A stretch of 64,000 nucleotides of DNA from Verrucomicrobiota bacterium (GTDB lineage: Bacteria; Verrucomicrobiota; Verrucomicrobiia; Verrucomicrobiales; Verrucomicrobiaceae): contig JANYCZ010000021.1 in the NCBI GenBank assembly GCA_025360015.1, positions 124,001 to 188,000 on the forward strand, in the 5' to 3' direction. Shown here in pieces: positions 1-64,000 of the stretch. The translations under genes were made by a program, and so were the position numbers. The notes under the pieces were generated by a model that saw only the letters and a list, made by a program, of their open reading frames with translations, had not been told where the DNA came from and ran no database searches. Position 1 is the first letter of the stretch; every line of letters begins with the position of its first letter.

Positions 1-97
1 AGACGCCGCCGAGCATGGCGTGACGGGCGTTGAGGGGGAGCGCCATGAGACGGGAGAGGACCGTGGGGTCGAGGAAGGAGCGGGTGTCAGATGGCAT
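1..97 (-). CDS. DUF58-domain protein, N-terminal fragment
   Basis: Partial gene running off the left edge. The minus strand from 97 reads MPSDTRSFLDPTVLSRLMAL and continues NARHAMLGGV, which matches the start of DUF58 proteins (usually FLDP-x-x-L-x-x-L ... ARH-x-x-x-G). A GGAGGGG ribosome-binding site lies about 8 bases upstream of the ATG. DUF58 genes normally follow moxR directly and act with it in cell-envelope or von Willebrand-type assembly. Here moxR is upstream at 640-1644, but a four-helix-bundle gene sits in between and overlaps this gene's first codons by 11 bases. Only 32 codons are visible. Confidence 0.8.
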   Translation of the reverse strand, partial: MPSDTRSFLDPTVLSRLMALPLNARHAMLGGV

Positions 98-554
98 CGT
101 GGGCCCCTCCGTGGTTCGTCCTCGTCCTCGTCCTCCTACTCGAACTCGTCCTCGATTCTTGCGCTCTCGTTATACCAGAAGTGTCGTCGAACCGATCCAC
201 CAGTTTCGTCAGCATGCTCACGATTCGTACCAGCATGGCCTTTCCTTGCTCGACTCGCTTCATCGAGCAAGCCCGTTTGGCGACCAAGGCATCGAGACAC
301 GCTGCGCACTCTGTCGCAGAGCCACGAGCATCGTCGAAGAAACGTGCGCGTAGCTGGCTCACACGTTTGCCGTTTCCTTCGGCCGTGTTGAGAAGCTGCG
401 AGATGCTGGCGCGGTCAAGTTGGTCTAGAGTCTCTGCAAGGCGTGCACCTTTGATTTCGCGCAGGTCCTCGAACAAGTCGGTGAGCCACGAGATGAACTC
501 GAGTTCGAGCTTGTAAACATCGAGCTTTTCGTGGTCGAAGAGGACGGTGGGCAT
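87..554 (-). CDS. Four-helix-bundle protein (23S rRNA IVS/TIGR02436-like)
   Basis: 155 residues. The first ~125 are helical and charged, resembling the small four-helix-bundle family found in 23S rRNA intervening sequences and as free-standing genes; the molecular role of that family is unclear. The N-terminal half (FDHEKLDVYKLELEFISWL) and the motif QLLNTAEGNGKR near residue 60 are characteristic. After about residue 130 the frame reads through the left inverted repeat, giving a Ser/Arg/Thr-rich low-complexity tail, and stops inside the start of the DUF58 gene. The tail is therefore probably repeat-derived. The gene lies between moxR and DUF58 and is flanked by inverted repeats at 116-156 and 570-622. 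Confidence 0.75.
   Translation of the reverse strand: MPTVLFDHEKLDVYKLELEFISWLTDLFEDLREIKGARLAETLDQLDRASISQLLNTAEGNGKRVSQLRARFFDDARGSATECAACLDALVAKRACSMKRVEQGKAMLVRIVSMLTKLVDRFDDTSGITRAQESRTSSSRRTRTRTNHGGAHDAI
116..156. repeat. Left inverted repeat of the four-helix-bundle module
   Basis: 41 bases made of three TCGTCC units, a TCCTACTCGAACTCG core and CTCGAT at the inner end. It is the reverse complement of 570-622 except that it has one fewer TCGTCC unit and one fewer CGAACT unit. It overlaps the 3' part of the four-helix-bundle frame and ends about 19 bases before the DUF58 start codon. Confidence 0.85.
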
Positions 555-569
555 GGCGGTAGCGGTTTG

Positions 570-622
570 ATCGAGGACGAGTTCGAGTTCGAGTAGGAGG
601 ACGAGGACGAGGACGAGGACGA
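570..622. repeat. Right inverted repeat of the four-helix-bundle module
   Basis: 53 bases, the reverse complement of 116-156 plus two extra 6-base units. It lies between the moxR stop at 640 and the four-helix-bundle start at 554. In the transcript the two arms could pair into a long GC-rich stem enclosing the whole gene, as in 23S rRNA intervening sequences. Confidence 0.85.
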
Positions 623-639
623 GCCGGAATCGAGAGCGC

Positions 640-1644
<1,005 letters not shown>

Positions 1645-1745
1645 GGTATTTTTTGGAATGCTGAGACATGCCACCAGAAAACAGGTGTTCTGACAAGGGC
1701 GGTGTATGTAAATAAACTGTCAACGCCGCTGGAACTTGGGTTTGT

Positions 1746-2684
1746 TTATCCAGCGAGTGTTCGCACGTGATGGGTGACGGCGCTGGCGAGGCCCTGAAGA
1801 TTGTAGCCGCCTTCGAGGATGGAGACGAGGCGGCTTTGGCAGTGGGTGTGCGCGGATTCGAGGAGGAGTTTTGTTAACGCGACGAAATCGTCGTCGGTGA
1901 GGCGGAACTGGCCGAGGGGATCGTCGATGCGGGAGTCGAAGCCGGCGGAGATGAGAATGAGGTCGGGTTTGAAGGCGTCGATGGCGGGCAGCAGGCGGTC
2001 GGTGAAGGCGGCACCGAGGGTGCTCATGCCGGTGCGGGCCGGGAAGGGGAGATTCAGTGTGGTGCCGTGGCCTTTGCCGCTGCCGGTTTCATTGGCGTGG
2101 CCGGTGAAGGGGTAGAGCGGGCTCTGATGCGTGCTGCAAAAGAGCACGCTGCCGTCTTCATAAAAGATGTCCTGGGTGCCGTTGCCGTGGTGCACGTCCC
2201 AGTCGATGATGGCGACTTTTTGCGCACCGTGATGCTGCTGCGCATGGCGGGCGGCGATGGCGATGTTGTTGAAGAGGCAGAAGCCCATGCCTTGGGCTGG
2301 GCGTGCGTGGTGGCCGGGCGGGCGCACGGCGCAGAAGGCGTTCGTGGCCTTGCCGGTGAAGACGGCATCGACGGCGTTTAAGACGCCGCCGACGGCTTGG
2401 ATGGCCACGGCATAGGACTTGGAGCAGATGGCGGTGTCGCCGGTGCTGAGGTCGTCGAGGCCGGATTCGACGTCTTCTTTGGCCGTGGCGATGTAGCCGC
2501 GATCATGGCAGAGGGCGAGTTCATCGAGGGTGGCCGCACGCGGCGCGATGGATTGCGTTTTGGTGACGAGGCCGGAAGTTGTGAGCGCCTGCGTGATCGC
2601 GATGTGGCGCTTGACGCTTTCCGGATGACCGGGGCCTGGGTCGTGCTGTTGGTAGATGGGATCGAGAAGCAGAGCCGTTCGCAT
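1746..2684 (-). CDS. Histone deacetylase-family (HDAC/acetoin utilization-like) protein
   Basis: 312 residues of the arginase/deacetylase fold. Zinc-site and active-site motifs are intact: RPPGHHA near residue 121, DWDVHHGNGTQD near 160, SAGFDSR near 246 and LEGGYN near 290. Bacterial members deacetylate acetylpolyamines, acetoin-related substrates or acetyl-lysine; the substrate here cannot be read from sequence. It lies downstream of rph, separated by a 92-bp palindrome that ends two bases before the start codon. No Shine-Dalgarno site is visible, so translation may depend on how that palindrome folds. Confidence 0.92.
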   Translation of the reverse strand: MRTALLLDPIYQQHDPGPGHPESVKRHIAITQALTTSGLVTKTQSIAPRAATLDELALCHDRGYIATAKEDVESGLDDLSTGDTAICSKSYAVAIQAVGGVLNAVDAVFTGKATNAFCAVRPPGHHARPAQGMGFCLFNNIAIAARHAQQHHGAQKVAIIDWDVHHGNGTQDIFYEDGSVLFCSTHQSPLYPFTGHANETGSGKGHGTTLNLPFPARTGMSTLGAAFTDRLLPAIDAFKPDLILISAGFDSRIDDPLGQFRLTDDDFVALTKLLLESAHTHCQSRLVSILEGGYNLQGLASAVTHHVRTLAG

Positions 2685-2686
2685 GA

Positions 2687-2778
2687 GTTTACGGTGGTTG
2701 ACTGTTGTTTACGATTGTTGGCAATGGTTTGGCCAAACCATCGTCAACCACGGTCAACAACTGTAAACTACCGTCAAC
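2687..2778. repeat. 92-bp imperfect palindrome built from 10-bp repeats
   Basis: Two 46-base arms (2687-2732 and 2733-2778) are reverse complements at most positions, with an uninterrupted 18-bp centre ATGGTTTGGCCAAACCAT (2724-2741). Each arm is itself four or so direct copies of a degenerate 10-mer of the form GTTKAC-N-N-T-K. It fills the gap between the rph stop and the start of the deacetylase gene, so it would form a long hairpin in a shared transcript. Confidence 0.85.
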
Positions 2779-2784
2779 TCTTCC

Positions 2785-3570
2785 TCAGCGTTTGCCGAAG
2801 AATTCGGCGAGCTTTTGGAGGTCTTTGCCTTCAGCGGGCTTCATGGCGCTGGTGATGGCTTCTTCTTGGATGACGAGGAGTTCCTTGATGCCTTTGCGAC
2901 CGTATTCGAGCATGGAGTGAAGCTGGGCCTCGGTGAAGGTGGCTTCTTCACCGCTGCCCTGGATTTCGACGAATTCACCGTCTTCGGTGAGGACGATATT
3001 GCTGTCCACATCGGCGGCGGCGTCTTCCTTGTAGCAGAGGTCGAGGAGGGTCTCTCCGTTGACGATGCCGACGCTGACGGCGGCGAGTTTCTTTTTGAGC
3101 GGCTGGCGCGTGATCTTGCCCTTTTCGAGCAGGCGGTTGAAGGCGATGGAGACGGCGATGCAGGCACCGGTGATGGCGGCGGTGCGAGTGCCGCCGTCGG
3201 CCTGGAGGACATCGCAGTCTACGCAGAGGGTGCGGGGGCCGAGTTTTTCCAGATCAACGACGGCGCGCAGGCTGCGGCCGATGAGGCGCTGGATCTCGGT
3301 GCTGCGGCCATCGGGCCTGCCGCGTGAGCTTTCGCGGTCTTTGCGCTCAAGCGTGGAATAGGGAAGCATGGAGTACTCCGCGGTGAGCCAGCCGCCTTTG
3401 ATGTTCTGCACCTTCATCCAGCGTGGCACCTCTTCATTGATGCAGGCGGTGCAGATGACGCGGGTGTTGCCAAAGGCGATGAGGACGGAGCCCGCGGCAT
3501 GCGGGGCGACGTCGAGGACGTATTCGATTTTGCGGAGTTGGTCTGGAGTGCGGCCGTCGGTTCTGGGCAT
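2785..3570 (-). CDS. rph: Ribonuclease PH
   Basis: 261 residues from MPRTDGRTPDQLR, the conserved start of the family; the frame is open 11 codons further upstream but the DGR motif sets the start. RNase PH is a phosphorolytic 3'-5' exoribonuclease that trims tRNA 3' ends. Recognisable segments: GNTRVICTA near residue 35, the SSRGRPDGRSTEIQRLIGRSL block around 80-100, CDVLQADGGTRTAAITG near 118-134, and D-rich metal-site residues near 170-180. The C-terminal 30 residues extend slightly beyond E. coli RNase PH. Transcribed away from the hypothetical gene at 3725. Confidence 0.95.
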   Translation of the reverse strand: MPRTDGRTPDQLRKIEYVLDVAPHAAGSVLIAFGNTRVICTACINEEVPRWMKVQNIKGGWLTAEYSMLPYSTLERKDRESSRGRPDGRSTEIQRLIGRSLRAVVDLEKLGPRTLCVDCDVLQADGGTRTAAITGACIAVSIAFNRLLEKGKITRQPLKKKLAAVSVGIVNGETLLDLCYKEDAAADVDSNIVLTEDGEFVEIQGSGEEATFTEAQLHSMLEYGRKGIKELLVIQEEAITSAMKPAEGKDLQKLAEFFGKR

Positions 3571-3724
3571 GGCGGTGCTTAGCACGAAGCGCGGGTGCGC
3601 CAAAGCCTTTTATAAAGATGTAATCAAGCCTTTGAACAAACACCCGAGACCCTCCGTCGAAACTGGTAACTCAAAATTGGCATTCGTTATGCTTAAGGTA
3701 GCTGACAGTTCAAACTTAATCTCC

Positions 3725-4405
3725 ATGACGCGCTTTCCTCGCCCGGGTTGCTGGTTCCGTTTTACCCCAACGGATTGGAATTTCATTCGCGACACCCTGG
3801 CGGTGACGGAGCGCGGCAAGGAGGGCTTTAAGGCGATGATGGATGACCCGGACGCGGTGCCGATCATCCTCGACAACGACAAGCTCTTTGACGCGGCGAT
3901 CGTTTCTCGCAAGGCGGCCATTCTCTCACCAGAACTGTTCTTCTTCATCGTGATCCGCCATTCACTGAAGGAATTTGGCATCAAGGAGATGGCGGTGGCG
4001 GACTACATGGCCGTGGTGTGCGCGGACTTTGGCTGCTCGCCGACGAAGGGGCCGCAGGATATCAATCACAGCATCGACAGCCTGTACAGTGTGGATTATC
4101 TGGAGGCGATCGAGAACGCGAGCCGGCATCACAAGTTTTTCCTGCACGTGCAGTGCGCGAACCAGTTTCTGGTGCTGACCTGCTTGTATCCTGACTTTTT
4201 ACACCGCCGTGCGGCGCGGCGTGGAGCGCCGGATGTGGACTATTACGAGCAGGTGGTCGTCAGCCATCTCGACGCAGCCCGCAAGCATGTGCTGGCGGAC
4301 GAGTTTGCGATGGAGGAGACCTTTGAGAAAGTGGCGGAGTGCTTTCCACCGGCGCGCCGGGCGCTGAACCACACAGTGCGCGAGTACCTGAGCCTGGGGC
4401 AGTAG
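3725..4405 (+). CDS. Conserved hypothetical protein
   Basis: 226 residues from MTRFPRPGCWFRFT; another ATG in frame at 3689 would add 12 residues. The part upstream of that overlaps rph in antisense and is not convincing as coding. The protein is soluble and mixed alpha/beta to helical, without signal peptide or membrane segment. Segments such as FRFTPTDWNFIRDTLAVTER and GPQDINHSIDSLYSVDYLEAI look conserved rather than random. I do not recognise the family. It is divergent from rph, with a shared 150-bp upstream region, and converges on the gene ending at 4415. Confidence 0.75.
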   Translation: MTRFPRPGCWFRFTPTDWNFIRDTLAVTERGKEGFKAMMDDPDAVPIILDNDKLFDAAIVSRKAAILSPELFFFIVIRHSLKEFGIKEMAVADYMAVVCADFGCSPTKGPQDINHSIDSLYSVDYLEAIENASRHHKFFLHVQCANQFLVLTCLYPDFLHRRAARRGAPDVDYYEQVVVSHLDAARKHVLADEFAMEETFEKVAECFPPARRALNHTVREYLSLGQ

Positions 4406-4414
4406 CCTGCCTGC

Positions 4415-5908
4415 CTACAGGGAGGTGGTCTTGGTGGGTTCGCTTCTTGGAGGGATGGGAGAGGTGGTGAGCATGATGGCGATGTCTTCGCGGCCGCGCC
4501 AGGCATCGCGGCACCATTTGTTTTGCATGCCACGCATGATGTCGGCGGCGAGCTCGCGGCGGCCGATGGTGACGGCGAGGAGGCCGAGATCGCTGCGGAG
4601 TTCGTAGCTGTCCGGCCATTGGGTGACGGCGGCTCGGATGGCGCGTTCGACGGTTTCCAGATTCAGGCGCGGCTGGATGTCGGGGAAGTCGCCGTCGAAG
4701 TAGGTTTTACGCAGCATCTGTGCGGCGAGGGCACCTTTCGAGCTGCTTTGCAGTTCTTCAAGAATTTCGGCGTAGATCTGGCGGCCCGTTTCACCGCCTT
4801 TGACGAAGCAGCGGCCGAGGGTGATGGCGAGCGGGGTGTAGTCCGGGTATTTGCGCAATGCCTCCTGGAACACCGGTGCGATTTCGGCCGGTGGGCGGCC
4901 GGTGATGGACTGCAGGCGGAGCATGGTATCATACCAGGCGGGGCTGGTCTTGGGGATTTCCTGCATCAGCTCGAGGCCACGGTCCGATGCGAGACGGATG
5001 ACCGAAAAGGAGCCACCGCGCTTGGCGATGAAGGCGGCGTAGTGGAAGAGGTAGCGGGCTTCGGCGAGGCGGGCGAAGATGGAGGTGGGCTTCTGCTTCT
5101 GCCAGATCTTGATGGCGCTGTGGATTTCACGCCAGGCGCTTTCGGTCTGGAAATCCTGATCGAGCGGGCGCATGGCATCCATGATGATGTCGAGTGCCCA
5201 ATCACCGCCGGAGGTCTGCAACTCGCTAGCGTTGATGGCATTGAAGAAATGCTCCAGCCGTTCGATGTTGCCCTCACGCAGGCGGAGCACGGCCATGTGC
5301 TCGATGGCTTTGCGCTGGCGGGGGCCGTCGAATTCGTCGCGCTCATGGGGGAAGTGGATCTTGCCGATCACCTTCAGGCTCATGGCGGCGTAGAGCATGC
5401 AGCAGTGCTCATGGTAGCGGAGGTTGTCGCGCACCCAAGTCACGGTGCGGTCGTCCGCCAGGAGCATGGCGTAGGGGAATTTGGTTTCGATGAGCTCGAT
5501 GGCTGGAGCGGCTTTCTTGACGTCTCCGTAGTAGAGACAGGTGTAGGCTTTTGCCAGAAGGACGGCGCCGGCATCGTGGTAGGCCTTGTATTTCTGTGCG
5601 ACGTCCCAGGTCTGAAAATTTTTGACGACGGAGGAGAGAGGTTTGGCGGCGGGCAGAATGTCTGCCAGCGCTTCGTCCATGTCTTCCAACTGCTTGGGAT
5701 TGCGACTGGCGTACCAGTATTTGGCGGCGGCTTGGAGGTTGTCGTGCTTGGCGCGTTTCTCCACCGACTGGGATTCACGGAGGGCCTGCTCAATGACTTG
5801 GGGAGGAAGCTGCTGGGCGTAAGCTGGCGATGCTGCGCAGAGGGTGAGAAGCAGCCATGAGCGTGTCAGGATGAAGGACAGGGCAGGGGAGACGGCAGGA
5901 GCGAGCAT
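4415..5908 (-). CDS. Secreted TPR-like/helical-repeat hypothetical protein
   Basis: 497 residues. A hydrophobic N-terminus ending in SPAYAQQ (about residues 1-32) is a probable signal peptide. The rest is helical with TPR-like spacing, for example the segment around residues 330-370 (PEIAPVFQEALRKYPDYTPLAI in sense, shortened here) and KYWYASRNPKQLEDMDEAL near 65. It resembles the repeat regions of large PVC-group secreted proteins of unknown function (DUF4034-like is possible but unproven). The ATG lies within a perfect 11-bp inverted repeat at 5902-5928. Confidence 0.75.
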   Translation of the reverse strand: MLAPAVSPALSFILTRSWLLLTLCAASPAYAQQLPPQVIEQALRESQSVEKRAKHDNLQAAAKYWYASRNPKQLEDMDEALADILPAAKPLSSVVKNFQTWDVAQKYKAYHDAGAVLLAKAYTCLYYGDVKKAAPAIELIETKFPYAMLLADDRTVTWVRDNLRYHEHCCMLYAAMSLKVIGKIHFPHERDEFDGPRQRKAIEHMAVLRLREGNIERLEHFFNAINASELQTSGGDWALDIIMDAMRPLDQDFQTESAWREIHSAIKIWQKQKPTSIFARLAEARYLFHYAAFIAKRGGSFSVIRLASDRGLELMQEIPKTSPAWYDTMLRLQSITGRPPAEIAPVFQEALRKYPDYTPLAITLGRCFVKGGETGRQIYAEILEELQSSSKGALAAQMLRKTYFDGDFPDIQPRLNLETVERAIRAAVTQWPDSYELRSDLGLLAVTIGRRELAADIMRGMQNKWCRDAWRGREDIAIMLTTSPIPPRSEPTKTTSL

Positions 5909-5928
5909 TATAGTAATTATAATGCTCG
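5902..5928. promoter_or_regulatory. Perfect 11-bp inverted repeat over the start codon
   Basis: Arms CGAGCATTATA (5902-5912) and TATAATGCTCG (5918-5928) enclose a 5-base spacer. The arm includes the predicted ATG at 5908-5906. On the minus strand each arm also carries a TATAAT hexamer. It could be an operator over a -10 element or an RNA hairpin that hides the start codon. If TATAAT is a real -10, translation would have to start further downstream than annotated. Confidence 0.55.
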
Positions 5929-5965
5929 GACGGCAGGGGTGTCAAACGGGAGGCGTCTTAGAATA

Positions 5966-6382
5966 TTATTCCTGAGGGAGTTTTTCGCGCTGTGCGGCCA
6001 GTTTGGCGCGGAGTTTGGCCAGTTCTCCTTCGAGATCGGAGATCTTTTTCTTTAGGATGGCGCAGTGCTGGGCGGGGGTCGCGCTGCTGGAGGCGGTCGA
6101 GGAGATTGAAGAGGAGGGCGAGGCGCGAGAGGCGGTCCAGAGACCGCGAAGGCAGCAGGCGCGGAGGAGCTTGCCGGCGCGGAGCATGCGGGTGAAGCGG
6201 AAAATCTTCAGCACGCGGATGAATGCGACGAGGGGCAGGAGGATGACGACGAGATTGATCCAGTTTTTGAGGCAGTAGGCCAGCTTGTCCGGAGCGGCGG
6301 CACGAGCATCCGGCCATGGCGAATGGCGCCGCCTTGGGGAACCGGGCCGGAAGTGGTCGAAGCGCTTGTCATGGGTGGCAGG
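5966..6382 (-). pseudogene. Voltage-sensor-like S3-S4 plus coiled-coil remnant
   Basis: An open minus-strand frame of 138 codons with no ATG, GTG or TTG before position 6214, which falls inside the conserved part. It encodes a hydrophobic segment (NWINLVVILLPLVAF), then a helix in which seven basic residues are spaced exactly every third position (R..K..R..R..R..K..R, starting just after that segment), the signature of an S4 voltage sensor. A Ser-rich linker and a terminal coiled coil (AILKKKISDLEGELAKLRAK) follow. S1 and S2 of a voltage-sensor domain are absent. Either the start codon is unusual or this is the 3' remnant of an ion-channel-like gene. It follows the response regulator on the same strand. 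Confidence 0.5.
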
Positions 6383-6445
6383 TTAGAGGGGGCGAGCGGT
6401 GGTTGGTAATCACGGGATGTCACCCGGCCAGGTTCCAGGGCCGGA

Positions 6446-7117
6446 TCAACCGCCACCGAGCGCATAACCCACGCCACGGACGGTGCGGATGAGCTTTTTT
6501 TCGTGGTCTTTGTCGATCTTTGCGCGCAGGCGCTGGATGTAGACCTCCACGAGATTGGTTTCGGGGTCCATGTTGTAGCCCCAGACATGCTCATAAATTT
6601 GCATGCGGCCAAAGACGCGGCCGGGGCTGCGCATGAGGTGCTCCAGCAGTTCAAACTCGCGTGTGCTCAGTTCGACGTCCGCACCATTGCGGCTGACTTT
6701 GCGTTCGAGGAGATTGATGCAGAGATCCTCGACACGCAGCAGGTGGCTGGAGTCGCCGGCCTTGCGGCGCACCACGGTGTGGAGGCGGGCGGCGAGCTCT
6801 TCGACGAAGAACGGCTTGGTCATGTAATCGTCCGCGCCGAGGTTCAGCCCTTCGATTTTTTCTGGCAGCGTGGAACGTGCGGTGAGGAGGATGACGGGCA
6901 CGTTGTTGCGCTTTTCACGCAGGCCGCGCAGGATGCTGAGGCCATCACGACCGGGTACCATGATGTCCAGCACCAGGGCGTCATAGGGCACGGTGGTGGC
7001 CATTTCCCAGGCTTCATCGCCATCGGTCACGGCATCCACTTGGATACCCTGCTCCTCCAGCCCCTTCTTGGCAAAGGAAAGCAGTTTGGCCTGGTCTTCG
7101 ACAAGGAGAATGCGCAT
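6446..7117 (-). CDS. OmpR/PhoB-family response regulator
   Basis: 223 residues from MRILLVEDQ. The receiver domain (1-115) has the acidic pair E7/D8, phospho-acceptor D51 (LVLDIMVPGRDG), T79 and K101. The C-terminal winged helix spans about 125-220, with the typical ELSTREFELLEHLMRSPG and VEVYIQRLRAKID segments and the final IRTVRGVGYAL strand. It binds DNA when phosphorylated. No histidine kinase follows; the downstream frame is a voltage-sensor-like remnant, so the partner is elsewhere or lost. An upstream in-frame start at 7219 would add a non-homologous tail and is rejected. Confidence 0.95.
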   Translation of the reverse strand: MRILLVEDQAKLLSFAKKGLEEQGIQVDAVTDGDEAWEMATTVPYDALVLDIMVPGRDGLSILRGLREKRNNVPVILLTARSTLPEKIEGLNLGADDYMTKPFFVEELAARLHTVVRRKAGDSSHLLRVEDLCINLLERKVSRNGADVELSTREFELLEHLMRSPGRVFGRMQIYEHVWGYNMDPETNLVEVYIQRLRAKIDKDHEKKLIRTVRGVGYALGGG

Positions 7118-7164
7118 GTGGCGGACGATGCGGCGAGATGAACGCTTGTCCACAGGCAGCTTTG

Positions 7165-7218
7165 AAATGACGAATGAGTGAATCCGAATGGCGAATGAAT
7201 GACGAAGGCAGAATGACA
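7165..7218. repeat. Degenerate GAATGAC-type short repeats
   Basis: Between the divergent response-regulator and serine-hydrolase genes the plus strand carries about six imperfect copies of GAATGA/GAATGGC-like heptamers with variable spacing. They lie in the 5' leader of both genes. Function unknown; similar short-repeat tracts occur in intergenic regions of related genomes, which I cannot verify here. Confidence 0.45.
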
Positions 7219-7246
7219 ATCCGCCCTTTTCTGTTACTCATCCGTC

Positions 7247-8236
7247 ATGACGCCTCTGCTGGCATTTCTGCATTTTTTCTCGTTTTCGCCTGCGGCGCAC
7301 ACGGTGCCAGCGCAGGGGATTCAGGCGGCTGCAGCGTATTCCGCCGCGCATGGTGGGCATGCCTTTCTGGTGAAGCAGAATGGCAAAATCCTGCACGAGT
7401 CCTACACGAACGGGCACACGAAGTACGAGCCGCACCGCATTTACAGCGGCACGAAGGCCTTCTGGGGGCTGACGGCCTTCGCGGCGGAGAAGGATGGGCT
7501 GTTTTCTATGGATGAGCGTGTGGCCAACACCATCACGGAATGGCAGGGCGATCCGCGCAAGAGCCAGATCACGGTGCGGCAACTGCTGGATTTCAGCCAT
7601 GGGCTTGAGCCGATGTTTGGCCTGCATGAGAACACGTTTAAGGACCGCACCGCCGCAGCGCTGAAAGCTAAGACAGTGGGAACACCGGGCCGGTCATTCA
7701 TCTATGGTCCTGCGGCGTTGCAGGTGTTTCATGAACTGCTGGCGCGCAAGCTGCGGCGAAAGCAGACGCCCACGTGGTATATGGAGCGCAAGGTGCTCGG
7801 TCCGCTCGGACTTGGCTCGCAGCGCTATCTGCCGGATCAGCAGGGAGCGCCGTTGCTGGCAGCCGGATTTATGCAGACGGCACGCCAGTGGTCGGAGCTG
7901 GGCACGTGGATGCTCAAGCATGAGGATGTGCTGATGAAGCTGCAGGGCAGCAGCGCCAACGCGGCTTTTTCTTTTGGCTTCTGGAACAACCATGCTGCGG
8001 CCAGCCCAGCGGCGCGTGAGGTGGATGCGGAGGCGATGCTGGACAAAAAATGGAGCCAGCAGTCCTGGCGCAATGCATGCCTTTGCCGGGCTGCACCTGC
8101 GGATCTCATTGCGTGCATTGGGTCTTTTGGGCAGAGGCTTTACATCGTGCCGTCGCTGAAGCTGGTCATCGTGCGGATGGCGAAGGATTCGAAGCCGAAT
8201 GATGCGGAGATGCTGAGGCTGTTGTTTGGGAAATAA
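7247..8236 (+). CDS. Secreted serine hydrolase (beta-lactamase/PBP-like fold)
   Basis: 329 residues with a hydrophobic leader ending near residue 18-23. The class C-type SxxK motif is SGTK (near residue 68), in RIYSGTKAFWGLTAFAAEKDG, which is typical of the beta-lactamase-related Pfam family. The second motif appears as YGP near 148 rather than YxN, which differs from classical beta-lactamases. It is probably an envelope esterase or peptidase rather than a resistance enzyme. The C-terminus (LYIVPSLKLVIVRM) forms the expected last strands. Divergent from the response regulator. Confidence 0.85.
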   Translation: MTPLLAFLHFFSFSPAAHTVPAQGIQAAAAYSAAHGGHAFLVKQNGKILHESYTNGHTKYEPHRIYSGTKAFWGLTAFAAEKDGLFSMDERVANTITEWQGDPRKSQITVRQLLDFSHGLEPMFGLHENTFKDRTAAALKAKTVGTPGRSFIYGPAALQVFHELLARKLRRKQTPTWYMERKVLGPLGLGSQRYLPDQQGAPLLAAGFMQTARQWSELGTWMLKHEDVLMKLQGSSANAAFSFGFWNNHAAASPAAREVDAEAMLDKKWSQQSWRNACLCRAAPADLIACIGSFGQRLYIVPSLKLVIVRMAKDSKPNDAEMLRLLFGK

Positions 8237-8253
8237 ATGACGCTTTGCGTGCT

Positions 8254-8553
8254 TCAGTTTCGCCACAAGCCGTAATTCGGGTGCCGTTTCTCATGCTTCA
8301 CCACCGACACACGAACGCTGTCCGGCAGAATGCGGAATAGAATCAAGTAGGGAAACTTGTTCAGCGTTGTCCGCCGCAGAATCTGATTGCCCAGATAATA
8401 TGGAAATCGCGTGGGCTGCTCCGCGATCTCGACGAATCGCGCCCGCAACTCACTGAAGAAGCGGTCCGCCAGTCGTTCTCCACCTTCCTTGTGATAGTAG
8501 GCGAGGATGGCCTTCACATCCCGCTCCACCGCCGGATGAAAGGTGAGATTCAC
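8254..8553 (-). CDS. ParE/RelE-superfamily toxin
   Basis: 99 residues. The N-terminal helix pair (FHPAVERDVKAILAYYHKEGGERLADRFFSEL) and the beta sheet ending in VSVVKHEKRHPNYG fit plasmid-stabilisation ParE/RelE toxins. Family members poison gyrase or cleave mRNA at the ribosome; which applies here is not readable. The start overlaps the antitoxin stop by four bases (ATGA at 8550-8553), the normal arrangement for a co-translated pair. Confidence 0.88.
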   Translation of the reverse strand: MNLTFHPAVERDVKAILAYYHKEGGERLADRFFSELRARFVEIAEQPTRFPYYLGNQILRRTTLNKFPYLILFRILPDSVRVSVVKHEKRHPNYGLWRN

Positions 8554-8777
8554 GCCGCCTGCCCTGGCCGCTGAATCCTCGCCATGAACTCCTCATAAGA
8601 CAATGGCTTCACCAGCCCTGCCTCCATTTCCGCATCTCGTCGTAGAGCTTCGGCCAAGATGTCTTCTGGCTCTTCTGCGTCATCGGGCAAGCTGTCCAGC
8701 ATCATCATCGCAATGGCAGTGCGCTCGGATCTCCCGAGGCCCATGGCCGCATGTACGATTTCATTCACGGTGCTCAT
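8550..8777 (-). CDS. Addiction-module antitoxin (PF09720-like)
   Basis: 75 residues: VHAAMGLGRSERTAIAMMML and a C-terminal acidic segment with DAEMEAGLVKPLSYEEFMAR. The pattern (short helix bundle, L-S-x-x-E-R-x-x-L-A near the N-terminus, acidic middle) matches the small unstable antitoxin family paired with ParE toxins. It precedes the toxin gene and overlaps it. A related antitoxin occurs at 47704-47928. Confidence 0.82.
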   Translation of the reverse strand: MSTVNEIVHAAMGLGRSERTAIAMMMLDSLPDDAEEPEDILAEALRRDAEMEAGLVKPLSYEEFMARIQRPGQAA

Positions 8778-8943
8778 ACCAGCATCATCCCCAAGATCCC
8801 GTCAAAATCCACTGCGATGTTTGATGGCAAATGCCGGAACTGCTTTTTGGCGATGCCAGAAAGACGCTGACAAACAGAAAAAACCGTAAAGAGTGTGATG
8901 GCTTCAATGTTCATCCATCCCACTCAATCCAACGAAACACTTT

Positions 8944-9438
8944 ATGATAGTCCGTTACGTGCGCTTTGTTTTGTGTCTTCCTTTTGCGTTATTGCACGCG
9001 GGAACGGCAGTGGATCAGGAACTTACGCTGCTGAAGCAGCAACGTGAGAAAGCCGTCGCGACAGCCATCGAGCCGATTGAGCGGCGCTATCAAGAGTCAT
9101 TGGAGCAGATGTTGCGCCGCGCCCTCCAAGCCAAAGATCTTGAAGGCTCGGTAAAGGTCCAGGAAGCGATTTCAACCCTTCCTAAAGAAGCGGCAAAGCA
9201 GCTTGTGGGACCCTGGACTCTGCGTGCTTCGACTGGCTACACTGCGGAAGTAACTTTTCGAGGAGACGGCACGGGCGCTCATTCAAGCGCTGAGAAATTC
9301 CAGTGGCGAATCGTTGGCGCAATGCTGTTCGTCGGCCTTGATGATTCCAAGGCTGACAAGTTTTATCTGCCGATCAAAAATGGACAGATGAAAGGTATCA
9401 ATGTCTGGGGCAACGAGCTTACGATCACAAAAAAGTAA
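8944..9438 (+). CDS. Secreted hypothetical protein with coiled coil and beta domain
   Basis: 164 residues. A signal peptide of about 20 residues (FVLCLPFALLHAGTA) is followed by a predicted coiled coil (residues ~23-80, rich in E, K, Q and R) and a C-terminal beta-rich domain (~85-164) with GPWTLRASTGYTAEVTF and alternating hydrophobics. This architecture is frequent among PVC secreted proteins; no function is recognised. It is a single gene, transcribed away from the toxin-antitoxin pair. Confidence 0.8.
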   Translation: MIVRYVRFVLCLPFALLHAGTAVDQELTLLKQQREKAVATAIEPIERRYQESLEQMLRRALQAKDLEGSVKVQEAISTLPKEAAKQLVGPWTLRASTGYTAEVTFRGDGTGAHSSAEKFQWRIVGAMLFVGLDDSKADKFYLPIKNGQMKGINVWGNELTITKK

Positions 9439-9486
9439 TCAAAAGCTGCCAAACATCGATTGCATCAATCGATGCTCAGCCGGCTG

Positions 9487-10584
9487 CTACTCCACCACCG
9501 GGATCGCTTTGCGGACCATGTTTTTGGAGACGCCGTAGATGAGGGTGCTTTGTTTGGGGCGCCATTGGTAGCCGATGCCGAAGGGGATCACGGGGACTTC
9601 GTTGTTGCGATAGTATTCGGCGAGATCGGCCTGGTAGTGCTGTTTGAACAGGGGGATGGGGCCGGGGTACCAGCCGAAGGCTTTGACGTCCCAGGATTCA
9701 CGGGGGAAGTCCTTCCACATGATGCCGGAGTCGTCCTGGGTCATGGTGTGGCAGTGGGTGAGGAGGTAGTCGCGGATGGTGTGAAACTCACTCATGTGCA
9801 TGAGGTAGGAGGCGGACTTGGTGAAGCCGTTCATGGTGCCGAGTCCATCGCAGAAGCGGAGGAAGGAAGCGTCCTGCTTGAGCGCCCAGCCAGCGATGTT
9901 GGTGGAGAAGTAGTAGAGCGTCTGCTGCTTGCCTTTGGTTCCGAGGAAGGTGATGCGGGCACCGGCGGTTTTTGTGGGCTTGTCGGTGACGATTTTTCCC
10001 TCGGCATCGAGCCAGATGTTTTCGACGTTTTGAATGTAGCAGCCGCAGCGGGCGAGGAAGACGTAGAGGACGGGCAGGGTGCCGGTGAGCTTGGTGGCCT
10101 GCAGGTCTTTCTTCATGTCTGCGGTGATGAAGAAGCTGAAGCTGAGCGAGGCGTTGAGGGTGTTGCGCAGATTGCGCAGGGAGGAGCCGAGCTCGCCTTC
10201 GCTGAGTTTGGTCACATCTGGCGGCAGGCCCACGGGCTCCACGGCGGCGAGGACGTAGGAGGAGGCATTGGGGAAGAAAGTGTAAGCGTGCAGAAAGTCG
10301 GGGCCGCTGAAAACGTAGAGCAGCGGCGAGGGGTCGCTGACGGCCTCGGGGAGGCCCAGGGGCGCCCATTCGCGCATCGGGTTAAGCTGGCGCTGCTCTG
10401 CATCCGCCCAGGTGGCGTCGAGGTCCTTGGCATGCGAATTAAAATCGCCATGCTGGGCGAGCCCGACCAATGAGGAGCCTTCCTGAGGCATGCCTGCGAG
10501 GAAGCGCGCCTGTTCATTGGGAGTGGGTGGCTCAGCGAAGGCGGAGTGAGCCAGAACAAGCAGCAGAACGAGTGTTTTCTTCAT
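9487..10584 (-). CDS. Secreted hypothetical protein
   Basis: 365 residues from MKKTLVLLLVLAHSAFA, a clear signal peptide that fixes the start; the frame is open further upstream but inside the permease gene. The start overlaps the permease stop (ATGA at 10581-10584), so the two are translationally coupled. The mature protein is globular, with a Cys-containing segment (LARCGCYIQN) and the aromatic C-terminus (FGIGYQWRPKQSTLIYGVS). Family not recognised. Coupling to an amino-acid permease suggests a linked periplasmic role, which is inference only. Confidence 0.8.
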   Translation of the reverse strand: MKKTLVLLLVLAHSAFAEPPTPNEQARFLAGMPQEGSSLVGLAQHGDFNSHAKDLDATWADAEQRQLNPMREWAPLGLPEAVSDPSPLLYVFSGPDFLHAYTFFPNASSYVLAAVEPVGLPPDVTKLSEGELGSSLRNLRNTLNASLSFSFFITADMKKDLQATKLTGTLPVLYVFLARCGCYIQNVENIWLDAEGKIVTDKPTKTAGARITFLGTKGKQQTLYYFSTNIAGWALKQDASFLRFCDGLGTMNGFTKSASYLMHMSEFHTIRDYLLTHCHTMTQDDSGIMWKDFPRESWDVKAFGWYPGPIPLFKQHYQADLAEYYRNNEVPVIPFGIGYQWRPKQSTLIYGVSKNMVRKAIPVVE

Positions 10585-11888
10585 GGGGTGCGTGGAGTAC
10601 GCGGTGAGATGAAATAAATGATCCAACCGAGCAAAATTAGCGCCATGCCAGCCAGTGTTTCTTCTGGATGCTTTTTGGCGACGAAAACCATCATCCATGC
10701 ACTGATGACGAGAAACAGGATGGGCGTGATCGGATAGCCCCAGCAGCGGTACGGGCGGGGAAGGTCCGGCTGACGAATGCGCAGCACGATCAAACCCACC
10801 ACGGTGGCAAAGGAACCGAGCTGGATGCTGAACTGCACGCAGGTGAGGACCGTTTCAAAACTGGCGGTGAGCAGCAAGGTCACGACGATGGCAAGCTGCA
10901 CAAACAAGCCGGTCACAGGCACGCCGCGATCATCGCTCACGGCGAGGGGAGCAAGGATGCGGAGGTCCTGGCCCATGGTTTTCATCACGCGCGGGCCCAC
11001 CCAGGTCATGGCGCTGATGCTGGAGACGAGGCCGAGGCAGATCAGGCCGGACATGATCTTTCCGCCGGTCTCGCCGAAGATGTGGACGGCGGCGATGTGG
11101 CCAACATCGAGCTTGCCATCCAGTTCGCTCATGGGGGCGACGTGGAGGAAGACGGCATTGAGCGCGAGATAGAGGCCCGCCACGAGCAGCGTGCCGAATG
11201 CGATGGCGAGGGGGACGTTTTTCTGCGGATCGCGGATGTCTCCGACGATGTAGGTGGCGGCATTCCAGCCTGCGTAGGCATACATCACATAGACGAGGCT
11301 CACGGCGAAGGGGGTGCTGCCGAGCAAATTCAAATCGCCTGACACGGGCAGGAAGTTGATGGGCTGGGCTTTGCCGAACCAGAATCCAGCGCCGATGAAG
11401 ACGAGGACCAGCGCGACCTTGAGCCAGGTGGCGGTGTTTTGAAACTTGGCGGCCATGTTGATGCCGCCGACGTGGATCAAGGTCACGATCCAGACCATGA
11501 CGAGGGACCAGGTGGTGGCTGGTGCCGTGGGGAAGATGCCGGAGAAGTATTTGCCGAAGGCCATGGCGGCTAAGGCGATGGGTGCGGCAAACCCCACCGT
11601 CACCGAGAGCCAGCCGGAGAGAAAGCCGACGGCTGGGTGAAAAATCTTTGAGAGGAAGTGATACTCGCCGCCGGAGCGTGGCAGCGCCGCCGCCAGCTCG
11701 CCATAGCAGACCGCGCCGCAGAAGGCGCACACGCCACCGACGATCCAGAGCATCATGATGACAAAGCCGGAGGGCAGGGAGCCGACCTGAAAGCCCAGCG
11801 AGGTGAAGACCCCGGTGCCGATCATGTTTGCCACCACCACCGCCGTGGCCGTGATCAGCGAAATGCCCTGCGTGCGTGTGGTGCTCAT
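10581..11888 (-). CDS. APC-superfamily amino acid permease
   Basis: 435 residues with about 12 hydrophobic segments. The first helix carries VVVANMIGTGVFTSLG, the conserved substrate-binding break of the APC family, and GGEYHFLSKIFHP near residue 73 is the expected loop after TM2. TM6 to TM8 regions (YVMYAYAGWNAATYIVGDIRDPQKNVP) are also family-typical. Probable amino acid or polyamine transport, exchanger or symporter unknown. First gene of a two-gene operon with the secreted protein at 9487; divergent from the gene cluster starting at 11982. Confidence 0.93.
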   Translation of the reverse strand: MSTTRTQGISLITATAVVVANMIGTGVFTSLGFQVGSLPSGFVIMMLWIVGGVCAFCGAVCYGELAAALPRSGGEYHFLSKIFHPAVGFLSGWLSVTVGFAAPIALAAMAFGKYFSGIFPTAPATTWSLVMVWIVTLIHVGGINMAAKFQNTATWLKVALVLVFIGAGFWFGKAQPINFLPVSGDLNLLGSTPFAVSLVYVMYAYAGWNAATYIVGDIRDPQKNVPLAIAFGTLLVAGLYLALNAVFLHVAPMSELDGKLDVGHIAAVHIFGETGGKIMSGLICLGLVSSISAMTWVGPRVMKTMGQDLRILAPLAVSDDRGVPVTGLFVQLAIVVTLLLTASFETVLTCVQFSIQLGSFATVVGLIVLRIRQPDLPRPYRCWGYPITPILFLVISAWMMVFVAKKHPEETLAGMALILLGWIIYFISPRTPRTP

Positions 11889-11981
11889 AGGGGGCGATGG
11901 CTACGCGCTTGGCGGCGAGGCGTCAACTGGGCTTCCCAAAGGAGGGCTTGCGGGACACGAAAAAAGGAATTCATTTTCCCT

Positions 11982-12365
11982 ATGAAAACGACATCCTCAA
12001 AATTATTCAGGGGGGTGATGGTGATCGCCGCCCTGCTGGTGCCCGGCACGACGTGGTGGGCGAGTTTGCGCTACTATCAGGCGCGCAATCAAGCGGCGAG
12101 ACCTGCCGCTGCGGAGAACAAGGCGCAACGGCAGTATGACGGGTCAAAATCGCAGCGGGAAGCCCCTTCCAGGAGGCTGGATCCAAGCTCTGTCGAATTT
12201 GCGCCAGTGCAGGTCTTGCGCACTTCCTGGAACGGCCAGACTGATCCGGACAGTGTGTGGCACGACCAGCGTCTCCGGGCAAATGTCATGCTGGTGAAGC
12301 AGGGCCTGCCCGCGCTGAGCACCGGCTATGGTGCTCCCCCTTCTCGCCAAATCCCGGCCCGGTAA
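11982..12365 (+). CDS. Small membrane-anchored hypothetical protein
   Basis: 127 residues from MKTTSSKLFRGVMVIAALLV. An N-terminal signal anchor (about 9-30) is followed by a polar Ala/Arg/Gln-rich region and a Pro-rich end (YGAPPSRQIPAR). No domain recognised. It is the first frame of the co-directional cluster continuing with the PqqD-like gene 90 bases later. It could be a precursor or accessory of that system, but the signal anchor argues against an ordinary RiPP leader. A short inverted repeat (CGGCAAA/TTTGCCG, 12366-12397) directly follows its stop. Confidence 0.6.
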   Translation: MKTTSSKLFRGVMVIAALLVPGTTWWASLRYYQARNQAARPAAAENKAQRQYDGSKSQREAPSRRLDPSSVEFAPVQVLRTSWNGQTDPDSVWHDQRLRANVMLVKQGLPALSTGYGAPPSRQIPAR

Positions 12366-12454
12366 CGGCAAAAATAAACGCAAATTCATCTTTGCCGCTG
12401 CGGTGGTGTTAACCGGCCGGGTTTCTATGTGGTGTGATTCAATCAACCACCACC

Positions 12455-12793
12455 ATGAAACTCGCCCCCTTTTCCACCCTGATGCGGCACAACAGTCAGC
12501 CGCATGACCTGGCCCCTGCTGTGGCCCCGAGCACCGCCACAGCCACTTTTGATTTTCATACCGTCACCTGGCAGGCGGATGGTTTTGGGTTTGATGCCAC
12601 CAGCGGTGAATTTTTCACCGCCAGCCCGACGGCGCTTATCGTCATGCAGGCGCTGAGCGAGGGCGTGGCACGCCCGCAGATTCTGGACCGCGTTACGGCG
12701 CACTTTGAGGTCGCCCGCAGTACTGCGGAGCGGGATCTGGAATCCTTTTTCGCTGAGCTTGTCCACATCGGACTGATCGAGGAATCGAACTGA
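12455..12793 (+). CDS. PqqD-like protein (RRE-type fold)
   Basis: 112 residues from ATG 12455; a GTG at 12434 in frame would add seven. The segment FGFDATSGEFFTASPTALIV followed by LSEGVARPQILDRVTAHFEV and ERDLESFFAELVHIGLIEES is the classic PqqD pattern: a beta hairpin, N-P/S-P-T-A, then three helices ending in a hydrophobic stretch. PqqD folds bind peptide leaders or partner proteins in several biosynthetic systems. The gene is 13 bases upstream of an ATP-grasp ligase, which supports a role as a recognition or carrier subunit. No radical SAM enzyme is nearby, unlike in PQQ synthesis. Confidence 0.8.
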   Translation: MKLAPFSTLMRHNSQPHDLAPAVAPSTATATFDFHTVTWQADGFGFDATSGEFFTASPTALIVMQALSEGVARPQILDRVTAHFEVARSTAERDLESFFAELVHIGLIEESN

Positions 12794-12806
12794 ATTTCAT
12801 CCTCTC

Positions 12807-13910
12807 ATGAATGCTTCTCCAGTCATCGCCGTCACCGGGCTTCATCGCGGTGAAAATCCCCAGCCGGGGTCTGCGGTCATCCGCAGCCTGCGCCGCGTTT
12901 ATCCGGAACTGCGCATCATTGGTCTTGTTTATGATTCGCTGGAGAGCGGTCTCTTCAGCGAAGAGGACGCGCCGGATGCCGCCTTCACGATGTCCTACCC
13001 CGGCGCAGGGGAAGAGGCTTTCTGGCAGCGCCTTGATGCGATCCGTGAAATTGAGCGCTTTGACGTTTTGATTCCCTGTCTCGATGCTGAGATGGGGCCG
13101 CTGGTGGATGCGCCCGAAAAGTTGCGCGAGCGTGGCATTCACACGTGCCTGCCGACGGTGGAGAGTTTTAAATGCCGTGACAAATCGAGGCTGGCCGAAC
13201 TGTGCGAGCGCACGCACTGCCGCACGCCGCAGACCCTCGCTGTGAGCGATGTGAACTCGCTGCATCAGGCGGCGATGACGCTTGGTGGGAATGTGTTTGT
13301 CAAAGGCCGCTTTTATGAGGCCCGGCACGCCATCACACCGGCCGCACGTGAAGCCGCGTACTGGCACATGCTGGAGCAATGGGGCGCGCCGGTGCTGGTG
13401 CAGGAAAATGTGCAGGGGGAGGAATACAACGTGGTCGGTCTGGGCGATGGGTGCGGCCACATGCTGGGCTGCTGCTCCATCCGCAAGATGCTCCGTACGG
13501 CCAGCGGCAAAGGTTTTGGCGGGATGATCGTGCGTGATCCGCAACTGGATGCCATCGCGCAATCACTGATCGCCGAGCTGCGCTGGAACGGGCCGTTTGA
13601 ACTTGAGTTCGTCAAATCTGAAGGGGCCAAAGGCGAGTACTGCCTCATCGAGATCAATCCGCGTTTCCCCGCGTGGTGTGATTTTCCCTCCGCGCTGAAC
13701 TGCAATCTGCCTGCTGCCGCGATGGAGCTGGCCCTGGGCTGGCAGCCGCGCGAGCCGCTGCGTCATGCGACTCCTGGCAAGTTTTTCATCCGGCATGCCA
13801 TCGACATGACCGGCGACATCCGTGATCTCGCCGCCCTCACCACGACCGGCCAGTTCTTCCGCCAGCCGCGCGAGATCATCCCGCACCCGGCCGCCTCGCG
13901 AGGTCTGTAA
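12807..13910 (+). CDS. ATP-grasp family ligase
   Basis: 367 residues. The N-terminal Rossmann-like part starts IAVTGLHRGENPQPG, followed by the ATP-grasp core: GGNVFVKGRFYEARHAI near 155 (phosphate-binding lysine strand), VLVQENVQGEEYNVVGLG near 200 (adenine-binding E), and LIEINPRFPAW near 275 (metal-binding E and N). It resembles carbamoyl-phosphate-synthase-like and amino acid ligases that form an acyl phosphate and couple it to an amine. Substrates cannot be read. It sits between the PqqD-like gene and the PLP decarboxylase with gaps of 13 and 25 bases. Confidence 0.9.
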   Translation: MNASPVIAVTGLHRGENPQPGSAVIRSLRRVYPELRIIGLVYDSLESGLFSEEDAPDAAFTMSYPGAGEEAFWQRLDAIREIERFDVLIPCLDAEMGPLVDAPEKLRERGIHTCLPTVESFKCRDKSRLAELCERTHCRTPQTLAVSDVNSLHQAAMTLGGNVFVKGRFYEARHAITPAAREAAYWHMLEQWGAPVLVQENVQGEEYNVVGLGDGCGHMLGCCSIRKMLRTASGKGFGGMIVRDPQLDAIAQSLIAELRWNGPFELEFVKSEGAKGEYCLIEINPRFPAWCDFPSALNCNLPAAAMELALGWQPREPLRHATPGKFFIRHAIDMTGDIRDLAALTTTGQFFRQPREIIPHPAASRGL

Positions 13911-13935
13911 TTCCAACCCTTCACCGCATCCTCCC

Positions 13936-15375
13936 ATGCAACCCCTTCTGCCATATTCCCCACCGACGATCACGCGTCACCTCAGCGGCCAGAACAGCGC
14001 CGCCAACCGCAACCGCCATGCGCATGGCCTGAACAGCAACGTGTGCGAACGCATCGACGGCGTGCCTGTGGCGGATCTCGCCGCACGCTTCGGCTCGCCG
14101 CTTTTCGTTTTCTCCGAGCGTACGCTGCGAGAGAAAATCCAGCGTGCGCGTGAGGCATTCGAGAGCCGCTATCCGAACACACGTTTCGCCTGGAGCTACA
14201 AGACGAACTACCTCAACGCCATCTGCCGTGTCTTTCACAGCGAAGGCTCCATCGCTGAGGTGGTGAGCGAGTTTGAGTATGAAAAAGCGCGCCACAATGG
14301 TGTGGCCGGACGCGACATCATTTTCAACGGGCCGCATAAAACACGCGCAGGGCTGGAGCTTGCCATCAGCGAAGGCGCGATGATTCAGGTGGATAACTGG
14401 GATGAACTCCTGCTGCTGGACACCCTTGCGAAAGAGCAAAATCGCAGCATCGACATCGCCATCCGCTGCTGGCTGGATGCGGGCATTCAGCCGGTGTGGA
14501 GCAAGTTTGGCTTTGGCGTCGAAAACGGCGAAGCCTGGCGGGCGATCCGACGCATTGCTGAAAGCAAGGGCCGCCTCCGTTTGCAGGGGCTGCACACGCA
14601 TATCGGCACGTATATTTTGGAGCCGAATGCCTACAAGGTGGCGGCGGAGAAACTCATCACGCTCATGGAGCGCTGCCGTGAGAGTTATGGCTGGTCCTTG
14701 CGCTACCTGAACCTGGGTGGCGGTTTCCCATCGCTCAGTTCGCTGCATTACTCGTATCAGCCTGCGGAGCAGGTGGTGCCGCCGATCGAAAAATACGCCG
14801 AGGCCATTGCCAGTGCGCTGAACACGCTGCCGCGAGATCGCCGTCCGCGCCTGTATTTGGAAAGCGGACGGGCGCTGGTGGATGAGGGGGGGTATCTCAT
14901 CACCAGCATCGTGGCCGTAAAGCAAATCGGCGCGTCCGGGCCGATCACGCTGGCAGGCAAGGTGGCGAAGGCGCCTGCTTACATGCCTGAATCAACGGGA
15001 GTCGCCTATGTCATTGATGCGGGCATCAACATCCTCTACAGCGGCAACTGGTATCGTTTCAATGTGAAGCCCGCCAAAGCACAGCGTGAAAGCGCCCAGC
15101 AGCCTATCAAGCTGTACGGCTGTCTGTGCATGAACATCGACGTCATTCGCGAGCAGGTCTCCCTGCCGGCGATGACCACGGGCGATCATCTCGTCATGCA
15201 TCCGGTGGGGGCTTACAACATCACGCAGAGCATGCAGTTCATCACTTATCGGCCGGCGGTGGTCATGATCGGCCTGGATGGCCGCGTGGATGTCATTCGC
15301 GAACGCGAAGACCTCGACTACGTGCAGCGCCTGGAACGCGTGCCGGAACGTCTGCTCACCCCATCGCGCTCATGA
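13936..15375 (+). CDS. PLP-dependent decarboxylase, fold type III (LysA/ODC group IV)
   Basis: 479 residues from MQPLLPYSPPT. The PLP lysine is in FAWSYKTNY (K89). Other signatures: GLHTHIGTY (HxHIG), YLNLGGGFP (phosphate-binding glycines), LESGRALV (the E-x-GR motif) and a CLCMNIDVI segment providing the second-subunit Cys and Asp, then GAYNITQSMQF. It probably removes the alpha-carboxyl of a diamino acid (diaminopimelate, ornithine, arginine or a conjugate). A 40-residue N-terminal extension precedes the barrel. Its stop overlaps the next start (ATGA at 15372). Placement beside an ATP-grasp ligase suggests a dedicated biosynthetic rather than housekeeping LysA role. Confidence 0.9.
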   Translation: MQPLLPYSPPTITRHLSGQNSAANRNRHAHGLNSNVCERIDGVPVADLAARFGSPLFVFSERTLREKIQRAREAFESRYPNTRFAWSYKTNYLNAICRVFHSEGSIAEVVSEFEYEKARHNGVAGRDIIFNGPHKTRAGLELAISEGAMIQVDNWDELLLLDTLAKEQNRSIDIAIRCWLDAGIQPVWSKFGFGVENGEAWRAIRRIAESKGRLRLQGLHTHIGTYILEPNAYKVAAEKLITLMERCRESYGWSLRYLNLGGGFPSLSSLHYSYQPAEQVVPPIEKYAEAIASALNTLPRDRRPRLYLESGRALVDEGGYLITSIVAVKQIGASGPITLAGKVAKAPAYMPESTGVAYVIDAGINILYSGNWYRFNVKPAKAQRESAQQPIKLYGCLCMNIDVIREQVSLPAMTTGDHLVMHPVGAYNITQSMQFITYRPAVVMIGLDGRVDVIREREDLDYVQRLERVPERLLTPSRS

Positions 15376-17633
15376 ACTCGGAAGCCCCATCTACCCTCCC
15401 TGTGATGGCTCTTCTTGAAGAGAACGAAGCTCACTCTTTTTGGAAGAGGACGGCTGCCTTCGCCAAAACGCTGCGTCCTCACCTTGAAATTTTCGCGACG
15501 CCGCTGTTAGAAGTCGCGCGTGCTGCGAGCTCCATCTTTCTTTGTGGCAGTTGGAAAACAGGTGCGCTGCTGTGTGCCACGCTGCTGTTCATGCCGCGCT
15601 ACTTTGCCTTCGCGGTCAGCGCCTGCCTGCTCGGGGGCTTGATCGCGAAGCTGCTGCACCTGCCTGCGGCGATGCGAAAGGATGGTACGCTGCTGTACAA
15701 TGTTTTCCTGAGCGCGCTTGCGGTTGCATGGATCACGCGTGGATCCGTGCTCGGGCCTCCGGCGATCTGGGGCATGCTAGGCGTGGTCACAGTTTACACG
15801 CTGCTGCTGTCCGCAGCGTTGTGGCACTGGTTTCCACTGCGCGCCGGGCTGCCGCCGCTGAGCGTCGCGTTTGTCGTGGTCTTTGGCACGCTGCTGACGT
15901 TTTTCCCGCACTGGGCGGCGGGCACGGTTCTGCTGGACATGGGGCTGCCGGCTGAGCCTGCCCTGCCGTTTGTTGTCGCTGCCTTTCTGCGCAGCATGGG
16001 GACGATATTATTTCTGCCGAATGTGTGGGCGGGCATGGCGGTGACGCTGGCGATTCTGGTGTGGTCACGCGTCGCCATGATCAATGCCGTTGCGGGTTAC
16101 GCGGGGGGCATTCTCATTGTGAAGATGCTTGAGGCCTGCGGGCTGGAGTGGCTTGGCTGGTTTGCGGGGCACAATTATCTGCTGGCGGGCATGGCGCTGG
16201 GCGCGGTGTATTTCGTGCCGTCTTGGAGCAGTCTGGCGCTGGCGTTTGTGGCGGGGGCTGTTGCCGCACTGCACGTGGCGGCGGTGCAGCATTTTCTGCG
16301 TGGCTCGGGCTGGGAGTATCTGCCGCTGCCGTATTTGCTTACGATCTGGAGTCTGCTGTGCTGCCTGCGCCTGCGTGAAAAATCCGGTTCGCTGCTGCCA
16401 GCCACGGGTGTTTCTGACAATCCTGAAGCCGCCGCTGCTTCGCTGGCTCTGGCGAACGCCCGCTTTCCGCATCGTCATGAAACTCATGTGCTGATGCCCA
16501 CCGCGCGCGAAGTCACGGTGACGCAGGGCTTTGATGGCAAGCTCAGCCATCGCGGAGAGTGGCAGCATGCGCTCGACTTTGAAGTGCATGACGCTGCCGA
16601 CAATGCCTGCCCGCCGGGCTATGATGACGACTTGAGCCGCTACTACACGCAGGGGCTCGAAGTGCGTGCTCCTGGCACCGGTGAAATCATCCGCGTCATT
16701 GACGGTGTGGCCGACAATGCCCCCGGCGGCTGCAACTTTGCGAACAACTGGGGCAACCACCTCATCCTGCGTCTTGATTACGGTGGCACGGTGAAGCTGG
16801 CGCACTTCATGAAGAACGGCATCGTCGTGAAAACCGGGCAGCGTGTGGGTGCGGGTGAGCTTCTGGGCTACTGCGGCAACTCGGGTCGCAGCCCGGTGCC
16901 GCACATTCATCTGCACAATCAGATCAGCAATGAAACCGGCGCACCCACGGCACCTTTCTGCCTCACGAATTATTTTACGCGCACCGCTGAAGGGGTGCGG
17001 TGGAACTTTGCCAGTGTGCCCGAAGTGGGAGACCGCATCGCCCCGGCGACGGTCTCCACCACCGTGCTGGGCACGCTGGCCCATTTTGCCCCCGGGATGG
17101 CGACGTATCGTGGGTGCGATGAGGAATCGGTCTGGTTCGAGACGATCACCACCACCCTGGATGAATCCGGCCGCTACCTTTTCCGCTGCGGCAAAGAGTC
17201 GCTCACGGCGGTTCTTGGACTGCACGCGCTGCAGATCACGCAGAGCAACCTGAGTGGTCATTCGCAGCTTCTGCGGTTCCTTTCGTTCGCCATGCCCACC
17301 GTGCCTTTCGCTTATCAAAGCGGCATGATCTGGGAGGATAGTGTCGCTTTGCGGTCAAAGCCGCACGGGTGGGCATTGGCGAGCGTTTTTGCGCCTTATG
17401 CGGGCCACGGCATGCAGCGCGTCGCCACCCGCCACTCGCTGCATCCCACCCCGCAGAGGCTGCACCTCACGACCGCCATCGTGAACGGCGGTGAGGAACT
17501 TCCGGGAGAAATCGAATTCACCCTCAAGCCGATCTGCGGCCTCGCGCAACTCGCCGCACATTTCCAAGACCACGACTGCCTCTTCACGCAGACCAGCTTC
17601 ACCCCCACGCTGCCCAACGGCGATGCGGAATAA
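15372..17633 (+). CDS. Urea-transporter-like / M23 metallopeptidase fusion
   Basis: 753 residues. Residues ~60-345 form about ten membrane helices with the two-repeat pattern of the urea transporter family: a KDGTLLYNVFLSAL pore segment in the first half and AGHNYLLAGMALGAVYF in the second. A linker leads to an M23 (LytM-like) domain: H399 and D402 (the HxxxD zinc motif in WQHALDFEV) and H511-I-H513-L-H515 (the HxH motif in SPVPHIHLH). A further ~200 residues of beta-rich sequence follow. M23 enzymes cleave peptide cross-links in peptidoglycan. The peptidase may be extracytoplasmic. Translationally coupled to the decarboxylase. Confidence 0.85.
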   Translation: MNSEAPSTLPVMALLEENEAHSFWKRTAAFAKTLRPHLEIFATPLLEVARAASSIFLCGSWKTGALLCATLLFMPRYFAFAVSACLLGGLIAKLLHLPAAMRKDGTLLYNVFLSALAVAWITRGSVLGPPAIWGMLGVVTVYTLLLSAALWHWFPLRAGLPPLSVAFVVVFGTLLTFFPHWAAGTVLLDMGLPAEPALPFVVAAFLRSMGTILFLPNVWAGMAVTLAILVWSRVAMINAVAGYAGGILIVKMLEACGLEWLGWFAGHNYLLAGMALGAVYFVPSWSSLALAFVAGAVAALHVAAVQHFLRGSGWEYLPLPYLLTIWSLLCCLRLREKSGSLLPATGVSDNPEAAAASLALANARFPHRHETHVLMPTAREVTVTQGFDGKLSHRGEWQHALDFEVHDAADNACPPGYDDDLSRYYTQGLEVRAPGTGEIIRVIDGVADNAPGGCNFANNWGNHLILRLDYGGTVKLAHFMKNGIVVKTGQRVGAGELLGYCGNSGRSPVPHIHLHNQISNETGAPTAPFCLTNYFTRTAEGVRWNFASVPEVGDRIAPATVSTTVLGTLAHFAPGMATYRGCDEESVWFETITTTLDESGRYLFRCGKESLTAVLGLHALQITQSNLSGHSQLLRFLSFAMPTVPFAYQSGMIWEDSVALRSKPHGWALASVFAPYAGHGMQRVATRHSLHPTPQRLHLTTAIVNGGEELPGEIEFTLKPICGLAQLAAHFQDHDCLFTQTSFTPTLPNGDAE

Positions 17634-17652
17634 ACCACTCTCCCATCCATCC

Positions 17653-18309
17653 ATGAAAACACACATCCTCATTCTCGCCTTCGCCTGCGTCACTGCTGCG
17701 AATGCCGCCGAAAAACTCCACGCCATTTCTGAAGCGTGGCAGAAATCTCTCACTGCTGAAGCCAACAGCGATTACGCCGGGGCGCTGGACAGCGTGCTCG
17801 CCTTCAAAAGCGCCGGTGGTGAAACGTATCTGGCGGCGGTGCGCGCAGGCTGGCTTTCTTATCTCAGCAAGGACTACCCCAAGGCCATTCAATATTACAC
17901 CACTGCTGCCAAACAGGAGCCGCGCGCCATCACGCCCCACCTCGGCATGATGAACGTGTATCAGGCGCAGACCAAGCCCGAGGACGTCCTGCGTGCAGCG
18001 CGCGAGGTTTTGAAGATCGACCAGTATCACCGTTCAACGCTGCTCATTGCCGGGGAAATTCTTTTCAATCAGCAGGACTACCGCAAAGCGGAGGTGTTCT
18101 TTGAGCGTGCCTACAAGCTGATGCCGGAAGATCCGCTGGGCATGAGCTGGTTTGGCTGGGCGCAGATCAATCAGGGGCAGGCGCGGATGGCGGCGCCCTT
18201 GTTTGAAAAGCTCATGCAGATCAATCCGCAGGGCTACATGGTGCATGAGGGGTTCGGCATCACGCATCCCGGCCTGATGCCACCACCACCGCCGCCGGAC
18301 CAACGCTGA
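17653..18309 (+). CDS. Periplasmic TPR protein
   Basis: 218 residues from MKTHILILAFACVTAANAA, a signal peptide. Three or four TPR-like units cover about 45-205 (YLSKDYPKAIQYYTTAAKQE; FNQQDYRKAEVFFERAYKLM; INQGQARMAAPLFEKLMQI). The C-terminus ends in a polyproline run. It probably scaffolds the neighbouring membrane and hydrolase components. It lies 19 bases after the urea-transporter fusion and 16 bases before the PaaK-like gene. Confidence 0.85.
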   Translation: MKTHILILAFACVTAANAAEKLHAISEAWQKSLTAEANSDYAGALDSVLAFKSAGGETYLAAVRAGWLSYLSKDYPKAIQYYTTAAKQEPRAITPHLGMMNVYQAQTKPEDVLRAAREVLKIDQYHRSTLLIAGEILFNQQDYRKAEVFFERAYKLMPEDPLGMSWFGWAQINQGQARMAAPLFEKLMQINPQGYMVHEGFGITHPGLMPPPPPPDQR

Positions 18310-18313
18310 TTTT

Positions 18314-18320
18314 AAGGAGG
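18314..18320 (+). promoter_or_regulatory. Strong Shine-Dalgarno site AAGGAGG
   Basis: A full AAGGAGG five bases before the ATG at 18326. Most genes in this window have weak or no Shine-Dalgarno sites, so this one supports both the start choice and efficient translation of the PaaK-like enzyme. Confidence 0.85.
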
Positions 18321-18325
18321 ACGGC

Positions 18326-19651
18326 ATGCACCCGCCATCTCAGATACGCACGGGCGGGAGGCATCTCCATGCTGCGCTGGATCAAGTGATCGAACAACGT
18401 GGGTGGAGCATGCCGAAGCGCCGGGCACACCAGTGGCGTACATTGCGTGCGCTGGTGCAGCATGCGCATGCTCATATTCCTCTTTATCAAAGGCTGTTTG
18501 AGCAGGCGGGATTCACCCCTGCAATGCTGGATGACTGGGATGATCTGCCGAAGATCCCGTTTCTCACCAAGCACGATCTGCGCACGGCCACGCGGGCGGA
18601 TTTGCTGGCCAAAGACAACCGTGATGACATCCGATGGCTGGCGTCTTCGGGCTCCACCGGAATTCCAGCCAGCATGGCACGTACGGAGGATTCGCTGTGG
18701 CACTACATGGCCTGCAACACGGCGCTGTACTATGATTGGTGCCAGGGGAAGCCGCTCAGCAACGGGCTTTATCTGGTCGATATGGCTCCCGACAGCATCG
18801 ACTTTGCGGTGGCTGATCTCCTGCGCATGACGGTGCCGGATTCGCGCATCTTTTCCGTCCACGATCCTGTGGTCAGGCTCACGAGGGAACTTCTGAGCTG
18901 CAGGCCTGAATTCATTTCGTCCTACCCCTCCACGCTACGTGCCATCGCGCTGGAACTGCGTGCGCAGAAGCGCGTGATGAACCAAACGCGGCTCATTCAT
19001 CTCACCTCCGAGATGCTGGATGCGCATACGCGGCATCTGCTGGGGCAGATCTTTCCGAACGCACGGCTCATCGAGACCTACAGCAGCACCGAAGGCGGGC
19101 TTATGGGCTGGCAGTGCATGCACGGCGCGCGCTGGCACACCGCTGAGACGAATGTACTCTGTGAAATCGTGGATGAAAACGGACTGCCCACGACCGGGCT
19201 CGGGCACATTGTCATTACCGATCTCACCAACACCGCCACGCCGATCCTGCGTTATCGCGGACTTGGAGATCTGGCCCGCTGGGAGCCGGAGCCGTGCCCA
19301 TGCGGCAGCACTGCGCGAAGCATCCGGCAGATTGAAGGCCGCAGCGCCGCCATGCTGCGTGCGCGTGATGGCGCTTTGATCTCACCTTATGTCATCACCA
19401 ACGCCATTGAGGAGGTGGCTGGACTGGCGCAGTATCAGGTGGTGCAAAAGCAGGCGGGCATGTTTGAGGTCCGTGTCGTGGTCGAAAGCAGCGCATCGCG
19501 CAATCGCGTCGAAAAAGAGGTGCAGAGTGCGCTTGAAACTGCGCTGGACAGTGCGGCCGATTTACAGATCACTTTCGTCTCAAAGATTGCTGCGCCGCCA
19601 GGATCGCATAAGGTGCCGCTTGTGATTTCTGAACTGCCCCTCGCCGCATGA
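18326..19651 (+). CDS. PaaK/CapK-like adenylate-forming enzyme
   Basis: 441 residues. The ATP/AMP loop is SSGSTGIPASMARTE near residue 110, the second motif is TYSSTEGG near 250, and a YRGLGDLARWEPEPCPCGST segment near 312-332 carries the CxCG of phenylacetate-CoA ligase relatives. It should activate a carboxylic acid as an acyl adenylate and transfer it to CoA, a carrier or an amine. An aromatic or fatty substrate is possible. Strong ribosome-binding site upstream; the stop overlaps the next gene (ATGA at 19648-19651). Confidence 0.88.
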   Translation: MHPPSQIRTGGRHLHAALDQVIEQRGWSMPKRRAHQWRTLRALVQHAHAHIPLYQRLFEQAGFTPAMLDDWDDLPKIPFLTKHDLRTATRADLLAKDNRDDIRWLASSGSTGIPASMARTEDSLWHYMACNTALYYDWCQGKPLSNGLYLVDMAPDSIDFAVADLLRMTVPDSRIFSVHDPVVRLTRELLSCRPEFISSYPSTLRAIALELRAQKRVMNQTRLIHLTSEMLDAHTRHLLGQIFPNARLIETYSSTEGGLMGWQCMHGARWHTAETNVLCEIVDENGLPTTGLGHIVITDLTNTATPILRYRGLGDLARWEPEPCPCGSTARSIRQIEGRSAAMLRARDGALISPYVITNAIEEVAGLAQYQVVQKQAGMFEVRVVVESSASRNRVEKEVQSALETALDSAADLQITFVSKIAAPPGSHKVPLVISELPLAA

Positions 19652-21159
19652 AACGCCTGCTGGACCACACCCTGCGTGGTTACGGGCAGATGCTCGTGGC
19701 GAACAGCCGCATCACTGGTGTGTGCGTCCTCATCGGCCTGCTTGTCCTTTCGGTGGAAGCCGCGCTGATGAGCCTGGGTGGAGCGCTGCTGATATCCGCG
19801 CTGGCGCAATGGCGCGCGCAGGATGATGGCGTGCTCAAGACCGGACTCTTCAGCGTGAATGGCGCGCTGCTCGGTGCTTTGTGGTATTTATTTCCGCAGG
19901 TGCCGCTGTGGGCGCAGGGGCTGACCACGGCGCTGGGTTGTGCGGCCATGGCCTTTTTCTTCGTGCCTGTGGCCGAGCGCATGCATGAGAGGAAATCGCC
20001 TTATGTACTCTTCAGCCTGCCTTATGTCGCAGTGGCGTGGGCGGCGCTGACGGCGCTGATTTTCTTTGGCGTGCATGATGCCGAGCTCACGCGCGGCTGG
20101 CGTGCGCTGCTGACCAACCGCTTTGAGAAAGCTGAGAAACATTTCCTCAATACGGAAGTCAGCACCGACATGGCGGAGGCCTACCGCTGCGCGGGGCTCG
20201 GCTGGAGTTTGTATCGGCGTGGAGATCAAACCGGCGCGCAAACGGCCTTCTCGCGCGTGCTCACGCTCAAAACGGGCGTCGCAGATGCCTATGACGGCCT
20301 AGGCTGGAGCCGCTTTCGCCAAGGGCGCTATGACGATGCTACGCTGGCGTTTCGGCGGGCTGTGGCGCTGGATTCTTTTTTTGCGGACTCCTGGGATGGC
20401 CTGGGCTGGTGCGCCCTGCAAACCGGCCACCCGGATGAAGCGCGACATCACTTCACCACAGCGGCGCTGTGCGCGCCCCTGTTTGCCGATGCTTATACTG
20501 GCTTCGCGGCAACCTTGTCGGGAGGCACAGCGCATGAGCATGCGAAGTCATGGAGCGGGTTTCTCTCCAATCATCTCAGCCAGACGGCGCAGTTCACCTC
20601 CACGCGTGTGCTGCTGTGCTGGGTGTGGTTCTTCATCGGCATTCTCTGGCATTCACGCACCAGTGCTCTTGTGGCTCTGTGTGCTGTGCTTGTCTGTTTT
20701 GCAGGTTCTTTGTGGAAGCCGGTCTTTGGTGATCCAGCCTTTGCGATGAATGTGATCGTGCTTGCTCTGGCTCTGGGCGGTCATTACCTGCGGCTGAATG
20801 TGAGGACCGTCGCGTGGATGCTGCTGGTCACGCTGGGGCTGGCGGTGGTGTGGGAGCCACTCTCAGAAGCACTTCTGCGTCTGGCGCTGCTGCCGCTTTG
20901 CCTGCCGTTCAACATGGCTCTTTTTGGCAGCATCGCGTTCTTTGGATGGCTGCAGCGCCGGGGGCTGCGTGATGAGCGCATACCCATTGACTGGGCCTCC
21001 AGCACGCCGGCGCAGATCCGCGTCTTCATCGCGCAAAAAGAGGTGGCCGATGTCTGCTGGGACAAACTCAAGAAAGCAGACCCTGAGCAGCCACGACCGC
21101 AGACGGAACGCTCACTTCAGCTTCCGGCCAAAGTGAACTTCAAAGTAAACGCCGAGTGA
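19648..21159 (+). CDS. Urea-transporter-like membrane protein interrupted by a TPR block
   Basis: 503 residues. Residues ~20-145 hold the first half of a urea-transporter-like fold (GLFSVNGALLGALWYLFPQV, then SPYVLFSLPYVAVAW). A soluble stretch ~150-300 has three TPR units (GLGWSLYRRGDQTGAQTAFS; GLGWSRFRQGRYDDATLAFR; GLGWCALQTGHPDEARHHFT). Membrane helices resume at ~320 with the second half (NVIVLALALGGHYLRLN and LLPLCLPFNMALFG). The transporter fold therefore appears split by a helical-repeat insertion. Last gene of the cluster; its 3' end overlaps the convergent amidohydrolase gene by 48 bases. Confidence 0.75.
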   Translation: MKRLLDHTLRGYGQMLVANSRITGVCVLIGLLVLSVEAALMSLGGALLISALAQWRAQDDGVLKTGLFSVNGALLGALWYLFPQVPLWAQGLTTALGCAAMAFFFVPVAERMHERKSPYVLFSLPYVAVAWAALTALIFFGVHDAELTRGWRALLTNRFEKAEKHFLNTEVSTDMAEAYRCAGLGWSLYRRGDQTGAQTAFSRVLTLKTGVADAYDGLGWSRFRQGRYDDATLAFRRAVALDSFFADSWDGLGWCALQTGHPDEARHHFTTAALCAPLFADAYTGFAATLSGGTAHEHAKSWSGFLSNHLSQTAQFTSTRVLLCWVWFFIGILWHSRTSALVALCAVLVCFAGSLWKPVFGDPAFAMNVIVLALALGGHYLRLNVRTVAWMLLVTLGLAVVWEPLSEALLRLALLPLCLPFNMALFGSIAFFGWLQRRGLRDERIPIDWASSTPAQIRVFIAQKEVADVCWDKLKKADPEQPRPQTERSLQLPAKVNFKVNAE

Positions 21160-21978
21160 TTCCGCCAGTGCTCTGGCAAAGCGGCGCTGATTCTCTGGAA
21201 CGTCGCGAACATTGTTCCATGGACACTCTACCTGGATGGCGCTCACTGTGCCGCCGCTGCGGGAGCCATGTGCGGCAACGTCATACACGCCGCTGAAGTA
21301 GCCGGCCATGAAGGCTGGGCTGGGTTTTGATGGACTCGGCAGGCAGCGAAAGCCGTTGAACTCCAGCAATCCTCCCAAGCTCTGCCGCCCGCGCACGAGT
21401 TCTGCGAAGCTCTGGGGCGAGCGCTTGTCGAGATCACGGATGCAGGTGGAGGCGATCAGCGCGGCATCCGCGTTCAGTTCCGCATCGGAGTGTTTGAGGA
21501 CGTCGCCTTTAACCAGATAGCCGAGTTCCACACGCTGATCGAGATGGTGGTGGCCATGAATGTCCAGCAGCAGGCCCATGCCGCTCTTTTTCATCACGCT
21601 GTCACAGGCTTTTTGCGCGCTGTCATGAAAGCGGTGCCAGGCGGCGATGGAGGTCATGTCGCCCTGCGCGGCTTCTTCGATGTCGCGGTTCGGGTCGAGT
21701 TTCGAGCGGTGCAGGCGGGAGATGATGGCGTGTGGTTTGCCGCCATAGCGTGCCGCCAGCTCTTCGATGATCATCTCGGCGAGAGGGATGGTGTTGGAAT
21801 CGGTGCCGGTGACGCCATAGCGGCGTGCGAGCACATTGGCCGGTCTCAAACTGCCGCCATGAGGCACCGTGAGGATGATGGGCAGGGTGCCGGAGCGCAC
21901 CTCGATGTACGTTTCGAGTTCCGCCGTCTGCGACTGCAAGGTGGTGGCAAAAACAAAGAGAAAAAACAGGATGCGCAT
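21112..21978 (-). CDS. Secreted N-formylglutamate amidohydrolase-like protein
   Basis: 288 residues from MRILFFLFVFATTLQSQTA, a signal peptide that sets the start. The family core is visible: ILTVPHGGSLRP near 40 (metal histidine), HRSKLDPNRDIEEA near 95 and LLDIHGHHH near 140. FGase members hydrolyse N-formylglutamate or related N-acyl amino acids with a metal ion. Secretion and the adjacent biosynthetic cluster suggest an extracytoplasmic substrate. Its 3' 48 bases overlap the end of the split urea-transporter-like gene on the opposite strand. Confidence 0.82.
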   Translation of the reverse strand: MRILFFLFVFATTLQSQTAELETYIEVRSGTLPIILTVPHGGSLRPANVLARRYGVTGTDSNTIPLAEMIIEELAARYGGKPHAIISRLHRSKLDPNRDIEEAAQGDMTSIAAWHRFHDSAQKACDSVMKKSGMGLLLDIHGHHHLDQRVELGYLVKGDVLKHSDAELNADAALIASTCIRDLDKRSPQSFAELVRGRQSLGGLLEFNGFRCLPSPSKPSPAFMAGYFSGVYDVAAHGSRSGGTVSAIQVECPWNNVRDVPENQRRFARALAESLGVYFEVHFGRKLK

Positions 21979-22032
21979 GGCAGCTCCCAGTGAAAGACAG
22001 TTCTCCACTTCCTGCCACGTTTTTTCTCACTC

Positions 22033-23331
22033 ATGATTCACCGCATCCTACTCCCGCTCCTGGTTCTTGCCTCCGCCTCCCACGCCGGAAACTGGCCTGA
22101 ATGGCGCGGCCCTTCTGCGCAGGGGCAAGCCCAGGCCTCCGGCCTGCCAGAAACGTGGAGCGAGACGAGCAACATCGCGTGGAAGACGGAGCTGCCGGGG
22201 CGCGGGCACTCGACTCCCGTGATGTGGGGAGAGCGCATCTGGATCACCACTGCCATTGAAAAAGCAGCGACGCCTGAAGAGGCGAAGCGTCGTCTCGAAT
22301 CCAACACGGGCGACCAGCCGCTGACCGTGCTCGGCTCCGTGAGTCTGCATGCTTTGTGCGTGGATCGCAGCAGCGGCAAGATTCTTCATGACATCGAACT
22401 GCTCGACGTGAAGGAGCCGCAGTGGGCGCATCAGCTCAACAGCTATGCGTCACCTTCGCCGGTGCTGGCGGAGGGCCGGCTCTACGCGCACTTTGGTTCG
22501 TTTGGCACCGTCGCCCTTGATACGAAGACCTTGAAAGTGCTGTGGAAAAATGAAGAGCTGCACGTCATGCACGAAAATGGTCCCGGCTCCACTGCTGTGC
22601 TGCATGGCGACCGATTGATCGCGCATTTTGACGGGAGCGATCAGCAGTTCATCGCGGCCTTTGACACAAACACCGGCAAGGTTGCGTGGAAGACAGCCCG
22701 CAGTGGGGAGATGGATCCGCGTCCGCAGCAACGCAAAGCGTATGGTACGCCGCTGGTGGTGACGATCAATGGCGCGCCGCAGGTGGTCAGCTCCGCTGCG
22801 AACAACGTGTATAGCTACGATCCCCATACGGGCGCAGAACTGTGGAAGGTCCACTATGGTGAACTTGGCTTCTCCATGTCCACGGTACCCGTGGCCGATG
22901 GCCAGCAGATTTATTTCAGCACCGCCTTTGGCAAATCCGCGGTGATTGCGCTCAAATACGCCGGGTTGAAAACGCCCGAAGTTGCATGGCGAAACAACAA
23001 GAACGCGCCCAAGATGTGCTCGCCGGTGCTGCACAATGGGCTGCTCTTTTACGTCGATGATGGCGGCATCGTGAGCTGCGTGGACACGAAGACCGGTGAG
23101 GCTTTTTACCGCGAACGCATCGGCGGCAAGTACAGCGCCTCGCCGATTGTTGCAGATGGCAAACTTTACTTCTGCAGCCGGGAGGGTGTTGTGACGATCA
23201 TCAACGCGGCGAAGGAATTCAAGATCATCGCCCAGAACACTCTGGATGGTCCGATCATGGCGAGTCCTATTGCGGATGGCGGTGCTCTGTTTATTCGCAC
23301 GGACAAGGCGCTGTATAAGATCGGGAAGTGA
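22033..23331 (+). CDS. Secreted PQQ-binding-like beta-propeller protein
   Basis: 432 residues with a signal peptide (RILLPLLVLASASHA). The mature start GNWPEWRGPSAQG is the hallmark of this planctomycete/verrucomicrobial family, followed by propeller blades with DxxTGKxxWK-like repeats (AFDTNTGKVAWKTAR; SYDPHTGAELWKVHY; CVDTKTGEAFYRERI). These are structural propellers of the PQQ-dehydrogenase type; whether any cofactor binds is unknown. Divergent from the FGase-like gene with 54 bases between. Confidence 0.9.
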   Translation: MIHRILLPLLVLASASHAGNWPEWRGPSAQGQAQASGLPETWSETSNIAWKTELPGRGHSTPVMWGERIWITTAIEKAATPEEAKRRLESNTGDQPLTVLGSVSLHALCVDRSSGKILHDIELLDVKEPQWAHQLNSYASPSPVLAEGRLYAHFGSFGTVALDTKTLKVLWKNEELHVMHENGPGSTAVLHGDRLIAHFDGSDQQFIAAFDTNTGKVAWKTARSGEMDPRPQQRKAYGTPLVVTINGAPQVVSSAANNVYSYDPHTGAELWKVHYGELGFSMSTVPVADGQQIYFSTAFGKSAVIALKYAGLKTPEVAWRNNKNAPKMCSPVLHNGLLFYVDDGGIVSCVDTKTGEAFYRERIGGKYSASPIVADGKLYFCSREGVVTIINAAKEFKIIAQNTLDGPIMASPIADGGALFIRTDKALYKIGK

Positions 23332-23381
23332 GTCCTCCACACGAGACTTGCATCGTGCTTGGTCATGCATAGCTTTACGAT

Positions 23382-23645
23382 ATGACGACTGTTGCCCAAA
23401 TAGAGGATGCGATCAGCGCGCTGCCAGCGGACAGCTTTATGGAATTGATGAACTGGATGGAACGTCGCAATGATGAGGTTCTTGGCGAAGACGGCTATGA
23501 GTCGCCAGAGCTCGAAGCCGCAATGCTCAAGGCATTGGACAGTCCGCGGCAGCCCATCAATGAAGCGCTTTATGAGGGCATTCGTCAGCGCTGGCGTGAT
23601 AAGAAACGTGCGGAGGCAACTCAGACGACATTGCAGCCATGCTGA
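23382..23645 (+). CDS. Antitoxin-like small protein
   Basis: 87 residues: helical, acidic in the middle, ending basic (RQRWRDKKRAE). It directly precedes and overlaps by 7 bases a ParE-type toxin frame, the usual antitoxin position. The segment IEDAISALPADSFMELMNWM recalls the helical N-terminus of small ParE-associated antitoxins. Family membership is inferred mostly from context. Confidence 0.65.
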   Translation: MTTVAQIEDAISALPADSFMELMNWMERRNDEVLGEDGYESPELEAAMLKALDSPRQPINEALYEGIRQRWRDKKRAEATQTTLQPC

Positions 23646-23971
23646 CAGCCGATATTGGCGCAGATGCATTGCTGGACCTTGATCTGCAATTTGAATAGTA
23701 TGCAGATGTTGCCGATGAAGATGTGGCAGGACGGTATCTGGCCGCGTTTCATGAATCAAAAGAGCAACTTTGCCGCCTGCCCGATTTGGGTCGAATTCGC
23801 CGGTTCCAACACCGCAGACTGGCCAAGCTCCGCTCTTTTCACCTTCAAGGATCGTTTCAAAAGCACCTCATTTTCTACCGCGTAGAGGACGACACGCTGG
23901 TCGTTTTCCGCGTGCTGCAAGGCGTGCGTGACCTGCCCCGGCGATTGCTGGAATCGCCGGGGTCAGAGTGA
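23639..23971 (+). pseudogene. ParE-type toxin interrupted by an amber stop
   Basis: The frame from ATG 23639 reads MLTADIGADALLDLDLQFE, then TAG at 23696-23698, and continues in the same frame with YADVADEDVAGRYLAAFHES and FQKHLIFYRVEDDTLVVFRV to 23971. The two parts together give a full-length ParE/RelE toxin of about 110 residues, in which the stop replaces a residue in the usual F-E-Y-Y helix. The second part alone begins at GTG 23723 and lacks the N-terminal helix. The toxin is probably inactive unless the stop is read through. Confidence 0.75.
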
Positions 23972-23977
23972 GGTGGG

Positions 23978-25108
23978 CTACTTCAGCGCTGCACGCAGCA
24001 CGGGTTCGAAAATCTCTGCCTGACGGAGGAATCCGAGATCGGTGCCGTGGGAGGCGTCGTTGGAGCCTTCGGTGTCGGTGCCGTAGAGGGCATCACCGCT
24101 GATGTAGTGGAGGTTGGCGACTTTCTCGGACTTGAGCTGCTCGTATGCGGCTTTGAGGGCGGCGTGGTTGTCGTCATGGAATTTGGCCTTGGCGGGGGTG
24201 ATCCAGGAATTGGTGTAGCGGCGGTCTTCGACGAGGATGATGGGCGTGGTGGTGTGCTTGGAGCGCAGTTGTTTTACCAGCGGCACGCATTTGGCGGTGA
24301 CGTCAGCGGGGCCCATGTTGGGAAGGCAGTCGATGACGATGACGGCGGGATCGAGTTCGTTGATGAGGTCGCCCACAGCGGCGTCCATGCGACCATTGCC
24401 CGAGAAGCCGATGTTGATGACTGGACGATCCAGATGACGGCCGAGGATGGCGGTGTGAACCATGCCAGGGCGCGAGGCATTGGCGCCGTGCGTGATGGAG
24501 GTGCCGTAGAAAACGATGGGCTTTTCGCGTGGGGCCAGGCCTTCGAAATTCGCGCCTGTAGGCACGCCGATCTCCAGCTTTTCGATGCCGTTGTAGAGCG
24601 GCAGGTAGGCGGCGAATTCGTGCTCGCCGGGCGCGAGGTCACTGATCATCACGACCTCCACATGCTGACTGGCTGGTTTGGTGCAGGTGACCCATTTCCA
24701 TTGGCCCTTTTCATCACGGGCATAGAGATCGAGTCCGCTCACGCCGGTTGCCGGCATCGCAGGCAGGGCCAGATTGGCTTTCGACAATTGATAGCGGGTG
24801 TAAATGGCCTTCGCGTCTGTTTTGAAGCGCACCATCATGCCGGTGCTGTCGCGGCTGAGGCTCCACACGGCGGGTGTGACGGTTTTTTCTGCCTTGGCTG
24901 GCAGGCGGTCAAACCAGCGCAGGCGCTGCTGATCGCCCCAGCCGCGGCCTTCGACGCCCCAGGTCGTCACATCATGCCACTCCGCGTTGGCGGGAATGGC
25001 GGGGCCCTTGGGTTTGGCCGCTGGGGCAGGCGCGGGTGCTTTGGGGGCGGCAGTTTGAGCGAACACCGAAGTGCTGACAAAGAGGGCGAGGAGGATGGCT
25101 GGTTTCAT
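23978..25108 (-). CDS. Secreted SGNH/GDSL-type hydrolase
   Basis: 376 residues with a signal peptide and an Ala/Pro/Lys-rich linker to about residue 40. The N-terminal beta domain (~42-195) precedes an SGNH core: FYGTSITHGANA near 200 (nucleophile Ser), NIGFSGNGRMD near 232 (block II Gly), INELDPAVIVIDCLPNMGP near 250 (block III) and the catalytic D-x-x-H in NDASHGTDLGF near 355. Such enzymes deacetylate glycans or hydrolyse esters. Convergent with the toxin remnant. Confidence 0.9.
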   Translation of the reverse strand: MKPAILLALFVSTSVFAQTAAPKAPAPAPAAKPKGPAIPANAEWHDVTTWGVEGRGWGDQQRLRWFDRLPAKAEKTVTPAVWSLSRDSTGMMVRFKTDAKAIYTRYQLSKANLALPAMPATGVSGLDLYARDEKGQWKWVTCTKPASQHVEVVMISDLAPGEHEFAAYLPLYNGIEKLEIGVPTGANFEGLAPREKPIVFYGTSITHGANASRPGMVHTAILGRHLDRPVINIGFSGNGRMDAAVGDLINELDPAVIVIDCLPNMGPADVTAKCVPLVKQLRSKHTTTPIILVEDRRYTNSWITPAKAKFHDDNHAALKAAYEQLKSEKVANLHYISGDALYGTDTEGSNDASHGTDLGFLRQAEIFEPVLRAALK

Positions 25109-25215
25109 GAGAGCGCATCAGTACGGAGTGGGCCGGGCTCTTCTCGCTGTCATTAGCCTGGAGACACTATCGATTGCGCAAAAGGCATGGAATTGTCCGA
25201 CTCGTGAGGGGGACC

Positions 25216-25824
25216 TCAAGGCACGATATTCACGGGCGGTCCCACAATGATTCTATTGGCGAGGGCTGCTTCGGCAGCCGCGTAGGCTGTCTCTTCCCAG
25301 CTGCTGAGAGATGAGCGAGCAGTGGGGTCATCCAGGGACTGGACGAGGGAGGGAACGGTGGCGACACCACGGGTGATGAACTCGCCGTCGCGACCGTAAG
25401 TGGTGAAACTAACACTGACCTCCTGTTGATGGAGGTGGGGGATGATCCAGATTCGCATGATGGTGTCGAGGTCGTTGACGGCAGCGAATTTTTTCACATG
25501 GGCTGCGTACGACTCTCCGGCGGGCAGATGAGGCGGGACCTGCTTCATCTTCACGAAGGGGATGTATTGGAACTTGGGATAGCCGGCAAGGGCTTGTTCA
25601 GTGCCACGCCTTGCCGCGAGATGCACGCGCCTCTCCTCAGGCGTAGCTGTCTTTAAGTCTGCGAGCATGCCTTCCGAGGAATAGCCGCCGGTTGGGCCGA
25701 TGCCAATGGCACCGGCCCTCATTTCGTGACGATGATCGTGTCCGCCCTGTGTACAGGAGGACATGGCAGCCACGATGAACAGGCTGGCAAAAAAGAGAGC
25801 GGTATGCGGGCCTGTGAAATTCAC
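25216..25824 (-). CDS. Lipoprotein, tandem paralogue 2
   Basis: 202 residues. The N-terminus ends in a lipobox MSSC (C24). It shares the motif GAIGIGPTG near 37-46, a QxxPHL segment near 97 and a RIWIIPHLHQQEVSVSF strand with the neighbouring protein at 25853-26431, and the C-terminal WEETAYAAAEAAL helix. The pair is clearly a tandem duplication. No function recognised. It lies 29 bases downstream of its paralogue, so the two are likely co-transcribed. Confidence 0.8.
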   Translation of the reverse strand: MNFTGPHTALFFASLFIVAAMSSCTQGGHDHRHEMRAGAIGIGPTGGYSSEGMLADLKTATPEERRVHLAARRGTEQALAGYPKFQYIPFVKMKQVPPHLPAGESYAAHVKKFAAVNDLDTIMRIWIIPHLHQQEVSVSFTTYGRDGEFITRGVATVPSLVQSLDDPTARSSLSSWEETAYAAAEAALANRIIVGPPVNIVP

Positions 25825-25852
25825 CGTACGCGGATTTCAATTCAAAGCCGCA

Positions 25853-26431
25853 TCAGCCGCGCACTTTGGCGAGGGCTTTTTTCGTGGCCTCGTAGGCGAT
25901 CTTTTCCCAGGTGGGGAGGGAGGCGCGGGCGGTGGGATTTTTCAGTGGTGGGACAGGGCCATGAGCGGTGGCGAGGTCGCTGGCGACCACCTTGCCGCTG
26001 CTCACATGGGCGAGGAAGCCGACGCTGACACTCTGATGATGTAAGTTTGGAGTGACCCACACTCGGACCACGGCGCCGAGGCGGTTGGCGGCGGCGAATT
26101 TTTTGACCTCGGCGCGTTCGATGAAAGGGTTCAGGTGCGAGGGAACCTGCTCCATCTTTGCGAAGGGCACATAGTTGAAGGCGCGGCTGTCATCCAGGGC
26201 GCGCTCCACGCCGCGCTGGACGGCCGCATGCACGCGAAGTTCCTCGGGGGAACCCGGCTTCGAATGGGACAGAGCATGACCATGTGGAAACTCACCGGTG
26301 GGGCCGATGCCGATGGCACCGGTGCGCGCATTGTGGAGACGGCTGAGATTGCCCTCTGCGCAGGAGGATAGAGCGGCTGCGGTGAGCAGGCTGGCGAGGA
26401 AGAGGGGGAGGCGTTGAAGGAGCGTGTGCAT
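25853..26431 (-). CDS. Lipoprotein, tandem paralogue 1
   Basis: 192 residues with lipobox LSSC (C24). Alignable with the 25216 protein over most of its length: GAIGIGPTGEFPHG, FNYVPFAKMEQVPSHL, VRVWVTPNLHHQSVSVGF and WEKIAYEATKKALAK. It is probably the first gene of the two. Shorter spacing in the middle and a different C-terminus suggest an old duplication. Unknown function, likely outer-membrane or periplasmic. Confidence 0.8.
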   Translation of the reverse strand: MHTLLQRLPLFLASLLTAAALSSCAEGNLSRLHNARTGAIGIGPTGEFPHGHALSHSKPGSPEELRVHAAVQRGVERALDDSRAFNYVPFAKMEQVPSHLNPFIERAEVKKFAAANRLGAVVRVWVTPNLHHQSVSVGFLAHVSSGKVVASDLATAHGPVPPLKNPTARASLPTWEKIAYEATKKALAKVRG

Positions 26432-26779
26432 GGAGTGTTTATGCCACGGAGGCGTGGTTTTGTCATGCGGTAAGGGGATCGAGTCAGGGCCTTCGAGCAG
26501 ATGTAAGCAGCGTTGTTTTTCAGTGAGCCCCTGTGGTGGGAGATTTGGAACGTGGAGCGATCATGGAGCGTGTGTGCGCTTGGCGGGGCTCTATGCGGAC
26601 GCTGCTGGTGGCCATGGCGTGTGGCGGGGTGCTGGGTTTGCTTGCCGGTCGTATGCAGCGATACCCAGGGTCGCCTCGCCAAGGCTCGGCTGACCCTGGG
26701 CTACGTTATACAACCCCGTTGGGGTTGGTGTGCTGCGGGGGCGCGGAGACGAAAGATTATGTGATTCCTCCAAGGAAGT
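26432..26779. other. Intergenic stretch with a truncated signal-peptide-like frame
   Basis: About 350 bases without a complete gene. A plus-strand frame from ATG 26563 encodes MERVCAWRGSMRTLLVAMAC followed by GGVLGLLAGRM, resembling a signal peptide or TM start, and then runs straight into the double-hairpin repeat at 26662-26727 before stopping at 26787. It looks like the 5' end of a gene cut off by the repeat. Other frames here are short and unconvincing. Confidence 0.4.
26662..26727. repeat. Double-hairpin intergenic repeat
   Basis: Two adjacent inverted repeats: CCCAGGGTC (26664-26672) pairs with GACCCTGGG (26692-26700), and CAACCCC (26711-26717) pairs with GGGGTTG (26721-26727) around a 3-base loop. 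The combination of a CCCAGGG stem followed by a CAACCCC-GTT-GGGGTTG stem recalls a repeat I associate with planctomycete and related intergenic regions, but its distribution cannot be checked here. Confidence 0.7.
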
Positions 26780-26959
26780 TCATGTGAAAGGGCATGCACA
26801 GAAACGTCCGTATGGAGAAGCTCCGCGTTCGTAAAGTTCGTCGCGGTTTAGCGGCCCGACACTGCCTTCGCGCAAAGGCTTCGAATCTACCAGATCCCAG
26901 GCGGACTGAAGCACCGACGAACTGCCTTCCACCTCCACGGTGAGTGGGATGATCTTCAT
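26780..26959 (-). CDS. Small hypothetical protein
   Basis: 59 residues from MKIIPLTVEVEG. The middle, LVDSKPLREGSVGPLNRDEL, looks non-random and weakly resembles small antitoxin-type proteins, but no toxin is adjacent. The end (CACPFT) may run past the original stop into repeat-associated sequence. It is a weak call. Confidence 0.35.
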   Translation of the reverse strand: MKIIPLTVEVEGSSSVLQSAWDLVDSKPLREGSVGPLNRDELYERGASPYGRFCACPFT

Positions 26960-27032
26960 GCTGCTCACTATGCCATTTTCGCTTTCATCCTCAAGCCTGA
27001 GTTAAGATGTGACACTGGCGCGTTGTGCATGG

Positions 27033-29252
27033 TTATCGCGCCAGCAAAAACTCTTTCGCGTTCACGAGGCTCCAGGTGATATCTTCGAGGGCGAGGCGGC
27101 GGTCTTTGGCGGAGGCGAGGAGGGATTCGAGGACTTTGGCTTCGTCGGCGGTGGGGGCGCGGGTGAGGAGGGCCCAGTAGAGATCGTGGATGACGGCGGC
27201 GTTGTCGGGGTTCTTGAGCAGCGAGTAGAGGCGGTTGTATTTCTGGGCGACGACGTTGCTGACGATGGGGCCGCTGATGAACTGGAAGATCTGGCCGATG
27301 GAGGTGTCCGCAGCGCGTTCGCATTCGCAGCTTAGCTCGCGTTTGGGTCGGCCAAACTGGGCAAGGAAGGCTTCGGGGGACATGGGGTCAGGGCTGCCAC
27401 GGCCATTGGCGGGGCCGGGGATCTGGCTGGCGCGGGTGCCGCGGCTCCAGCCGTTGAAATCTGGGGTGACGCGCAGTGCGGAGTAAAGGGAATCAATGAG
27501 CTGCTCGGCGCTGAGGCGGCGGGGCAGGTGGTGGGAGTAGTTGATGAGATCGGTGGCGTTGGTCTCGTTTGGCGTGCTGTCGAGCTGGTAGGTGCGGCTC
27601 AGCATGATGGTGCGAATGAGATGGCGGAGATCAAAGCCGCTGCGGATGAAATCCTGGGCGAGTTCTTCGAGAAGCTGGGGATGGCTGGCGGGATTGGTGA
27701 GGCGCATGTCATCCACGGGATCGACGAGGCCACGGCCCATGAGGTGGTACCAGATGCGGTTGGCCTGCGCTTTGGCGAAGAGCGGATGCTGTGGGCTGGT
27801 GAGCCATACGGCGGCGGCTTGGAGCTCGTCCTGCTTTTCGGCAAGCTTGGGCATGTCAGCGCCGAGGAAGCGGGCCTTGGCTTTGTCTCCGGTGCGTGGG
27901 TTTTCGATGTTCAGCTTGGCATTGAGAAAGACGACCTGCTCGCCGTTGAACTCATGCTTGTCGTTTTTATCGCGGGGTTTGATGTCCCCGATGATCTTGT
28001 AGTCCACCTGGGCAAAGACGGCGGACCAGTTGTAGTAGTCGTCCTGCGTCCAGCGGTCAAAGGGGTGATTGTGGCACTGCGCGCACTGGAGGCGGGTGCC
28101 GAGAAACACCTGTGCCGCCGTAGTGGCGCGGAGTTCAGGAGTGCGATTGGCGCGGTAGAAATTCGTCTCGGGCTCGTGGTAGGTGCTGCCGCGTGAGGCG
28201 AGCATGGCGCGCACCATTTCATTGATGGGGCGGTTTTGCGTGAGGCAGTTGCGGATCCAGTCGTGGAATGCTTGGACGCCGGTTTTGTCGAGCGTGCGGG
28301 ATTCGACCTTGAGGACATCGGACCATTTCAGGGTCCAGTAGTCTGCGAACTCGGGGCGAACCATGAGGCGGTCAATCAAGCGGCCGCGTTTGTCGCGGTG
28401 GGTGTCGGCTTCAAAGGCGCGGGCTTCATCCGCAGGCGGGATCATGCCGCAGAGATCGAGCCAGGCACGGCGTGCGAAGACGGCGCCACTGCACACCGCG
28501 CTGGGGTTCATGCGCAGGGTCTTGAGCTTGGTGAAGACGTGGGAGTCGATGTAGTTGTCGCGGCGGGGCTTGCTCCACACAAAGGCCGGGTTGGCTTTCA
28601 CAAATGTGAGCCGCACGGGGACGGACTGATTCAGGAAACGCACGAGGACGCCGGGCTCGCCGAATTGCAGGCGTTTGACAAGGCCGCTGCGGCTGACTTC
28701 GACGAGGCCGTTTTGCAGCGGCTCGTAGATGGCGCGGTCGGTGATGTCGCGCTGCGTGCCGTCGGCAAAGGTGGCCTGCACGGTGATCTGCACCTTGTCC
28801 TGCGGCTCGTCCAAGACGAGTTCGGTGGGTGTGACGGTGAGCTTGGTGACCTTCGGTGCTGTGCTGTCATCGCGCGGCAGACCGGCGGCGATCCAGTCCC
28901 GCAGCACCTGATATTCCCAGTTTTTCGGATCGAGTTTTTTGCCGCCTTCGTGGGCGATTTGGTTTGAGCCTTTGACCAGAATCAGGCTGCTCTCCGGAGC
29001 GAAGAGATCCACACGGCGGCCGGAAGCATCACGGGCGAGCGCTTTGAAATCGAGATCTGCATCCTGGCCGCGCAGGGACAGTTTGAAGCCGCCTTTGCCC
29101 GTGGCATTACCGTGGCAGGTGCCGAGGTTGCAGCCGGCCTTGGAGATGGCGGCCATTACGTCGGTGCGGAAGGACACAGCCTCGGCGGCAGACGCCGACG
29201 ACAAAGCGACGGCGCTGAGCGCACTAACCAAGCTGGGGAAGTAGCAATTCAC
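27033..29252 (-). CDS. DUF1549/DUF1553 secreted protein with N-terminal cytochrome-like domain
   Basis: 739 residues from a GTG at 29252, giving a signal peptide (FPSLVSALSAVALSSASAAE); the open frame upstream is antisense to ssb and not used. The N-terminus has GCNLGTCHGNATGKGGFKLS, a C-x4-CH motif typical of this family instead of CxxCH. A bacterial Ig-like stretch (~150-240) is followed by DUF1549 and DUF1553, with QCAQCHNHPFDRW (canonical CxxCH) near 395 and CECERAADTSIGQ near 645. Probably an extracytoplasmic heme-linked protein. Usually paired with a DUF1501 gene; none is adjacent here, but a second paralogue with its partner is at 43767-47394. Confidence 0.88.
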   Translation of the reverse strand: MNCYFPSLVSALSAVALSSASAAEAVSFRTDVMAAISKAGCNLGTCHGNATGKGGFKLSLRGQDADLDFKALARDASGRRVDLFAPESSLILVKGSNQIAHEGGKKLDPKNWEYQVLRDWIAAGLPRDDSTAPKVTKLTVTPTELVLDEPQDKVQITVQATFADGTQRDITDRAIYEPLQNGLVEVSRSGLVKRLQFGEPGVLVRFLNQSVPVRLTFVKANPAFVWSKPRRDNYIDSHVFTKLKTLRMNPSAVCSGAVFARRAWLDLCGMIPPADEARAFEADTHRDKRGRLIDRLMVRPEFADYWTLKWSDVLKVESRTLDKTGVQAFHDWIRNCLTQNRPINEMVRAMLASRGSTYHEPETNFYRANRTPELRATTAAQVFLGTRLQCAQCHNHPFDRWTQDDYYNWSAVFAQVDYKIIGDIKPRDKNDKHEFNGEQVVFLNAKLNIENPRTGDKAKARFLGADMPKLAEKQDELQAAAVWLTSPQHPLFAKAQANRIWYHLMGRGLVDPVDDMRLTNPASHPQLLEELAQDFIRSGFDLRHLIRTIMLSRTYQLDSTPNETNATDLINYSHHLPRRLSAEQLIDSLYSALRVTPDFNGWSRGTRASQIPGPANGRGSPDPMSPEAFLAQFGRPKRELSCECERAADTSIGQIFQFISGPIVSNVVAQKYNRLYSLLKNPDNAAVIHDLYWALLTRAPTADEAKVLESLLASAKDRRLALEDITWSLVNAKEFLLAR

Positions 29253-29322
29253 TGGGCCGCAGATAACGGCTGAAAAGCAGGTTCTCTTCCAATCAGGCAG
29301 GGCAAATCGCCTGCGGCAGATC

Positions 29323-29928
29323 TCAAAACGGAATGTCGTCGTCTTCCATGCCCTCGGTGATCGGGCCTTCACCGAAGTCGTCGTTTTGCTGCGCCGGAGC
29401 GGGACGTTGGGCCGGGGGGCGCTGCTGGGCAGGCGCTGCTGGGCGCTGGGCCGGACGGGCTTGCTGCGGGCGATTGTAACCGCCGCCGCCGCCTCCTCCT
29501 CCTCCTTGGCCACCACCACCACTACCGCCACCGCCGGAGTAGCCACCTTCTTCATCGTTGCCACCACCACCACCGGCTGGGGCGCGGTCGCCGCCAGGGC
29601 TGCCGAGGAACTGCATCTGCTCACCAACGACGCGCATGCGGGTGCGCTTCTGGCCGGTTTGCTTGTCCTCCCAGGAATCCATCTGCAGGCGGCCTTCAAT
29701 GAAGACTGGGCGGCCTTTGTGCAGGTACTTGCCGGCGAGCTCGGCCATCTTGGCCCAGAGGACGACGTCCACGAAGGTGACTTCCTCCACCTTTTCGCCG
29801 CTGTCGGAGGTGTACACGCGGTTCACGGCGAGTCCGATGTCGCAGACCGCGCTGCCTTTGGGCGTGTAGCGCACTTCAGGGTCGCGGGTCAGATTGCCGA
29901 TGAGCATGACTTTGTTGTAGGAGGCCAT
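29323..29928 (-). CDS. ssb: Single-stranded DNA-binding protein
   Basis: 201 residues from MASYNKVMLIGNLTRDPEVR, the conserved OB-fold start. The OB domain covers about 1-110, followed by a linker very rich in glycine (113-145) and Pro/Ala/Gln, and the acidic tip MEDDDIPF that recruits replication and repair partners. It binds single-stranded DNA as a tetramer in other bacteria. The gene is divergent from the Xer recombinase at 30019. Confidence 0.96.
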   Translation of the reverse strand: MASYNKVMLIGNLTRDPEVRYTPKGSAVCDIGLAVNRVYTSDSGEKVEEVTFVDVVLWAKMAELAGKYLHKGRPVFIEGRLQMDSWEDKQTGQKRTRMRVVGEQMQFLGSPGGDRAPAGGGGGNDEEGGYSGGGGSGGGGQGGGGGGGGGYNRPQQARPAQRPAAPAQQRPPAQRPAPAQQNDDFGEGPITEGMEDDDIPF

Positions 29929-30018
29929 AATGGGGCATCTTTGCCGCCCCCCGTGCCTGAGGGCAAGAATTTTGTCATTCGTGGCGCTCAAACCCTCCCC
30001 GTGCCATGCTGGACGCCG

Positions 30019-30912
30019 ATGCTGGAACTCATTGATGGCTTCATCCTCCACCTGGCGACCGAGCGGGGTCTGTCCACAAACTATCAGCTCCTGGTGCGCC
30101 GGGTGCTGGAGGCGTTTGCTTCGTGGTTCAAAACGAAGCACGACTCCGCCAGCGTGGCGGCTGTGACGACGGAGCATGTGAGCGGGTATCTCTCCCAGCG
30201 GAAAAAAGACGGCATCGCGGCGTCCTCGGCGCGGGTGGAACTCATTGCGGTTAAAATTTTTTTTCGCTGGCTCACGGCACGCAAACACATCCCGGCCGAT
30301 CCTGCGGACCCGATTCTGCCGCCCAGGCAGGAAAAGCATCTTCCAGATTCTTTGAACGAGCAGGACGCGCGTAAGCTCATCGAGTCTGTGAATGGCACGA
30401 AGCCGCTGGACAGGCGTGACCGGGCGATTTTGGAGCTGTTTTATGCCAGCGGGGTGCGGTTGTCGGAACTGGCAGATGCGCGGCTGGAAAACCTCAGTCT
30501 CGAAGAGGGCTGGATTCGCGTGACTGGCAAGGGATCGAAGACGCGGCTCGCGCCGGTGGGTGGCGCGGCGCGGGAGGCGATCACTGCGTATGTGGATCAT
30601 GCGCGGCCGGAGCTGGTGGGACCAAAATCGCAGAGCCACATCTTCATCTCACGCAACGGCACGCGGCTGACCACGGCACGCATCCAGCAGATCGTGAAGG
30701 AACGAGCCGCGCTGTGCGGAATGGATCCCGCCCGTGTGCATCCGCATCTGCTGCGGCACAGCTTTGCCACGCATCTGCTGAACAACGGCGCTGATTTAAG
30801 GGTGATCCAGGAGATGCTCGGGCATGCGGACATTTCGACGACGCAGATTTATACTCATGTGGATCAGGCGCGGCTCAAGGAGGTGCACCGGAAATTTCAC
30901 CCGCGGGCGTGA
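30019..30912 (+). CDS. xerD: Xer-family tyrosine recombinase
   Basis: 297 residues from MLELIDGFILHLATERGLS. N-terminal SAM-like DNA-binding domain (~1-95), catalytic domain after ~105. Active-site residues: R147, K171, H243, R246, H269 and nucleophile Y278 (TTQIYTHVD), all present. Chromosomal Xer recombinases resolve dimers at dif with a partner. Length and lack of extra domains fit XerC/XerD rather than an integron or phage integrase; XerD is the closer guess. The 3' end overlaps psd by 16 bases (convergent). Confidence 0.9.
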   Translation: MLELIDGFILHLATERGLSTNYQLLVRRVLEAFASWFKTKHDSASVAAVTTEHVSGYLSQRKKDGIAASSARVELIAVKIFFRWLTARKHIPADPADPILPPRQEKHLPDSLNEQDARKLIESVNGTKPLDRRDRAILELFYASGVRLSELADARLENLSLEEGWIRVTGKGSKTRLAPVGGAAREAITAYVDHARPELVGPKSQSHIFISRNGTRLTTARIQQIVKERAALCGMDPARVHPHLLRHSFATHLLNNGADLRVIQEMLGHADISTTQIYTHVDQARLKEVHRKFHPRA

Positions 30913-31799
30913 GCAGCCACATCGCCCATGCGGGCATAGACTTCGTGGCCGGCGCGGCTGTGCTCAATCAAGTCGTCTGAGAACTGGATTTTGCCTGGTT
31001 CGAAGATCGTGATGAAGCAGGAGCCGCCGAAGCGGAAGTAGCCTTTTTCGTCGCCTTTTTCGATGGGCGCGCCCGGTATGTAGGTTTGCACGATGGAGCC
31101 GACGCAAGTGGCGCCGACTTCGAGAAGGAGGACGTCGCCGAGGGCTGCGGTGCGCAGGACGGTGATCTCGCGTTTGTTTTCCCAGTGAATGCTGGCGCGG
31201 CGGCGCAGGGCGATGGGGCTTACGGAATAAAGCGGGCCGTTGATGAAGCGGGGGACTCCGGGAACGCCTGCGCAGGGGAAATGAAAGCGATGGTAGTCCA
31301 CGGGGCAGAGGCGCGAAATGAGCATGCTGCCGTGAGCGTAGCGTGCGGCGAGTGAGTCATCGCGCAGCAGGGCGGCCAGGTTAAATCGGGTGCCTTTGAT
31401 GAAAAAGTCGGTGCAGGCGGCGATGTCCGGCAGCACGAGGTGGCGGCCGTCTGCGGGGAAGGTGATGACGTCGTCGCCGGGGGCAATGGGGCGTGCCAGG
31501 GGCTTGAGCTTGCGGTAGAAAAATTCGTTGAAGGTGCGGAAGGTGTCGGGGGCATCGGCGAATTCGCTGGTGTCCAGGCCGTAGGTGGCCAGGAAGGGGG
31601 CGATTTTTTCCCGGCTGGCCGGGGTATCCATGCGGCTGCCGTACCAGCGCGAAAAAGCGGCCCGTTTCACCAGTGCATGCAGGGGCAGGGCGCCCAGCGG
31701 GTTCTCATAGGTGAAGCGCAGAAAACCACCCCCATACACGGCCTCCGTTTCGAGGCGGCGGGTGAGGCGATTGAAAAAAGTGATGGGTGCGGCTGGCAT
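30897..31799 (-). CDS. psd: Phosphatidylserine decarboxylase
   Basis: 300 residues. Signature segments: TFNEFFYRKLKPLARP near 89-103, FPADGRH near 114-120, SRLCPVDYHRFHFP near 162-175 and the self-cleavage motif GGSCFI near 258-263 with S260 as the pyruvoyl precursor. Most enzymes have LGST or GGST; this has GGSC. It makes phosphatidylethanolamine from phosphatidylserine at the inner membrane. Divergent from the RGG-rich gene at 31905. Confidence 0.94.
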   Translation of the reverse strand: MPAAPITFFNRLTRRLETEAVYGGGFLRFTYENPLGALPLHALVKRAAFSRWYGSRMDTPASREKIAPFLATYGLDTSEFADAPDTFRTFNEFFYRKLKPLARPIAPGDDVITFPADGRHLVLPDIAACTDFFIKGTRFNLAALLRDDSLAARYAHGSMLISRLCPVDYHRFHFPCAGVPGVPRFINGPLYSVSPIALRRRASIHWENKREITVLRTAALGDVLLLEVGATCVGSIVQTYIPGAPIEKGDEKGYFRFGGSCFITIFEPGKIQFSDDLIEHSRAGHEVYARMGDVAAHARG

Positions 31800-31904
31800 G
31801 GGACTTATTCACATAATGCCAAGCCAATAAAACGCCACACGAACAAAAGTGGCGACAAATCCGATTCGAGGCATAGTCGCGGCCCCCCTTTAAGCCTGAA
31901 ACGT

Positions 31905-33794
31905 ATGACCGAACCCGAAGCCAGCACCGACAACCAGCCGCCGAAGACAAGCGGACTGATTGACCTTTCCGATTTGAAACTGATGCCTGCGTGGGTGGGC
32001 GAGTTTGGCAAGGAAGACAAAATCAAACAACGCTACGCCGATTCCGAAGACCGCCCGCAACGTGGTGGCCGTGATGACCGCCGTGGCGGTGGTGGCGGCG
32101 GCGGATTTGGTGGTCGTGATGATCGCCGTGGTCCTCCTCCACGCCGTGACGGTCCTGGCGGTGGCCCTCCGCCGCGCCGTGATGGTCCTCCTGGTGGTGG
32201 TGGGTTTCGTCCTGGTGGACCAGGACAAGGCGGCCCGCGCCGTGATGGCGATGACCGCCGTGGTCCGCCGCGCCGTTTTGGTGATCGCGATGGTCCGCCG
32301 CAGCGTGAGTGGGTGGAGATTCCGAAGGATGTGCAGATCATCATCTTTCCGGAAGACAAGGCGGTGGATGCCCTGGCTGCGCACGTGCGCCAGACCGGCC
32401 ATGCGTTCAGCATGTTTGATGCCTCACGTCTGGTGCTGGCTGGTGGTGACCGCTTCATGGTGCGCTTCCGCTGCGCGGAAGAGCGTGCCACGGGCTTCTA
32501 CCATGTGCCTGCGGACGGCAGCCTGTTCCTCTCACGTGATGAAGCGCTCGCGCATGTGCTGCACAGCGCTGCCTTGAATGAATTTTACCGTGTGGAAGAG
32601 ATCGAACTCGAAGCACCGAAGGGCGAGTTTGCCTCTGTGGCGGTGTGCGGTATGAGCGGTGAGATCATCGCTCCGCCGAGCCATCACAGCTATCAGACGG
32701 GTGTCATCCGGCTGCATCGCGAGCGCTTTTCGAACATGCCGATCGAGGATTTCAAACGCCGCATCCGTGTGGAGGCGAATCCGGAACTCGTCGCGAAGTG
32801 GAAAGAAAACATGAGCAAGGGCCGCCGCTGGGTGTGCCTGAAGGGCGAAGTGCCGGAGGGCGGAGAGCCGCTCTCACTCAGCTCCCGTGCTGACATGGAG
32901 GCGCATTTCCGCCGCACCTTTGGCAACGACGCCGTCATCGAAGTGCGTGACGCCACCGTGCCGGGCAACATCGACAAGCAGAAGCTGGCGCATGTGTTTT
33001 TCATCATGATGCGCCAGTCCGTGGATGCAGCGCGGAAGCACCTGTTTGAAATCTCGCAGAAGCTCGGCGCTGGCCTGGAGCGCCGTGGCATGAAATTGTT
33101 CAAGCGTCGCGCGGGCAAACAATTTGTCTGCCGCGTGAAGCCGCGTGCTGTCGAGCCTGGCATGGTGTTTTCAGACCGTCTCGCCCTAGTGGTGGAGCAG
33201 CTCAAGACAAGCCATGGCTTGCCAATGCAGAAGCTGGTGGAGGCGATTGTGCCCTCCCCTGAAGCCCCCGCAGGCACCGCTCCAGATGCGCCCAAGCAGC
33301 CCACGGAGGAGCAGATTGCGGTGATCAAGGACATCCGGTGGCTGGCGAACGAAGGTTACGTCATTGAGTATAGCGACGGCATGGTCTTCCTCGGAGTGCA
33401 GGGTGAACCTGCGGCGAAGAAGGAAGCCCCTGCTGCTAAAAAATCTGCGGCTCCTGCTGAGGCCACGGCTGAAGCAGGGCAAGCGGAGCCAGGGCTGACA
33501 GAAGCTCCGGTAGAAGAGTCCATGGCGGAAGCAGAGCTGGCCGAGGAGGCTGAAACTGCGCTGGCTGAATCTGCGACGGAAGAAGAGGTTGAAGAGCCGG
33601 CGGCGGAGGAAGCGGCGGCTCAAGAAGCTGTTGAAGAAGAACCCGCAGAAGAAGCGAAGGCTGAACCGGTGCTGACAGAGCCGCCGGTGGAAGAGGCGCT
33701 GGCAGAGAAGGCTGAAGAAACGCTGGCTGAATCTTCGGCGGAAATTCCGGCTAAGGCTCCTGAGGTTGCTCCGGCGGAAGAAGGAGCTGCCTGA
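31905..33794 (+). CDS. RGG/GPP-rich conserved protein, possibly RNA-binding
   Basis: 629 residues from MTEPEASTDNQPPKTSG. The N-terminal ~45 residues contain LKLMPAWVGEFGKEDKI; residues ~46-135 are a low-complexity RGG/RDDRRGP-rich segment typical of nucleic-acid-binding tails. A folded centre (~135-440) follows, with VQIIIFPEDKAVDALAAHVR and DFKRRIRVEANPELVAKWKE. The C-terminus (~465-629) is an Ala/Glu-rich acidic repeat region. It has no signal peptide and no recognised domain. A cytoplasmic RNA- or ribosome-associated role is plausible from composition only. Confidence 0.8.
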   Translation: MTEPEASTDNQPPKTSGLIDLSDLKLMPAWVGEFGKEDKIKQRYADSEDRPQRGGRDDRRGGGGGGGFGGRDDRRGPPPRRDGPGGGPPPRRDGPPGGGGFRPGGPGQGGPRRDGDDRRGPPRRFGDRDGPPQREWVEIPKDVQIIIFPEDKAVDALAAHVRQTGHAFSMFDASRLVLAGGDRFMVRFRCAEERATGFYHVPADGSLFLSRDEALAHVLHSAALNEFYRVEEIELEAPKGEFASVAVCGMSGEIIAPPSHHSYQTGVIRLHRERFSNMPIEDFKRRIRVEANPELVAKWKENMSKGRRWVCLKGEVPEGGEPLSLSSRADMEAHFRRTFGNDAVIEVRDATVPGNIDKQKLAHVFFIMMRQSVDAARKHLFEISQKLGAGLERRGMKLFKRRAGKQFVCRVKPRAVEPGMVFSDRLALVVEQLKTSHGLPMQKLVEAIVPSPEAPAGTAPDAPKQPTEEQIAVIKDIRWLANEGYVIEYSDGMVFLGVQGEPAAKKEAPAAKKSAAPAEATAEAGQAEPGLTEAPVEESMAEAELAEEAETALAESATEEEVEEPAAEEAAAQEAVEEEPAEEAKAEPVLTEPPVEEALAEKAEETLAESSAEIPAKAPEVAPAEEGAA

Positions 33795-33912
33795 CTTTGA
33801 TCCTTCATCAGATTCGCTGCGCCCCCCGGCGCTAGCAAAGTAGTTGAGAGTAGCAGTTCGCTTTGGGGCGTAGGTTCGATTTCCCAGAGCGAGCTAAAGC
33901 TCATGACTGCTT

Positions 33913-34755
33913 TCAGCGGCTGCCTTCGATGGCTGAGAGCATCTTCACGGTCTGCACGGCGGCTTTGACGTGGTGCACGCGGAAGATCTGTGCGCCACGG
34001 TGCATGCCTGCGGCGATGCAGGCCTGGGTCCCTGCATCACGCTCCAAGGCGGGAATGCCTAGTACGTCGCCGATGACGGTTTTGCGTGAAACGGGCAGCA
34101 GGATGGGGCGTCCGAAGCGGTGGAGGCGCTGCAGTTCGCGATAGATGGTGAGGTTGTCGTCCTTCTGTTTGGCGAAGTCGATGCCGGGATCGAGCACGAT
34201 GTTTTCACGTGGCAGGCCGACGCTCTCCGCCAGGACGAGGCGCTGCTCAAAAAAGTGTTCGAGCGTGTCCATGATGCTCTCATATTTCACGTGTGTGTGA
34301 GGGACCTTCGGCTGGCCGACGCTGTGCATGATGAGCAGGCCGGCGTTGTGCTCGGCGCAGAGTTTCGCATTGAAGGCGGTCGGCAGGCCGCTGATGTCGT
34401 TGATGAGATCGCCGCCGTGCGGCAGCACTTCGGCGATGACATCGCTGCGCCAAGTGTTGATGGAAAGCAGCGGGGCGTGGAAGCGGGAACTGAGCTCCGG
34501 CCATTTTTCGAGGAAGGGCAGCAGGCGGTCGATCTCCTCCGACACGCTGATGGCCTCACGATTGGTGCGGGCGCTTTCCGCGCCGATGTCGATGATGTCT
34601 GCACCATCCTGAAGCTGCTGCTTCGCCTGAGCCAGCGCCTTGCCGGGGTCCAGCGTGCCGTCTCCGCAGAAGGAGTCATCATTGATGTTCACAATCCCCA
34701 TCACCAGCGGGCGGCGGGGAAACTCGATGCGGTGCTGTCGTGCCTGCCAGATCAT
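33913..34755 (-). CDS. folP: Dihydropteroate synthase
   Basis: 280 residues starting at the ATG that overlaps the upstream stop (ATGA at 34752-34755). Motifs: MGIVNINDDSF near 19 (family form MGILNVTPDSF, so the TP of the loop is replaced by ND), IIDIGAESARTN near 55, NDISGL near 120, DPGIDFAKQ near 188, VSRKTVIGD near 222 and the final RVHHVK. It condenses pterin pyrophosphate with p-aminobenzoate in folate synthesis. The altered loop may affect pABA or sulfonamide binding, which is inference. Confidence 0.93.
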   Translation of the reverse strand: MIWQARQHRIEFPRRPLVMGIVNINDDSFCGDGTLDPGKALAQAKQQLQDGADIIDIGAESARTNREAISVSEEIDRLLPFLEKWPELSSRFHAPLLSINTWRSDVIAEVLPHGGDLINDISGLPTAFNAKLCAEHNAGLLIMHSVGQPKVPHTHVKYESIMDTLEHFFEQRLVLAESVGLPRENIVLDPGIDFAKQKDDNLTIYRELQRLHRFGRPILLPVSRKTVIGDVLGIPALERDAGTQACIAAGMHRGAQIFRVHHVKAAVQTVKMLSAIEGSR

Positions 34756-35564
34756 AGCGGCCACCTTTCTGGAAGCGGAACCACCTTCCGCTGACGTTTC
34801 TCAAAGCGCACGGTGGTGGTGTAACCGACGCTGCGCACGAGATCGAGCGCCAGGCTGAAATCGACGCCGACATCCGTGGGCAGATGTGCGTCTGAATTGA
34901 TGACGATGGGCACTTTCGCGGCGAAGGCCAGTTCCAGCATCTCGCGGGCGGGATAGATCTCGCGCACGTCCTTGCGCAGGCCGGCGGTGCTGACTTCGAG
35001 GATGCCGTTGGTATCGACGAGGGCCTGGATCACGGGCTCGTAGTAGGGGCGCAAATCACCCGCAGGCCGCAGGCCGAAGCGCTTGGCCAGGTCGGGGTGC
35101 GCGTGGAAGTCGAACTGCTTGGTGCGGATCATCTGCTCGTAGAGCTTCCAGTACATGCCCCACATGTGCTCGATGTCGGAGGCGGTTTTCCAGCGGGAGA
35201 CGTGCTTCGGGTCATCCACGGCGATGCCGTCGTGGATGTAGTGGACGCTGCCGATGAGGTAGTCCCAGTCTGCCATTCCTGCAGTCTCGTCGATCCACTT
35301 TTGGTAGCCTTCGATGTGGTCGCACTCGAGCGCGAGGCGAATGGGGAAATCTGGCAGTGCGGTGCGGGCTTCGTTGACCAGCTCAAAGTAGCGCGGCAGG
35401 TCGGAGAGGAGCATGCGCCAGTCGTCGAACTTCTCCGGCATGGGGTTGTGATCCGACAGGCCGATCTCCGCGAGGCCGATGCTCTGGGCGTGCCGGGCGT
35501 AATCGACGGGATTCCCCTCGGCATGCAGGCAAAGCGGCGTGTGCGTGTGGTAATCGGTGAGCAT
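34752..35564 (-). CDS. PHP-family histidinol-phosphatase-like phosphoesterase
   Basis: 270 residues from MLTDYHTHTPLCLHA. The PHP metal motifs are intact: DYHTHTP at 4-10, GLSDHNP near 45, ECDHIEGY near 88, SVHYI near 115, FDFHAHPDLAKRF near 165 and INSDAHLP near 237. This matches the HisK-type histidinol phosphatase of histidine synthesis, though PHP phosphatases can have other substrates. It is the first gene of a pair with folP, overlapping by four bases. Confidence 0.88.
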   Translation of the reverse strand: MLTDYHTHTPLCLHAEGNPVDYARHAQSIGLAEIGLSDHNPMPEKFDDWRMLLSDLPRYFELVNEARTALPDFPIRLALECDHIEGYQKWIDETAGMADWDYLIGSVHYIHDGIAVDDPKHVSRWKTASDIEHMWGMYWKLYEQMIRTKQFDFHAHPDLAKRFGLRPAGDLRPYYEPVIQALVDTNGILEVSTAGLRKDVREIYPAREMLELAFAAKVPIVINSDAHLPTDVGVDFSLALDLVRSVGYTTTVRFEKRQRKVVPLPERWPL

Positions 35565-35633
35565 GGGAGTTTTTCGCTGCATTGGGCGCGCTGGCAAGTT
35601 GATCGCGGCCTCATTTCGCGGCATGAAGGAAGC

Positions 35634-36287
35634 ATGCCCACCCTCAAAGCCTACATTTTCGACCTCGACGGCACCTTGATTGACTCGCTGGCGGACATCG
35701 CGGAGTCGATCAACCGGATGCTGGATGCGCGGGGGTATCCGCGCTGTGAGAAGGAAGTGTTCAAGCAGATGGTGGGGGATGGCATGGAAAAGCTGGTGGA
35801 GCGCGCGCTGCCGGAGGCGGCCCGGAGCGAGGAGCTGATCAAGGTCTGCGTGGAGGAGTATCGAGCGCAGTACGATCTGCTCTGGCAGGCGGAAACCCGG
35901 CCCTACGAGGGAATCGTGGAGATGCTGGCGGAACTGAAGAGCCGGGGGGTGAAACTGGGCGTGATTTCCAACAAAGCGCACCGCTTTACCGTGCCGATGA
36001 CGGAGCATTTTTTTGGTGCGGGGGTGTTTGACCACATCCTGGGTCAGCGTGCCGAGGTGCCGCGCAAGCCGGATGCGGACGGAGCGCACGAGATGGCGGC
36101 CTTCCTCGGGTTGCAGACTGATGAGATGGCCTACGTGGGAGATTCGGGCATCGACATGCAGTTTGCGAAGAACAGCGGCATGCGTGCCGTGGGAGTGAGG
36201 TGGGGATTTCGCAGCGAGGCAGAGCTGATCGAGTGCGGCGCGGACCTGCTCATTTCACGTCCTGCGGAATTGTTCGATCTTCGCTGA
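35634..36287 (+). CDS. HAD-family phosphatase (phosphoglycolate phosphatase-like)
   Basis: 217 residues from MPTLKAYIFDLDGTLIDS. HAD motif I is FDLDGTL at 9-15, motif II LGVISNK near 104, motif III K in RKPDADG near 134 and motif IV AYVGDSGIDMQFAKN near 158. A helical cap inserted after motif I fits subclass I phosphatases such as Gph. Substrate not provable. Divergent from the PHP gene, 69 bases apart. Confidence 0.9.
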   Translation: MPTLKAYIFDLDGTLIDSLADIAESINRMLDARGYPRCEKEVFKQMVGDGMEKLVERALPEAARSEELIKVCVEEYRAQYDLLWQAETRPYEGIVEMLAELKSRGVKLGVISNKAHRFTVPMTEHFFGAGVFDHILGQRAEVPRKPDADGAHEMAAFLGLQTDEMAYVGDSGIDMQFAKNSGMRAVGVRWGFRSEAELIECGADLLISRPAELFDLR

Positions 36288-36344
36288 AAATATTGTTTTC
36301 GCTGGTACTTGAGAGCGGGAATCAGGCCCCTTAGTGTTGGGGCT

Positions 36345-37202
36345 GTGAAATTCGAAACCTCCCTGTCTCTGATGCGTGCCGTGCTCGTCCTCGGCGCGAT
36401 GGTGCTGACCTCGTGCCAGCTCTTCCGCAAAAAGCCACCGGCGGCACCGCCAGAAGCCGTGAGAGCGGAGTGGAAGTATCCAGGCGAATGGACCGGTGGA
36501 AACAAACCCATCACACGGATACTCGCCAACGTGGACGTGCAACGCGCCACGCTGTACAGCGGCAACGACATCGTCGGCTGGACCTATTTTGCCAGCGGCA
36601 TCCCCAGCTTCCCCACGCCCACCGGTGATTTCAAGATCTTGGAGAAGATCAAAGACAAGGTCTCCAATCTCTACGGCAAGGGCTTCGACAAGAATGGCAA
36701 GCTGGTGAACTCGGACTTCAAGCAGGGCCGGGATCTGCTGCCGGAAGGCGGCCACTTTGAAGCGGCCAAGATGACGTACTTCATGCGTCTCACCGGCGAC
36801 GGTGTGGGCATGCACATCGGGCCGATTCCCAAGCCGGGACGCCGGGCATCGCATGGTTGCGTGCGCCTGCCTGCCAAGATGGCACCGATTCTCTTTGAGC
36901 ACACGGCGGTGGGCACACCGGTGACGGTGACGGGCAGCGGTCCAGATTATCCAACGTATCTCAAACAATCCGCCGAGAAGGCGAAGGCGAATTCTGCAAA
37001 ACTGGCGGCTTCCAAAAGGAAAGCCGGGGAAGCTGCGGCAGCGGCCACCGCAGCGACCACGCTGGCTCCTGATGATCCCAACGGTCCGAAGGGTGGCGTG
37101 ACGACGCCTCCGCTGGGAGCGCCTCCTGGCACCCCTGATTCACCGCCGATCGAAGTGAAGGCTGCGGAGCCAGCCAATCCGGCACCGCCAGGGAACAACT
37201 GA
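36345..37202 (+). CDS. L,D-transpeptidase (YkuD) lipoprotein
   Basis: 285 residues from GTG 36345 with C24 in the lipobox LTSC; ATG 36372 is an alternative giving a short leader. The YkuD core (~50-200) ends in MHIGP and SHGCVRLP, the latter with the catalytic cysteine. It would form 3-3 or protein-peptidoglycan cross-links in the periplasm. A Lys/Ala-rich and Pro-rich tail follows. A strong terminator starts 29 bases after the stop. Confidence 0.9.
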   Translation: MKFETSLSLMRAVLVLGAMVLTSCQLFRKKPPAAPPEAVRAEWKYPGEWTGGNKPITRILANVDVQRATLYSGNDIVGWTYFASGIPSFPTPTGDFKILEKIKDKVSNLYGKGFDKNGKLVNSDFKQGRDLLPEGGHFEAAKMTYFMRLTGDGVGMHIGPIPKPGRRASHGCVRLPAKMAPILFEHTAVGTPVTVTGSGPDYPTYLKQSAEKAKANSAKLAASKRKAGEAAAAATAATTLAPDDPNGPKGGVTTPPLGAPPGTPDSPPIEVKAAEPANPAPPGNN

Positions 37203-37230
37203 GCGAGCGGCAAGATTATTACCAAGACGA

Positions 37231-37265
37231 GAGGGGGCGGCTGCGATGCCGCCCTCTTTTTTTTT
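37231..37265 (+). terminator. Rho-independent terminator
   Basis: A stem of GAGGG..GCGGC against GCCGCCCTC (37231-37241 with 37248-37256, one bulge) is followed by nine T residues (37257-37265). It lies just downstream of the L,D-transpeptidase gene. Confidence 0.9.
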
Positions 37266-37323
37266 GATGCTGTGCGGCGGTTTGCTGAGCTTCCACCTTT
37301 GCTCTGCGAGCAAAGATCGGGCA

Positions 37324-37506
37324 GGAGCGCGGAATTTATTCCGCAGCTCTCCGCCGAAGCGTCAGGCTCTTATCCGAATCATCTCCCATGAAATCGAGGA
37401 TCGGCTTGGCTGCGGCATTCAACGTGACACGCGCGCTTGCTGGAGCGGCGGGGTAAAGCGGAGGCCTGGGTGCTTGCGGAGTGCTGCGGAATAAATTCCG
37501 CGTTCC
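37324..37506. repeat. 183-bp cassette bounded by 31-bp inverted repeats
   Basis: 37324-37354 and 37476-37506 are reverse complements with only two mismatches; each contains the palindromic GCGGAATTTATTCCGC (or its complement). The ~120 bases between hold no convincing gene. The structure resembles a miniature inverted-repeat element, but no target-site duplication is obvious. Confidence 0.75.
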
Positions 37507-37533
37507 TGTGGCGCTTGGGAAGGCAACAGAGCG

Positions 37534-37647
37534 TTGGAGTGCGGCTGCGATGAGCTGCCGCTTTCGAACGTCTCCTAATATGCGGGAGCTGACCGGGCTG
37601 CGAAAGCGGTAGCTGTGCTCGTTCCTCGCTGCGCAACCGCACTCCAA
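37534..37647. repeat. Nested palindromic intergenic element
   Basis: Outer arms TTGGAGTGCGG (37534-37544) and CCGCACTCCAA (37637-37647) are perfect complements. Inner arms AGCT-G-CCGCTTTCG (37553-37566) and CGAAAGCGG-T-AGCT (37601-37614) also pair with one mismatch. Together they could fold into a long two-tier hairpin. No coding frame within. It lies between the cassette at 37324-37506 and the secDF 3' end. Confidence 0.75.
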
Positions 37648-37710
37648 AGGAGAGCATTCGCGGAGCGGCTTGGCGAAGAGGCGGCGCGCCAAACCAACCG
37701 GATTACTTCA

Positions 37711-37742
37711 CTGGCTTGGTGAGTTTAAAGTCACCAAGCCAG
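37711..37742 (-). terminator. 12-bp perfect hairpin downstream of secDF
   Basis: CTGGCTTGGTGA and TCACCAAGCCAG flank an 8-base loop, 40 bases past the secDF stop. There is no U-tract, so it may be an mRNA 3' stabiliser or a factor-dependent stop rather than an intrinsic terminator. Confidence 0.5.
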
Positions 37743-37781
37743 AGGAGAGAAGTTATAATCGAAGACCTGCAGGGCTTGCGT

Positions 37782-40202
37782 TTACTTTTTGCCACCGGAT
37801 GCCACCACTGCTGCGGCGACTGATTGATCGGCTTTGATCTTCTCGAGCTGAGCATCCAGGACCTGGCGCTTGAGGCTGGTGCCGCTCTTCTTGGCGTACC
37901 AGAGCACGAGCGGGGAGGCGATGAAGATGGAGGAGTAGGTGCCGAGGAGCACGCCGATGGTGATCGGCATGGCGAACTCGAGCATGGCAGGATTGCCGAG
38001 GAAGAGCAACACGATCATCGGCGCGAGGGCGGTGGGGCCGGTGAGGAGCGTACGGGAGAGGGTTTTGCAGATGGCTTCGTTCATCATGTCGCGCATGCTG
38101 CCGCCGGTGCCCTTCTGAATGGTTTCACGGATACGGTCAAACACGACGATGGTGTCATTGATGGAGTAACCGGCGATGGTGAGCAGCGCGCCGACGTGGA
38201 TGATGCTGAGCTCCTGGCCAAACAGCACGCACAAGCCGGGCACCATGAGCACGTCATGGAAGAGGGCGATGATGGCTCCGAGGGCGAAGGCAAACTCATA
38301 GCGCATCAGCAGATAAAGGAAGATCGCGATCAGAGCAGCGAACATGGCCCACATGGACTGCTTGGCGAGTTCGGAGCCGATGACGGAACCCACGGTGGCG
38401 ATGCTGGTGCCGGCAACGGTGTCCTTGTTCCATTTGCTGGTGATCGCGTGCTGGATCGCCGCCCCGCTTTGCTCTTCGCAGCGGATGCTCAGGTTTTCTG
38501 TGCCGGAGGCGCTTTTGCGCTGGATGTAGGCGGTGCCAACGGCTGTGCCGTCATCTTTTTTGAGGCCTTTGAACAGAGCCTCGAGTTCGGCGTCAGGGAT
38601 GTCCTTGCCTTTCACCAGCGTCACGTCCACGCGGCTGCCACCGCGGAAGTCGATACCAAATCCTGCGGCACCCTTGTAAGCAAGTGTGCCAAAGGAGATC
38701 GCGGTGACGACGAGCGAGGCGATGATGAATTTGGGGGCGGAGGACAGGATGTCGAAAATCTTGTCCGGGATGATCTTGGTGGTGTGAATCCTGTGCAGGA
38801 TGTTCTTGTCCACGACCCACATGAAGATCACGCGGGTGACGATCAGAGCGCCAACCATCGAGGAGAGCAAACCGATCATCAGCGTGACGGCGAAACCTTT
38901 GACCAGACCGCCGGAGATGAGGAACAAAATCAGGGCGGAGATGAGCGTGGTGATGTTGGAGTCAGCAATGGCGGAGAAGGCCTTTTCATACGCGGCCTCC
39001 AGGGCGGCGGCGAGGGTCTTGCCCGCCTCCATTTCTTCCCGCAAACGCTCATAGATCAGCACGTTGGCATCCACCGCCATGCCGATGGTGAGCACGACAC
39101 CGGCGATGCCGGGCATGGTGAGTGTGAAGCCAAACAGGGCCATGGCACCGAAGAGGATCGCGATGTTGATGATCAGGCCGACAATCGCCACCAAACCGGC
39201 GAGACGGTAGATGAACATCATGAAGCAGGTGGTGATGAGCAGGGCGGCGATGCCGATCCACTTGCCCTGGTCAATGGAGGACTGGCCGTAGGCCGAGGAC
39301 ACCGAGCTTTCAGACAGGATTTTCATCGGATTCTGCAAGGGATTGCTCAACAGGGTGGCCAGACCGTCGGCCTCTTGCTGGGAAAAACCTTTGCCGCCAC
39401 CGCCGGAAATTTCTGCCCGACCACCGTACTGTTTGGCCTGCAGGCGTGGAGCGGAGTGAATCTGGCCGTCCACAATGATGGCCATTTCTTTCTGGTAATG
39501 CACGGAGGCCAGGTCATCAAAAAGCTTGGCACCTTCGCTGTCGAACTGGAGCGCCACTTTGTTGCCTTCGGCATCGACGGTGCGGAAGGCCTTGGAGACG
39601 TATTTGCCTTCGATGTCTGCTGAATCGCGGACGAGTTCGGACCTCTCGGTTTCGGTGCCGTCTTTGGCGACAATGGGTTTGCTGTAGGGCATTTCGATCC
39701 AGCCCGGCTCCTTGATGCCGCCACGAGCCTTGATCTGCTCCAGCTTGGCCTGACTGTCAGGATGCACCCGGCGGAACTCCAGGTGGGCGACGGTCTGGAT
39801 GGTTTTCCGAACCTCTTTGATCTGCTCTTCGGTGATGCCGGGCATCTGGATCACGATCCGGTCGCCGCCTTCTGGCTGCATGGTGAGATCTTTCGAAGCA
39901 TCCGCGTTGAGGCGCTTTTCAAGAATCGCAATCGCCTGCTGCACATCGCTGCTGGTCACTGCCTTGGGACTGCCGTCGTCATTCTTGCCGGGGGAAAGCT
40001 GAACGATGAACTCGCTGCCCCCCTGGAGATCGATGCCGAGTTCAAGGCCCATCGTTCGTGCGGTGTACACGGAAGCAAAGGCTGTCAGGGCGACGAGCAG
40101 GGTGCCGACGATGCGCTTGGTCTTATGAACGGCGGTGCCCACATAAAGGAGCAGCATCATCAGAAGGGAGGCACCGACAAGGAAGGTGGCGAAGGGATTC
40201 AT
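37782..40202 (-). CDS. secDF: Protein translocase SecDF, fused
   Basis: 806 residues combining SecD (~1-470) and SecF (~490-790), with about 12 membrane helices. SecD markers: GLELGIDLQGGSEFIVQL near 52 and GIAGVVLTIGMAVDANVLIYERLREEM near 365. SecF markers: GFGIDFRGGSRVDV near 520 and AGYSINDTIVVFDRIRE near 685. It uses proton motive force to finish Sec export. Gene order tgt-yajC-secDF on this strand is conserved in many bacteria. It is 44 bases downstream of yajC. Confidence 0.97.
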   Translation of the reverse strand: MNPFATFLVGASLLMMLLLYVGTAVHKTKRIVGTLLVALTAFASVYTARTMGLELGIDLQGGSEFIVQLSPGKNDDGSPKAVTSSDVQQAIAILEKRLNADASKDLTMQPEGGDRIVIQMPGITEEQIKEVRKTIQTVAHLEFRRVHPDSQAKLEQIKARGGIKEPGWIEMPYSKPIVAKDGTETERSELVRDSADIEGKYVSKAFRTVDAEGNKVALQFDSEGAKLFDDLASVHYQKEMAIIVDGQIHSAPRLQAKQYGGRAEISGGGGKGFSQQEADGLATLLSNPLQNPMKILSESSVSSAYGQSSIDQGKWIGIAALLITTCFMMFIYRLAGLVAIVGLIINIAILFGAMALFGFTLTMPGIAGVVLTIGMAVDANVLIYERLREEMEAGKTLAAALEAAYEKAFSAIADSNITTLISALILFLISGGLVKGFAVTLMIGLLSSMVGALIVTRVIFMWVVDKNILHRIHTTKIIPDKIFDILSSAPKFIIASLVVTAISFGTLAYKGAAGFGIDFRGGSRVDVTLVKGKDIPDAELEALFKGLKKDDGTAVGTAYIQRKSASGTENLSIRCEEQSGAAIQHAITSKWNKDTVAGTSIATVGSVIGSELAKQSMWAMFAALIAIFLYLLMRYEFAFALGAIIALFHDVLMVPGLCVLFGQELSIIHVGALLTIAGYSINDTIVVFDRIRETIQKGTGGSMRDMMNEAICKTLSRTLLTGPTALAPMIVLLFLGNPAMLEFAMPITIGVLLGTYSSIFIASPLVLWYAKKSGTSLKRQVLDAQLEKIKADQSVAAAVVASGGKK

Positions 40203-40246
40203 GGACAGGTTGGCGGGTGGGTTGGGAGAATCAGAAGGGGAGCTGT

Positions 40247-40600
40247 TTAGGCTTCAGTGGCTTCGACGATGTCGGACTTTTTCGTCACGGCGGCGATCTT
40301 GGCGCGCTCGAACTCGACTTTGACATTGTCGGCGATTTTAACCATGACGGTGCGGTCCTTCACGCTGGTGATGATGCCATGCACACCGCTTTCCATGATG
40401 ACGTGGTCGCTGACGCCGACGCTTTCGATGAGCTTCTTGTGCTCCTTCATGCGCTTCTGCTGCGGGCGGAAGATGACGAAGTACATCACCACGATCATGA
40501 GGATCGGCAGCATCATCGGGCTGCCAAGGAGGCCGCCTGGTGCTCCGGCAGGTGCGGCCTGGGCCAGAAGAAGGGTGTTTTCGAGAGAGAGGAAGGTCAT
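40247..40600 (-). CDS. yajC: Preprotein translocase subunit YajC
   Basis: 117 residues: a single membrane helix (~30-52, MMLPILMIVVMYFVIFRPQQ), then the conserved KRMKEHKKLIESVGVSDHVI and GVHGIITSVKDRTVMVKIAD segment. The N-terminus is a short Ala/Gly-rich leader. Component of the SecDF-YajC complex. Start overlaps the tgt stop (ATGA). Confidence 0.96.
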   Translation of the reverse strand: MTFLSLENTLLLAQAAPAGAPGGLLGSPMMLPILMIVVMYFVIFRPQQKRMKEHKKLIESVGVSDHVIMESGVHGIITSVKDRTVMVKIADNVKVEFERAKIAAVTKKSDIVEATEA

Positions 40601-41739
40601 GATTCGGATGCTGAAGTAGGGGACTTGTATTTCGCGACGACCTCAGCCCGGAACTCGGCGAAACAACCTTGTTCGATCGCTTGACGTGCCCTGGACGTGA
40701 GGGACGCGTAGAAATGCAGGTTATGCAGAGAAATCAACCGCAAACCCAGAATCTCCTGTGCCTGCACCAAATGGCGGATGTAGGCCCTGGAAAAGCCTTG
40801 GCAGAGCGGGTGGGTGTCTTCGGCAATGGGGCGGAAATCCTTCGCGTAGCAGGCATTGCGCAGGTTCATCATGCCCTCGTGGGTGAAGGCGGTGCCGTTC
40901 CGCGCGAGGCGTGTGGGCAGTACGCAGTCAAACATGTCGATGCCGCGCGCGATCAGCTCGATCACCTGTGGTGGCGTGCCCAGGCCCATGGCGTAGCGGG
41001 CTTGATTCGCAGGGAGGTGGGGCGTCACCCATTCGGCGATGCGCATCATGTCCTCCTCCGGCTCGCCCACGCTGAGGCCGCCGATGGCGTAGCCGTCAAA
41101 ACCCATGGCCACCAGCTCGCGGGCGGATTTTTCACGCAGCTCTTTATAGACACTGCCCTGCACGATGCCGAAGTGCTGCTGCGCCCCGCCGCCGGTCTGC
41201 GGCCGGTGTTCATCGATCCAGGTCCGGCAGCGTTTGGCCCAGCGCAGGGTCAAATCGAGGCTCTTCTCGGCCTCTTTGGCCTCGCAGGGATAGGGCGTGC
41301 ACTCGTCAAAGAGCATCGCGACGTCCGAGCCTAGAATCGCCTGGATTTCCATCGAGGTCTCCGGGCCGATGAACATCGGGGTGCCGTCGAGGTGGTTTTG
41401 GAAGTGGCAGCCTTCCTCTTTAATTTTCCGCAGTTTGGCCAGTGAGAAGACCTGGAAGCCGCCGCTGTCCGTCAAAATAGGCCGGTCCCAGTTGGCGAAT
41501 TTATGCAGGCCACCTGCCGCCTGCATGATCTCCATGCCGGGCCGTACAAAGAGGTGGTAGGTGTTGCCCAGGATGATCTGGGAATTGAGCGCCCGCAATT
41601 CCTCCGGGTGCATGGCCTTCACCGTTCCCTGAGTGCCCACCGGCATGAAGACCGGCGTCTCCACCACGCCATGGGGCGTCGTCAGCCGGCCACGGCGGGC
41701 GTGGGACGAGGGATCGGTGGCAAGGAGCTCAAAAGACAT
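40597..41739 (-). CDS. tgt: Queuine tRNA-ribosyltransferase
   Basis: 380 residues from MSFELLATDPSS. Motifs: LTDSGGFQVFSL (catalytic Asp near 88), HLDGTPMFIGPE, GGLSVGEPEEDM near 215 and VLPTRLARNGTAF near 275. It exchanges guanine 34 for a queuosine precursor in tRNA. The zinc site is unusual: where most enzymes have C-x-C-x2-C, the sequence here is D-T-H-P-L-C before QGFSRAYIRHL, so one Cys is replaced by His and one by Asp; the distal His in LISLHN remains. First gene of tgt-yajC-secDF. Confidence 0.95.
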   Translation of the reverse strand: MSFELLATDPSSHARRGRLTTPHGVVETPVFMPVGTQGTVKAMHPEELRALNSQIILGNTYHLFVRPGMEIMQAAGGLHKFANWDRPILTDSGGFQVFSLAKLRKIKEEGCHFQNHLDGTPMFIGPETSMEIQAILGSDVAMLFDECTPYPCEAKEAEKSLDLTLRWAKRCRTWIDEHRPQTGGGAQQHFGIVQGSVYKELREKSARELVAMGFDGYAIGGLSVGEPEEDMMRIAEWVTPHLPANQARYAMGLGTPPQVIELIARGIDMFDCVLPTRLARNGTAFTHEGMMNLRNACYAKDFRPIAEDTHPLCQGFSRAYIRHLVQAQEILGLRLISLHNLHFYASLTSRARQAIEQGCFAEFRAEVVAKYKSPTSASES

Positions 41740-41837
41740 GGCGGGGCCTGAAAAAGGGCACGAAGTCTCGCCGATGTGCGCATCCGACGCAACGTCGCCT
41801 TGCTCATTTCTCAATCCGCCCTAATCTCGCCGCCCTT

Positions 41838-42953
41838 ATGCTCAGAGCCGGTATTGTAGGCCTTCCTAACGTTGGCAAATCCACCCTTTTTAACGCTGTC
41901 ACCCGCACCCGCAAGGCGGAGGCAGCCAACTATCCCTTCTGCACCATCGAGCCGAACACCGGCGTCGTGACGGTGCCGGATGAGCGGCTTGCCGTTCTTT
42001 CGAAACTCTCCGGGTCCTCGAAACTGGTGCCAGCCGCCATCGAGTTCGTGGACATCGCCGGTCTCGTCAAAGGTGCGAGCCAAGGCGAAGGCCTGGGCAA
42101 CAAATTCCTCAGCCACATCCGCGAGGTGGATGCCATCGTGCATGTGGTGCGCTGCTTTGAAGATGGGGACATCACCCACGTCAGCGGCACGATTGACCCC
42201 GTGAGGGACATTGAAGTCATCAACACCGAGCTGATCCTCGCGGACATGGACGCCATCCAGCGGCGCAAGGACAAGGCCGAAAAGAATGCGAAAAGAGGCG
42301 AAAAAGACGCGAAGGCCGAACTCGCCCTCTGCGAAAGGCTGATCCCGCATTTCGACGCCGGAAAGCCCGCCGTCACGCTCGAATGCACCGAAGAGGAGCG
42401 GAAGCTTCTCAAGGGATTCTTCCTTCTCAGCTCCAAGCCCTGCATCTTCGCCTGCAACGTCTCCGAGTCCGACCTTTCCGCCGCCACGAAGAACCCGGAT
42501 GCGCATGCCTTCGTCGGCAAAGTGCGCGAGTATGTGAAGCACGCGCATGAAGCTAGTGCCGTCGTCGTCAGCGCGGCGATCGAAAGCGAACTCACCGACC
42601 TTTCCGATGAAGATGCGAAGGCCTATCTCAAGGACATCGGTGTGGAAGACAGCGGCGTCTCACTTTTCATCAAGGGCGTCTATGACCTCCTCGGTCTGCA
42701 GACCTACCTGACCACGGGCGAGAAAGAAACCCGCGCATGGACCATCGTGAAGGGCATGAAGGCCCCGCAGGCGGCAGGCGTCATCCATGGCGACTTCGAG
42801 CGCGGCTTCATCGCCGGGGAGATCGTGCATTACAACGACCTCGTGGAACTCGGCTCCAACGCGAAGGCGAAGGAAAAGGGCAAATGGCGCATCGAAGGCA
42901 AGGAATACGTCATGCGCGACGGCGACGTCGTCGAGTGGCGCTTCAACGTCTGA
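41838..42953 (+). CDS. ychF: Ribosome-binding ATPase YchF (OLA1 family)
   Basis: 371 residues. G1 GLPNVGKST at 8-16, PNTGVVTVPDERL near 43, G3 DIAGLVKGASQGEGLGNKFL near 74, an NxxE-type motif NVSESDL in place of NKxD, and the C-terminal TGS-like domain with TTGEKETRAWTI and FERGFIAGEIVHY. It is a translation-associated ATPase. Length is typical. Divergent from tgt, about 100 bases apart. Confidence 0.97.
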   Translation: MLRAGIVGLPNVGKSTLFNAVTRTRKAEAANYPFCTIEPNTGVVTVPDERLAVLSKLSGSSKLVPAAIEFVDIAGLVKGASQGEGLGNKFLSHIREVDAIVHVVRCFEDGDITHVSGTIDPVRDIEVINTELILADMDAIQRRKDKAEKNAKRGEKDAKAELALCERLIPHFDAGKPAVTLECTEEERKLLKGFFLLSSKPCIFACNVSESDLSAATKNPDAHAFVGKVREYVKHAHEASAVVVSAAIESELTDLSDEDAKAYLKDIGVEDSGVSLFIKGVYDLLGLQTYLTTGEKETRAWTIVKGMKAPQAAGVIHGDFERGFIAGEIVHYNDLVELGSNAKAKEKGKWRIEGKEYVMRDGDVVEWRFNV

Positions 42954-43023
42954 GGTGATGCGGGCACCCTTGCCTGCAGCATGGCTTTCTTTTCTGTGGG
43001 CAGGAGCTGCCCGCTGTCGCCCC

Positions 43024-43584
43024 TTACTCTGTCCAAGCCCGTCCCTGACCGGTACGGAACGAGCGTTCCAGACTGCCGTAGAGCGTATTGAGCCTGGCCT
43101 CGTCTTTCAGGACGAACTCGATGGTGTGTGCATGCGTGGATGATGGGTAATTCTTCACCACTTTCGGGGTGGCCAGATCTGGAGAGACGCGGCCTGCCGC
43201 CTGTTCGAACAGCCCCTTCGCCTTGTCCAAGGCCTGAGAGCCGGCACCCAGGGTGCTGCTGCCAGACTCCGGCTTGTAAGGCTCCAGAAAGTAAAAGCGC
43301 ACGATCTGCGCGGAGTTCAGCGTCAGATTGATCTCCACCACACGGGCCACGCCGTCGGAGATGTACTCATGTTTGGAAAGGGCGATGATGGAATTGGCGC
43401 GGACGATGTAGTTGCCCCCATTGAATTTCCCCTGCCACAGGCCATCCTGGGTCACTGTGTCCGGCTGCGGAGTCTGGCCGGTGGGAGTTTGACCGGGCGT
43501 CTGGCCCGTCGTCTGACCGGTGGTGCTTTGCGCCTGGAGGGAAACGGTCAGAAGCAGCGAGAGGGTGATGAGGAGTGCTTTCAT
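43024..43584 (-). CDS. Secreted hypothetical protein with TGQT repeats
   Basis: 186 residues from MKALLITLSLLLTVSLQAQ, a signal peptide that sets the start. After it lies a short tandem Thr/Gly/Gln/Pro repeat (TTGQTTGQTPGQTPTGQTPQ). The rest is a beta-rich domain with NYIVRANSIIALSKHEYISD and VVEINLTLNSAQIVRFYFLE. Family unknown. Converges with ychF across 70 bases that hold a weak GGGCAG/CTGCCC hairpin (42998-43012). Confidence 0.78.
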   Translation of the reverse strand: MKALLITLSLLLTVSLQAQSTTGQTTGQTPGQTPTGQTPQPDTVTQDGLWQGKFNGGNYIVRANSIIALSKHEYISDGVARVVEINLTLNSAQIVRFYFLEPYKPESGSSTLGAGSQALDKAKGLFEQAAGRVSPDLATPKVVKNYPSSTHAHTIEFVLKDEARLNTLYGSLERSFRTGQGRAWTE

Positions 43585-43766
43585 GAGGATGGAAGGGGTG
43601 GGAGAGTAGCACGATGGCGGCACGAAAGAACAACCCTTTCTTTGCCGGAATGTGTCTGCCGAACGCAGCCGGGGGCCGGAAAGGCCCATCTTCGAAAGCG
43701 GCATCATCCATTCAGATTCCTTCTCGGACGGCGTATTAATAAGCAGTTCAAAACCCAGCGCGCACC

Positions 43767-45146
43767 ATGTTCAAGTTCTCCGGTCAAGGTTCCATCACCA
43801 ATTGCGACGGCATTTCGCGTCGTGATTTCCTGCAGGCAGGCGCCCTCGGCGCCATCGGGCTGACGATGCCCGGCTTCGCCAAATTGAAGGCCGAGGGCAA
43901 AGTGGACTCCAAGAAAAGCAACAAGGCCTGCATCATGATCTTCAACCTCGGTGCGCCGAGCCAGCAGGACCTGTGGGACATGAAGCCGGATGCTCCGAGT
44001 GAAATTCGCGGCCCCTTCAAGCCCATCCGCACCAAGAGCAATGCCTTTGAGATTTCCGAGATCCTGCCGCTGCACGCCAAAATTGCGGACAAATTCAGCC
44101 TCGTCCGCTCCTGCTACCACACCGCTGCCGCAGTGCATGACACGGGGCATCAGATGATGCAGACGGGCCGGCTTTTTACCGGGGGCGTGAACACACCGCA
44201 CGTCGGCAGTGCTCTGGAATTCCTCCAAGGCCGCCGCAGCGACCTGCCCGCGCATGTGATTCTGCCGGAGTCGATGGGCCCCACGGGTGGCAACATGCCG
44301 CACGGCCAGGATGCCGGATTCCTCGGCAAAGCCTACGATCCCTTTGTGCTGAATGCTGACCCTTCGGTCAAAGATTTCAAAGTACCCGATCTCCTGCCGC
44401 CGAAGGAAATAGGCGAGGTACGTCTCGAGCGCCGCCGCGAAATGCGTGAGCTGGTGGACAGTAGCGTGCGCAATTTTGAATACAGCGAGCAGGCGAAGCT
44501 GATGGATTCGAACTTTGAATCTGCCTACCGCATCATGACGAGTTCGCAGGCCCGCGAGGCCTTTGACCTCACCAAGGAGCCGCTCAAAGTCCGCGAACGC
44601 TATGGCATGAACCGCTTCGGCCAGAGCTGCCTGCTCGCGCGCCGCCTCGTCGAGCGTGGTGTGCGCTTCGTCACCGTGAACACCTTCATTACCGTGTTTG
44701 GCGAGATCACCTGGGACATCCACGGCTCCAAGCCCTTCACCAGCATCGAAGGCATGCGCGACATCGTCGCCCCGATGTATGATCAGGGCTACAGCGCCCT
44801 CATCGAGGACCTGTTTCAGCGCGGCATGCTCGACGACACCATGGTGACCTGCCTTGCCGAATTTGGCCGTACGCCCAAGATCAATCCCGCCGGTGGTCGT
44901 GACCATTGGCCGAACTGCTGGACGGTCAATTTTGCCGGTGGCGGCATCAAAGGTGGCGAAGTCATCGGTAAGAGCGACGACATCGGCGGCTATCCAACCG
45001 AGCGCCCCGTGGCACCGAAAGAAATCGTCGCGACCATTTACCAGGCTCTTGGCATTGATCTCACCACCGAACTCCCCGGACCGCAGGGGCGGCCGTATCC
45101 TGTCGTGGATTTCGGCACCCAGGCGATCAAGGAGCTGTTTGCGTAG
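43767..45146 (+). CDS. DUF1501 secreted protein, sulfatase-like fold
   Basis: 459 residues. A Tat-type leader is suggested by SRRDFLQAGALGAIGLTM (17-34). The body has the family hallmarks MIFNLGAPSQQDLWDMKPDAP near 58, HTAAAVHDTGHQMMQTGR near 115 and CLAEFGRTPKINPAGGRDHW near 362. DUF1501 is related to alkaline-phosphatase/sulfatase folds; function is unassigned. It pairs with the DUF1549/1553 gene 52 bases downstream, with a small GGGAG/CTCCC hairpin (45160-45174) in between. Confidence 0.92.
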   Translation: MFKFSGQGSITNCDGISRRDFLQAGALGAIGLTMPGFAKLKAEGKVDSKKSNKACIMIFNLGAPSQQDLWDMKPDAPSEIRGPFKPIRTKSNAFEISEILPLHAKIADKFSLVRSCYHTAAAVHDTGHQMMQTGRLFTGGVNTPHVGSALEFLQGRRSDLPAHVILPESMGPTGGNMPHGQDAGFLGKAYDPFVLNADPSVKDFKVPDLLPPKEIGEVRLERRREMRELVDSSVRNFEYSEQAKLMDSNFESAYRIMTSSQAREAFDLTKEPLKVRERYGMNRFGQSCLLARRLVERGVRFVTVNTFITVFGEITWDIHGSKPFTSIEGMRDIVAPMYDQGYSALIEDLFQRGMLDDTMVTCLAEFGRTPKINPAGGRDHWPNCWTVNFAGGGIKGGEVIGKSDDIGGYPTERPVAPKEIVATIYQALGIDLTTELPGPQGRPYPVVDFGTQAIKELFA

Positions 45147-45198
45147 TTCACTGGAGAACGGGAGTCCGCCTCCCGCCAACCCTCATCGCGCTTCATTC

Positions 45199-47394
45199 AT
45201 GATGTTTCGTTACTTCATCGCCTTAGCGGCTCTCACTTCGTCTCTCAAGGCCGACGAGGCCCCATCCTTCCGCAATACCATCCAGCCGATCCTCACACGC
45301 TATGGCTGCGCGATGGGGGCGTGTCATGGTGCCGCCGCAGGGCAGGGGGGCTTCAAGCTTTCTTTGCGCGGGTTTGATGACGAGGGGGATTGGATCTCCG
45401 TCACGCGCAGTGCGAATGGGCGGCGGCTGACGATGGAAGATCCGGCGCGGAGTTTGTTTTTGCTCAAGGCCGTCAAGGCGGTGCCGCACAAGGGTGACAA
45501 GCGCTTTGAGGTGAACTCTCCAGAGTACAAGGCCATCGTCGGCTGGATCGCTGCGGGTGCGCCGGGGCCGAAGGCGAGTGATCCGCTTATTGTCGCGCTG
45601 GATGTGGAGCCGAAGCAACTGGTGACAAGGCCCGGGGTCACGCTGCACCTCAAAGTCACTGCGAAATTTAGCGACGGCCACAGTGAGGATGTGACGCGCT
45701 GGACCAAGTACAATGGCGTGAATGCCAGCGTGGCCACTGTGGACGAGCTGGGAGTGGTCAAAACGACGGGGCGCGGGGAAACGGTCATCAGCGCGTGGTA
45801 TCTCAGCCGCCTTGCCGTTTCCACGCTGGTGGTGCCGAGTGATGGTGTTGTGGATGAACCGGCGTTTGCACAGATGAAGCCGCGCAACTTCATCGACGAA
45901 CAGGTGCTGACGAAATTGCGTGAGCTGAACATTCCGCCTTCGGTGCGCACGGACGATCACGAATTTCTGCGCCGTGCTTTTCTGGATACGATTGGTGTGT
46001 TGCCCTCTCTGGAAGAGACGCGTGCCTTTCTCGCCGATAAAGCCGCTGACAAACGTGACCGCCTGATTGAGACGCTGCTGCAGCGGCCTGAGTTCGTCGA
46101 TTACTGGTCGCATCGCTGGAGCGATCTGCTTCTCGTCAATGGTGACAAGCTGATGCCGCAGGCCATGTGGTCCTACTACAACTGGATCCGCCGCAACGTC
46201 GCTGCGAACACACCCTGGGATGTCATGGTGCGTGATCTCCTCACCGCCACCGGCAGCACGCTGGAAAACGGTGCGGGCAATTTCTTCATCCTGAACGACG
46301 AGCCCACCAAGTGCGCCGAAACCATCAGCGTCGCCTTCCTCGGCACCTCCATCGCCTGCGCGAAGTGCCACAACCACCCGATGGAAAAGTGGACGAACAA
46401 CGAGTACTTCGCCTTTGCCAACATGCTCTCCCGCGTGCGCACGAAAAACGGTGCGCAGGCCGAGGAGCGCGTGCTGTTCTCCGCCGCTGATGGCGAGCTG
46501 GTGCAGCCGCTCACTGGCAAGCCGCAGCCGCCGCACCCGCTCAATGTCACCACGGCCGTCTCCATGACTTCCACTGAGGACCGCCGGGTGCCGCTGGCGA
46601 AATGGCTCACAGGTGCCGACAACAAACTCTTCCAGCGGGCCATCGTGAACCGCGTGTGGGCCAACTTTTTCGGCGCTGGTCTTGTCGAAGCCGTCGATGA
46701 TCTGCGCGTGACGAATCCCGCCAGCAACGAGCCGCTCTTTGCCGCAGCCTGCGAGCATCTGGTGAAACAGAAATTTGATCTGAAGGCTCTGATGCGCACC
46801 ATCCTGCAAAGCGAGACCTACCAGCGCAGCAGCATCACCCTGCCTGAAAACATCACCGATCTCCGCTACGGTTCGCACTATGTGCCGCGTCGATTGAAGG
46901 CCGAAGTCCTGCTCGACACCGTGTCCCAGGTCACCGCCGCACCCACCACCTTCAAGATCGACAAGCGCAACGCCAACAAAGGCACCAGCGAAAGCTACCC
47001 CATGGGCTTCCGCGCCCTGCAATTGCCCGACAGCAATATTGCCAGCTACTTCTTGAAGAGCTTCGGCCGCGCCGACCGCGTGGCCACCTGCGAATGCGAA
47101 CGCACCAATGAACCCAGCATGGCCCAGGCCCTCCACATCGCCAACGGGGACACGCTCAATTTGAAACTGGCGCAGAAAGACAACCGGCTGGATGCGCTGC
47201 TCACCAGCAAGCTCGGCAACGAGAAGATCATTGAGGAGGCCTATCTTACAGCTCTCGCCCGTCTGCCCACTGAGCGCGAAACCACCAAGGCCACGGCAAT
47301 GCTCGCCTCCGCCAAACCCGAAGATCGCCGCACCACACTGGAAGACATCTTCTGGAGCTTGATGGGATCGAAGGAATTTTTGTTCAATCACTGA
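45199..47394 (+). CDS. DUF1549/DUF1553 secreted protein with cytochrome-like domain
   Basis: 731 residues from MMFRYFIALAALTSSLKADE, a signal peptide; the open frame further upstream is inside the DUF1501 gene. C37-x4-C42-H43 (GCAMGACHGAAAGQGGF) at the N-terminus, an Ig-like segment (~140-215), DUF1549 (~225-420) with ACAKCHNHPMEKW near 393 (canonical CxxCH), and DUF1553 (~470-725) with CECERTNEPSMAQ near 635. Same architecture as 27033-29252 with moderate divergence. Works with DUF1501 in an unknown extracytoplasmic process. Confidence 0.92.
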   Translation: MMFRYFIALAALTSSLKADEAPSFRNTIQPILTRYGCAMGACHGAAAGQGGFKLSLRGFDDEGDWISVTRSANGRRLTMEDPARSLFLLKAVKAVPHKGDKRFEVNSPEYKAIVGWIAAGAPGPKASDPLIVALDVEPKQLVTRPGVTLHLKVTAKFSDGHSEDVTRWTKYNGVNASVATVDELGVVKTTGRGETVISAWYLSRLAVSTLVVPSDGVVDEPAFAQMKPRNFIDEQVLTKLRELNIPPSVRTDDHEFLRRAFLDTIGVLPSLEETRAFLADKAADKRDRLIETLLQRPEFVDYWSHRWSDLLLVNGDKLMPQAMWSYYNWIRRNVAANTPWDVMVRDLLTATGSTLENGAGNFFILNDEPTKCAETISVAFLGTSIACAKCHNHPMEKWTNNEYFAFANMLSRVRTKNGAQAEERVLFSAADGELVQPLTGKPQPPHPLNVTTAVSMTSTEDRRVPLAKWLTGADNKLFQRAIVNRVWANFFGAGLVEAVDDLRVTNPASNEPLFAAACEHLVKQKFDLKALMRTILQSETYQRSSITLPENITDLRYGSHYVPRRLKAEVLLDTVSQVTAAPTTFKIDKRNANKGTSESYPMGFRALQLPDSNIASYFLKSFGRADRVATCECERTNEPSMAQALHIANGDTLNLKLAQKDNRLDALLTSKLGNEKIIEEAYLTALARLPTERETTKATAMLASAKPEDRRTTLEDIFWSLMGSKEFLFNH

Positions 47395-47398
47395 TCGC

Positions 47399-47707
47399 CT
47401 AATCACGCTCGTCGAGTGTGACTTTTAAATCCGCAGGATTCTTTGCAGTATGCCAAAGCAACGTCACCACTACCCAGTCACCCGCGATGCGGAAGTAGAT
47501 CGCATAGGGAAAGGGCATGGCGAAAACGCGGCTGAATTGTTTGTAAAGCAGCCGGTGGGTTCCTGCGAGTGCTGCAATGGGTTCCAATTGGGCATCGAAA
47601 GCGGCAGCCAGCTTGTCACCGAGCTCTTTGCCTCCTTGCTGGTCATACCATGCGGTGGCCTCATCAAGGTCGTCCCAGACTTCAGGAAGCACTCTAAGCC
47701 GCTTCAT
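47399..47707 (-). CDS. ParE/RelE-type toxin
   Basis: 102 residues: VLPEVWDDLDEATAWYDQQGGKELGDKL at the N-terminus and the strand FPYAIYFRIAGDWVVVTLLWHTAKNP, both typical of ParE-type toxins. The C-terminus is a little longer and acidic. Overlaps the antitoxin stop by four bases. Close to the end of the DUF1549 gene (convergent, 4 bases apart). Confidence 0.88.
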   Translation of the reverse strand: MKRLRVLPEVWDDLDEATAWYDQQGGKELGDKLAAAFDAQLEPIAALAGTHRLLYKQFSRVFAMPFPYAIYFRIAGDWVVVTLLWHTAKNPADLKVTLDERD

Positions 47708-47928
47708 CCTCGTTTGGCTTTAACAAGCGCCCGGAATTGTTCCAGCGTCAGTGCTCGCGAAGGATCACGTTCGAATCTGGCCCAGCGAGAATCCAGTTCG
47801 CGTTTTTCCGCCTCGCTGACTTTTGGCTCATCCGTGGATTCTCCGATGGATTGCCAAAGCACGTCCACCAGCAGCAGTTTCTCGCTCACAGGCAGTGCCT
47901 GGAGTTTGAGGAGATCGCTCGCGTTCAT
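47704..47928 (-). CDS. Addiction-module antitoxin (PF09720-like)
   Basis: 74 residues: LKLQALPVSEKLLLVDVLWQ (L-P-x-x-E-K-L-x-L-x-x-x-L-W pattern), then SIGESTDEPKVSEAEKRELD and RLDEHR-like FERDPSRALTLEQF. This is the classic small antitoxin of the ParE-associated addiction module family. Gene order antitoxin then toxin, overlapping ATGA, as at 8254-8777. Confidence 0.87.
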   Translation of the reverse strand: MNASDLLKLQALPVSEKLLLVDVLWQSIGESTDEPKVSEAEKRELDSRWARFERDPSRALTLEQFRALVKAKRG

Positions 47929-47991
47929 TGCCGAATTATCCGGGTCGTCGGCCTTTTTGCAACACCTCTCTTACCCCATTGATATCACGCC

Positions 47992-50900
47992 ATGAGCATC
48001 ATTCGGCAGCTTTTTCTCCTCTCGATTTTCACGGTCGTCGCCCACGCCCAGAGCGTGGACTACACCCAGCAGATCGTGCCGCTCTTCGATACCTACTGTA
48101 TCGACTGCCATGACGACACCGATGCAGACGGCGAGTTCCGCCTGGACACCTTTGCGAACCTGATGAAGGGCGGCAAGGAGGGCGTGGCGGTTGTTGCGGG
48201 CAAAGCGGGGGAGAGCATGCTGGTGAAGTTTCTTGAGGGGCATTCAGGTCGAGGTGGGAAGAATGAATTCATGCCGCCGGGCAAGCGCGAAAAGCTCAAG
48301 GCTGAGGAGATCGCGCTGATCAAGACATGGATCGATGCGGGTGCGAAGGGTCCGGTGCTCGCTGAGGCGAAACCGATGCCGCGGGAGGTCATCACGCCGC
48401 AGATCATGCCGACGGTGCCGCCGAAGCATGCGATTCAGGCCGTGGCGTTTTCGCCGAAGGTGCAGCTCATTGCGGTGGGGCGCTATGGCGAGGTCGAGCT
48501 GCTCAATCCGGTCACGCGGGCCGCAGTGCGCAAGCTCACGGGCTTCAAGGGCAAGGCCAATGCAGTCGCGTTTTCACCGGATGGCGCGACGGTCTATGCC
48601 GCTGGCGGCGAGGCGGGCATTGTGGGTATCGTGAAGAGTTGGAAGACGAGCGATGGCGCGCCGCTGCAATCGTTTGAAGGACATCTGGATGCCGCGTATG
48701 CGCTCGCTGTTTCTCCCGATGGCAAGATGATCGCCACGGGAGCCTATGATCAAAAAATTCGCCTGTGGGACGTGGCCACGGGCAAGGAACTCGCCCTGCT
48801 CAAAGGTCACAACGGGGTGGTCAACGGCCTCTCATTCCGCCCGGATGGCAAGGTGCTCGCGAGCGCCAGCGCTGATCGCACGGTGAAGCTCTGGAGCATC
48901 CCGGGTGGCCAACGGCTCGACACGCTTTCACAGCCGACGAAGGAGCAGACGAGCGTGGTCTTCAGCGCTGACGGTAAACAGCTCTTCGCTGCTGGAGGCG
49001 ACAACCGCATCCGCCTGTGGCAGATCAGTGCCGATGCCAAGGAGGGCACGAACAAGATCATCACGAGTCGTTTCGCGCATGAAGGCGGCATTCTGAATCT
49101 CGCGCTGTCCATCGATGGTCAGTTGCTCGCTTCCACTTCGACCGACAAATCGCTCAAGCTTTGGAACACCGCTGACCTCACGGAAAAAATCCCGCTGGAG
49201 AAACAGCCTGACTGGTCCTCCGCACTCGCTTTCACCGAGAAAGTACAACTCGTGGCTGGTCGCGTGGATGGCAGCCTCAGCGTCTATGAATCGACCACCG
49301 GCAAGGCCGTGATGGCTCCTGTGCCTGCAAAGCCAGCCATGGTGGCGAAGCTCGAACTCACACGACTCACTCCACGTGCGGCGCACATCGGCGGCGAGTT
49401 GATGGTGACTCTAACAGGCAAAGGATTCACGGAAGACACGCAGGCGATGGCTTCGCATCCTGGACTGAAGGTCGAGCTCGTCAAAGGCTCGGTGAAGCCC
49501 ACCATGGCCCGTGTCAAAATCACTGCCAGCGCTGAAGTGCCGCGTGGTGTACACGAAGTCTGGCTGAAGAGCACTGCAGGCGAATCTGCGCGGATGAAGA
49601 TTTATGCTGATGATCTTGCTTCTACCGTCACGCAGGCGGCTGATTTCAAAACGGCACCTGTGAGCATCGCGGCATTGCCCGCCAGCCTTTGGGGTACTCT
49701 CACGGAGACCGGCCAGCATGACGCGTATCGTTTTAAAGCCAAGGCAGGCGAGGAACTCGTGCTCGATCTTGCCGTGGCGCAAATCGGCAGCATGGCGAAA
49801 GCACCCACGCTGGAGATCATGAATGCGAACCACGCCGTGCTCGCGGTGAATCGCGGCCTCGACAGCGGCAGCGATCCTTTCCTTGCGTGGAAGGCACCGG
49901 CGGATGGCGATTACGTTGTGATCGTGAGCAACACCACGATGGATGGCAGCGCTGACCACGCCTACCGGCTTACCTTGGGCGCACTGCCCTACGTCACCGC
50001 CTGGTCGCCGCTCGTCGCGCAGATCGGCAAGGAGACGAAAGTCACGCTCATCGGGCATCATCTCGGCAACAAGAACACTGTGATGATGAAGCCTGAGAAG
50101 GAAGGCATGATGAACGTGCCGCTCGCTGCCAAGGGGCTGCGGTTCCGCTCCATGCCCGCGCTGCGCGTGAGCGGGCTGGCGCAGGTCGAAGAAGTGGAAA
50201 GCAATGACGACATCGCCAAGGCGCAGAACGTCACCGCGCCTGTGACGGTGAATGCGCGTCTTGCGCAGGCGCATGACATCGATTGCTTCGCCTTCGATGC
50301 TAAAAAAGGGGAGGTGTGGATCATTGAGACGCTGGCCGACTTGGCGGGCTCGCCTGCTGATACGAAGGTTGAAGTCGTGCATGCCGATGGCAAACCTGTG
50401 CAGCGGATGCTGCTGCAGGCTGTGCGCGACAGCTATAACAACTTCCGCAGTGTGGATGCCAACAATCCTGACATCCGCCTGCAAAACTGGGACGAGATGG
50501 AGCTGAACGAGTTCGCCTACTTCAATGGCGACGTGATGAAGATCATCCGCATGCCGCGCGGCCCGGATGGCGGCTGCTTTTTCTACACCTCCGGCGGCAA
50601 GCGCCGGGCTTACTTTGACACCACGGCAAATTCGCACTCGCTCGATGAGCCCTGCTACATCGTCGAGCCCAAACCCGTCGGCAGCCAGATCGTACCGAAT
50701 GGCCTGCCCGTCTTCACCTTGAACTACACCAATGACGACAGCGGTGACCGCAAGCTGGGCAGCGACTCGCGCCTGACCTTCACCGCCCCTGCGGATGGTC
50801 GTTACATTATCAAAGTTACCGACACCCGTGACTGGGGTGGTGAGCGCTATGTCTATGCGCTTACCCTCCGTCAGCCAATGCCCGATTTCAGCGTGAAGCT

Positions 50901-51600
50901 CGCTGGCATGAATCCCACTGTCATGCCCGGTGCTTCCATCGGATTCTCCTTCCGCGCCGAGCGTGTGGATGGCTTTGATGATCCCATCCAGGTCGAGATC
51001 ACCGGGCTGCCCGTCGGTTATTATGCCTCCTCACCGATCCTCATCGAAGCCGGGCATGATTTGATCAGCGGCAGCCTGCACGCCGCGCCGGATGCGGCTG
51101 CGAATGCTGACTGGAGCAAGCTCAAGATCACCGCAAAGGGCAAGGCGCTCACGCATGACGCTGGAACTTTCGGCAAAGTCACGCTGGGTGCCGCGCCGAA
51201 GTTCATCATCGTCATGGAGCCGGATGTTGGTGGCAAACCGGTGATGCGTGAGGTCAAAAACGAAACCAAGCCGCTCGAAATCACCCTGGCTCCCGGTCAA
51301 ACGGTGAAAGCTTGGATTCGCGCCGTGCGCATGGGCAATGACGGCATCCTCAGCCTTGATGTGCATGGCATGCCCCACGGCGTCATCGTCGATGACATCG
51401 GCCTCAACGGCGTGCAGATCCGCGAGAAAGAAAACGAGCGCCCCATCTTCTTCCGTGCCGCCAACTGGGTGAAGGATCAGGACAAACTCATTCACGCCGC
51501 CCTCAGCTCCGCCCGGAATGAACATGATAGCGCTGGATTGCAGACGAGCTTTCCGATACTGCTGAAGATCCGCAGGCCGGCGGGTGTGGCGGGGAGGTGA
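47992..51600 (+). CDS. Secreted cytochrome c / WD40 / PPC-domain giant protein
   Basis: 1202 residues with a signal peptide (residues 1-20). A planctomycete-type cytochrome c domain carries C36-I-D-C39-H40. Then WD40 repeats (~145-430, e.g. GHLDAAYALAVSPDGKMIAT and GHNGVVNGLSFRPDGKVLAS, each with an RLWD/KLWS end). The second half has an IPT-like segment (~460-520) and two pre-peptidase-C-type regions (PASLWGTLTETGQHDAYRFK; ARLAQAHDIDCFAFDAKKGE). Probably an exported carbohydrate- or protein-binding redox protein. Followed by the Gfo/Idh gene. Confidence 0.88.
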   Translation: MSIIRQLFLLSIFTVVAHAQSVDYTQQIVPLFDTYCIDCHDDTDADGEFRLDTFANLMKGGKEGVAVVAGKAGESMLVKFLEGHSGRGGKNEFMPPGKREKLKAEEIALIKTWIDAGAKGPVLAEAKPMPREVITPQIMPTVPPKHAIQAVAFSPKVQLIAVGRYGEVELLNPVTRAAVRKLTGFKGKANAVAFSPDGATVYAAGGEAGIVGIVKSWKTSDGAPLQSFEGHLDAAYALAVSPDGKMIATGAYDQKIRLWDVATGKELALLKGHNGVVNGLSFRPDGKVLASASADRTVKLWSIPGGQRLDTLSQPTKEQTSVVFSADGKQLFAAGGDNRIRLWQISADAKEGTNKIITSRFAHEGGILNLALSIDGQLLASTSTDKSLKLWNTADLTEKIPLEKQPDWSSALAFTEKVQLVAGRVDGSLSVYESTTGKAVMAPVPAKPAMVAKLELTRLTPRAAHIGGELMVTLTGKGFTEDTQAMASHPGLKVELVKGSVKPTMARVKITASAEVPRGVHEVWLKSTAGESARMKIYADDLASTVTQAADFKTAPVSIAALPASLWGTLTETGQHDAYRFKAKAGEELVLDLAVAQIGSMAKAPTLEIMNANHAVLAVNRGLDSGSDPFLAWKAPADGDYVVIVSNTTMDGSADHAYRLTLGALPYVTAWSPLVAQIGKETKVTLIGHHLGNKNTVMMKPEKEGMMNVPLAAKGLRFRSMPALRVSGLAQVEEVESNDDIAKAQNVTAPVTVNARLAQAHDIDCFAFDAKKGEVWIIETLADLAGSPADTKVEVVHADGKPVQRMLLQAVRDSYNNFRSVDANNPDIRLQNWDEMELNEFAYFNGDVMKIIRMPRGPDGGCFFYTSGGKRRAYFDTTANSHSLDEPCYIVEPKPVGSQIVPNGLPVFTLNYTNDDSGDRKLGSDSRLTFTAPADGRYIIKVTDTRDWGGERYVYALTLRQPMPDFSVKLAGMNPTVMPGASIGFSFRAERVDGFDDPIQVEITGLPVGYYASSPILIEAGHDLISGSLHAAPDAAANADWSKLKITAKGKALTHDAGTFGKVTLGAAPKFIIVMEPDVGGKPVMREVKNETKPLEITLAPGQTVKAWIRAVRMGNDGILSLDVHGMPHGVIVDDIGLNGVQIREKENERPIFFRAANWVKDQDKLIHAALSSARNEHDSAGLQTSFPILLKIRRPAGVAGR

Positions 51601-51675
51601 GGACGCTGTCGCGGGGTAGCGCGGAATTATATTTACACGCTACAAAAAGCCGTGCATTCGCGTTCCTACCTCCTC

Positions 51676-53049
51676 ATGAACCGCCGCCATTTCCTCAAGC
51701 AATCTCTCGCAGCTTCCGCGTCCATTTCTGCCCCAGCCATTCTGAGCGCGCGGTCGCCGAATTCGATGTTTCAGGTGGCATCGATCGGAGTGGGAGGAAT
51801 GGGGGCGGTGACGATGATGAGCGTGCTGCAGCACTCCAAGGTGCGGCTAGTGGGCATGTGCGATGTGGATGCGAAGACGCTCGAACTTGCACGCGGTGGC
51901 AATGCGACTCGGCGGAAGGAGCTGCAGGACCCGGATGCGGCGACGCGGCTGGAGGGCGCGGCAGCGTTTCGTGATTACCGTGAGATGCTGGCCAAGCTGG
52001 GAGATAGCATCGACGCGGTGACGATTGGCACGCCGGATCACATGCATGCGGCGATGGCGGTGACGACGCTGCGGGCGAAGAAGCATGTCTATCTGCAGAA
52101 GCCGCTGACGCATCACATCCACGAGGCGCGGATTCTCGGTGCGGAGGCGGTAAAGGCGGGGGTGACGACGCAGATGGGTACCCAGGGGCATTCCAGCATC
52201 GAAACCTTGCTCGCGGTGGATCTCATCAAGAGCGGTGCCATCGGCAAGGTGAAGGAGGTCATCTGCTGGGAGAACAAGGCGGCGAGCTGGTGGCCGAAAG
52301 TTACTGAACGCAAAGCGCAGGCCGATCCGGTGCCGGAGAATCTGGATTGGAATCTGTGGCTGGGCGTCGCGAATGAGGTGCCGTTTCTTGAGGGAGCCTA
52401 CCATCCGTCGATGTGGCGCTCGTGGGTGGATTTTGGCGTCGGCATGATGGGGGACATGGGCTGCCATTACTTCGATGTGGTCTTTGCCTGCCTCGGCCTC
52501 GCAGCCCCCTCCCGCGTACGTTGCCTGGATGCAGGCAGCAAGGGCGATCTCTACGCGCAGAAACGCCACCTTGAGCTGGAGTTCCCCGGCACAGCGCTCA
52601 CAGCGGGCGACAAGATCAAAATGACCTGGACGGACGGCGGCTATCCGTATGACGCTCGGGTCATCAAGCCCAGCGTGCTCACGAAAGACACACCGAGCGG
52701 CATCTTCTTCATCGGCGAGAACGGCAGCATCTTTAAACCGCACAGCCAGCGCCCGTGGCTGATGCCGGAGGAAAAATTCACCGGCTTCGCGTATCCGAAG
52801 ACACGCATCGCGAACCATTATACCGACTGGGTGGACGCCTGCATGAAGGGGGAGAAAGCTGCCGCTGACCTGCCCACCTACGGCTGCCCGGTGACGGAGG
52901 CGGTGCTGCTAGGCGTCCTTGCGGAGCGGAATCCCGGCGGCTGGATCGAATGGGACGCCGTCGCAGGCCAGGTGACAAACCAGCCGGAGCTCAACGCCCA
53001 GCTCACGCGAAAATACCGCGATGGCTGGAGTGTTGCTGGCCTGGGCTGA
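51676..53049 (+). CDS. Gfo/Idh/MocA-family oxidoreductase, exported
   Basis: 457 residues from MNRRHFLKQSLAASASISAP; the RRHFLK motif plus hydrophobic stretch is a Tat signal, as in many PVC members. NAD(P)-binding: VASIGVGGMGAV near 36; catalytic-loop motif LQKPLTHHI (usually EKPL, here QKPL) near 138; GMMGDMGCHYFD near 257. It would oxidise or reduce a sugar or inositol-like substrate outside the cytoplasm. Substrate unknown. Upstream 75 bases hold no clear promoter. Confidence 0.9.
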   Translation: MNRRHFLKQSLAASASISAPAILSARSPNSMFQVASIGVGGMGAVTMMSVLQHSKVRLVGMCDVDAKTLELARGGNATRRKELQDPDAATRLEGAAAFRDYREMLAKLGDSIDAVTIGTPDHMHAAMAVTTLRAKKHVYLQKPLTHHIHEARILGAEAVKAGVTTQMGTQGHSSIETLLAVDLIKSGAIGKVKEVICWENKAASWWPKVTERKAQADPVPENLDWNLWLGVANEVPFLEGAYHPSMWRSWVDFGVGMMGDMGCHYFDVVFACLGLAAPSRVRCLDAGSKGDLYAQKRHLELEFPGTALTAGDKIKMTWTDGGYPYDARVIKPSVLTKDTPSGIFFIGENGSIFKPHSQRPWLMPEEKFTGFAYPKTRIANHYTDWVDACMKGEKAAADLPTYGCPVTEAVLLGVLAERNPGGWIEWDAVAGQVTNQPELNAQLTRKYRDGWSVAGLG

Positions 53050-53151
53050 TGTTTGCTTAACATGCGCAAAGCAAGGGTAAAAATCAGCGCAAGTTGTTCA
53101 CAGCCGACGTTGCACTCGTCCAATGTCGTCGTAGCATCGTACTGTTACTTA

Positions 53152-53388
53152 ATGAGCGCGCATGAGCACAAACCAGACTCACGTCTGAAGCAGGCCGAGA
53201 AGATCGCCACCCATCCGGAGCAGTACAAAGTCTGCGAAGGCTGTGGCTCCATCGTGGTGACGCGCGCCATCACCTGCCCAAGCTGCCATGCCTACCTGTT
53301 TGACGCCACTTCTGTGCGCGTGATTGCGCAGGCCAAGGAGCTGGCGCTGCGCGCTGCGAATTCGGTGCTGGCGTCCGATTTGTCTTAA
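53152..53388 (+). CDS. Small zinc-ribbon protein
   Basis: 78 residues from MSAHEHKPDSRLKQAEKIA; an upstream ATG would add a non-homologous stretch. Two Cys pairs, CEGC near 28 and CPSC near 42, form a zinc ribbon. The C-terminal helix (AQAKELALRAANSVL) could bind a partner. Role unknown. Its stop is one base from the convergent gene's stop region at 53390. Confidence 0.75.
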   Translation: MSAHEHKPDSRLKQAEKIATHPEQYKVCEGCGSIVVTRAITCPSCHAYLFDATSVRVIAQAKELALRAANSVLASDLS

Positions 53389-53389
53389 A

Positions 53390-54631
53390 TCAAGGTTTGC
53401 GAACGGGCATCGTTTCCGGCGTTTCTCCCCGCAGCAGTTTGCCCAGCATGCCCGTGAGCCAGAGGTAGTGATCATTGGGTAGATCTGGCTCGGCGAGGAA
53501 GCGGCTTTCACCGACAGGCGGATGGTTGTCGGTTTTGAAAATGGCGGTGCCTTCGTCCAGTTCGTCAAACATGGCGATATAGAGCATCTGCGCGCCCGCT
53601 TGTTTGGCCGCCAGCGCCTGGGACCAGAGGAACTCGCCCCCACGACGGGGAATGGCGTCAAACTTCGCCTCCTGATTGCGCGATTTGGAAAGGTTGGTCC
53701 AGCTGAAGCCGGGGAAGATGACCGGCAGGTAGTCGAGCTTGTGCTCCGCACACCAGGCGATGTCGGGCTTTTGGAATTTTTCGCCACGGCTGGCGGCGTC
53801 CTTCGGCGTGCCATAGCGTCCGACGGCCCAGGGGCTGACGATGTCCGCACGGGCGATGAGTGCATGCAGTTGGGGGTCTTTGATGCAGTCATGATCCAGC
53901 GTGCGCCAGTAGTAGGGCACGCCCAGCATGATGGCGCAGCCGCCGAATTCGGGATCATCACGCAGGAAGGTGATGAGGCGGGACCACTCTTCGAGCATGG
54001 GCGCGCGGTCATTGAAGCCGAGGCCCCAGAGGGCGATGAGCGGTTTGCCGTGATGTTTGAAATAAGATGCACCGGTGCGGTCGAGGCGTTTCTCGGTGAT
54101 GAGGCGCTTCCAGTCGTCGATCACCAGTTGGATGCCGTCTTCCTTGATGCCGCTGAGATCATACATCAGCGTCAGGCCGCGTCCGTTGGCGGTGGCGGCA
54201 GCCTGACAGTGGGCCAATACCTGATCCATCGGTTCGCGGAAGCGTTGGTCGCGGGTGGTGGCGGCAAAACGCTGCACAAAGGCACCGTCGATGCCGTAGT
54301 CGCGCATCCATTTGAAATGAAGCTGCACGACGGCTGGATGGACGGAGCTGAAGACTTCGGCGGGGCTGCCATCGGCATGTTTAAAGGGCGTCCCCACCCG
54401 GGCCTGCTGCGGCAGTTCACTCACGTCCGGCCACATCTCGATGTGCGCGTGCCCCGGCTCGAAAGTTTTGCCGGCGGCGTAGTGGTGCCAGCCGTTATTG
54501 CTGCCATCGCTCTCGCAACGAAACCAGCCTTGATAACCACAGACCACTTTGCCGGTGAGCGTACTGGTATCCACGGTCTGGGCGTGGACGCTGAGTGTGA
54601 GTAGGGCTGGCAGGAGGAGAAACCGGAGCAT
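53390..54631 (-). CDS. Glycoside hydrolase family 71/99-like protein
   Basis: 413 residues with a signal peptide (FLLLPALLTLSVHA). The mature start VVCGYQGWFRCESDGSNNGW and the repeated aromatic barrel strands (KWMRDYGIDGAFVQRF; PWAVGRYGTP; LPVIFPGFSWTN; QMLYIAMFDELDEGTAIF) match the GH71/GH99-like barrels of PVC bacteria. The E of FDELDEGT is a candidate acid/base. Substrate likely an alpha-glycan or mannan; not provable. Confidence 0.85.
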   Translation of the reverse strand: MLRFLLLPALLTLSVHAQTVDTSTLTGKVVCGYQGWFRCESDGSNNGWHHYAAGKTFEPGHAHIEMWPDVSELPQQARVGTPFKHADGSPAEVFSSVHPAVVQLHFKWMRDYGIDGAFVQRFAATTRDQRFREPMDQVLAHCQAAATANGRGLTLMYDLSGIKEDGIQLVIDDWKRLITEKRLDRTGASYFKHHGKPLIALWGLGFNDRAPMLEEWSRLITFLRDDPEFGGCAIMLGVPYYWRTLDHDCIKDPQLHALIARADIVSPWAVGRYGTPKDAASRGEKFQKPDIAWCAEHKLDYLPVIFPGFSWTNLSKSRNQEAKFDAIPRRGGEFLWSQALAAKQAGAQMLYIAMFDELDEGTAIFKTDNHPPVGESRFLAEPDLPNDHYLWLTGMLGKLLRGETPETMPVRKP

Positions 54632-54682
54632 GGGGATGTTTTCATTGACGGCGGCAGGGCGTCAAGGTGTGATGTGGCTCGC

Positions 54683-55741
54683 ATGAAACGACGCGCCTTT
54701 GTGAGTTCGCTGGCTGCATGGCCGGTGGTGGCTGCTGCAGTGCCTACGTCTGAGCTGGGAAAGCTTCGCGGCATCGCCGAAGGGTTCCTGCGCGAGCAGG
54801 GCATTCAGGGCATGAGCATGGCGTATGGCAGAACGGGGAAAATCGACTTCGAGGCGGGCTATGGCTTTGCCGATGCGGATGGGACCGAGGCCGTCAGGCC
54901 GCAGCATCGCTTTCGCATCGCCAGCGTCTCCAAACCGATCACGGCCACGGCGGTGATGATGTGCATTGAACGAGGTTTGCTAAAGCCGGACAGTGTCGTG
55001 TTTGGCCCGCAGGGTATCCTGGGCGGCGACTACAGCGGGGATGTGGCGGCAGTCACCGTGGATCATTTCCTCACCCACAGCAGCGGCGGCTGGGCGAACG
55101 ACAAGGATGATCCCATGTTTAAAAAACCGCGAATGGATCACGCGGAGCTCATCGCCTGGGCGCTGGCGAACCAGAAGCAGACTCACAAGCCGGGAGAACA
55201 CTTCGCGTATTCGAACTTCGGCTACTGCGTCCTGGGCCGCGTGCTGGAGAAAGTGATGAAGCTGCCGTACGACAAGGTGATCACACAGGAGGTGCTGTCG
55301 AAATGCGGCATCACGAGCATGCAGATCGGGGGCAACACGCTGGCGGAGCGGCGGCCGCAGGAGGTGATGTATCTCACGGCCAAACCGGGTGCGGCCTATG
55401 GCATGAATGTGGCACGCATGGACTCGCACGGCGGCTGGATCGCCACGGCGGGGGATCTGGTGCGCTTTGCCTCACAGCTCCCGGCGTTGCTCAATCAGGA
55501 TTCGATTCATGCCATGACCACGCACGGTGTCAGCGAGAGCTACGCGCGCGGCTGGAACGTGAACCGGGTGCCGAACTGGTGGCACGGCGGATCGCTGCCG
55601 GGCACCTCCACGATCATGGTTCACACTGCCAAGGGGATGTGCTGGGCTGGGTTGCTCAATGGCCGCAGCGAGGGAATTGGACTCGCCTTGGACAAGCTGA
55701 TGTGGCAGATGGGTGGCGTGGTGAAGGCATGGGGAATGTGA
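54683..55741 (+). CDS. Secreted serine hydrolase (beta-lactamase fold)
   Basis: 352 residues from ATG 54683; GTG 54674 would add three. The leader MKRRAFVSSLAAWPVVAAA is Tat-like. The nucleophile motif is SVSK (in FRIASVSKPITATAVM near 75) and the second motif YSNFGYC near 177 (YxN). Late HGG motif in WWHGGSLPG near 300. All three class C/esterase motifs are present, unlike the paralogous hydrolase at 7247. Probably an esterase or D-aminopeptidase-type enzyme. Confidence 0.9.
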   Translation: MKRRAFVSSLAAWPVVAAAVPTSELGKLRGIAEGFLREQGIQGMSMAYGRTGKIDFEAGYGFADADGTEAVRPQHRFRIASVSKPITATAVMMCIERGLLKPDSVVFGPQGILGGDYSGDVAAVTVDHFLTHSSGGWANDKDDPMFKKPRMDHAELIAWALANQKQTHKPGEHFAYSNFGYCVLGRVLEKVMKLPYDKVITQEVLSKCGITSMQIGGNTLAERRPQEVMYLTAKPGAAYGMNVARMDSHGGWIATAGDLVRFASQLPALLNQDSIHAMTTHGVSESYARGWNVNRVPNWWHGGSLPGTSTIMVHTAKGMCWAGLLNGRSEGIGLALDKLMWQMGGVVKAWGM

Positions 55742-55798
55742 GTGATCTGTCAGTTTTCATTTTTCTGTCCGTATTTTGTGCTCCTTTCCCCCCATACC

Positions 55799-56239
55799 AT
55801 GACACCCCAGCAAAAAGCAGAATCCCTCGGCCTCGTTTTCACGAAGCAACCCCCCGCCTACCTGAACCTCTGCATCCGCAGCGGCAATCAGCTCCTCACC
55901 TCCGGCCATGTGAGTGATTTGAAGGGCAAGCTGGGAGCGGGTGTCTCGACGGAAGACGGCTACAAGGCGGCCAAGAATTGCGCGGAAAAGGTCCTGCGCT
56001 CTGTCTGGGACACGCACGGCACGCTGGACGGTCTCAAAGTCCTCAAAGTGCTCGGCTGCGTGAACTCCACGCTGGAATACACGGACCAGCATCTGGTCAT
56101 CAACGGCTGCTCCGACCTGCTGCATGAGATTTTCGGTAAGGAAGGCGACGGCTACCACGCCCGCAGCGCCCTGGGCTTCGCGCAGCTCCCGACCGGAGCG
56201 GCGGTGGAGGTCGAGGCGATCTTTGAGGTCAAGGCCTGA
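55799..56239 (+). CDS. RidA-family protein (enamine/imine deaminase)
   Basis: 146 residues from MTPQQKAESLGLVF. The RidA pattern is visible: the N-terminal LxxLxxR-type strand LNLCIRSGNQLLTSGHVS, and the C-terminal HARSALGFAQLPTGAAVEVE carrying the conserved arginine used in imine hydrolysis. The preceding codons (55742-55798) have no homology. Family members clear reactive enamines produced by PLP enzymes. A stress or metabolic role is likely. Confidence 0.9.
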   Translation: MTPQQKAESLGLVFTKQPPAYLNLCIRSGNQLLTSGHVSDLKGKLGAGVSTEDGYKAAKNCAEKVLRSVWDTHGTLDGLKVLKVLGCVNSTLEYTDQHLVINGCSDLLHEIFGKEGDGYHARSALGFAQLPTGAAVEVEAIFEVKA

Positions 56240-56304
56240 CCCGCACAGGGCCCAGCGCCTCGGGGTTGTCTTTTGGGCGGGAGTGGGTATGATTCCCGCC
56301 CCCA

Positions 56305-57663
56305 ATGCCACTTGTCCACATCAAAACCTACGGCTGCCAGATGAACGAGCGCGACACCGAACAGGTGTCGCAGATGTTCGTCGAGCGCGGCTACACCATG
56401 ACGGCACGTGATGAGGACGCGGACGTGGTGCTGATCAACACCTGCTCCGTGCGCGATCAGGCGGAGCAGAAGGCTCTAGGAAAGATGGGCATGGTGCGCC
56501 GCCGCCGCACACCGCTGGTCACCGGTTTCATGGGCTGCATGGCGCAGAGCCGTGGCAGCGAACTGGTGAACAAGGCGAACGTGGATCTGGTGGTCGGCAC
56601 GCAGAAGTACCACCGCGTGGTGGATTATGTGGACGAGATCATCCGCGCCAAAGAAGCGAAGCAGATGGATGACGAGCGTTTTTCCATCGTCGATGTGGAG
56701 GAGGAAGCAGCCTCGCAAAACACCATCCGTGATCACACGCTGAAGGAAAAACAGGCGAGTGCCTTTGTGAGCATCATGCAGGGCTGCAACATGAAGTGCA
56801 CCTTTTGCATCGTGCCCTACACACGCGGCGGCGAGCGGGGCCGGCCCATCGCGGACATTGTCGAAGAGGTGAAACGCCTCGCTGATCGGGGTGTGAAAGA
56901 AGTCACCTTGCTAGGGCAGATCGTGAATCTCTACGGCAGACATGAATTTCCGGCAGTGGATGGCAAGAGTCCCTTCGTGCAACTCCTTGAGGCGGTGCAT
57001 GAGGTGCCTGGCATCAAGCGCATCCGCTTCACCAGCCCGCATCCCATTGGCTACAAGAAGGATCTTATCGAAGCTTTTACTTATCTGCCGAAACTCGCCG
57101 AACACGTGCATCTGCCCGTGCAAAGCGGCAGCGATGCCATTTTGAAGCGCATGCACCGGCCTTACACGGCGGCCAAATTCACGGAACTCGTCGAGCGCAT
57201 CCGCACTGCACGGCCGGACATCGCGGTGACGACGGATGTGATCGTGGGCTTTCCCGGCGAGACGGAAGAGAACTACCTGGAGACGCGGCAGATGTTTGAA
57301 AGCATCGGTTTCGACAACGCCTTCGTGTTTCGTTATTCCAAACGCCGTGGCACGCCTGCGGCGGAGATGGAGGAGGCCATTCAGGTGCCGGAACGCGTCA
57401 AGGAAGAGCGGAACCAGGATCTGCTGGGGCTGGTGAATCGTATCGCACTGCCGATGTACACTGCCCTCGTTGGCAAGGAGGTCGAAATCCTTTGCGAAGG
57501 ACCGAGCAAGACGAACGACCAGCGCCTCACCGGCCGCACGGGGTCGAACCGCATCGTGGTTTTCGATGGCAATCCCGAACGGCACACAGGGGAGATTTTC
57601 AAGGTGCGCATCGCTGAGGCGGGACACTTCACGTTGTTTGGCGATCCTGTCCTGCATGCATGA
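56305..57663 (+). CDS. miaB: tRNA-2-methylthio-N6-isopentenyladenosine synthase
   Basis: 452 residues. N-terminal UPF0004 cysteines C11 (TYGCQMN), C47 (NTCSVR) and C78 (MGCMA) plus the radical SAM triad C161-x3-C165-x2-C168 (GCNMKCTFC) ligate two 4Fe-4S clusters. A TRAM domain covers ~385-452. It methylthiolates A37 of tRNAs. Start MPLVHIKTYGCQMNERDTEQ is canonical. The stop overlaps the next gene by four bases. Confidence 0.97.
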   Translation: MPLVHIKTYGCQMNERDTEQVSQMFVERGYTMTARDEDADVVLINTCSVRDQAEQKALGKMGMVRRRRTPLVTGFMGCMAQSRGSELVNKANVDLVVGTQKYHRVVDYVDEIIRAKEAKQMDDERFSIVDVEEEAASQNTIRDHTLKEKQASAFVSIMQGCNMKCTFCIVPYTRGGERGRPIADIVEEVKRLADRGVKEVTLLGQIVNLYGRHEFPAVDGKSPFVQLLEAVHEVPGIKRIRFTSPHPIGYKKDLIEAFTYLPKLAEHVHLPVQSGSDAILKRMHRPYTAAKFTELVERIRTARPDIAVTTDVIVGFPGETEENYLETRQMFESIGFDNAFVFRYSKRRGTPAAEMEEAIQVPERVKEERNQDLLGLVNRIALPMYTALVGKEVEILCEGPSKTNDQRLTGRTGSNRIVVFDGNPERHTGEIFKVRIAEAGHFTLFGDPVLHA

Positions 57664-58169
57664 GTGCAGCGCTGCCAATCGAGCTGCGACCGCTGGTGCG
57701 CGAGCATGCAGCGGCGTTTTGCCGGTTGGTCATAGCGCTGGCGGAGTTCGAGAAATTGTTGCCGCCGGATGAAGCCGCGCAGGCGCGCTTGGTCGAGGAT
57801 GCCCTGGGTGAAAAGCCGCGCATTGAGGTCTGGCTGGCGTTTGTAAACGAGGACACAGAGCCCTGCGGCTACATGATCCTGGTGGAGACGTATTCGAGCT
57901 TCCTGGCGCTGCCGACCTTGTACCTCGAAGACTTGTTTGTCCTGCCGGAGCGGCGGAAAGCAGGTGTGGGCGGTGCTTTGCTCAAAAAGGTGGTGAGCCT
58001 CGCGCATGCGCGGGGCTGCGGCCGGGTGGAGTGGACAGCTCTCGACTGGAATGTGAATGCGCAGCAGGTCTATGAGCGGCGCATCGGTGCCAAACGAATG
58101 AGCGAGTGGCTGCTCTATCGCATGACGTGCGAAGACATGCAGCGGCTGCTGGACGGCGAAACGCCTTAA
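57660..58169 (+). CDS. GNAT-family N-acetyltransferase
   Basis: 169 residues. The GNAT core is clear: LYLEDLFVLPERRKAGVGGALLKKV (motif A, R/Q-x-x-G-x-G/A near 105-110) followed by VEWTALDWNVNAQQVYERRI (motif B). The order resembles diamine or polyamine acetyltransferases (LALPTLYLEDLFV), but the substrate is uncertain. Coupled to miaB by ATGA overlap and converges by four bases on the cyclase gene. Confidence 0.87.
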   Translation: MSAALPIELRPLVREHAAAFCRLVIALAEFEKLLPPDEAAQARLVEDALGEKPRIEVWLAFVNEDTEPCGYMILVETYSSFLALPTLYLEDLFVLPERRKAGVGGALLKKVVSLAHARGCGRVEWTALDWNVNAQQVYERRIGAKRMSEWLLYRMTCEDMQRLLDGETP

Positions 58170-59092
58170 AACGACATCGTCGGCACGTCGATCAGCGAAT
58201 ATACTTCGACGGGATCAGGCTGCCCCTTCACCGGATGGACACCGGCGTTTTGGTAGAACTGCAGGCCTTCCGCCCAGCCTTTGAGAAACGGCGCACCGGC
58301 CAGCACCGGCACCTGAAGTTTGCGGGTCAGGCTTTCGATACGGAATGTCACGTTCACGGCTTCGCCCACGGCGGTGTTCACTCCACGGCCCATGGCACCC
58401 AGAGCGACATCACCAATATTTAGGCCGACGTGGCAATGAACTTCCAGGTTCATGTTTTCCTTCAGCCATTTGCGCTTGGGGGATTCACTGGACTCGGGAC
58501 TGCTCAGAATTTTGGCGGCTTCGGTGGCCTTCACGCGGGAGGAGATGTCATCTCCAGGCCAGTAGGCAAAGACGCCGTCACCGATGAATTTGTCGATGAT
58601 GGCATCACGAGTTTTCAGAACTTTTTCACACTGCGCATACCATTCACGCAGCATGGCGGCCACTTCTTCAGCGCTGAGCTGGGAGGAGATGGTGGTAAAG
58701 TTGCGCAAATCGCCGACGAGCAGGGTGGCGCGCACGGTTTTCACCGGCAGCGCGATGGTGTGAAGCGACTGCGTGCTGACGTTGCTGGACTCGCTGGCAG
58801 GGCGTTCTTCGTCCTGGCTGTCAAAAATAAAGGTGCTGGTGCCGAACTGCACGCGATCCCCATGCCTTAGCGCGCGGGCCGTGGTCACGGCCACATCGTT
58901 GACAAAGCTGCCGTTGGCGCTGCCCAGATCGGAAACCCAAAACAGCTGCCCGTCACGCCGGATGGTGGCATGCTGACGCGACACACCGCCGTCCACCAGC
59001 CGGATGCTGGCGTCAGGGCTGCGCCCGACCAGATTGAAGTCTTCGAGAGCGATCTCGAGTTCTTTCTCCAGTGATTTGAGTGAGGCGCCCAT
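58166..59092 (-). CDS. FHA-domain class III adenylate/guanylate cyclase
   Basis: 308 residues. FHA domain ~15-95 (LVGRSPDASIRLVDGGVSRQHATI; LGSANGSFVNDV) for phosphothreonine recognition, then a class III cyclase domain from ~115. Metal-binding aspartates D128 (LVGDLRNFT) and D172 (FIGDGVFAYW); GLNIGDVALGAMGRG and NVTFRIESL carry later active-site positions. The FHA+cyclase order suggests a second-messenger enzyme controlled by a Ser/Thr kinase. Substrate ATP versus GTP not assignable. Confidence 0.9.
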   Translation of the reverse strand: MGASLKSLEKELEIALEDFNLVGRSPDASIRLVDGGVSRQHATIRRDGQLFWVSDLGSANGSFVNDVAVTTARALRHGDRVQFGTSTFIFDSQDEERPASESSNVSTQSLHTIALPVKTVRATLLVGDLRNFTTISSQLSAEEVAAMLREWYAQCEKVLKTRDAIIDKFIGDGVFAYWPGDDISSRVKATEAAKILSSPESSESPKRKWLKENMNLEVHCHVGLNIGDVALGAMGRGVNTAVGEAVNVTFRIESLTRKLQVPVLAGAPFLKGWAEGLQFYQNAGVHPVKGQPDPVEVYSLIDVPTMSF

Positions 59093-59294
59093 GCAGGTAG
59101 TTAAACGGAATGCTCCTTTTGAAGCAATTTACATACCGCAAGTCAAGCGCGGTCGTCTTCCAGCTACAAGGTTTTTCGCAGGTTCTTTCGAAAGCCGTGA
59201 TTCAACCTGAAAATCAAGTCTTATCATTCGACCGGGTTTATGGTTGGCAGCGACGATATATTTGCCATTGGCATGGGCATCTCCACCATGTGCC

Positions 59295-60026
59295 ATGATG
59301 CTTTGGTTTTTTCGCAGACGAGTTTTGAGCGCCGTGTTTCCGGCGTTCCTGGCTGTCGCGGGCATGACGCAGGCCCACGTGGTGCCGAATATGACGGTCG
59401 AGGCGGATTTTGACTCCGCTGGTGGCTACTCGCTGCGCATCAATGTCGATCCTCGCACCTTTTTAGCTACAGATCCCACCTCGCTACCGCCGGTGCCAGC
59501 CTCATGGTATCGGGAGCAGACTCCCGGGCAGGTCGCAGCGACCCATGAAAAAGCGCAGGAATACCTCGCCAATGCCTTGGGAGTGCTGTTCAACGGGCAA
59601 AAGACGCCGCTGCCTGCCTGCAGAATCCGGCCCATGGACGGTGCTGACAACACTCCCCTAAAAGCCGACACGCAGGAAGTGCACCTGCTCGCCACAGCCA
59701 GCGGCCTGCTGCCCGCGAATGCGGCCACTTTTCAGATCGATTTTGCCAAGGATGCCAACACCAGCCTGATCCTGCTGCACACCCAGGCGGGAAAGCCAGA
59801 AATGCGTCCGCAGGTGGTTTTTCCCGGAGAGACCAGCCGCCCGTTTCAGCTCGCAGTGACCGCCGCCAAGGCCCGCGCGGATTCTCCGGCAGCCAAGAAG
59901 AATGGAATTTATCTCATCGTCGCAATCTCCGTGGCCTGCATCGTGGTGATCACCGGCTGGGGGCTGCTTGGCCGCTATCGGCATCACCATCGTGCGCATC
60001 GCAAACCCGGTGACGGACAAATGTGA
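59295..60026 (+). CDS. Secreted membrane-anchored hypothetical protein
   Basis: 243 residues from MMLWFFRRRVLSAVFPAFLA (signal peptide, ~1-27). An extracytoplasmic beta-rich domain (HVVPNMTVEADFDSAGG; LRINVDPRTFLAT) is followed by a C-terminal membrane helix (~210-232, IYLIVAISVACIVVITGWG) and a short His/Arg cytoplasmic tail. Family not recognised. Single gene upstream of dnaE. Confidence 0.75.
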   Translation: MMLWFFRRRVLSAVFPAFLAVAGMTQAHVVPNMTVEADFDSAGGYSLRINVDPRTFLATDPTSLPPVPASWYREQTPGQVAATHEKAQEYLANALGVLFNGQKTPLPACRIRPMDGADNTPLKADTQEVHLLATASGLLPANAATFQIDFAKDANTSLILLHTQAGKPEMRPQVVFPGETSRPFQLAVTAAKARADSPAAKKNGIYLIVAISVACIVVITGWGLLGRYRHHHRAHRKPGDGQM

Positions 60027-60081
60027 ACAACTCGGACTTGTTCATTAGTTGCTAAAGGGGTTAATCCTGTCCCCCCGCCGC

Positions 60082-63000
60082 ATGTCAGATTCCTTCGTCC
60101 ATCTCCATCTCCATACCGAATACTCGTTGCTAGACGGGGCGGTGCGCATTGATGCGCTCATGAAACGCGTGAAGGAGCTGGAAATGCCCGCCGTGGCGAT
60201 GACCGACCACGGCAACCTTTACGGCGCCATCGACTTCTACATGGCCGCGAAAAAGGCCAAGGTGAAGAGCATCATCGGCTGCGAGGCCTACCTGGCCCCC
60301 GGCTCCATGGCGGACAAAAACGAGGTGGCGGGCCGCAAGCGCTCATCGCACCTCACGCTGCTGGCCTCCAGCAATGAAGGCTTTGAAAATCTCTCCAAGC
60401 TGATCACCAAGGGGCACCTCGACGGTCAGTGGTACAAGCCCCGCGTGGACAAGGACGCCCTGCGCGAGCATGCGAAGGGCCTGATCTGCCTCAGCGGCTG
60501 CATCAATGGCGAAATCAACGAGTTCCTCCTCTCCGACCGCAAAGATGAGGCGGAAAAAAGCCTGCTGGAGTTTCGCGACATCTTTGGCCCTGAAAATTTC
60601 TACCTCGAAATCCAGGACCACAACATGGAGGCCCAGCGCAAAAGCGCCCGGCAGATGATCGAGTGGGGGAAGCAGTACGACCTTAAGACCGTCGCCACCA
60701 ACGACGTGCATTTCCTCAACCGCAGCGATCACGAGTCCCACGACATCATGATCTGCATCGGGACGGGCGCGAGCATCTACGATCAGAACCGCATGACCTA
60801 CTCCCCGGAGGTCTATTTCAAGACCGCCGAGGAAATGCGCGCGCTTTTCTCCGAGGTGCCGGAGGCCTGCGATGCCACGCTGGAAATCGCCGAACGCTGC
60901 GATTTGAAGATCCATCTCGATTCAACCAGCATCGAGCGCTACCCGCAGTATCCGATGCCGGATGGCGGAGATCGAAATGAATACCTGCGCAAGCTGACGA
61001 TGGATGGCCTTGAGCGGCGCTATGGCCGCGACCGTGCGCTCAATGACGAGACGCTGCATGAGCGCATGGAGGTGGAACTGGCCCTGCTGAAAGACAAGAA
61101 CTTCACCAGCTACTTCCTCATCGTCTGGGACTTCATCAACTGGGCGCGTGAGCATGACATCCCGGTGGGCCCGGGTCGTGGTTCTGCCGCCGGATCGCTC
61201 GTCGCCTTCTGCCTCGGCATCACGGACATTGACCCGCTGCGATTTGAACTCGTGTTCGAGCGATTTCTCAATCCCGAGCGTGTCAGCCCGCCCGATATCG
61301 ACATCGACTTCTGCCAGACGAGGCGGCCGGAGGTCATCCAGTACGTCCGCGAAAAATACGGCGACCTCAGCGTCTGCCATATCATCACCTTTGGTACGAT
61401 GGGGGCCAAATCGGTCATCCGTGACGTGGGTCGCGTGATGGGCTGGAGCTACGGCGACAGCGACGCGCTGTCGAAGATGATTCCGAACGAGCTGAACATC
61501 GACCTGGAGGAGGCGGTGAAGAAAAACCCTGATCTCGCCGCGAAGCTGGAGGCCGATGGCAATGCGCAGGAACTCTGGCGGCATGCCACCTTCCTCGAAG
61601 GCCTCACGCGCGGCACGGGCGTCCACGCTGCCGGTGTAGTCATCGGGGATCGCCGCCTCGACAACTTCATCGCCCTCACGCGCGACAAGGAAGAAGCCAT
61701 CCTCTCGCAATACGCGATGAAGCCGCTCACCGAGCTGGGCATGCTCAAGATGGACTTCCTCGGCCTCAAAACGCTGACGGTGATCCACGAAGCCGAGTTC
61801 TGGATCAACAAGCGCGTCCCCGGTTTCAAAGTGGCGGATGCGCCACTCGAAGACACCAAGACCTTCGATCTCATCAAGCGCGGCGAAACGGTCGCTGTGT
61901 TCCAGATGGAATCGGGTGGCATGGTCAATACGTGCAAGCAGCTCGGGCCCGACACCATCGAGGAAATCATCGCTATTCTGGCGCTGTATCGTCCCGGTCC
62001 GATGCAGTTCATTCCCGACTACATCAAGCGTAAGAAGGGTGAGGAGAAGGTGGACTACCCGCACCCACTGCTGGAGAAGATCTCCAAGGAGACCTACGGC
62101 ATCCTGGTCTATCAGGAGCAGGTCATGCAGGCGGCGAACTTGCTCGCCGGCTTCTCCCTCGGACAAGCCGACTTGCTCCGCCGGGCGATGGGCAAGAAGG
62201 ACGCCGCCGAAATGGCCCGCCAGCGTCTCATCTTCGTGGAAGGCTGTCTCAAGACGAACGAGATCCACGCCAAGCTCGCGAACTCGATCTTCGACTTGCT
62301 CGAAAAATTCGCGCAATACGGCTTCAACAAATCACACTCTGCCGCCTATGGGATTGTGACGTATCGCACCGCCTACCTGAAGGCGAACTACCCCGTGGAG
62401 TTCATGGGGGCGGTGCTCAGCTTTGAAATCAGCAATCCCGACAAGATCGCCAATTTCGTCAGCGAGTGTTTCGAGATGGGCATCAAAGTGCTGCCGCCGG
62501 ACGTCAACAAATCATCGCTGAAGTTCGCCCCTGAACGGTTTGAAACGGAAGAGGCCGTGCCGAACGCTATCCGCTACGGTCTCAGCGCCATTAAAAACGT
62601 GGGTGAGGGCGCCATGGAGGCGGCCATCGCCGAGCGTGAAAAAAACGGCCCCTTCACCAGCCTCGAAGATTTCGCTGCACGGCTCGACAACCGTGCGGTG
62701 AACAAGAAGCTCATGGAGTCCCTCGTCAAAGCGGGGGCCTTTGACTACACCGGTGAGCTGCGCGCCGTGATGTTCGCCAAGCTTGAGCAGGTGCTCGCGT
62801 CAGCGACGTCGATGCAGAAGGATAAAAAAGCAGGGCAGGGCGGACTCTTTGATGACTTCGATCTGGCGCAGCCCAAGTCCAAGAAAAACGACGCTGCAGC
62901 GCCCTCGATCGTGTGGACGACGGATGAGGTGCTCGCTTTTGAAAAGGAATTGCTGGGCTTCTATGTAAGCGGCCACCCACTGGACAGTTACCGGGGTCAT

Positions 63001-63600
63001 TTTGACTCGCCGAAGCTTACGAAGATCGGAGCCATCGAGGAGATCGACACCAAGGAAAAGGCGCACACCATCTCCATCGCCGGCATCATGAGCCAGCTTG
63101 AGGTGCGCTACTCCAAGCGCGACAACCGGGCTTTTGCCACCTGCAAGTTCGAAGACTTCACCGGCCAGGTCGAGATGATGTGCTGGAGCGACGACTACGA
63201 GAAGCTCAAGGATGTCCTGGCTGACGGTGCGGTGCTGGCCCTGCGAGTACGCGTGAGCAAGGATCAGAAGACCGACGGCAACCGCATTACTCTCAATGGT
63301 GCCGTGGCGCTCAAGCCCAAGGCTGCCAAACCGCGGAATGCCGGCGATCCGGATCCTTCCGAGCCACCACCGCCGAAGCCGACTGCTCCGCCCAAACCGT
63401 ACGTTTTGAGGCTCAACACCAAACAGCACGACGTAACGGATCTTGAGCGTATTCAAGAGGTGCTGCTCGCCTATCCCGGCACCCTCCCGGTTTTCCTCGA
63501 AATCTCCCAGAACGGCCACAAAGCCCGGCTGGAACTCGATGAAAGTTTCCACGTCACTCCCGGCCCCGATCTTCGCCGTGCGCTGACGGTCTGGCTGTGA
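60082..63600 (+). CDS. dnaE: DNA polymerase III alpha subunit
   Basis: 1172 residues from MSDSFVHLHLHTEYSLLDGA, the canonical start; an upstream in-frame ATG at 60049 is less likely. PHP domain ~1-210, then the C-family palm with GPGRGSAAGSLVAFCLGITDID near 368 and PDIDIDFCQTRR near 411 (catalytic aspartates), fingers, helix-hairpin-helix ~860-890 and an OB-fold ~1005-1085. Processive replicative polymerase. Length is normal for DnaE1. Confidence 0.98.
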   Translation: MSDSFVHLHLHTEYSLLDGAVRIDALMKRVKELEMPAVAMTDHGNLYGAIDFYMAAKKAKVKSIIGCEAYLAPGSMADKNEVAGRKRSSHLTLLASSNEGFENLSKLITKGHLDGQWYKPRVDKDALREHAKGLICLSGCINGEINEFLLSDRKDEAEKSLLEFRDIFGPENFYLEIQDHNMEAQRKSARQMIEWGKQYDLKTVATNDVHFLNRSDHESHDIMICIGTGASIYDQNRMTYSPEVYFKTAEEMRALFSEVPEACDATLEIAERCDLKIHLDSTSIERYPQYPMPDGGDRNEYLRKLTMDGLERRYGRDRALNDETLHERMEVELALLKDKNFTSYFLIVWDFINWAREHDIPVGPGRGSAAGSLVAFCLGITDIDPLRFELVFERFLNPERVSPPDIDIDFCQTRRPEVIQYVREKYGDLSVCHIITFGTMGAKSVIRDVGRVMGWSYGDSDALSKMIPNELNIDLEEAVKKNPDLAAKLEADGNAQELWRHATFLEGLTRGTGVHAAGVVIGDRRLDNFIALTRDKEEAILSQYAMKPLTELGMLKMDFLGLKTLTVIHEAEFWINKRVPGFKVADAPLEDTKTFDLIKRGETVAVFQMESGGMVNTCKQLGPDTIEEIIAILALYRPGPMQFIPDYIKRKKGEEKVDYPHPLLEKISKETYGILVYQEQVMQAANLLAGFSLGQADLLRRAMGKKDAAEMARQRLIFVEGCLKTNEIHAKLANSIFDLLEKFAQYGFNKSHSAAYGIVTYRTAYLKANYPVEFMGAVLSFEISNPDKIANFVSECFEMGIKVLPPDVNKSSLKFAPERFETEEAVPNAIRYGLSAIKNVGEGAMEAAIAEREKNGPFTSLEDFAARLDNRAVNKKLMESLVKAGAFDYTGELRAVMFAKLEQVLASATSMQKDKKAGQGGLFDDFDLAQPKSKKNDAAAPSIVWTTDEVLAFEKELLGFYVSGHPLDSYRGHFDSPKLTKIGAIEEIDTKEKAHTISIAGIMSQLEVRYSKRDNRAFATCKFEDFTGQVEMMCWSDDYEKLKDVLADGAVLALRVRVSKDQKTDGNRITLNGAVALKPKAAKPRNAGDPDPSEPPPPKPTAPPKPYVLRLNTKQHDVTDLERIQEVLLAYPGTLPVFLEISQNGHKARLELDESFHVTPGPDLRRALTVWL

Positions 63601-63601
63601 T

Positions 63602-64000
63602 TTACTCCAGCGGTACGTTCACCTTCTCGCCGAGAAATTTGGGTTTGGTTCCCAGCACGTTCGCATCCAGCACCGCTTTGGCGCAGGCCAGTTTCTCCCG
63701 CAGAAACGTCTTCACCGAAAGTGCCGCCGGCACGTCCCGGGCATCCAGGCCGAATGCTTCCATTCCAAACGCCTGCGCCAGATAAATGGCGCGCGCATTG
63801 TGAAATCGCTGTGAAACGAAAATCACGCGCTGCTGGCCAAAGACCTCCCGAGCCCGCACCACTGAGTCCAGCGTGCGAAATCCAGCGTAGTCGCAGACGA
63901 TCTTCTCCACCGGCACGCCCATCTGCATCAGCGCGCGTTTCATCTCGGTGGGTTCGTCGTAGCCTTGCGTGCCGTTGTCACCGCTGACGATCAGCGCCTT
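63602..64000 (-). CDS. DUF218/SanA-YdcF-like protein, C-terminal part
   Basis: Runs off the right edge; 132 codons to the stop. The frame beyond the first ATG (63943) continues upstream as KALIVSGDNGTQGYDEPTEM to the edge, so the ATG is internal. DUF218 signatures: SGDNGTQ-Y-E and DSVVRAREVFG, VIFVSQRFHNARAIYLAQ. It is the C-terminal part of an envelope-integrity protein of the SanA/vancomycin-exclusion type. The stop is two bases past the dnaE stop (convergent). Confidence 0.88.
   Translation of the reverse strand, partial: KALIVSGDNGTQGYDEPTEMKRALMQMGVPVEKIVCDYAGFRTLDSVVRAREVFGQQRVIFVSQRFHNARAIYLAQAFGMEAFGLDARDVPAALSVKTFLREKLACAKAVLDANVLGTKPKFLGEKVNVPLE

Follow-up and report, generated by a model that had tools for sequence, protein, structure and literature searches.

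The window, a 64,000-nucleotide stretch of a Verrucomicrobiota genome, carries at positions 11982-21159 eight open reading frames (ORFs), all on the + strand with intergenic gaps of 13-68 nt and with 4-nt ATGA overlaps at 15372-15375 (g4/g5) and 19648-19651 (g7/g8). These ORF coordinates agree with the preliminary description, which had reported eight co-directional genes with short gaps and ATGA overlaps, and its assignment of PqqD-like, ATP-grasp, fold-III PLP decarboxylase, PaaK-like, TPR and two urea-transporter-type proteins is borne out by family and profile matches. The first gene, g1 (11982..12365), encodes a small protein with a hydrophobic stretch at its N-terminus and no family match. 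It is followed by g2 (12434..12793), a stand-alone PqqD-like RRE matching PF05402 above the cut-off (2e-8; domain at about residues 53-115), by g3 (12807..13910), an ATP-grasp carboxylate ligase, and by g4 (13936..15375), a PLP decarboxylase of fold III (alanine racemase fold; PF02784/PF00278), hereafter DC. Downstream lie g5 (15372..17633), in which a urea transporter (UT) channel domain (PF03253, 4e-30) is fused to an M23 domain (2e-8) and a beta-rich C-terminal domain (about residues 550-753); g6 (17653..18309), a protein with a TPR match and a signal-like N-terminus; g7 (18326..19651), a PaaK/FlxY-like AMP-forming ligase recognized from family matches; and g8 (19648..21159), a second UT protein which, in contrast to known urea transporters, carries TPR repeats (about residues 147-300, 20086..20547) between its two UT halves. 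The M23 domain of g5, the TPR insertion of g8 and the outer-membrane barrel of related loci were absent from the preliminary description. A promoter scan of the locus returned one site, against 2.4 in shuffled sequences.

Conservation and distribution of the gene set

The core of the cluster, formed by the RRE, the ATP-grasp ligase, the DC and the UT-M23 fusion, often together with a secreted TPR protein, is conserved and widespread. Locus comparison showed that the order g2-g5, often accompanied by a TPR gene, recurs across many phyla, and the grouping therefore exceeds what chance would give. Among 86 DC loci, an ATP-grasp gene lies immediately upstream of DC in 84, an RRE occurs somewhere in the locus in 81, UT-M23 is found at most 1.2 kb downstream of DC in 78 and a TPR neighbour in 62, 80 DC loci being the best of at least 569 and not a random sample. 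It had been proposed that neighbours scattered in relatives would refute the cluster; given how regularly the ATP-grasp, RRE and UT-M23 genes accompany DC, the objection of a lack of conserved synteny fails strongly. In four genomes whose DC locus is without UT-M23, this gene is encoded elsewhere (4/4). One locus (L073) has DC by itself, with the ATP-grasp and UT-M23 genes elsewhere in the genome and no RRE found near either DC or the ATP-grasp gene. When loci were reached through UT-M23 instead of DC, the DC, ATP-grasp and RRE genes were all present in five of five, and a second UT-M23-derived set had all four core genes together in 17 of 17 loci, one of which (L148) is identical to a locus already among the 86 (L074). 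Conversely, the fetched flanks of 12 matches that were UT-only, M23-only or broken contained no DC.

The proposed pathway is spread over 17 NCBI phylum labels, and the named isolates that carry it include Chthoniobacter flavus, Thermodesulfatator autotrophicus and Pedobacter paludis. Cluster membership as first proposed was narrowed: the RRE, ATP-grasp, DC and UT components stand as core, while g1, the PaaK-like g7 and the second UT protein g8 are lineage additions that lie outside it, with matches only in close Verrucomicrobiota relatives (five, two and five fetched loci, respectively, among the 86 compared), bar L049 in the case of g7. That locus shows one weak PaaK hit in the opposite orientation. 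Literature searches found no description of such a gene set, as the earlier suggestion of an undescribed biosynthetic cluster had it. No empty site could be read in three same-genus genomes, because in all three the flanking permease and PQQ-like genes find their best matches on separate contigs.

The decarboxylase and its ligase partner

The closest solved relative of DC is FigC/FslC (1.4e-86), with DAPDC also among the nearest. DC shares with the FigC clade the features of a fold-III PLP enzyme, the catalytic Lys and Cys and a Met replacing an acidic residue; in its active-site loop, C-M-N-I-D, the C, M, I and D are each found in 86 of 86 sequences. PMC7857480 places a Met (M355) beside the catalytic Cys of FigC, includes in the FigC/FslC subfamily enzymes that handle citryl-amino acid conjugates, and describes related decarboxylases as accepting large conjugates. 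DC resembles FigC/FslC, the N-citrylornithine decarboxylase of rhizoferrin, and the related SbnH, AcsE, MccE and BtrK in the Met adjoining the catalytic Cys, but its partner is an ATP-grasp ligase rather than an NIS synthetase, it has a leader-like tail, and its loop residues past the Met differ. Since Met adjoins the catalytic Cys as in FigC/FslC, the substrate of DC is probably an amino acid that has been conjugated beforehand, and DC would not, as had been supposed, produce a free amine.

An NIS-kind siderophore, or a plain duplicate lysine/polyamine decarboxylase operon, would fit the proximity of DC to FigC/FslC and DAPDC, but we regard either as highly improbable. IucA/IucC was not found in any of seven genomes (as a control, it was matched in two of 14 genomes), and the NIS siderophore was rejected on this ground. 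As for duplication, the DAPDC signature residues are missing from DC: the acidic residue that follows the catalytic Cys in C-E-S is absent and the D-A-G-M-N segment has no Arg-Pro consensus, whereas the genome of the window codes for a separate canonical LysA with both signatures. Plain LysA was rejected, its active-site loop being wrong for DC and a separate LysA being present.

The ligase g3 falls below the cut-off of Pfam ATP-grasp and matches a PRK12767-type NCBIfam model more clearly, still below cut-off; its ATP-grasp identity also comes from PDB matches of the family profile, and residues K166, E265, E267, E282, N284 and R286 are conserved in 82 of 82 sequences.

The RRE and the leader-like tail of the decarboxylase

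The best NCBIfam match of g2 is NF033530 (lasso PqqD chaperone), below its cut-off, and the nearest PDB entries to the RRE family profile are the lasso leader-binding proteins TbiB1 (1.8e-14) and TfuB1 (1.1e-13). As described in PMC13381572, lasso RREs bind a [Y/W]xxPx[L/V/I/F/A] leader motif, with Asp and Asn among the contact residues. At residues 7-12 of g4 (13954..13971) a motif search located a lasso-leader-like YxxPx[I] sequence, which reads Y-S-P-P-T-I, and at the N-terminus of DC the Pro of this motif is present in 86 of 86 sequences and the Tyr in 82 of 86. On the RRE side, the column taken as the leader-Tyr-binding Asp corresponds to Asp101 of g2 (12734..12736), and the column of the Pro-contacting Asn, N in 66, S in 15 and T in one of 82 sequences, holds Ser in the g2 of the window. 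The system is thus akin to the lasso B1 RREs in its RRE family, its leader motif and its Asp and mostly Asn contacts; it departs from them in that the leader-like motif forms the N-terminus of an enzyme of about 450 residues with an intact active site, that no local precursor was found, and that the eight genes include no lasso enzymes, neither an asparagine synthetase-like cyclase nor a B2 peptidase (PF13471).

Leader residues 1-12 of DC co-vary with the RRE (partial Mantel r 0.37; 0 of 5000 permutations), and 66 control windows all remained below this value (maximum 0.215, median 0.015). In the first set of loci the RRE Asp was present in 76 of 78 with a Tyr leader and in none of four without. 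The Tyr/Asp prediction, written beforehand, was met on 16 unseen loci, with Asp in 14 of 14 Tyr loci and in neither of the two others, which brings the combined count to 90/2/0/6 (Asp accompanies 90 of the 92 Tyr leaders and none of the six others), a covariation carried by few independent lineages, namely the Verrucomicrobiota f22 clade and one or more Bacteroidota lineages. This count omits the duplicate L148 and leaves out L058, L073, L075 and L102, where the RRE is wanting; for L052 the RRE was taken from another contig of its genome (L144). The leader of L146, from the same genome as L121, reads FERPII. From these sequence patterns, the PqqD-like RRE most likely grips the leader-like tail of DC itself and not a separate precursor peptide, so that the recognition protein of the preliminary description stands while its partner becomes, in all likelihood, this tail. 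Another role considered for the PqqD protein, that of a LysW-like amino-group carrier, was rejected, since inspection by eye showed no conservation at its C-terminus.

ATP-grasp and peptidase domains are known in RiPP pathways. Together with the lasso type of the RRE and the large conjugates taken by related decarboxylases (PMC7857480), this would suit a RiPP with an unlinked precursor, in which the RRE binds a peptide that is encoded elsewhere, modified by the ATP-grasp ligase and DC and cleaved by M23, the YxxP tail of DC being a decoy or regulatory mimic. We consider this reading unlikely in view of the leader-RRE co-variation and the predicted Tyr/Asp contact pair that held, and because the lasso B2 family exceeds its cut-off in just one of seven genomes, the genome of the window having two PF13471 matches, both under the cut-off. 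Moreover, besides PqqD, no short ORF on the operon strand of the loci is conserved across phyla. Strict searches with two motif forms, over listed ORFs that were shorter than 300 residues or lacked a G-S-P-like motif, gave one 17-residue match in the short ORFs of the loci, and the loose form of the motif matched 47 short ORFs against 46-61 in five shuffles. A RiPP with a local precursor was rejected, there being no conserved short ORF and the leader motif occurring in short ORFs at chance level.

Conservation runs beyond the leader motif into a following N-K-F-G stretch (N 66, K 66 and G 63 of 86), as would be expected if the tail were itself a substrate whose N-terminal segment, leader and N-K-F-G included, is modified by the ATP-grasp ligase to yield a self-modified or activated decarboxylase. 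This we judge improbable: the Lys is replaced by Pro in nine and by Ala in eight of 86 loci, so that the tail offers no universal acceptor, and co-variation with the RRE is weaker for residues 13-24 (0.21) than for residues 1-12 (0.37). Docking of DC through its tail remains the preferred reading.

Membrane components and the proposed pathway

The UT domain of g5 (residues 33-364, 15468..16463) has the full UT fold, with Z 33-35 to solved urea transporters, and its M23 domain (residues 369-548, 16476..17015) reaches Z up to 15 against LytM-type domains, with the metal/catalytic residues H393, D402, H478, H511 and H513 invariant in 72 of 72 sequences. The protein is thus like the urea transporters (UT, SLC14, dvUT) in its channel and like the M23/LytM peptidases in its fold and five metal/catalytic residues, but differs from the former in its fusion to M23 and a beta-rich domain and in an altered mouth Glu column, and from the latter in that M23 is joined to a UT C-terminus predicted to be cytoplasmic. 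Plasmid records gave 23 matches to g5, and the 20 of them that were listed cover the M23 part and its edges only. The C-terminus of UT proteins lies on the cytoplasmic side, and in UT-M23 the charge bias is in>out in 59, equal in 11 and reversed in two of 72 sequences; UT homology and charge bias together predict, surprisingly, an M23 domain on the cytoplasmic face. Such a location would be unusual, as L133, a related stand-alone M23 protein, resembles a lipoprotein.

In approximately 40 loci, the locus of the window not among them, a likely outer-membrane barrel gene is added. The model made for one relative has 14 strands, with Z of about 19-21 to CymA, TodX, FadL and OmpG; the likeness to these channels lies in this single model, whereas three barrel representatives have no Pfam match and the aligned group keeps a G-F-V-V-Y-N-L signature near the C-terminus. 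In a search of six genomes the family was found in two (Thermodesulfatator, Persephonella) and not in the genome of the window or the three others. A PgaA-type polymer exporter, a candidate prompted by TPR plus barrel, was rejected, the modelled barrel being nearest to small-molecule channels.

Both channels are of passive types whose direction is not readable from sequence, which would also suit uptake and breakdown, the porin and the UT-type channel admitting a urea-like or amide compound that the enzymes degrade. We find this rather improbable: a ligase that consumes ATP and a decarboxylase docked by an RRE suggest biosynthesis, and the column matching a mouth Glu of dvUT, a urea-site residue, holds Ala, Thr or Leu in 61 of 72 UT-M23 sequences, and Glu does not appear among the residues listed.

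Evenly balanced between acceptance and doubt, in our estimate, is a pathway of diderms that builds a small molecule and exports it, the RRE docking DC by its tail, the ligase conjugating and DC decarboxylating; we infer the identity of the product and the direction of transport. The RRE would hold DC beside the ATP-grasp ligase, which would couple a carboxylate to an amino acid through the amine of its side chain, and DC would decarboxylate the conjugate to leave a terminal amine, as FigC/FslC does on N-citrylornithine. Amine-carboxylate coupling, suggested earlier along with a ligase, a decarboxylase and a recognition protein, is plausible. The product may then exit by the UT-type channel that UT-M23 provides and, in loci with a barrel, by the 14-strand porin, with TPR proteins perhaps organizing the periplasmic side, while an M23 domain on the cytoplasmic face could act on the product by trimming or releasing it, or could govern access to the channel; the lineage of the window adds a ligase of the PaaK-like kind and another UT, which carries a TPR insertion. 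Of the export or sensing formerly attributed to the transporter-like proteins, the membrane export parts are retained and sensing is without support. More tentatively, we entertain an envelope-spanning metabolite assembly line in many phyla, in which an RRE, a kind of protein familiar from the presentation of precursor peptides, docks an enzyme by its leader-like tail and so keeps ligase and decarboxylase together, and in which these two and a cytoplasmic-face peptidase feed the product directly to a UT-type channel and then a dedicated porin.

If true, a pathway under 17 NCBI phylum labels makes an exported small molecule, and a UT-type channel is wired to a peptidase. RREs would then serve beyond peptide precursors, as enzyme-docking adaptors, which would affect genome mining, where they are read as signs of RiPPs.

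The gene cluster and its conserved core

The eight co-directional genes (g1 to g8) described in a preliminary reading of positions 11982-21159, with their short gaps and two ATGA overlaps, are all present on the plus strand. Family searches identified g2 as a PqqD-like protein (hereafter RRE; in NCBIfam it came closest to NF033530, the chaperone of lasso PqqD type, though below that model's cut-off), g3 as an ATP-grasp protein, g4 as a fold-III PLP decarboxylase (DC), g6 as a TPR protein whose N-terminus resembles a signal sequence, g7 as a PaaK-like AMP ligase and g8 as a urea-transporter-type (UT) protein with TPR repeats between its two halves, while g1 matched no family. The families proposed in the preliminary description (PqqD-like, ATP-grasp, PLP decarboxylase, PaaK-like, TPR and two of UT type) were thus recovered, with the addition of an M23 peptidase domain, absent from that description, which g5 carries together with a UT-type channel in one protein (UT-M23). 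Judged by the closest named loci, the window's genome belongs to Verrucomicrobiota, near Prosthecobacter. It carries an ordinary LysA separate from g4, and g4 itself has an insertion of about 20 residues (approximately 337-356) with respect to five relatives from the same phylum. ParE-type toxin genes (PF05016) flank the cluster at 8257-8777 (minus strand, paired with a weak Unstab_antitox match) and 23723-23968 (plus strand). In searches of an open-access library, no title or opening of an abstract pointed to this gene combination; subscription papers fell mostly outside that scope, so its absence in print is unproven.

When 288 genomes of the window's phylum were queried with g5, 22 matched, and among these both the UT and M23 parts were matched in the window's genome and five others; DC and ATP-grasp adjoin UT-M23 in 5/5 of the latter, which also have an RRE. 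A six-sequence DC alignment scanned against named genomes yielded at least 569 relatives, the best 80 of which, together with the five phylum loci and the window, formed a set of 86 loci whose counts, the 80 being the most similar, are not those of a random sample. The neighbourhood search suggested in the preliminary description revealed conserved synteny with DC: in 84/86 loci the gene immediately upstream, in the same orientation, encodes ATP-grasp; the RRE is within the locus in 81/86 (72 at first, nine more recovered by profile), and 78/86 have a co-oriented UT-M23 gene at most 1.2 kb downstream. Otherwise, UT-M23 was located elsewhere in the locus (L043), on the opposite strand (L059), 3.1 kb away (L103) or elsewhere in the genome (L066, L069, L073 and L108, 4/4), or the contig ended (L081). 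At L073 DC stands alone, with ATP-grasp elsewhere in the genome, and no RRE was found near either gene.

Beyond the four core genes (g2-g5), unbiased clustering of neighbours grouped TPR proteins from 62 loci and, from 22, a mixed set of sensor-kinase-like proteins encoded on either strand. Barrel-like clusters covered 20, 11 and 6 loci and one of secreted proteins 9, with no other cluster exceeding 7. In the related loci L026, L028 and L029, genes named by inspection as sigma-factor-like and zinc-ribbon Ser/Thr kinase-like lie upstream of the RRE and resemble each other across the three. The tree of the 86 DC proteins spans 17 NCBI phylum labels (eight rows without label) and needs 25 label changes where the minimum possible is 16; many rows are metagenome bins and may be mislabelled.

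With UT-M23 as bait, an alignment searched against 198 genomes of the phylum of a Melioribacter locus (G293) gave 18 places above 690 bits, G293 included. DC lies directly upstream of the fusion in all 17 others, with ATP-grasp and RRE further upstream (17/17); one of them, L148, duplicates L074 from the first set, leaving 16 new loci. Among UT-only, M23-only or broken matches, DC was found in 0/12 within the fetched flank (up to about 1.5 kb). Since the same four genes were found with either bait, the fusion and the three others travel together whatever the bait, and both the system and its synteny are strongly supported. At L132 (G302) UT-M23 is split by a stop into two open pieces and is apparently broken.

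The decarboxylase tail and the PqqD-like protein

The catalytic domain of DC is preceded by a leader-like tail with a consensus near Y-E-K-P-V-I-x-K-L-x-x-G-x-M-N-K-F-G, in which Pro and a hydrophobic sixth position are kept in 86/86 sequences each and Tyr in 82/86 (Phe in 3, Leu in 1). Passages of PMC13381572 describe [Y/W]xxPx[L/V/I/F/A] leaders bound by lasso-type RREs, and LppB, the RRE of another RiPP family, whose Asp70 grips the leader Tyr and Asn33 the Pro kink; this Asp and Asn recur, per the authors, in many PQQ and lasso RREs. The paper on RRE-Finder notes that its lasso model also captures some proteins without co-occurring lasso machinery, which may belong to uncharacterised classes (PMC7470986). 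The top solved relatives of the RRE family are lasso RREs (TbiB1, 1.8e-14; TfuB1, 1.1e-13). Asp101 and Ser64 of g2 were taken as the columns matching LppB Asp70 and Asn33, guided by the alignment with TbiB1 and by the pattern of conservation rather than by LppB itself; the Asn column holds N in 66, S in 15 and T in 1 of 82 RREs.

After removal of the DC-core distance, distances over leader residues 1-12 correlated with RRE distances at r 0.37 across 67 non-redundant loci, a height reached by 0/5000 permutations; 66 overlapping DC-core windows compared with the RRE as control gave a maximum of 0.215 and a median of 0.015. Removal of a Verrucomicrobiota clade (f22) left a correlation of 0.336 versus a control maximum of 0.219. 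Across 82 loci compared, the RRE Asp occurs in 76/78 with a leader Tyr (L027 has Asn instead and L064 Gly) and in 0/4 without it (L026, L028, L029 and L054), an association whose Fisher p of 8.6e-6 is overstated because L026, L028 and L029 form one clade. Before the RREs of the second set were read, Asp was predicted to be absent from its two Phe-leader loci and present in its Tyr-leader loci; as predicted, both Phe-leader loci lack it, with Tyr at this column, and Asp is found in 15/15 Tyr-leader loci, 14 of them new. Both sets combined, duplicate removed, comprise 90 loci with Tyr and Asp, 2 with Tyr without Asp, 0 with another leader residue and Asp, and 6 with neither. Few of these losses are independent: they trace to the f22 clade of Verrucomicrobiota and to at least one lineage of Bacteroidota. 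The leader motif showed no excess among short ORFs of the loci (47 versus 46-61 in shuffled DNA), and PqqD was the only short ORF on the operon strand to be conserved across phyla. These sequence patterns argue strongly for coupling between leader and RRE, and direct contact of the RRE with the DC tail would be the most economical reading.

Membrane proteins and proposed chemistry

An AlphaFold2 model of UT-M23 (72 sequences) was confident (mean pLDDT 90.7), with approximately residues 33-364 resembling solved urea transporters (Z 33-35, 2.4-3.2 Å over 302-313 residues) and 369-548 resembling domains of LytM type (Z at most 15). Five positions of the M23 domain do not vary (72/72). We take both termini of UT proteins to be cytoplasmic, and Lys plus Arg counts over the 72 sequences, in loops defined by the modelled helices and this topology, favoured both ends inside in 59, with 11 tied and 2 opposed. 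Topology and charge bias together predict a cytoplasmic M23 domain, an unusual location; applied to g8, this topology would place the TPR insert in the periplasm. The search of the G293 phylum also yielded stand-alone M23 proteins closely related to the peptidase part of UT-M23, among them L133 and L136; L133 has the appearance of a lipoprotein.

Barrel-like proteins were detected by profile in 30 loci, and a further TPR-plus-barrel group, judged by eye, in 11, one of them common to the 30. One barrel from a relative was modelled with 14 strands (pLDDT 87.9) and resembles CymA, TodX, FadL and OmpG (Z about 19-21). Three barrel representatives had no Pfam match, and the barrel profile found none in the window's genome. 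At L100, two adjacent barrel-family genes (13944-15886) lie beside one core set.

The closest solved relative of DC is N-citrylornithine decarboxylase (1.4e-86), ahead of the best DAPDC (1.6e-62). In the DC's Cys loop, C-M-N-I-D, all positions but the Asn are kept in 86/86, and the Met beside the catalytic Cys corresponds to M355 of FigC (PMC7857480). Residues of the ATP-grasp that we presume, from the fold, to line the ATP site are kept in 82/82. By analogy, the DC substrate would be an amino acid conjugated beforehand, for which the adjoining ATP-grasp would be the simplest source, and it may reasonably be inferred that the system decarboxylates a conjugate and exports the product.
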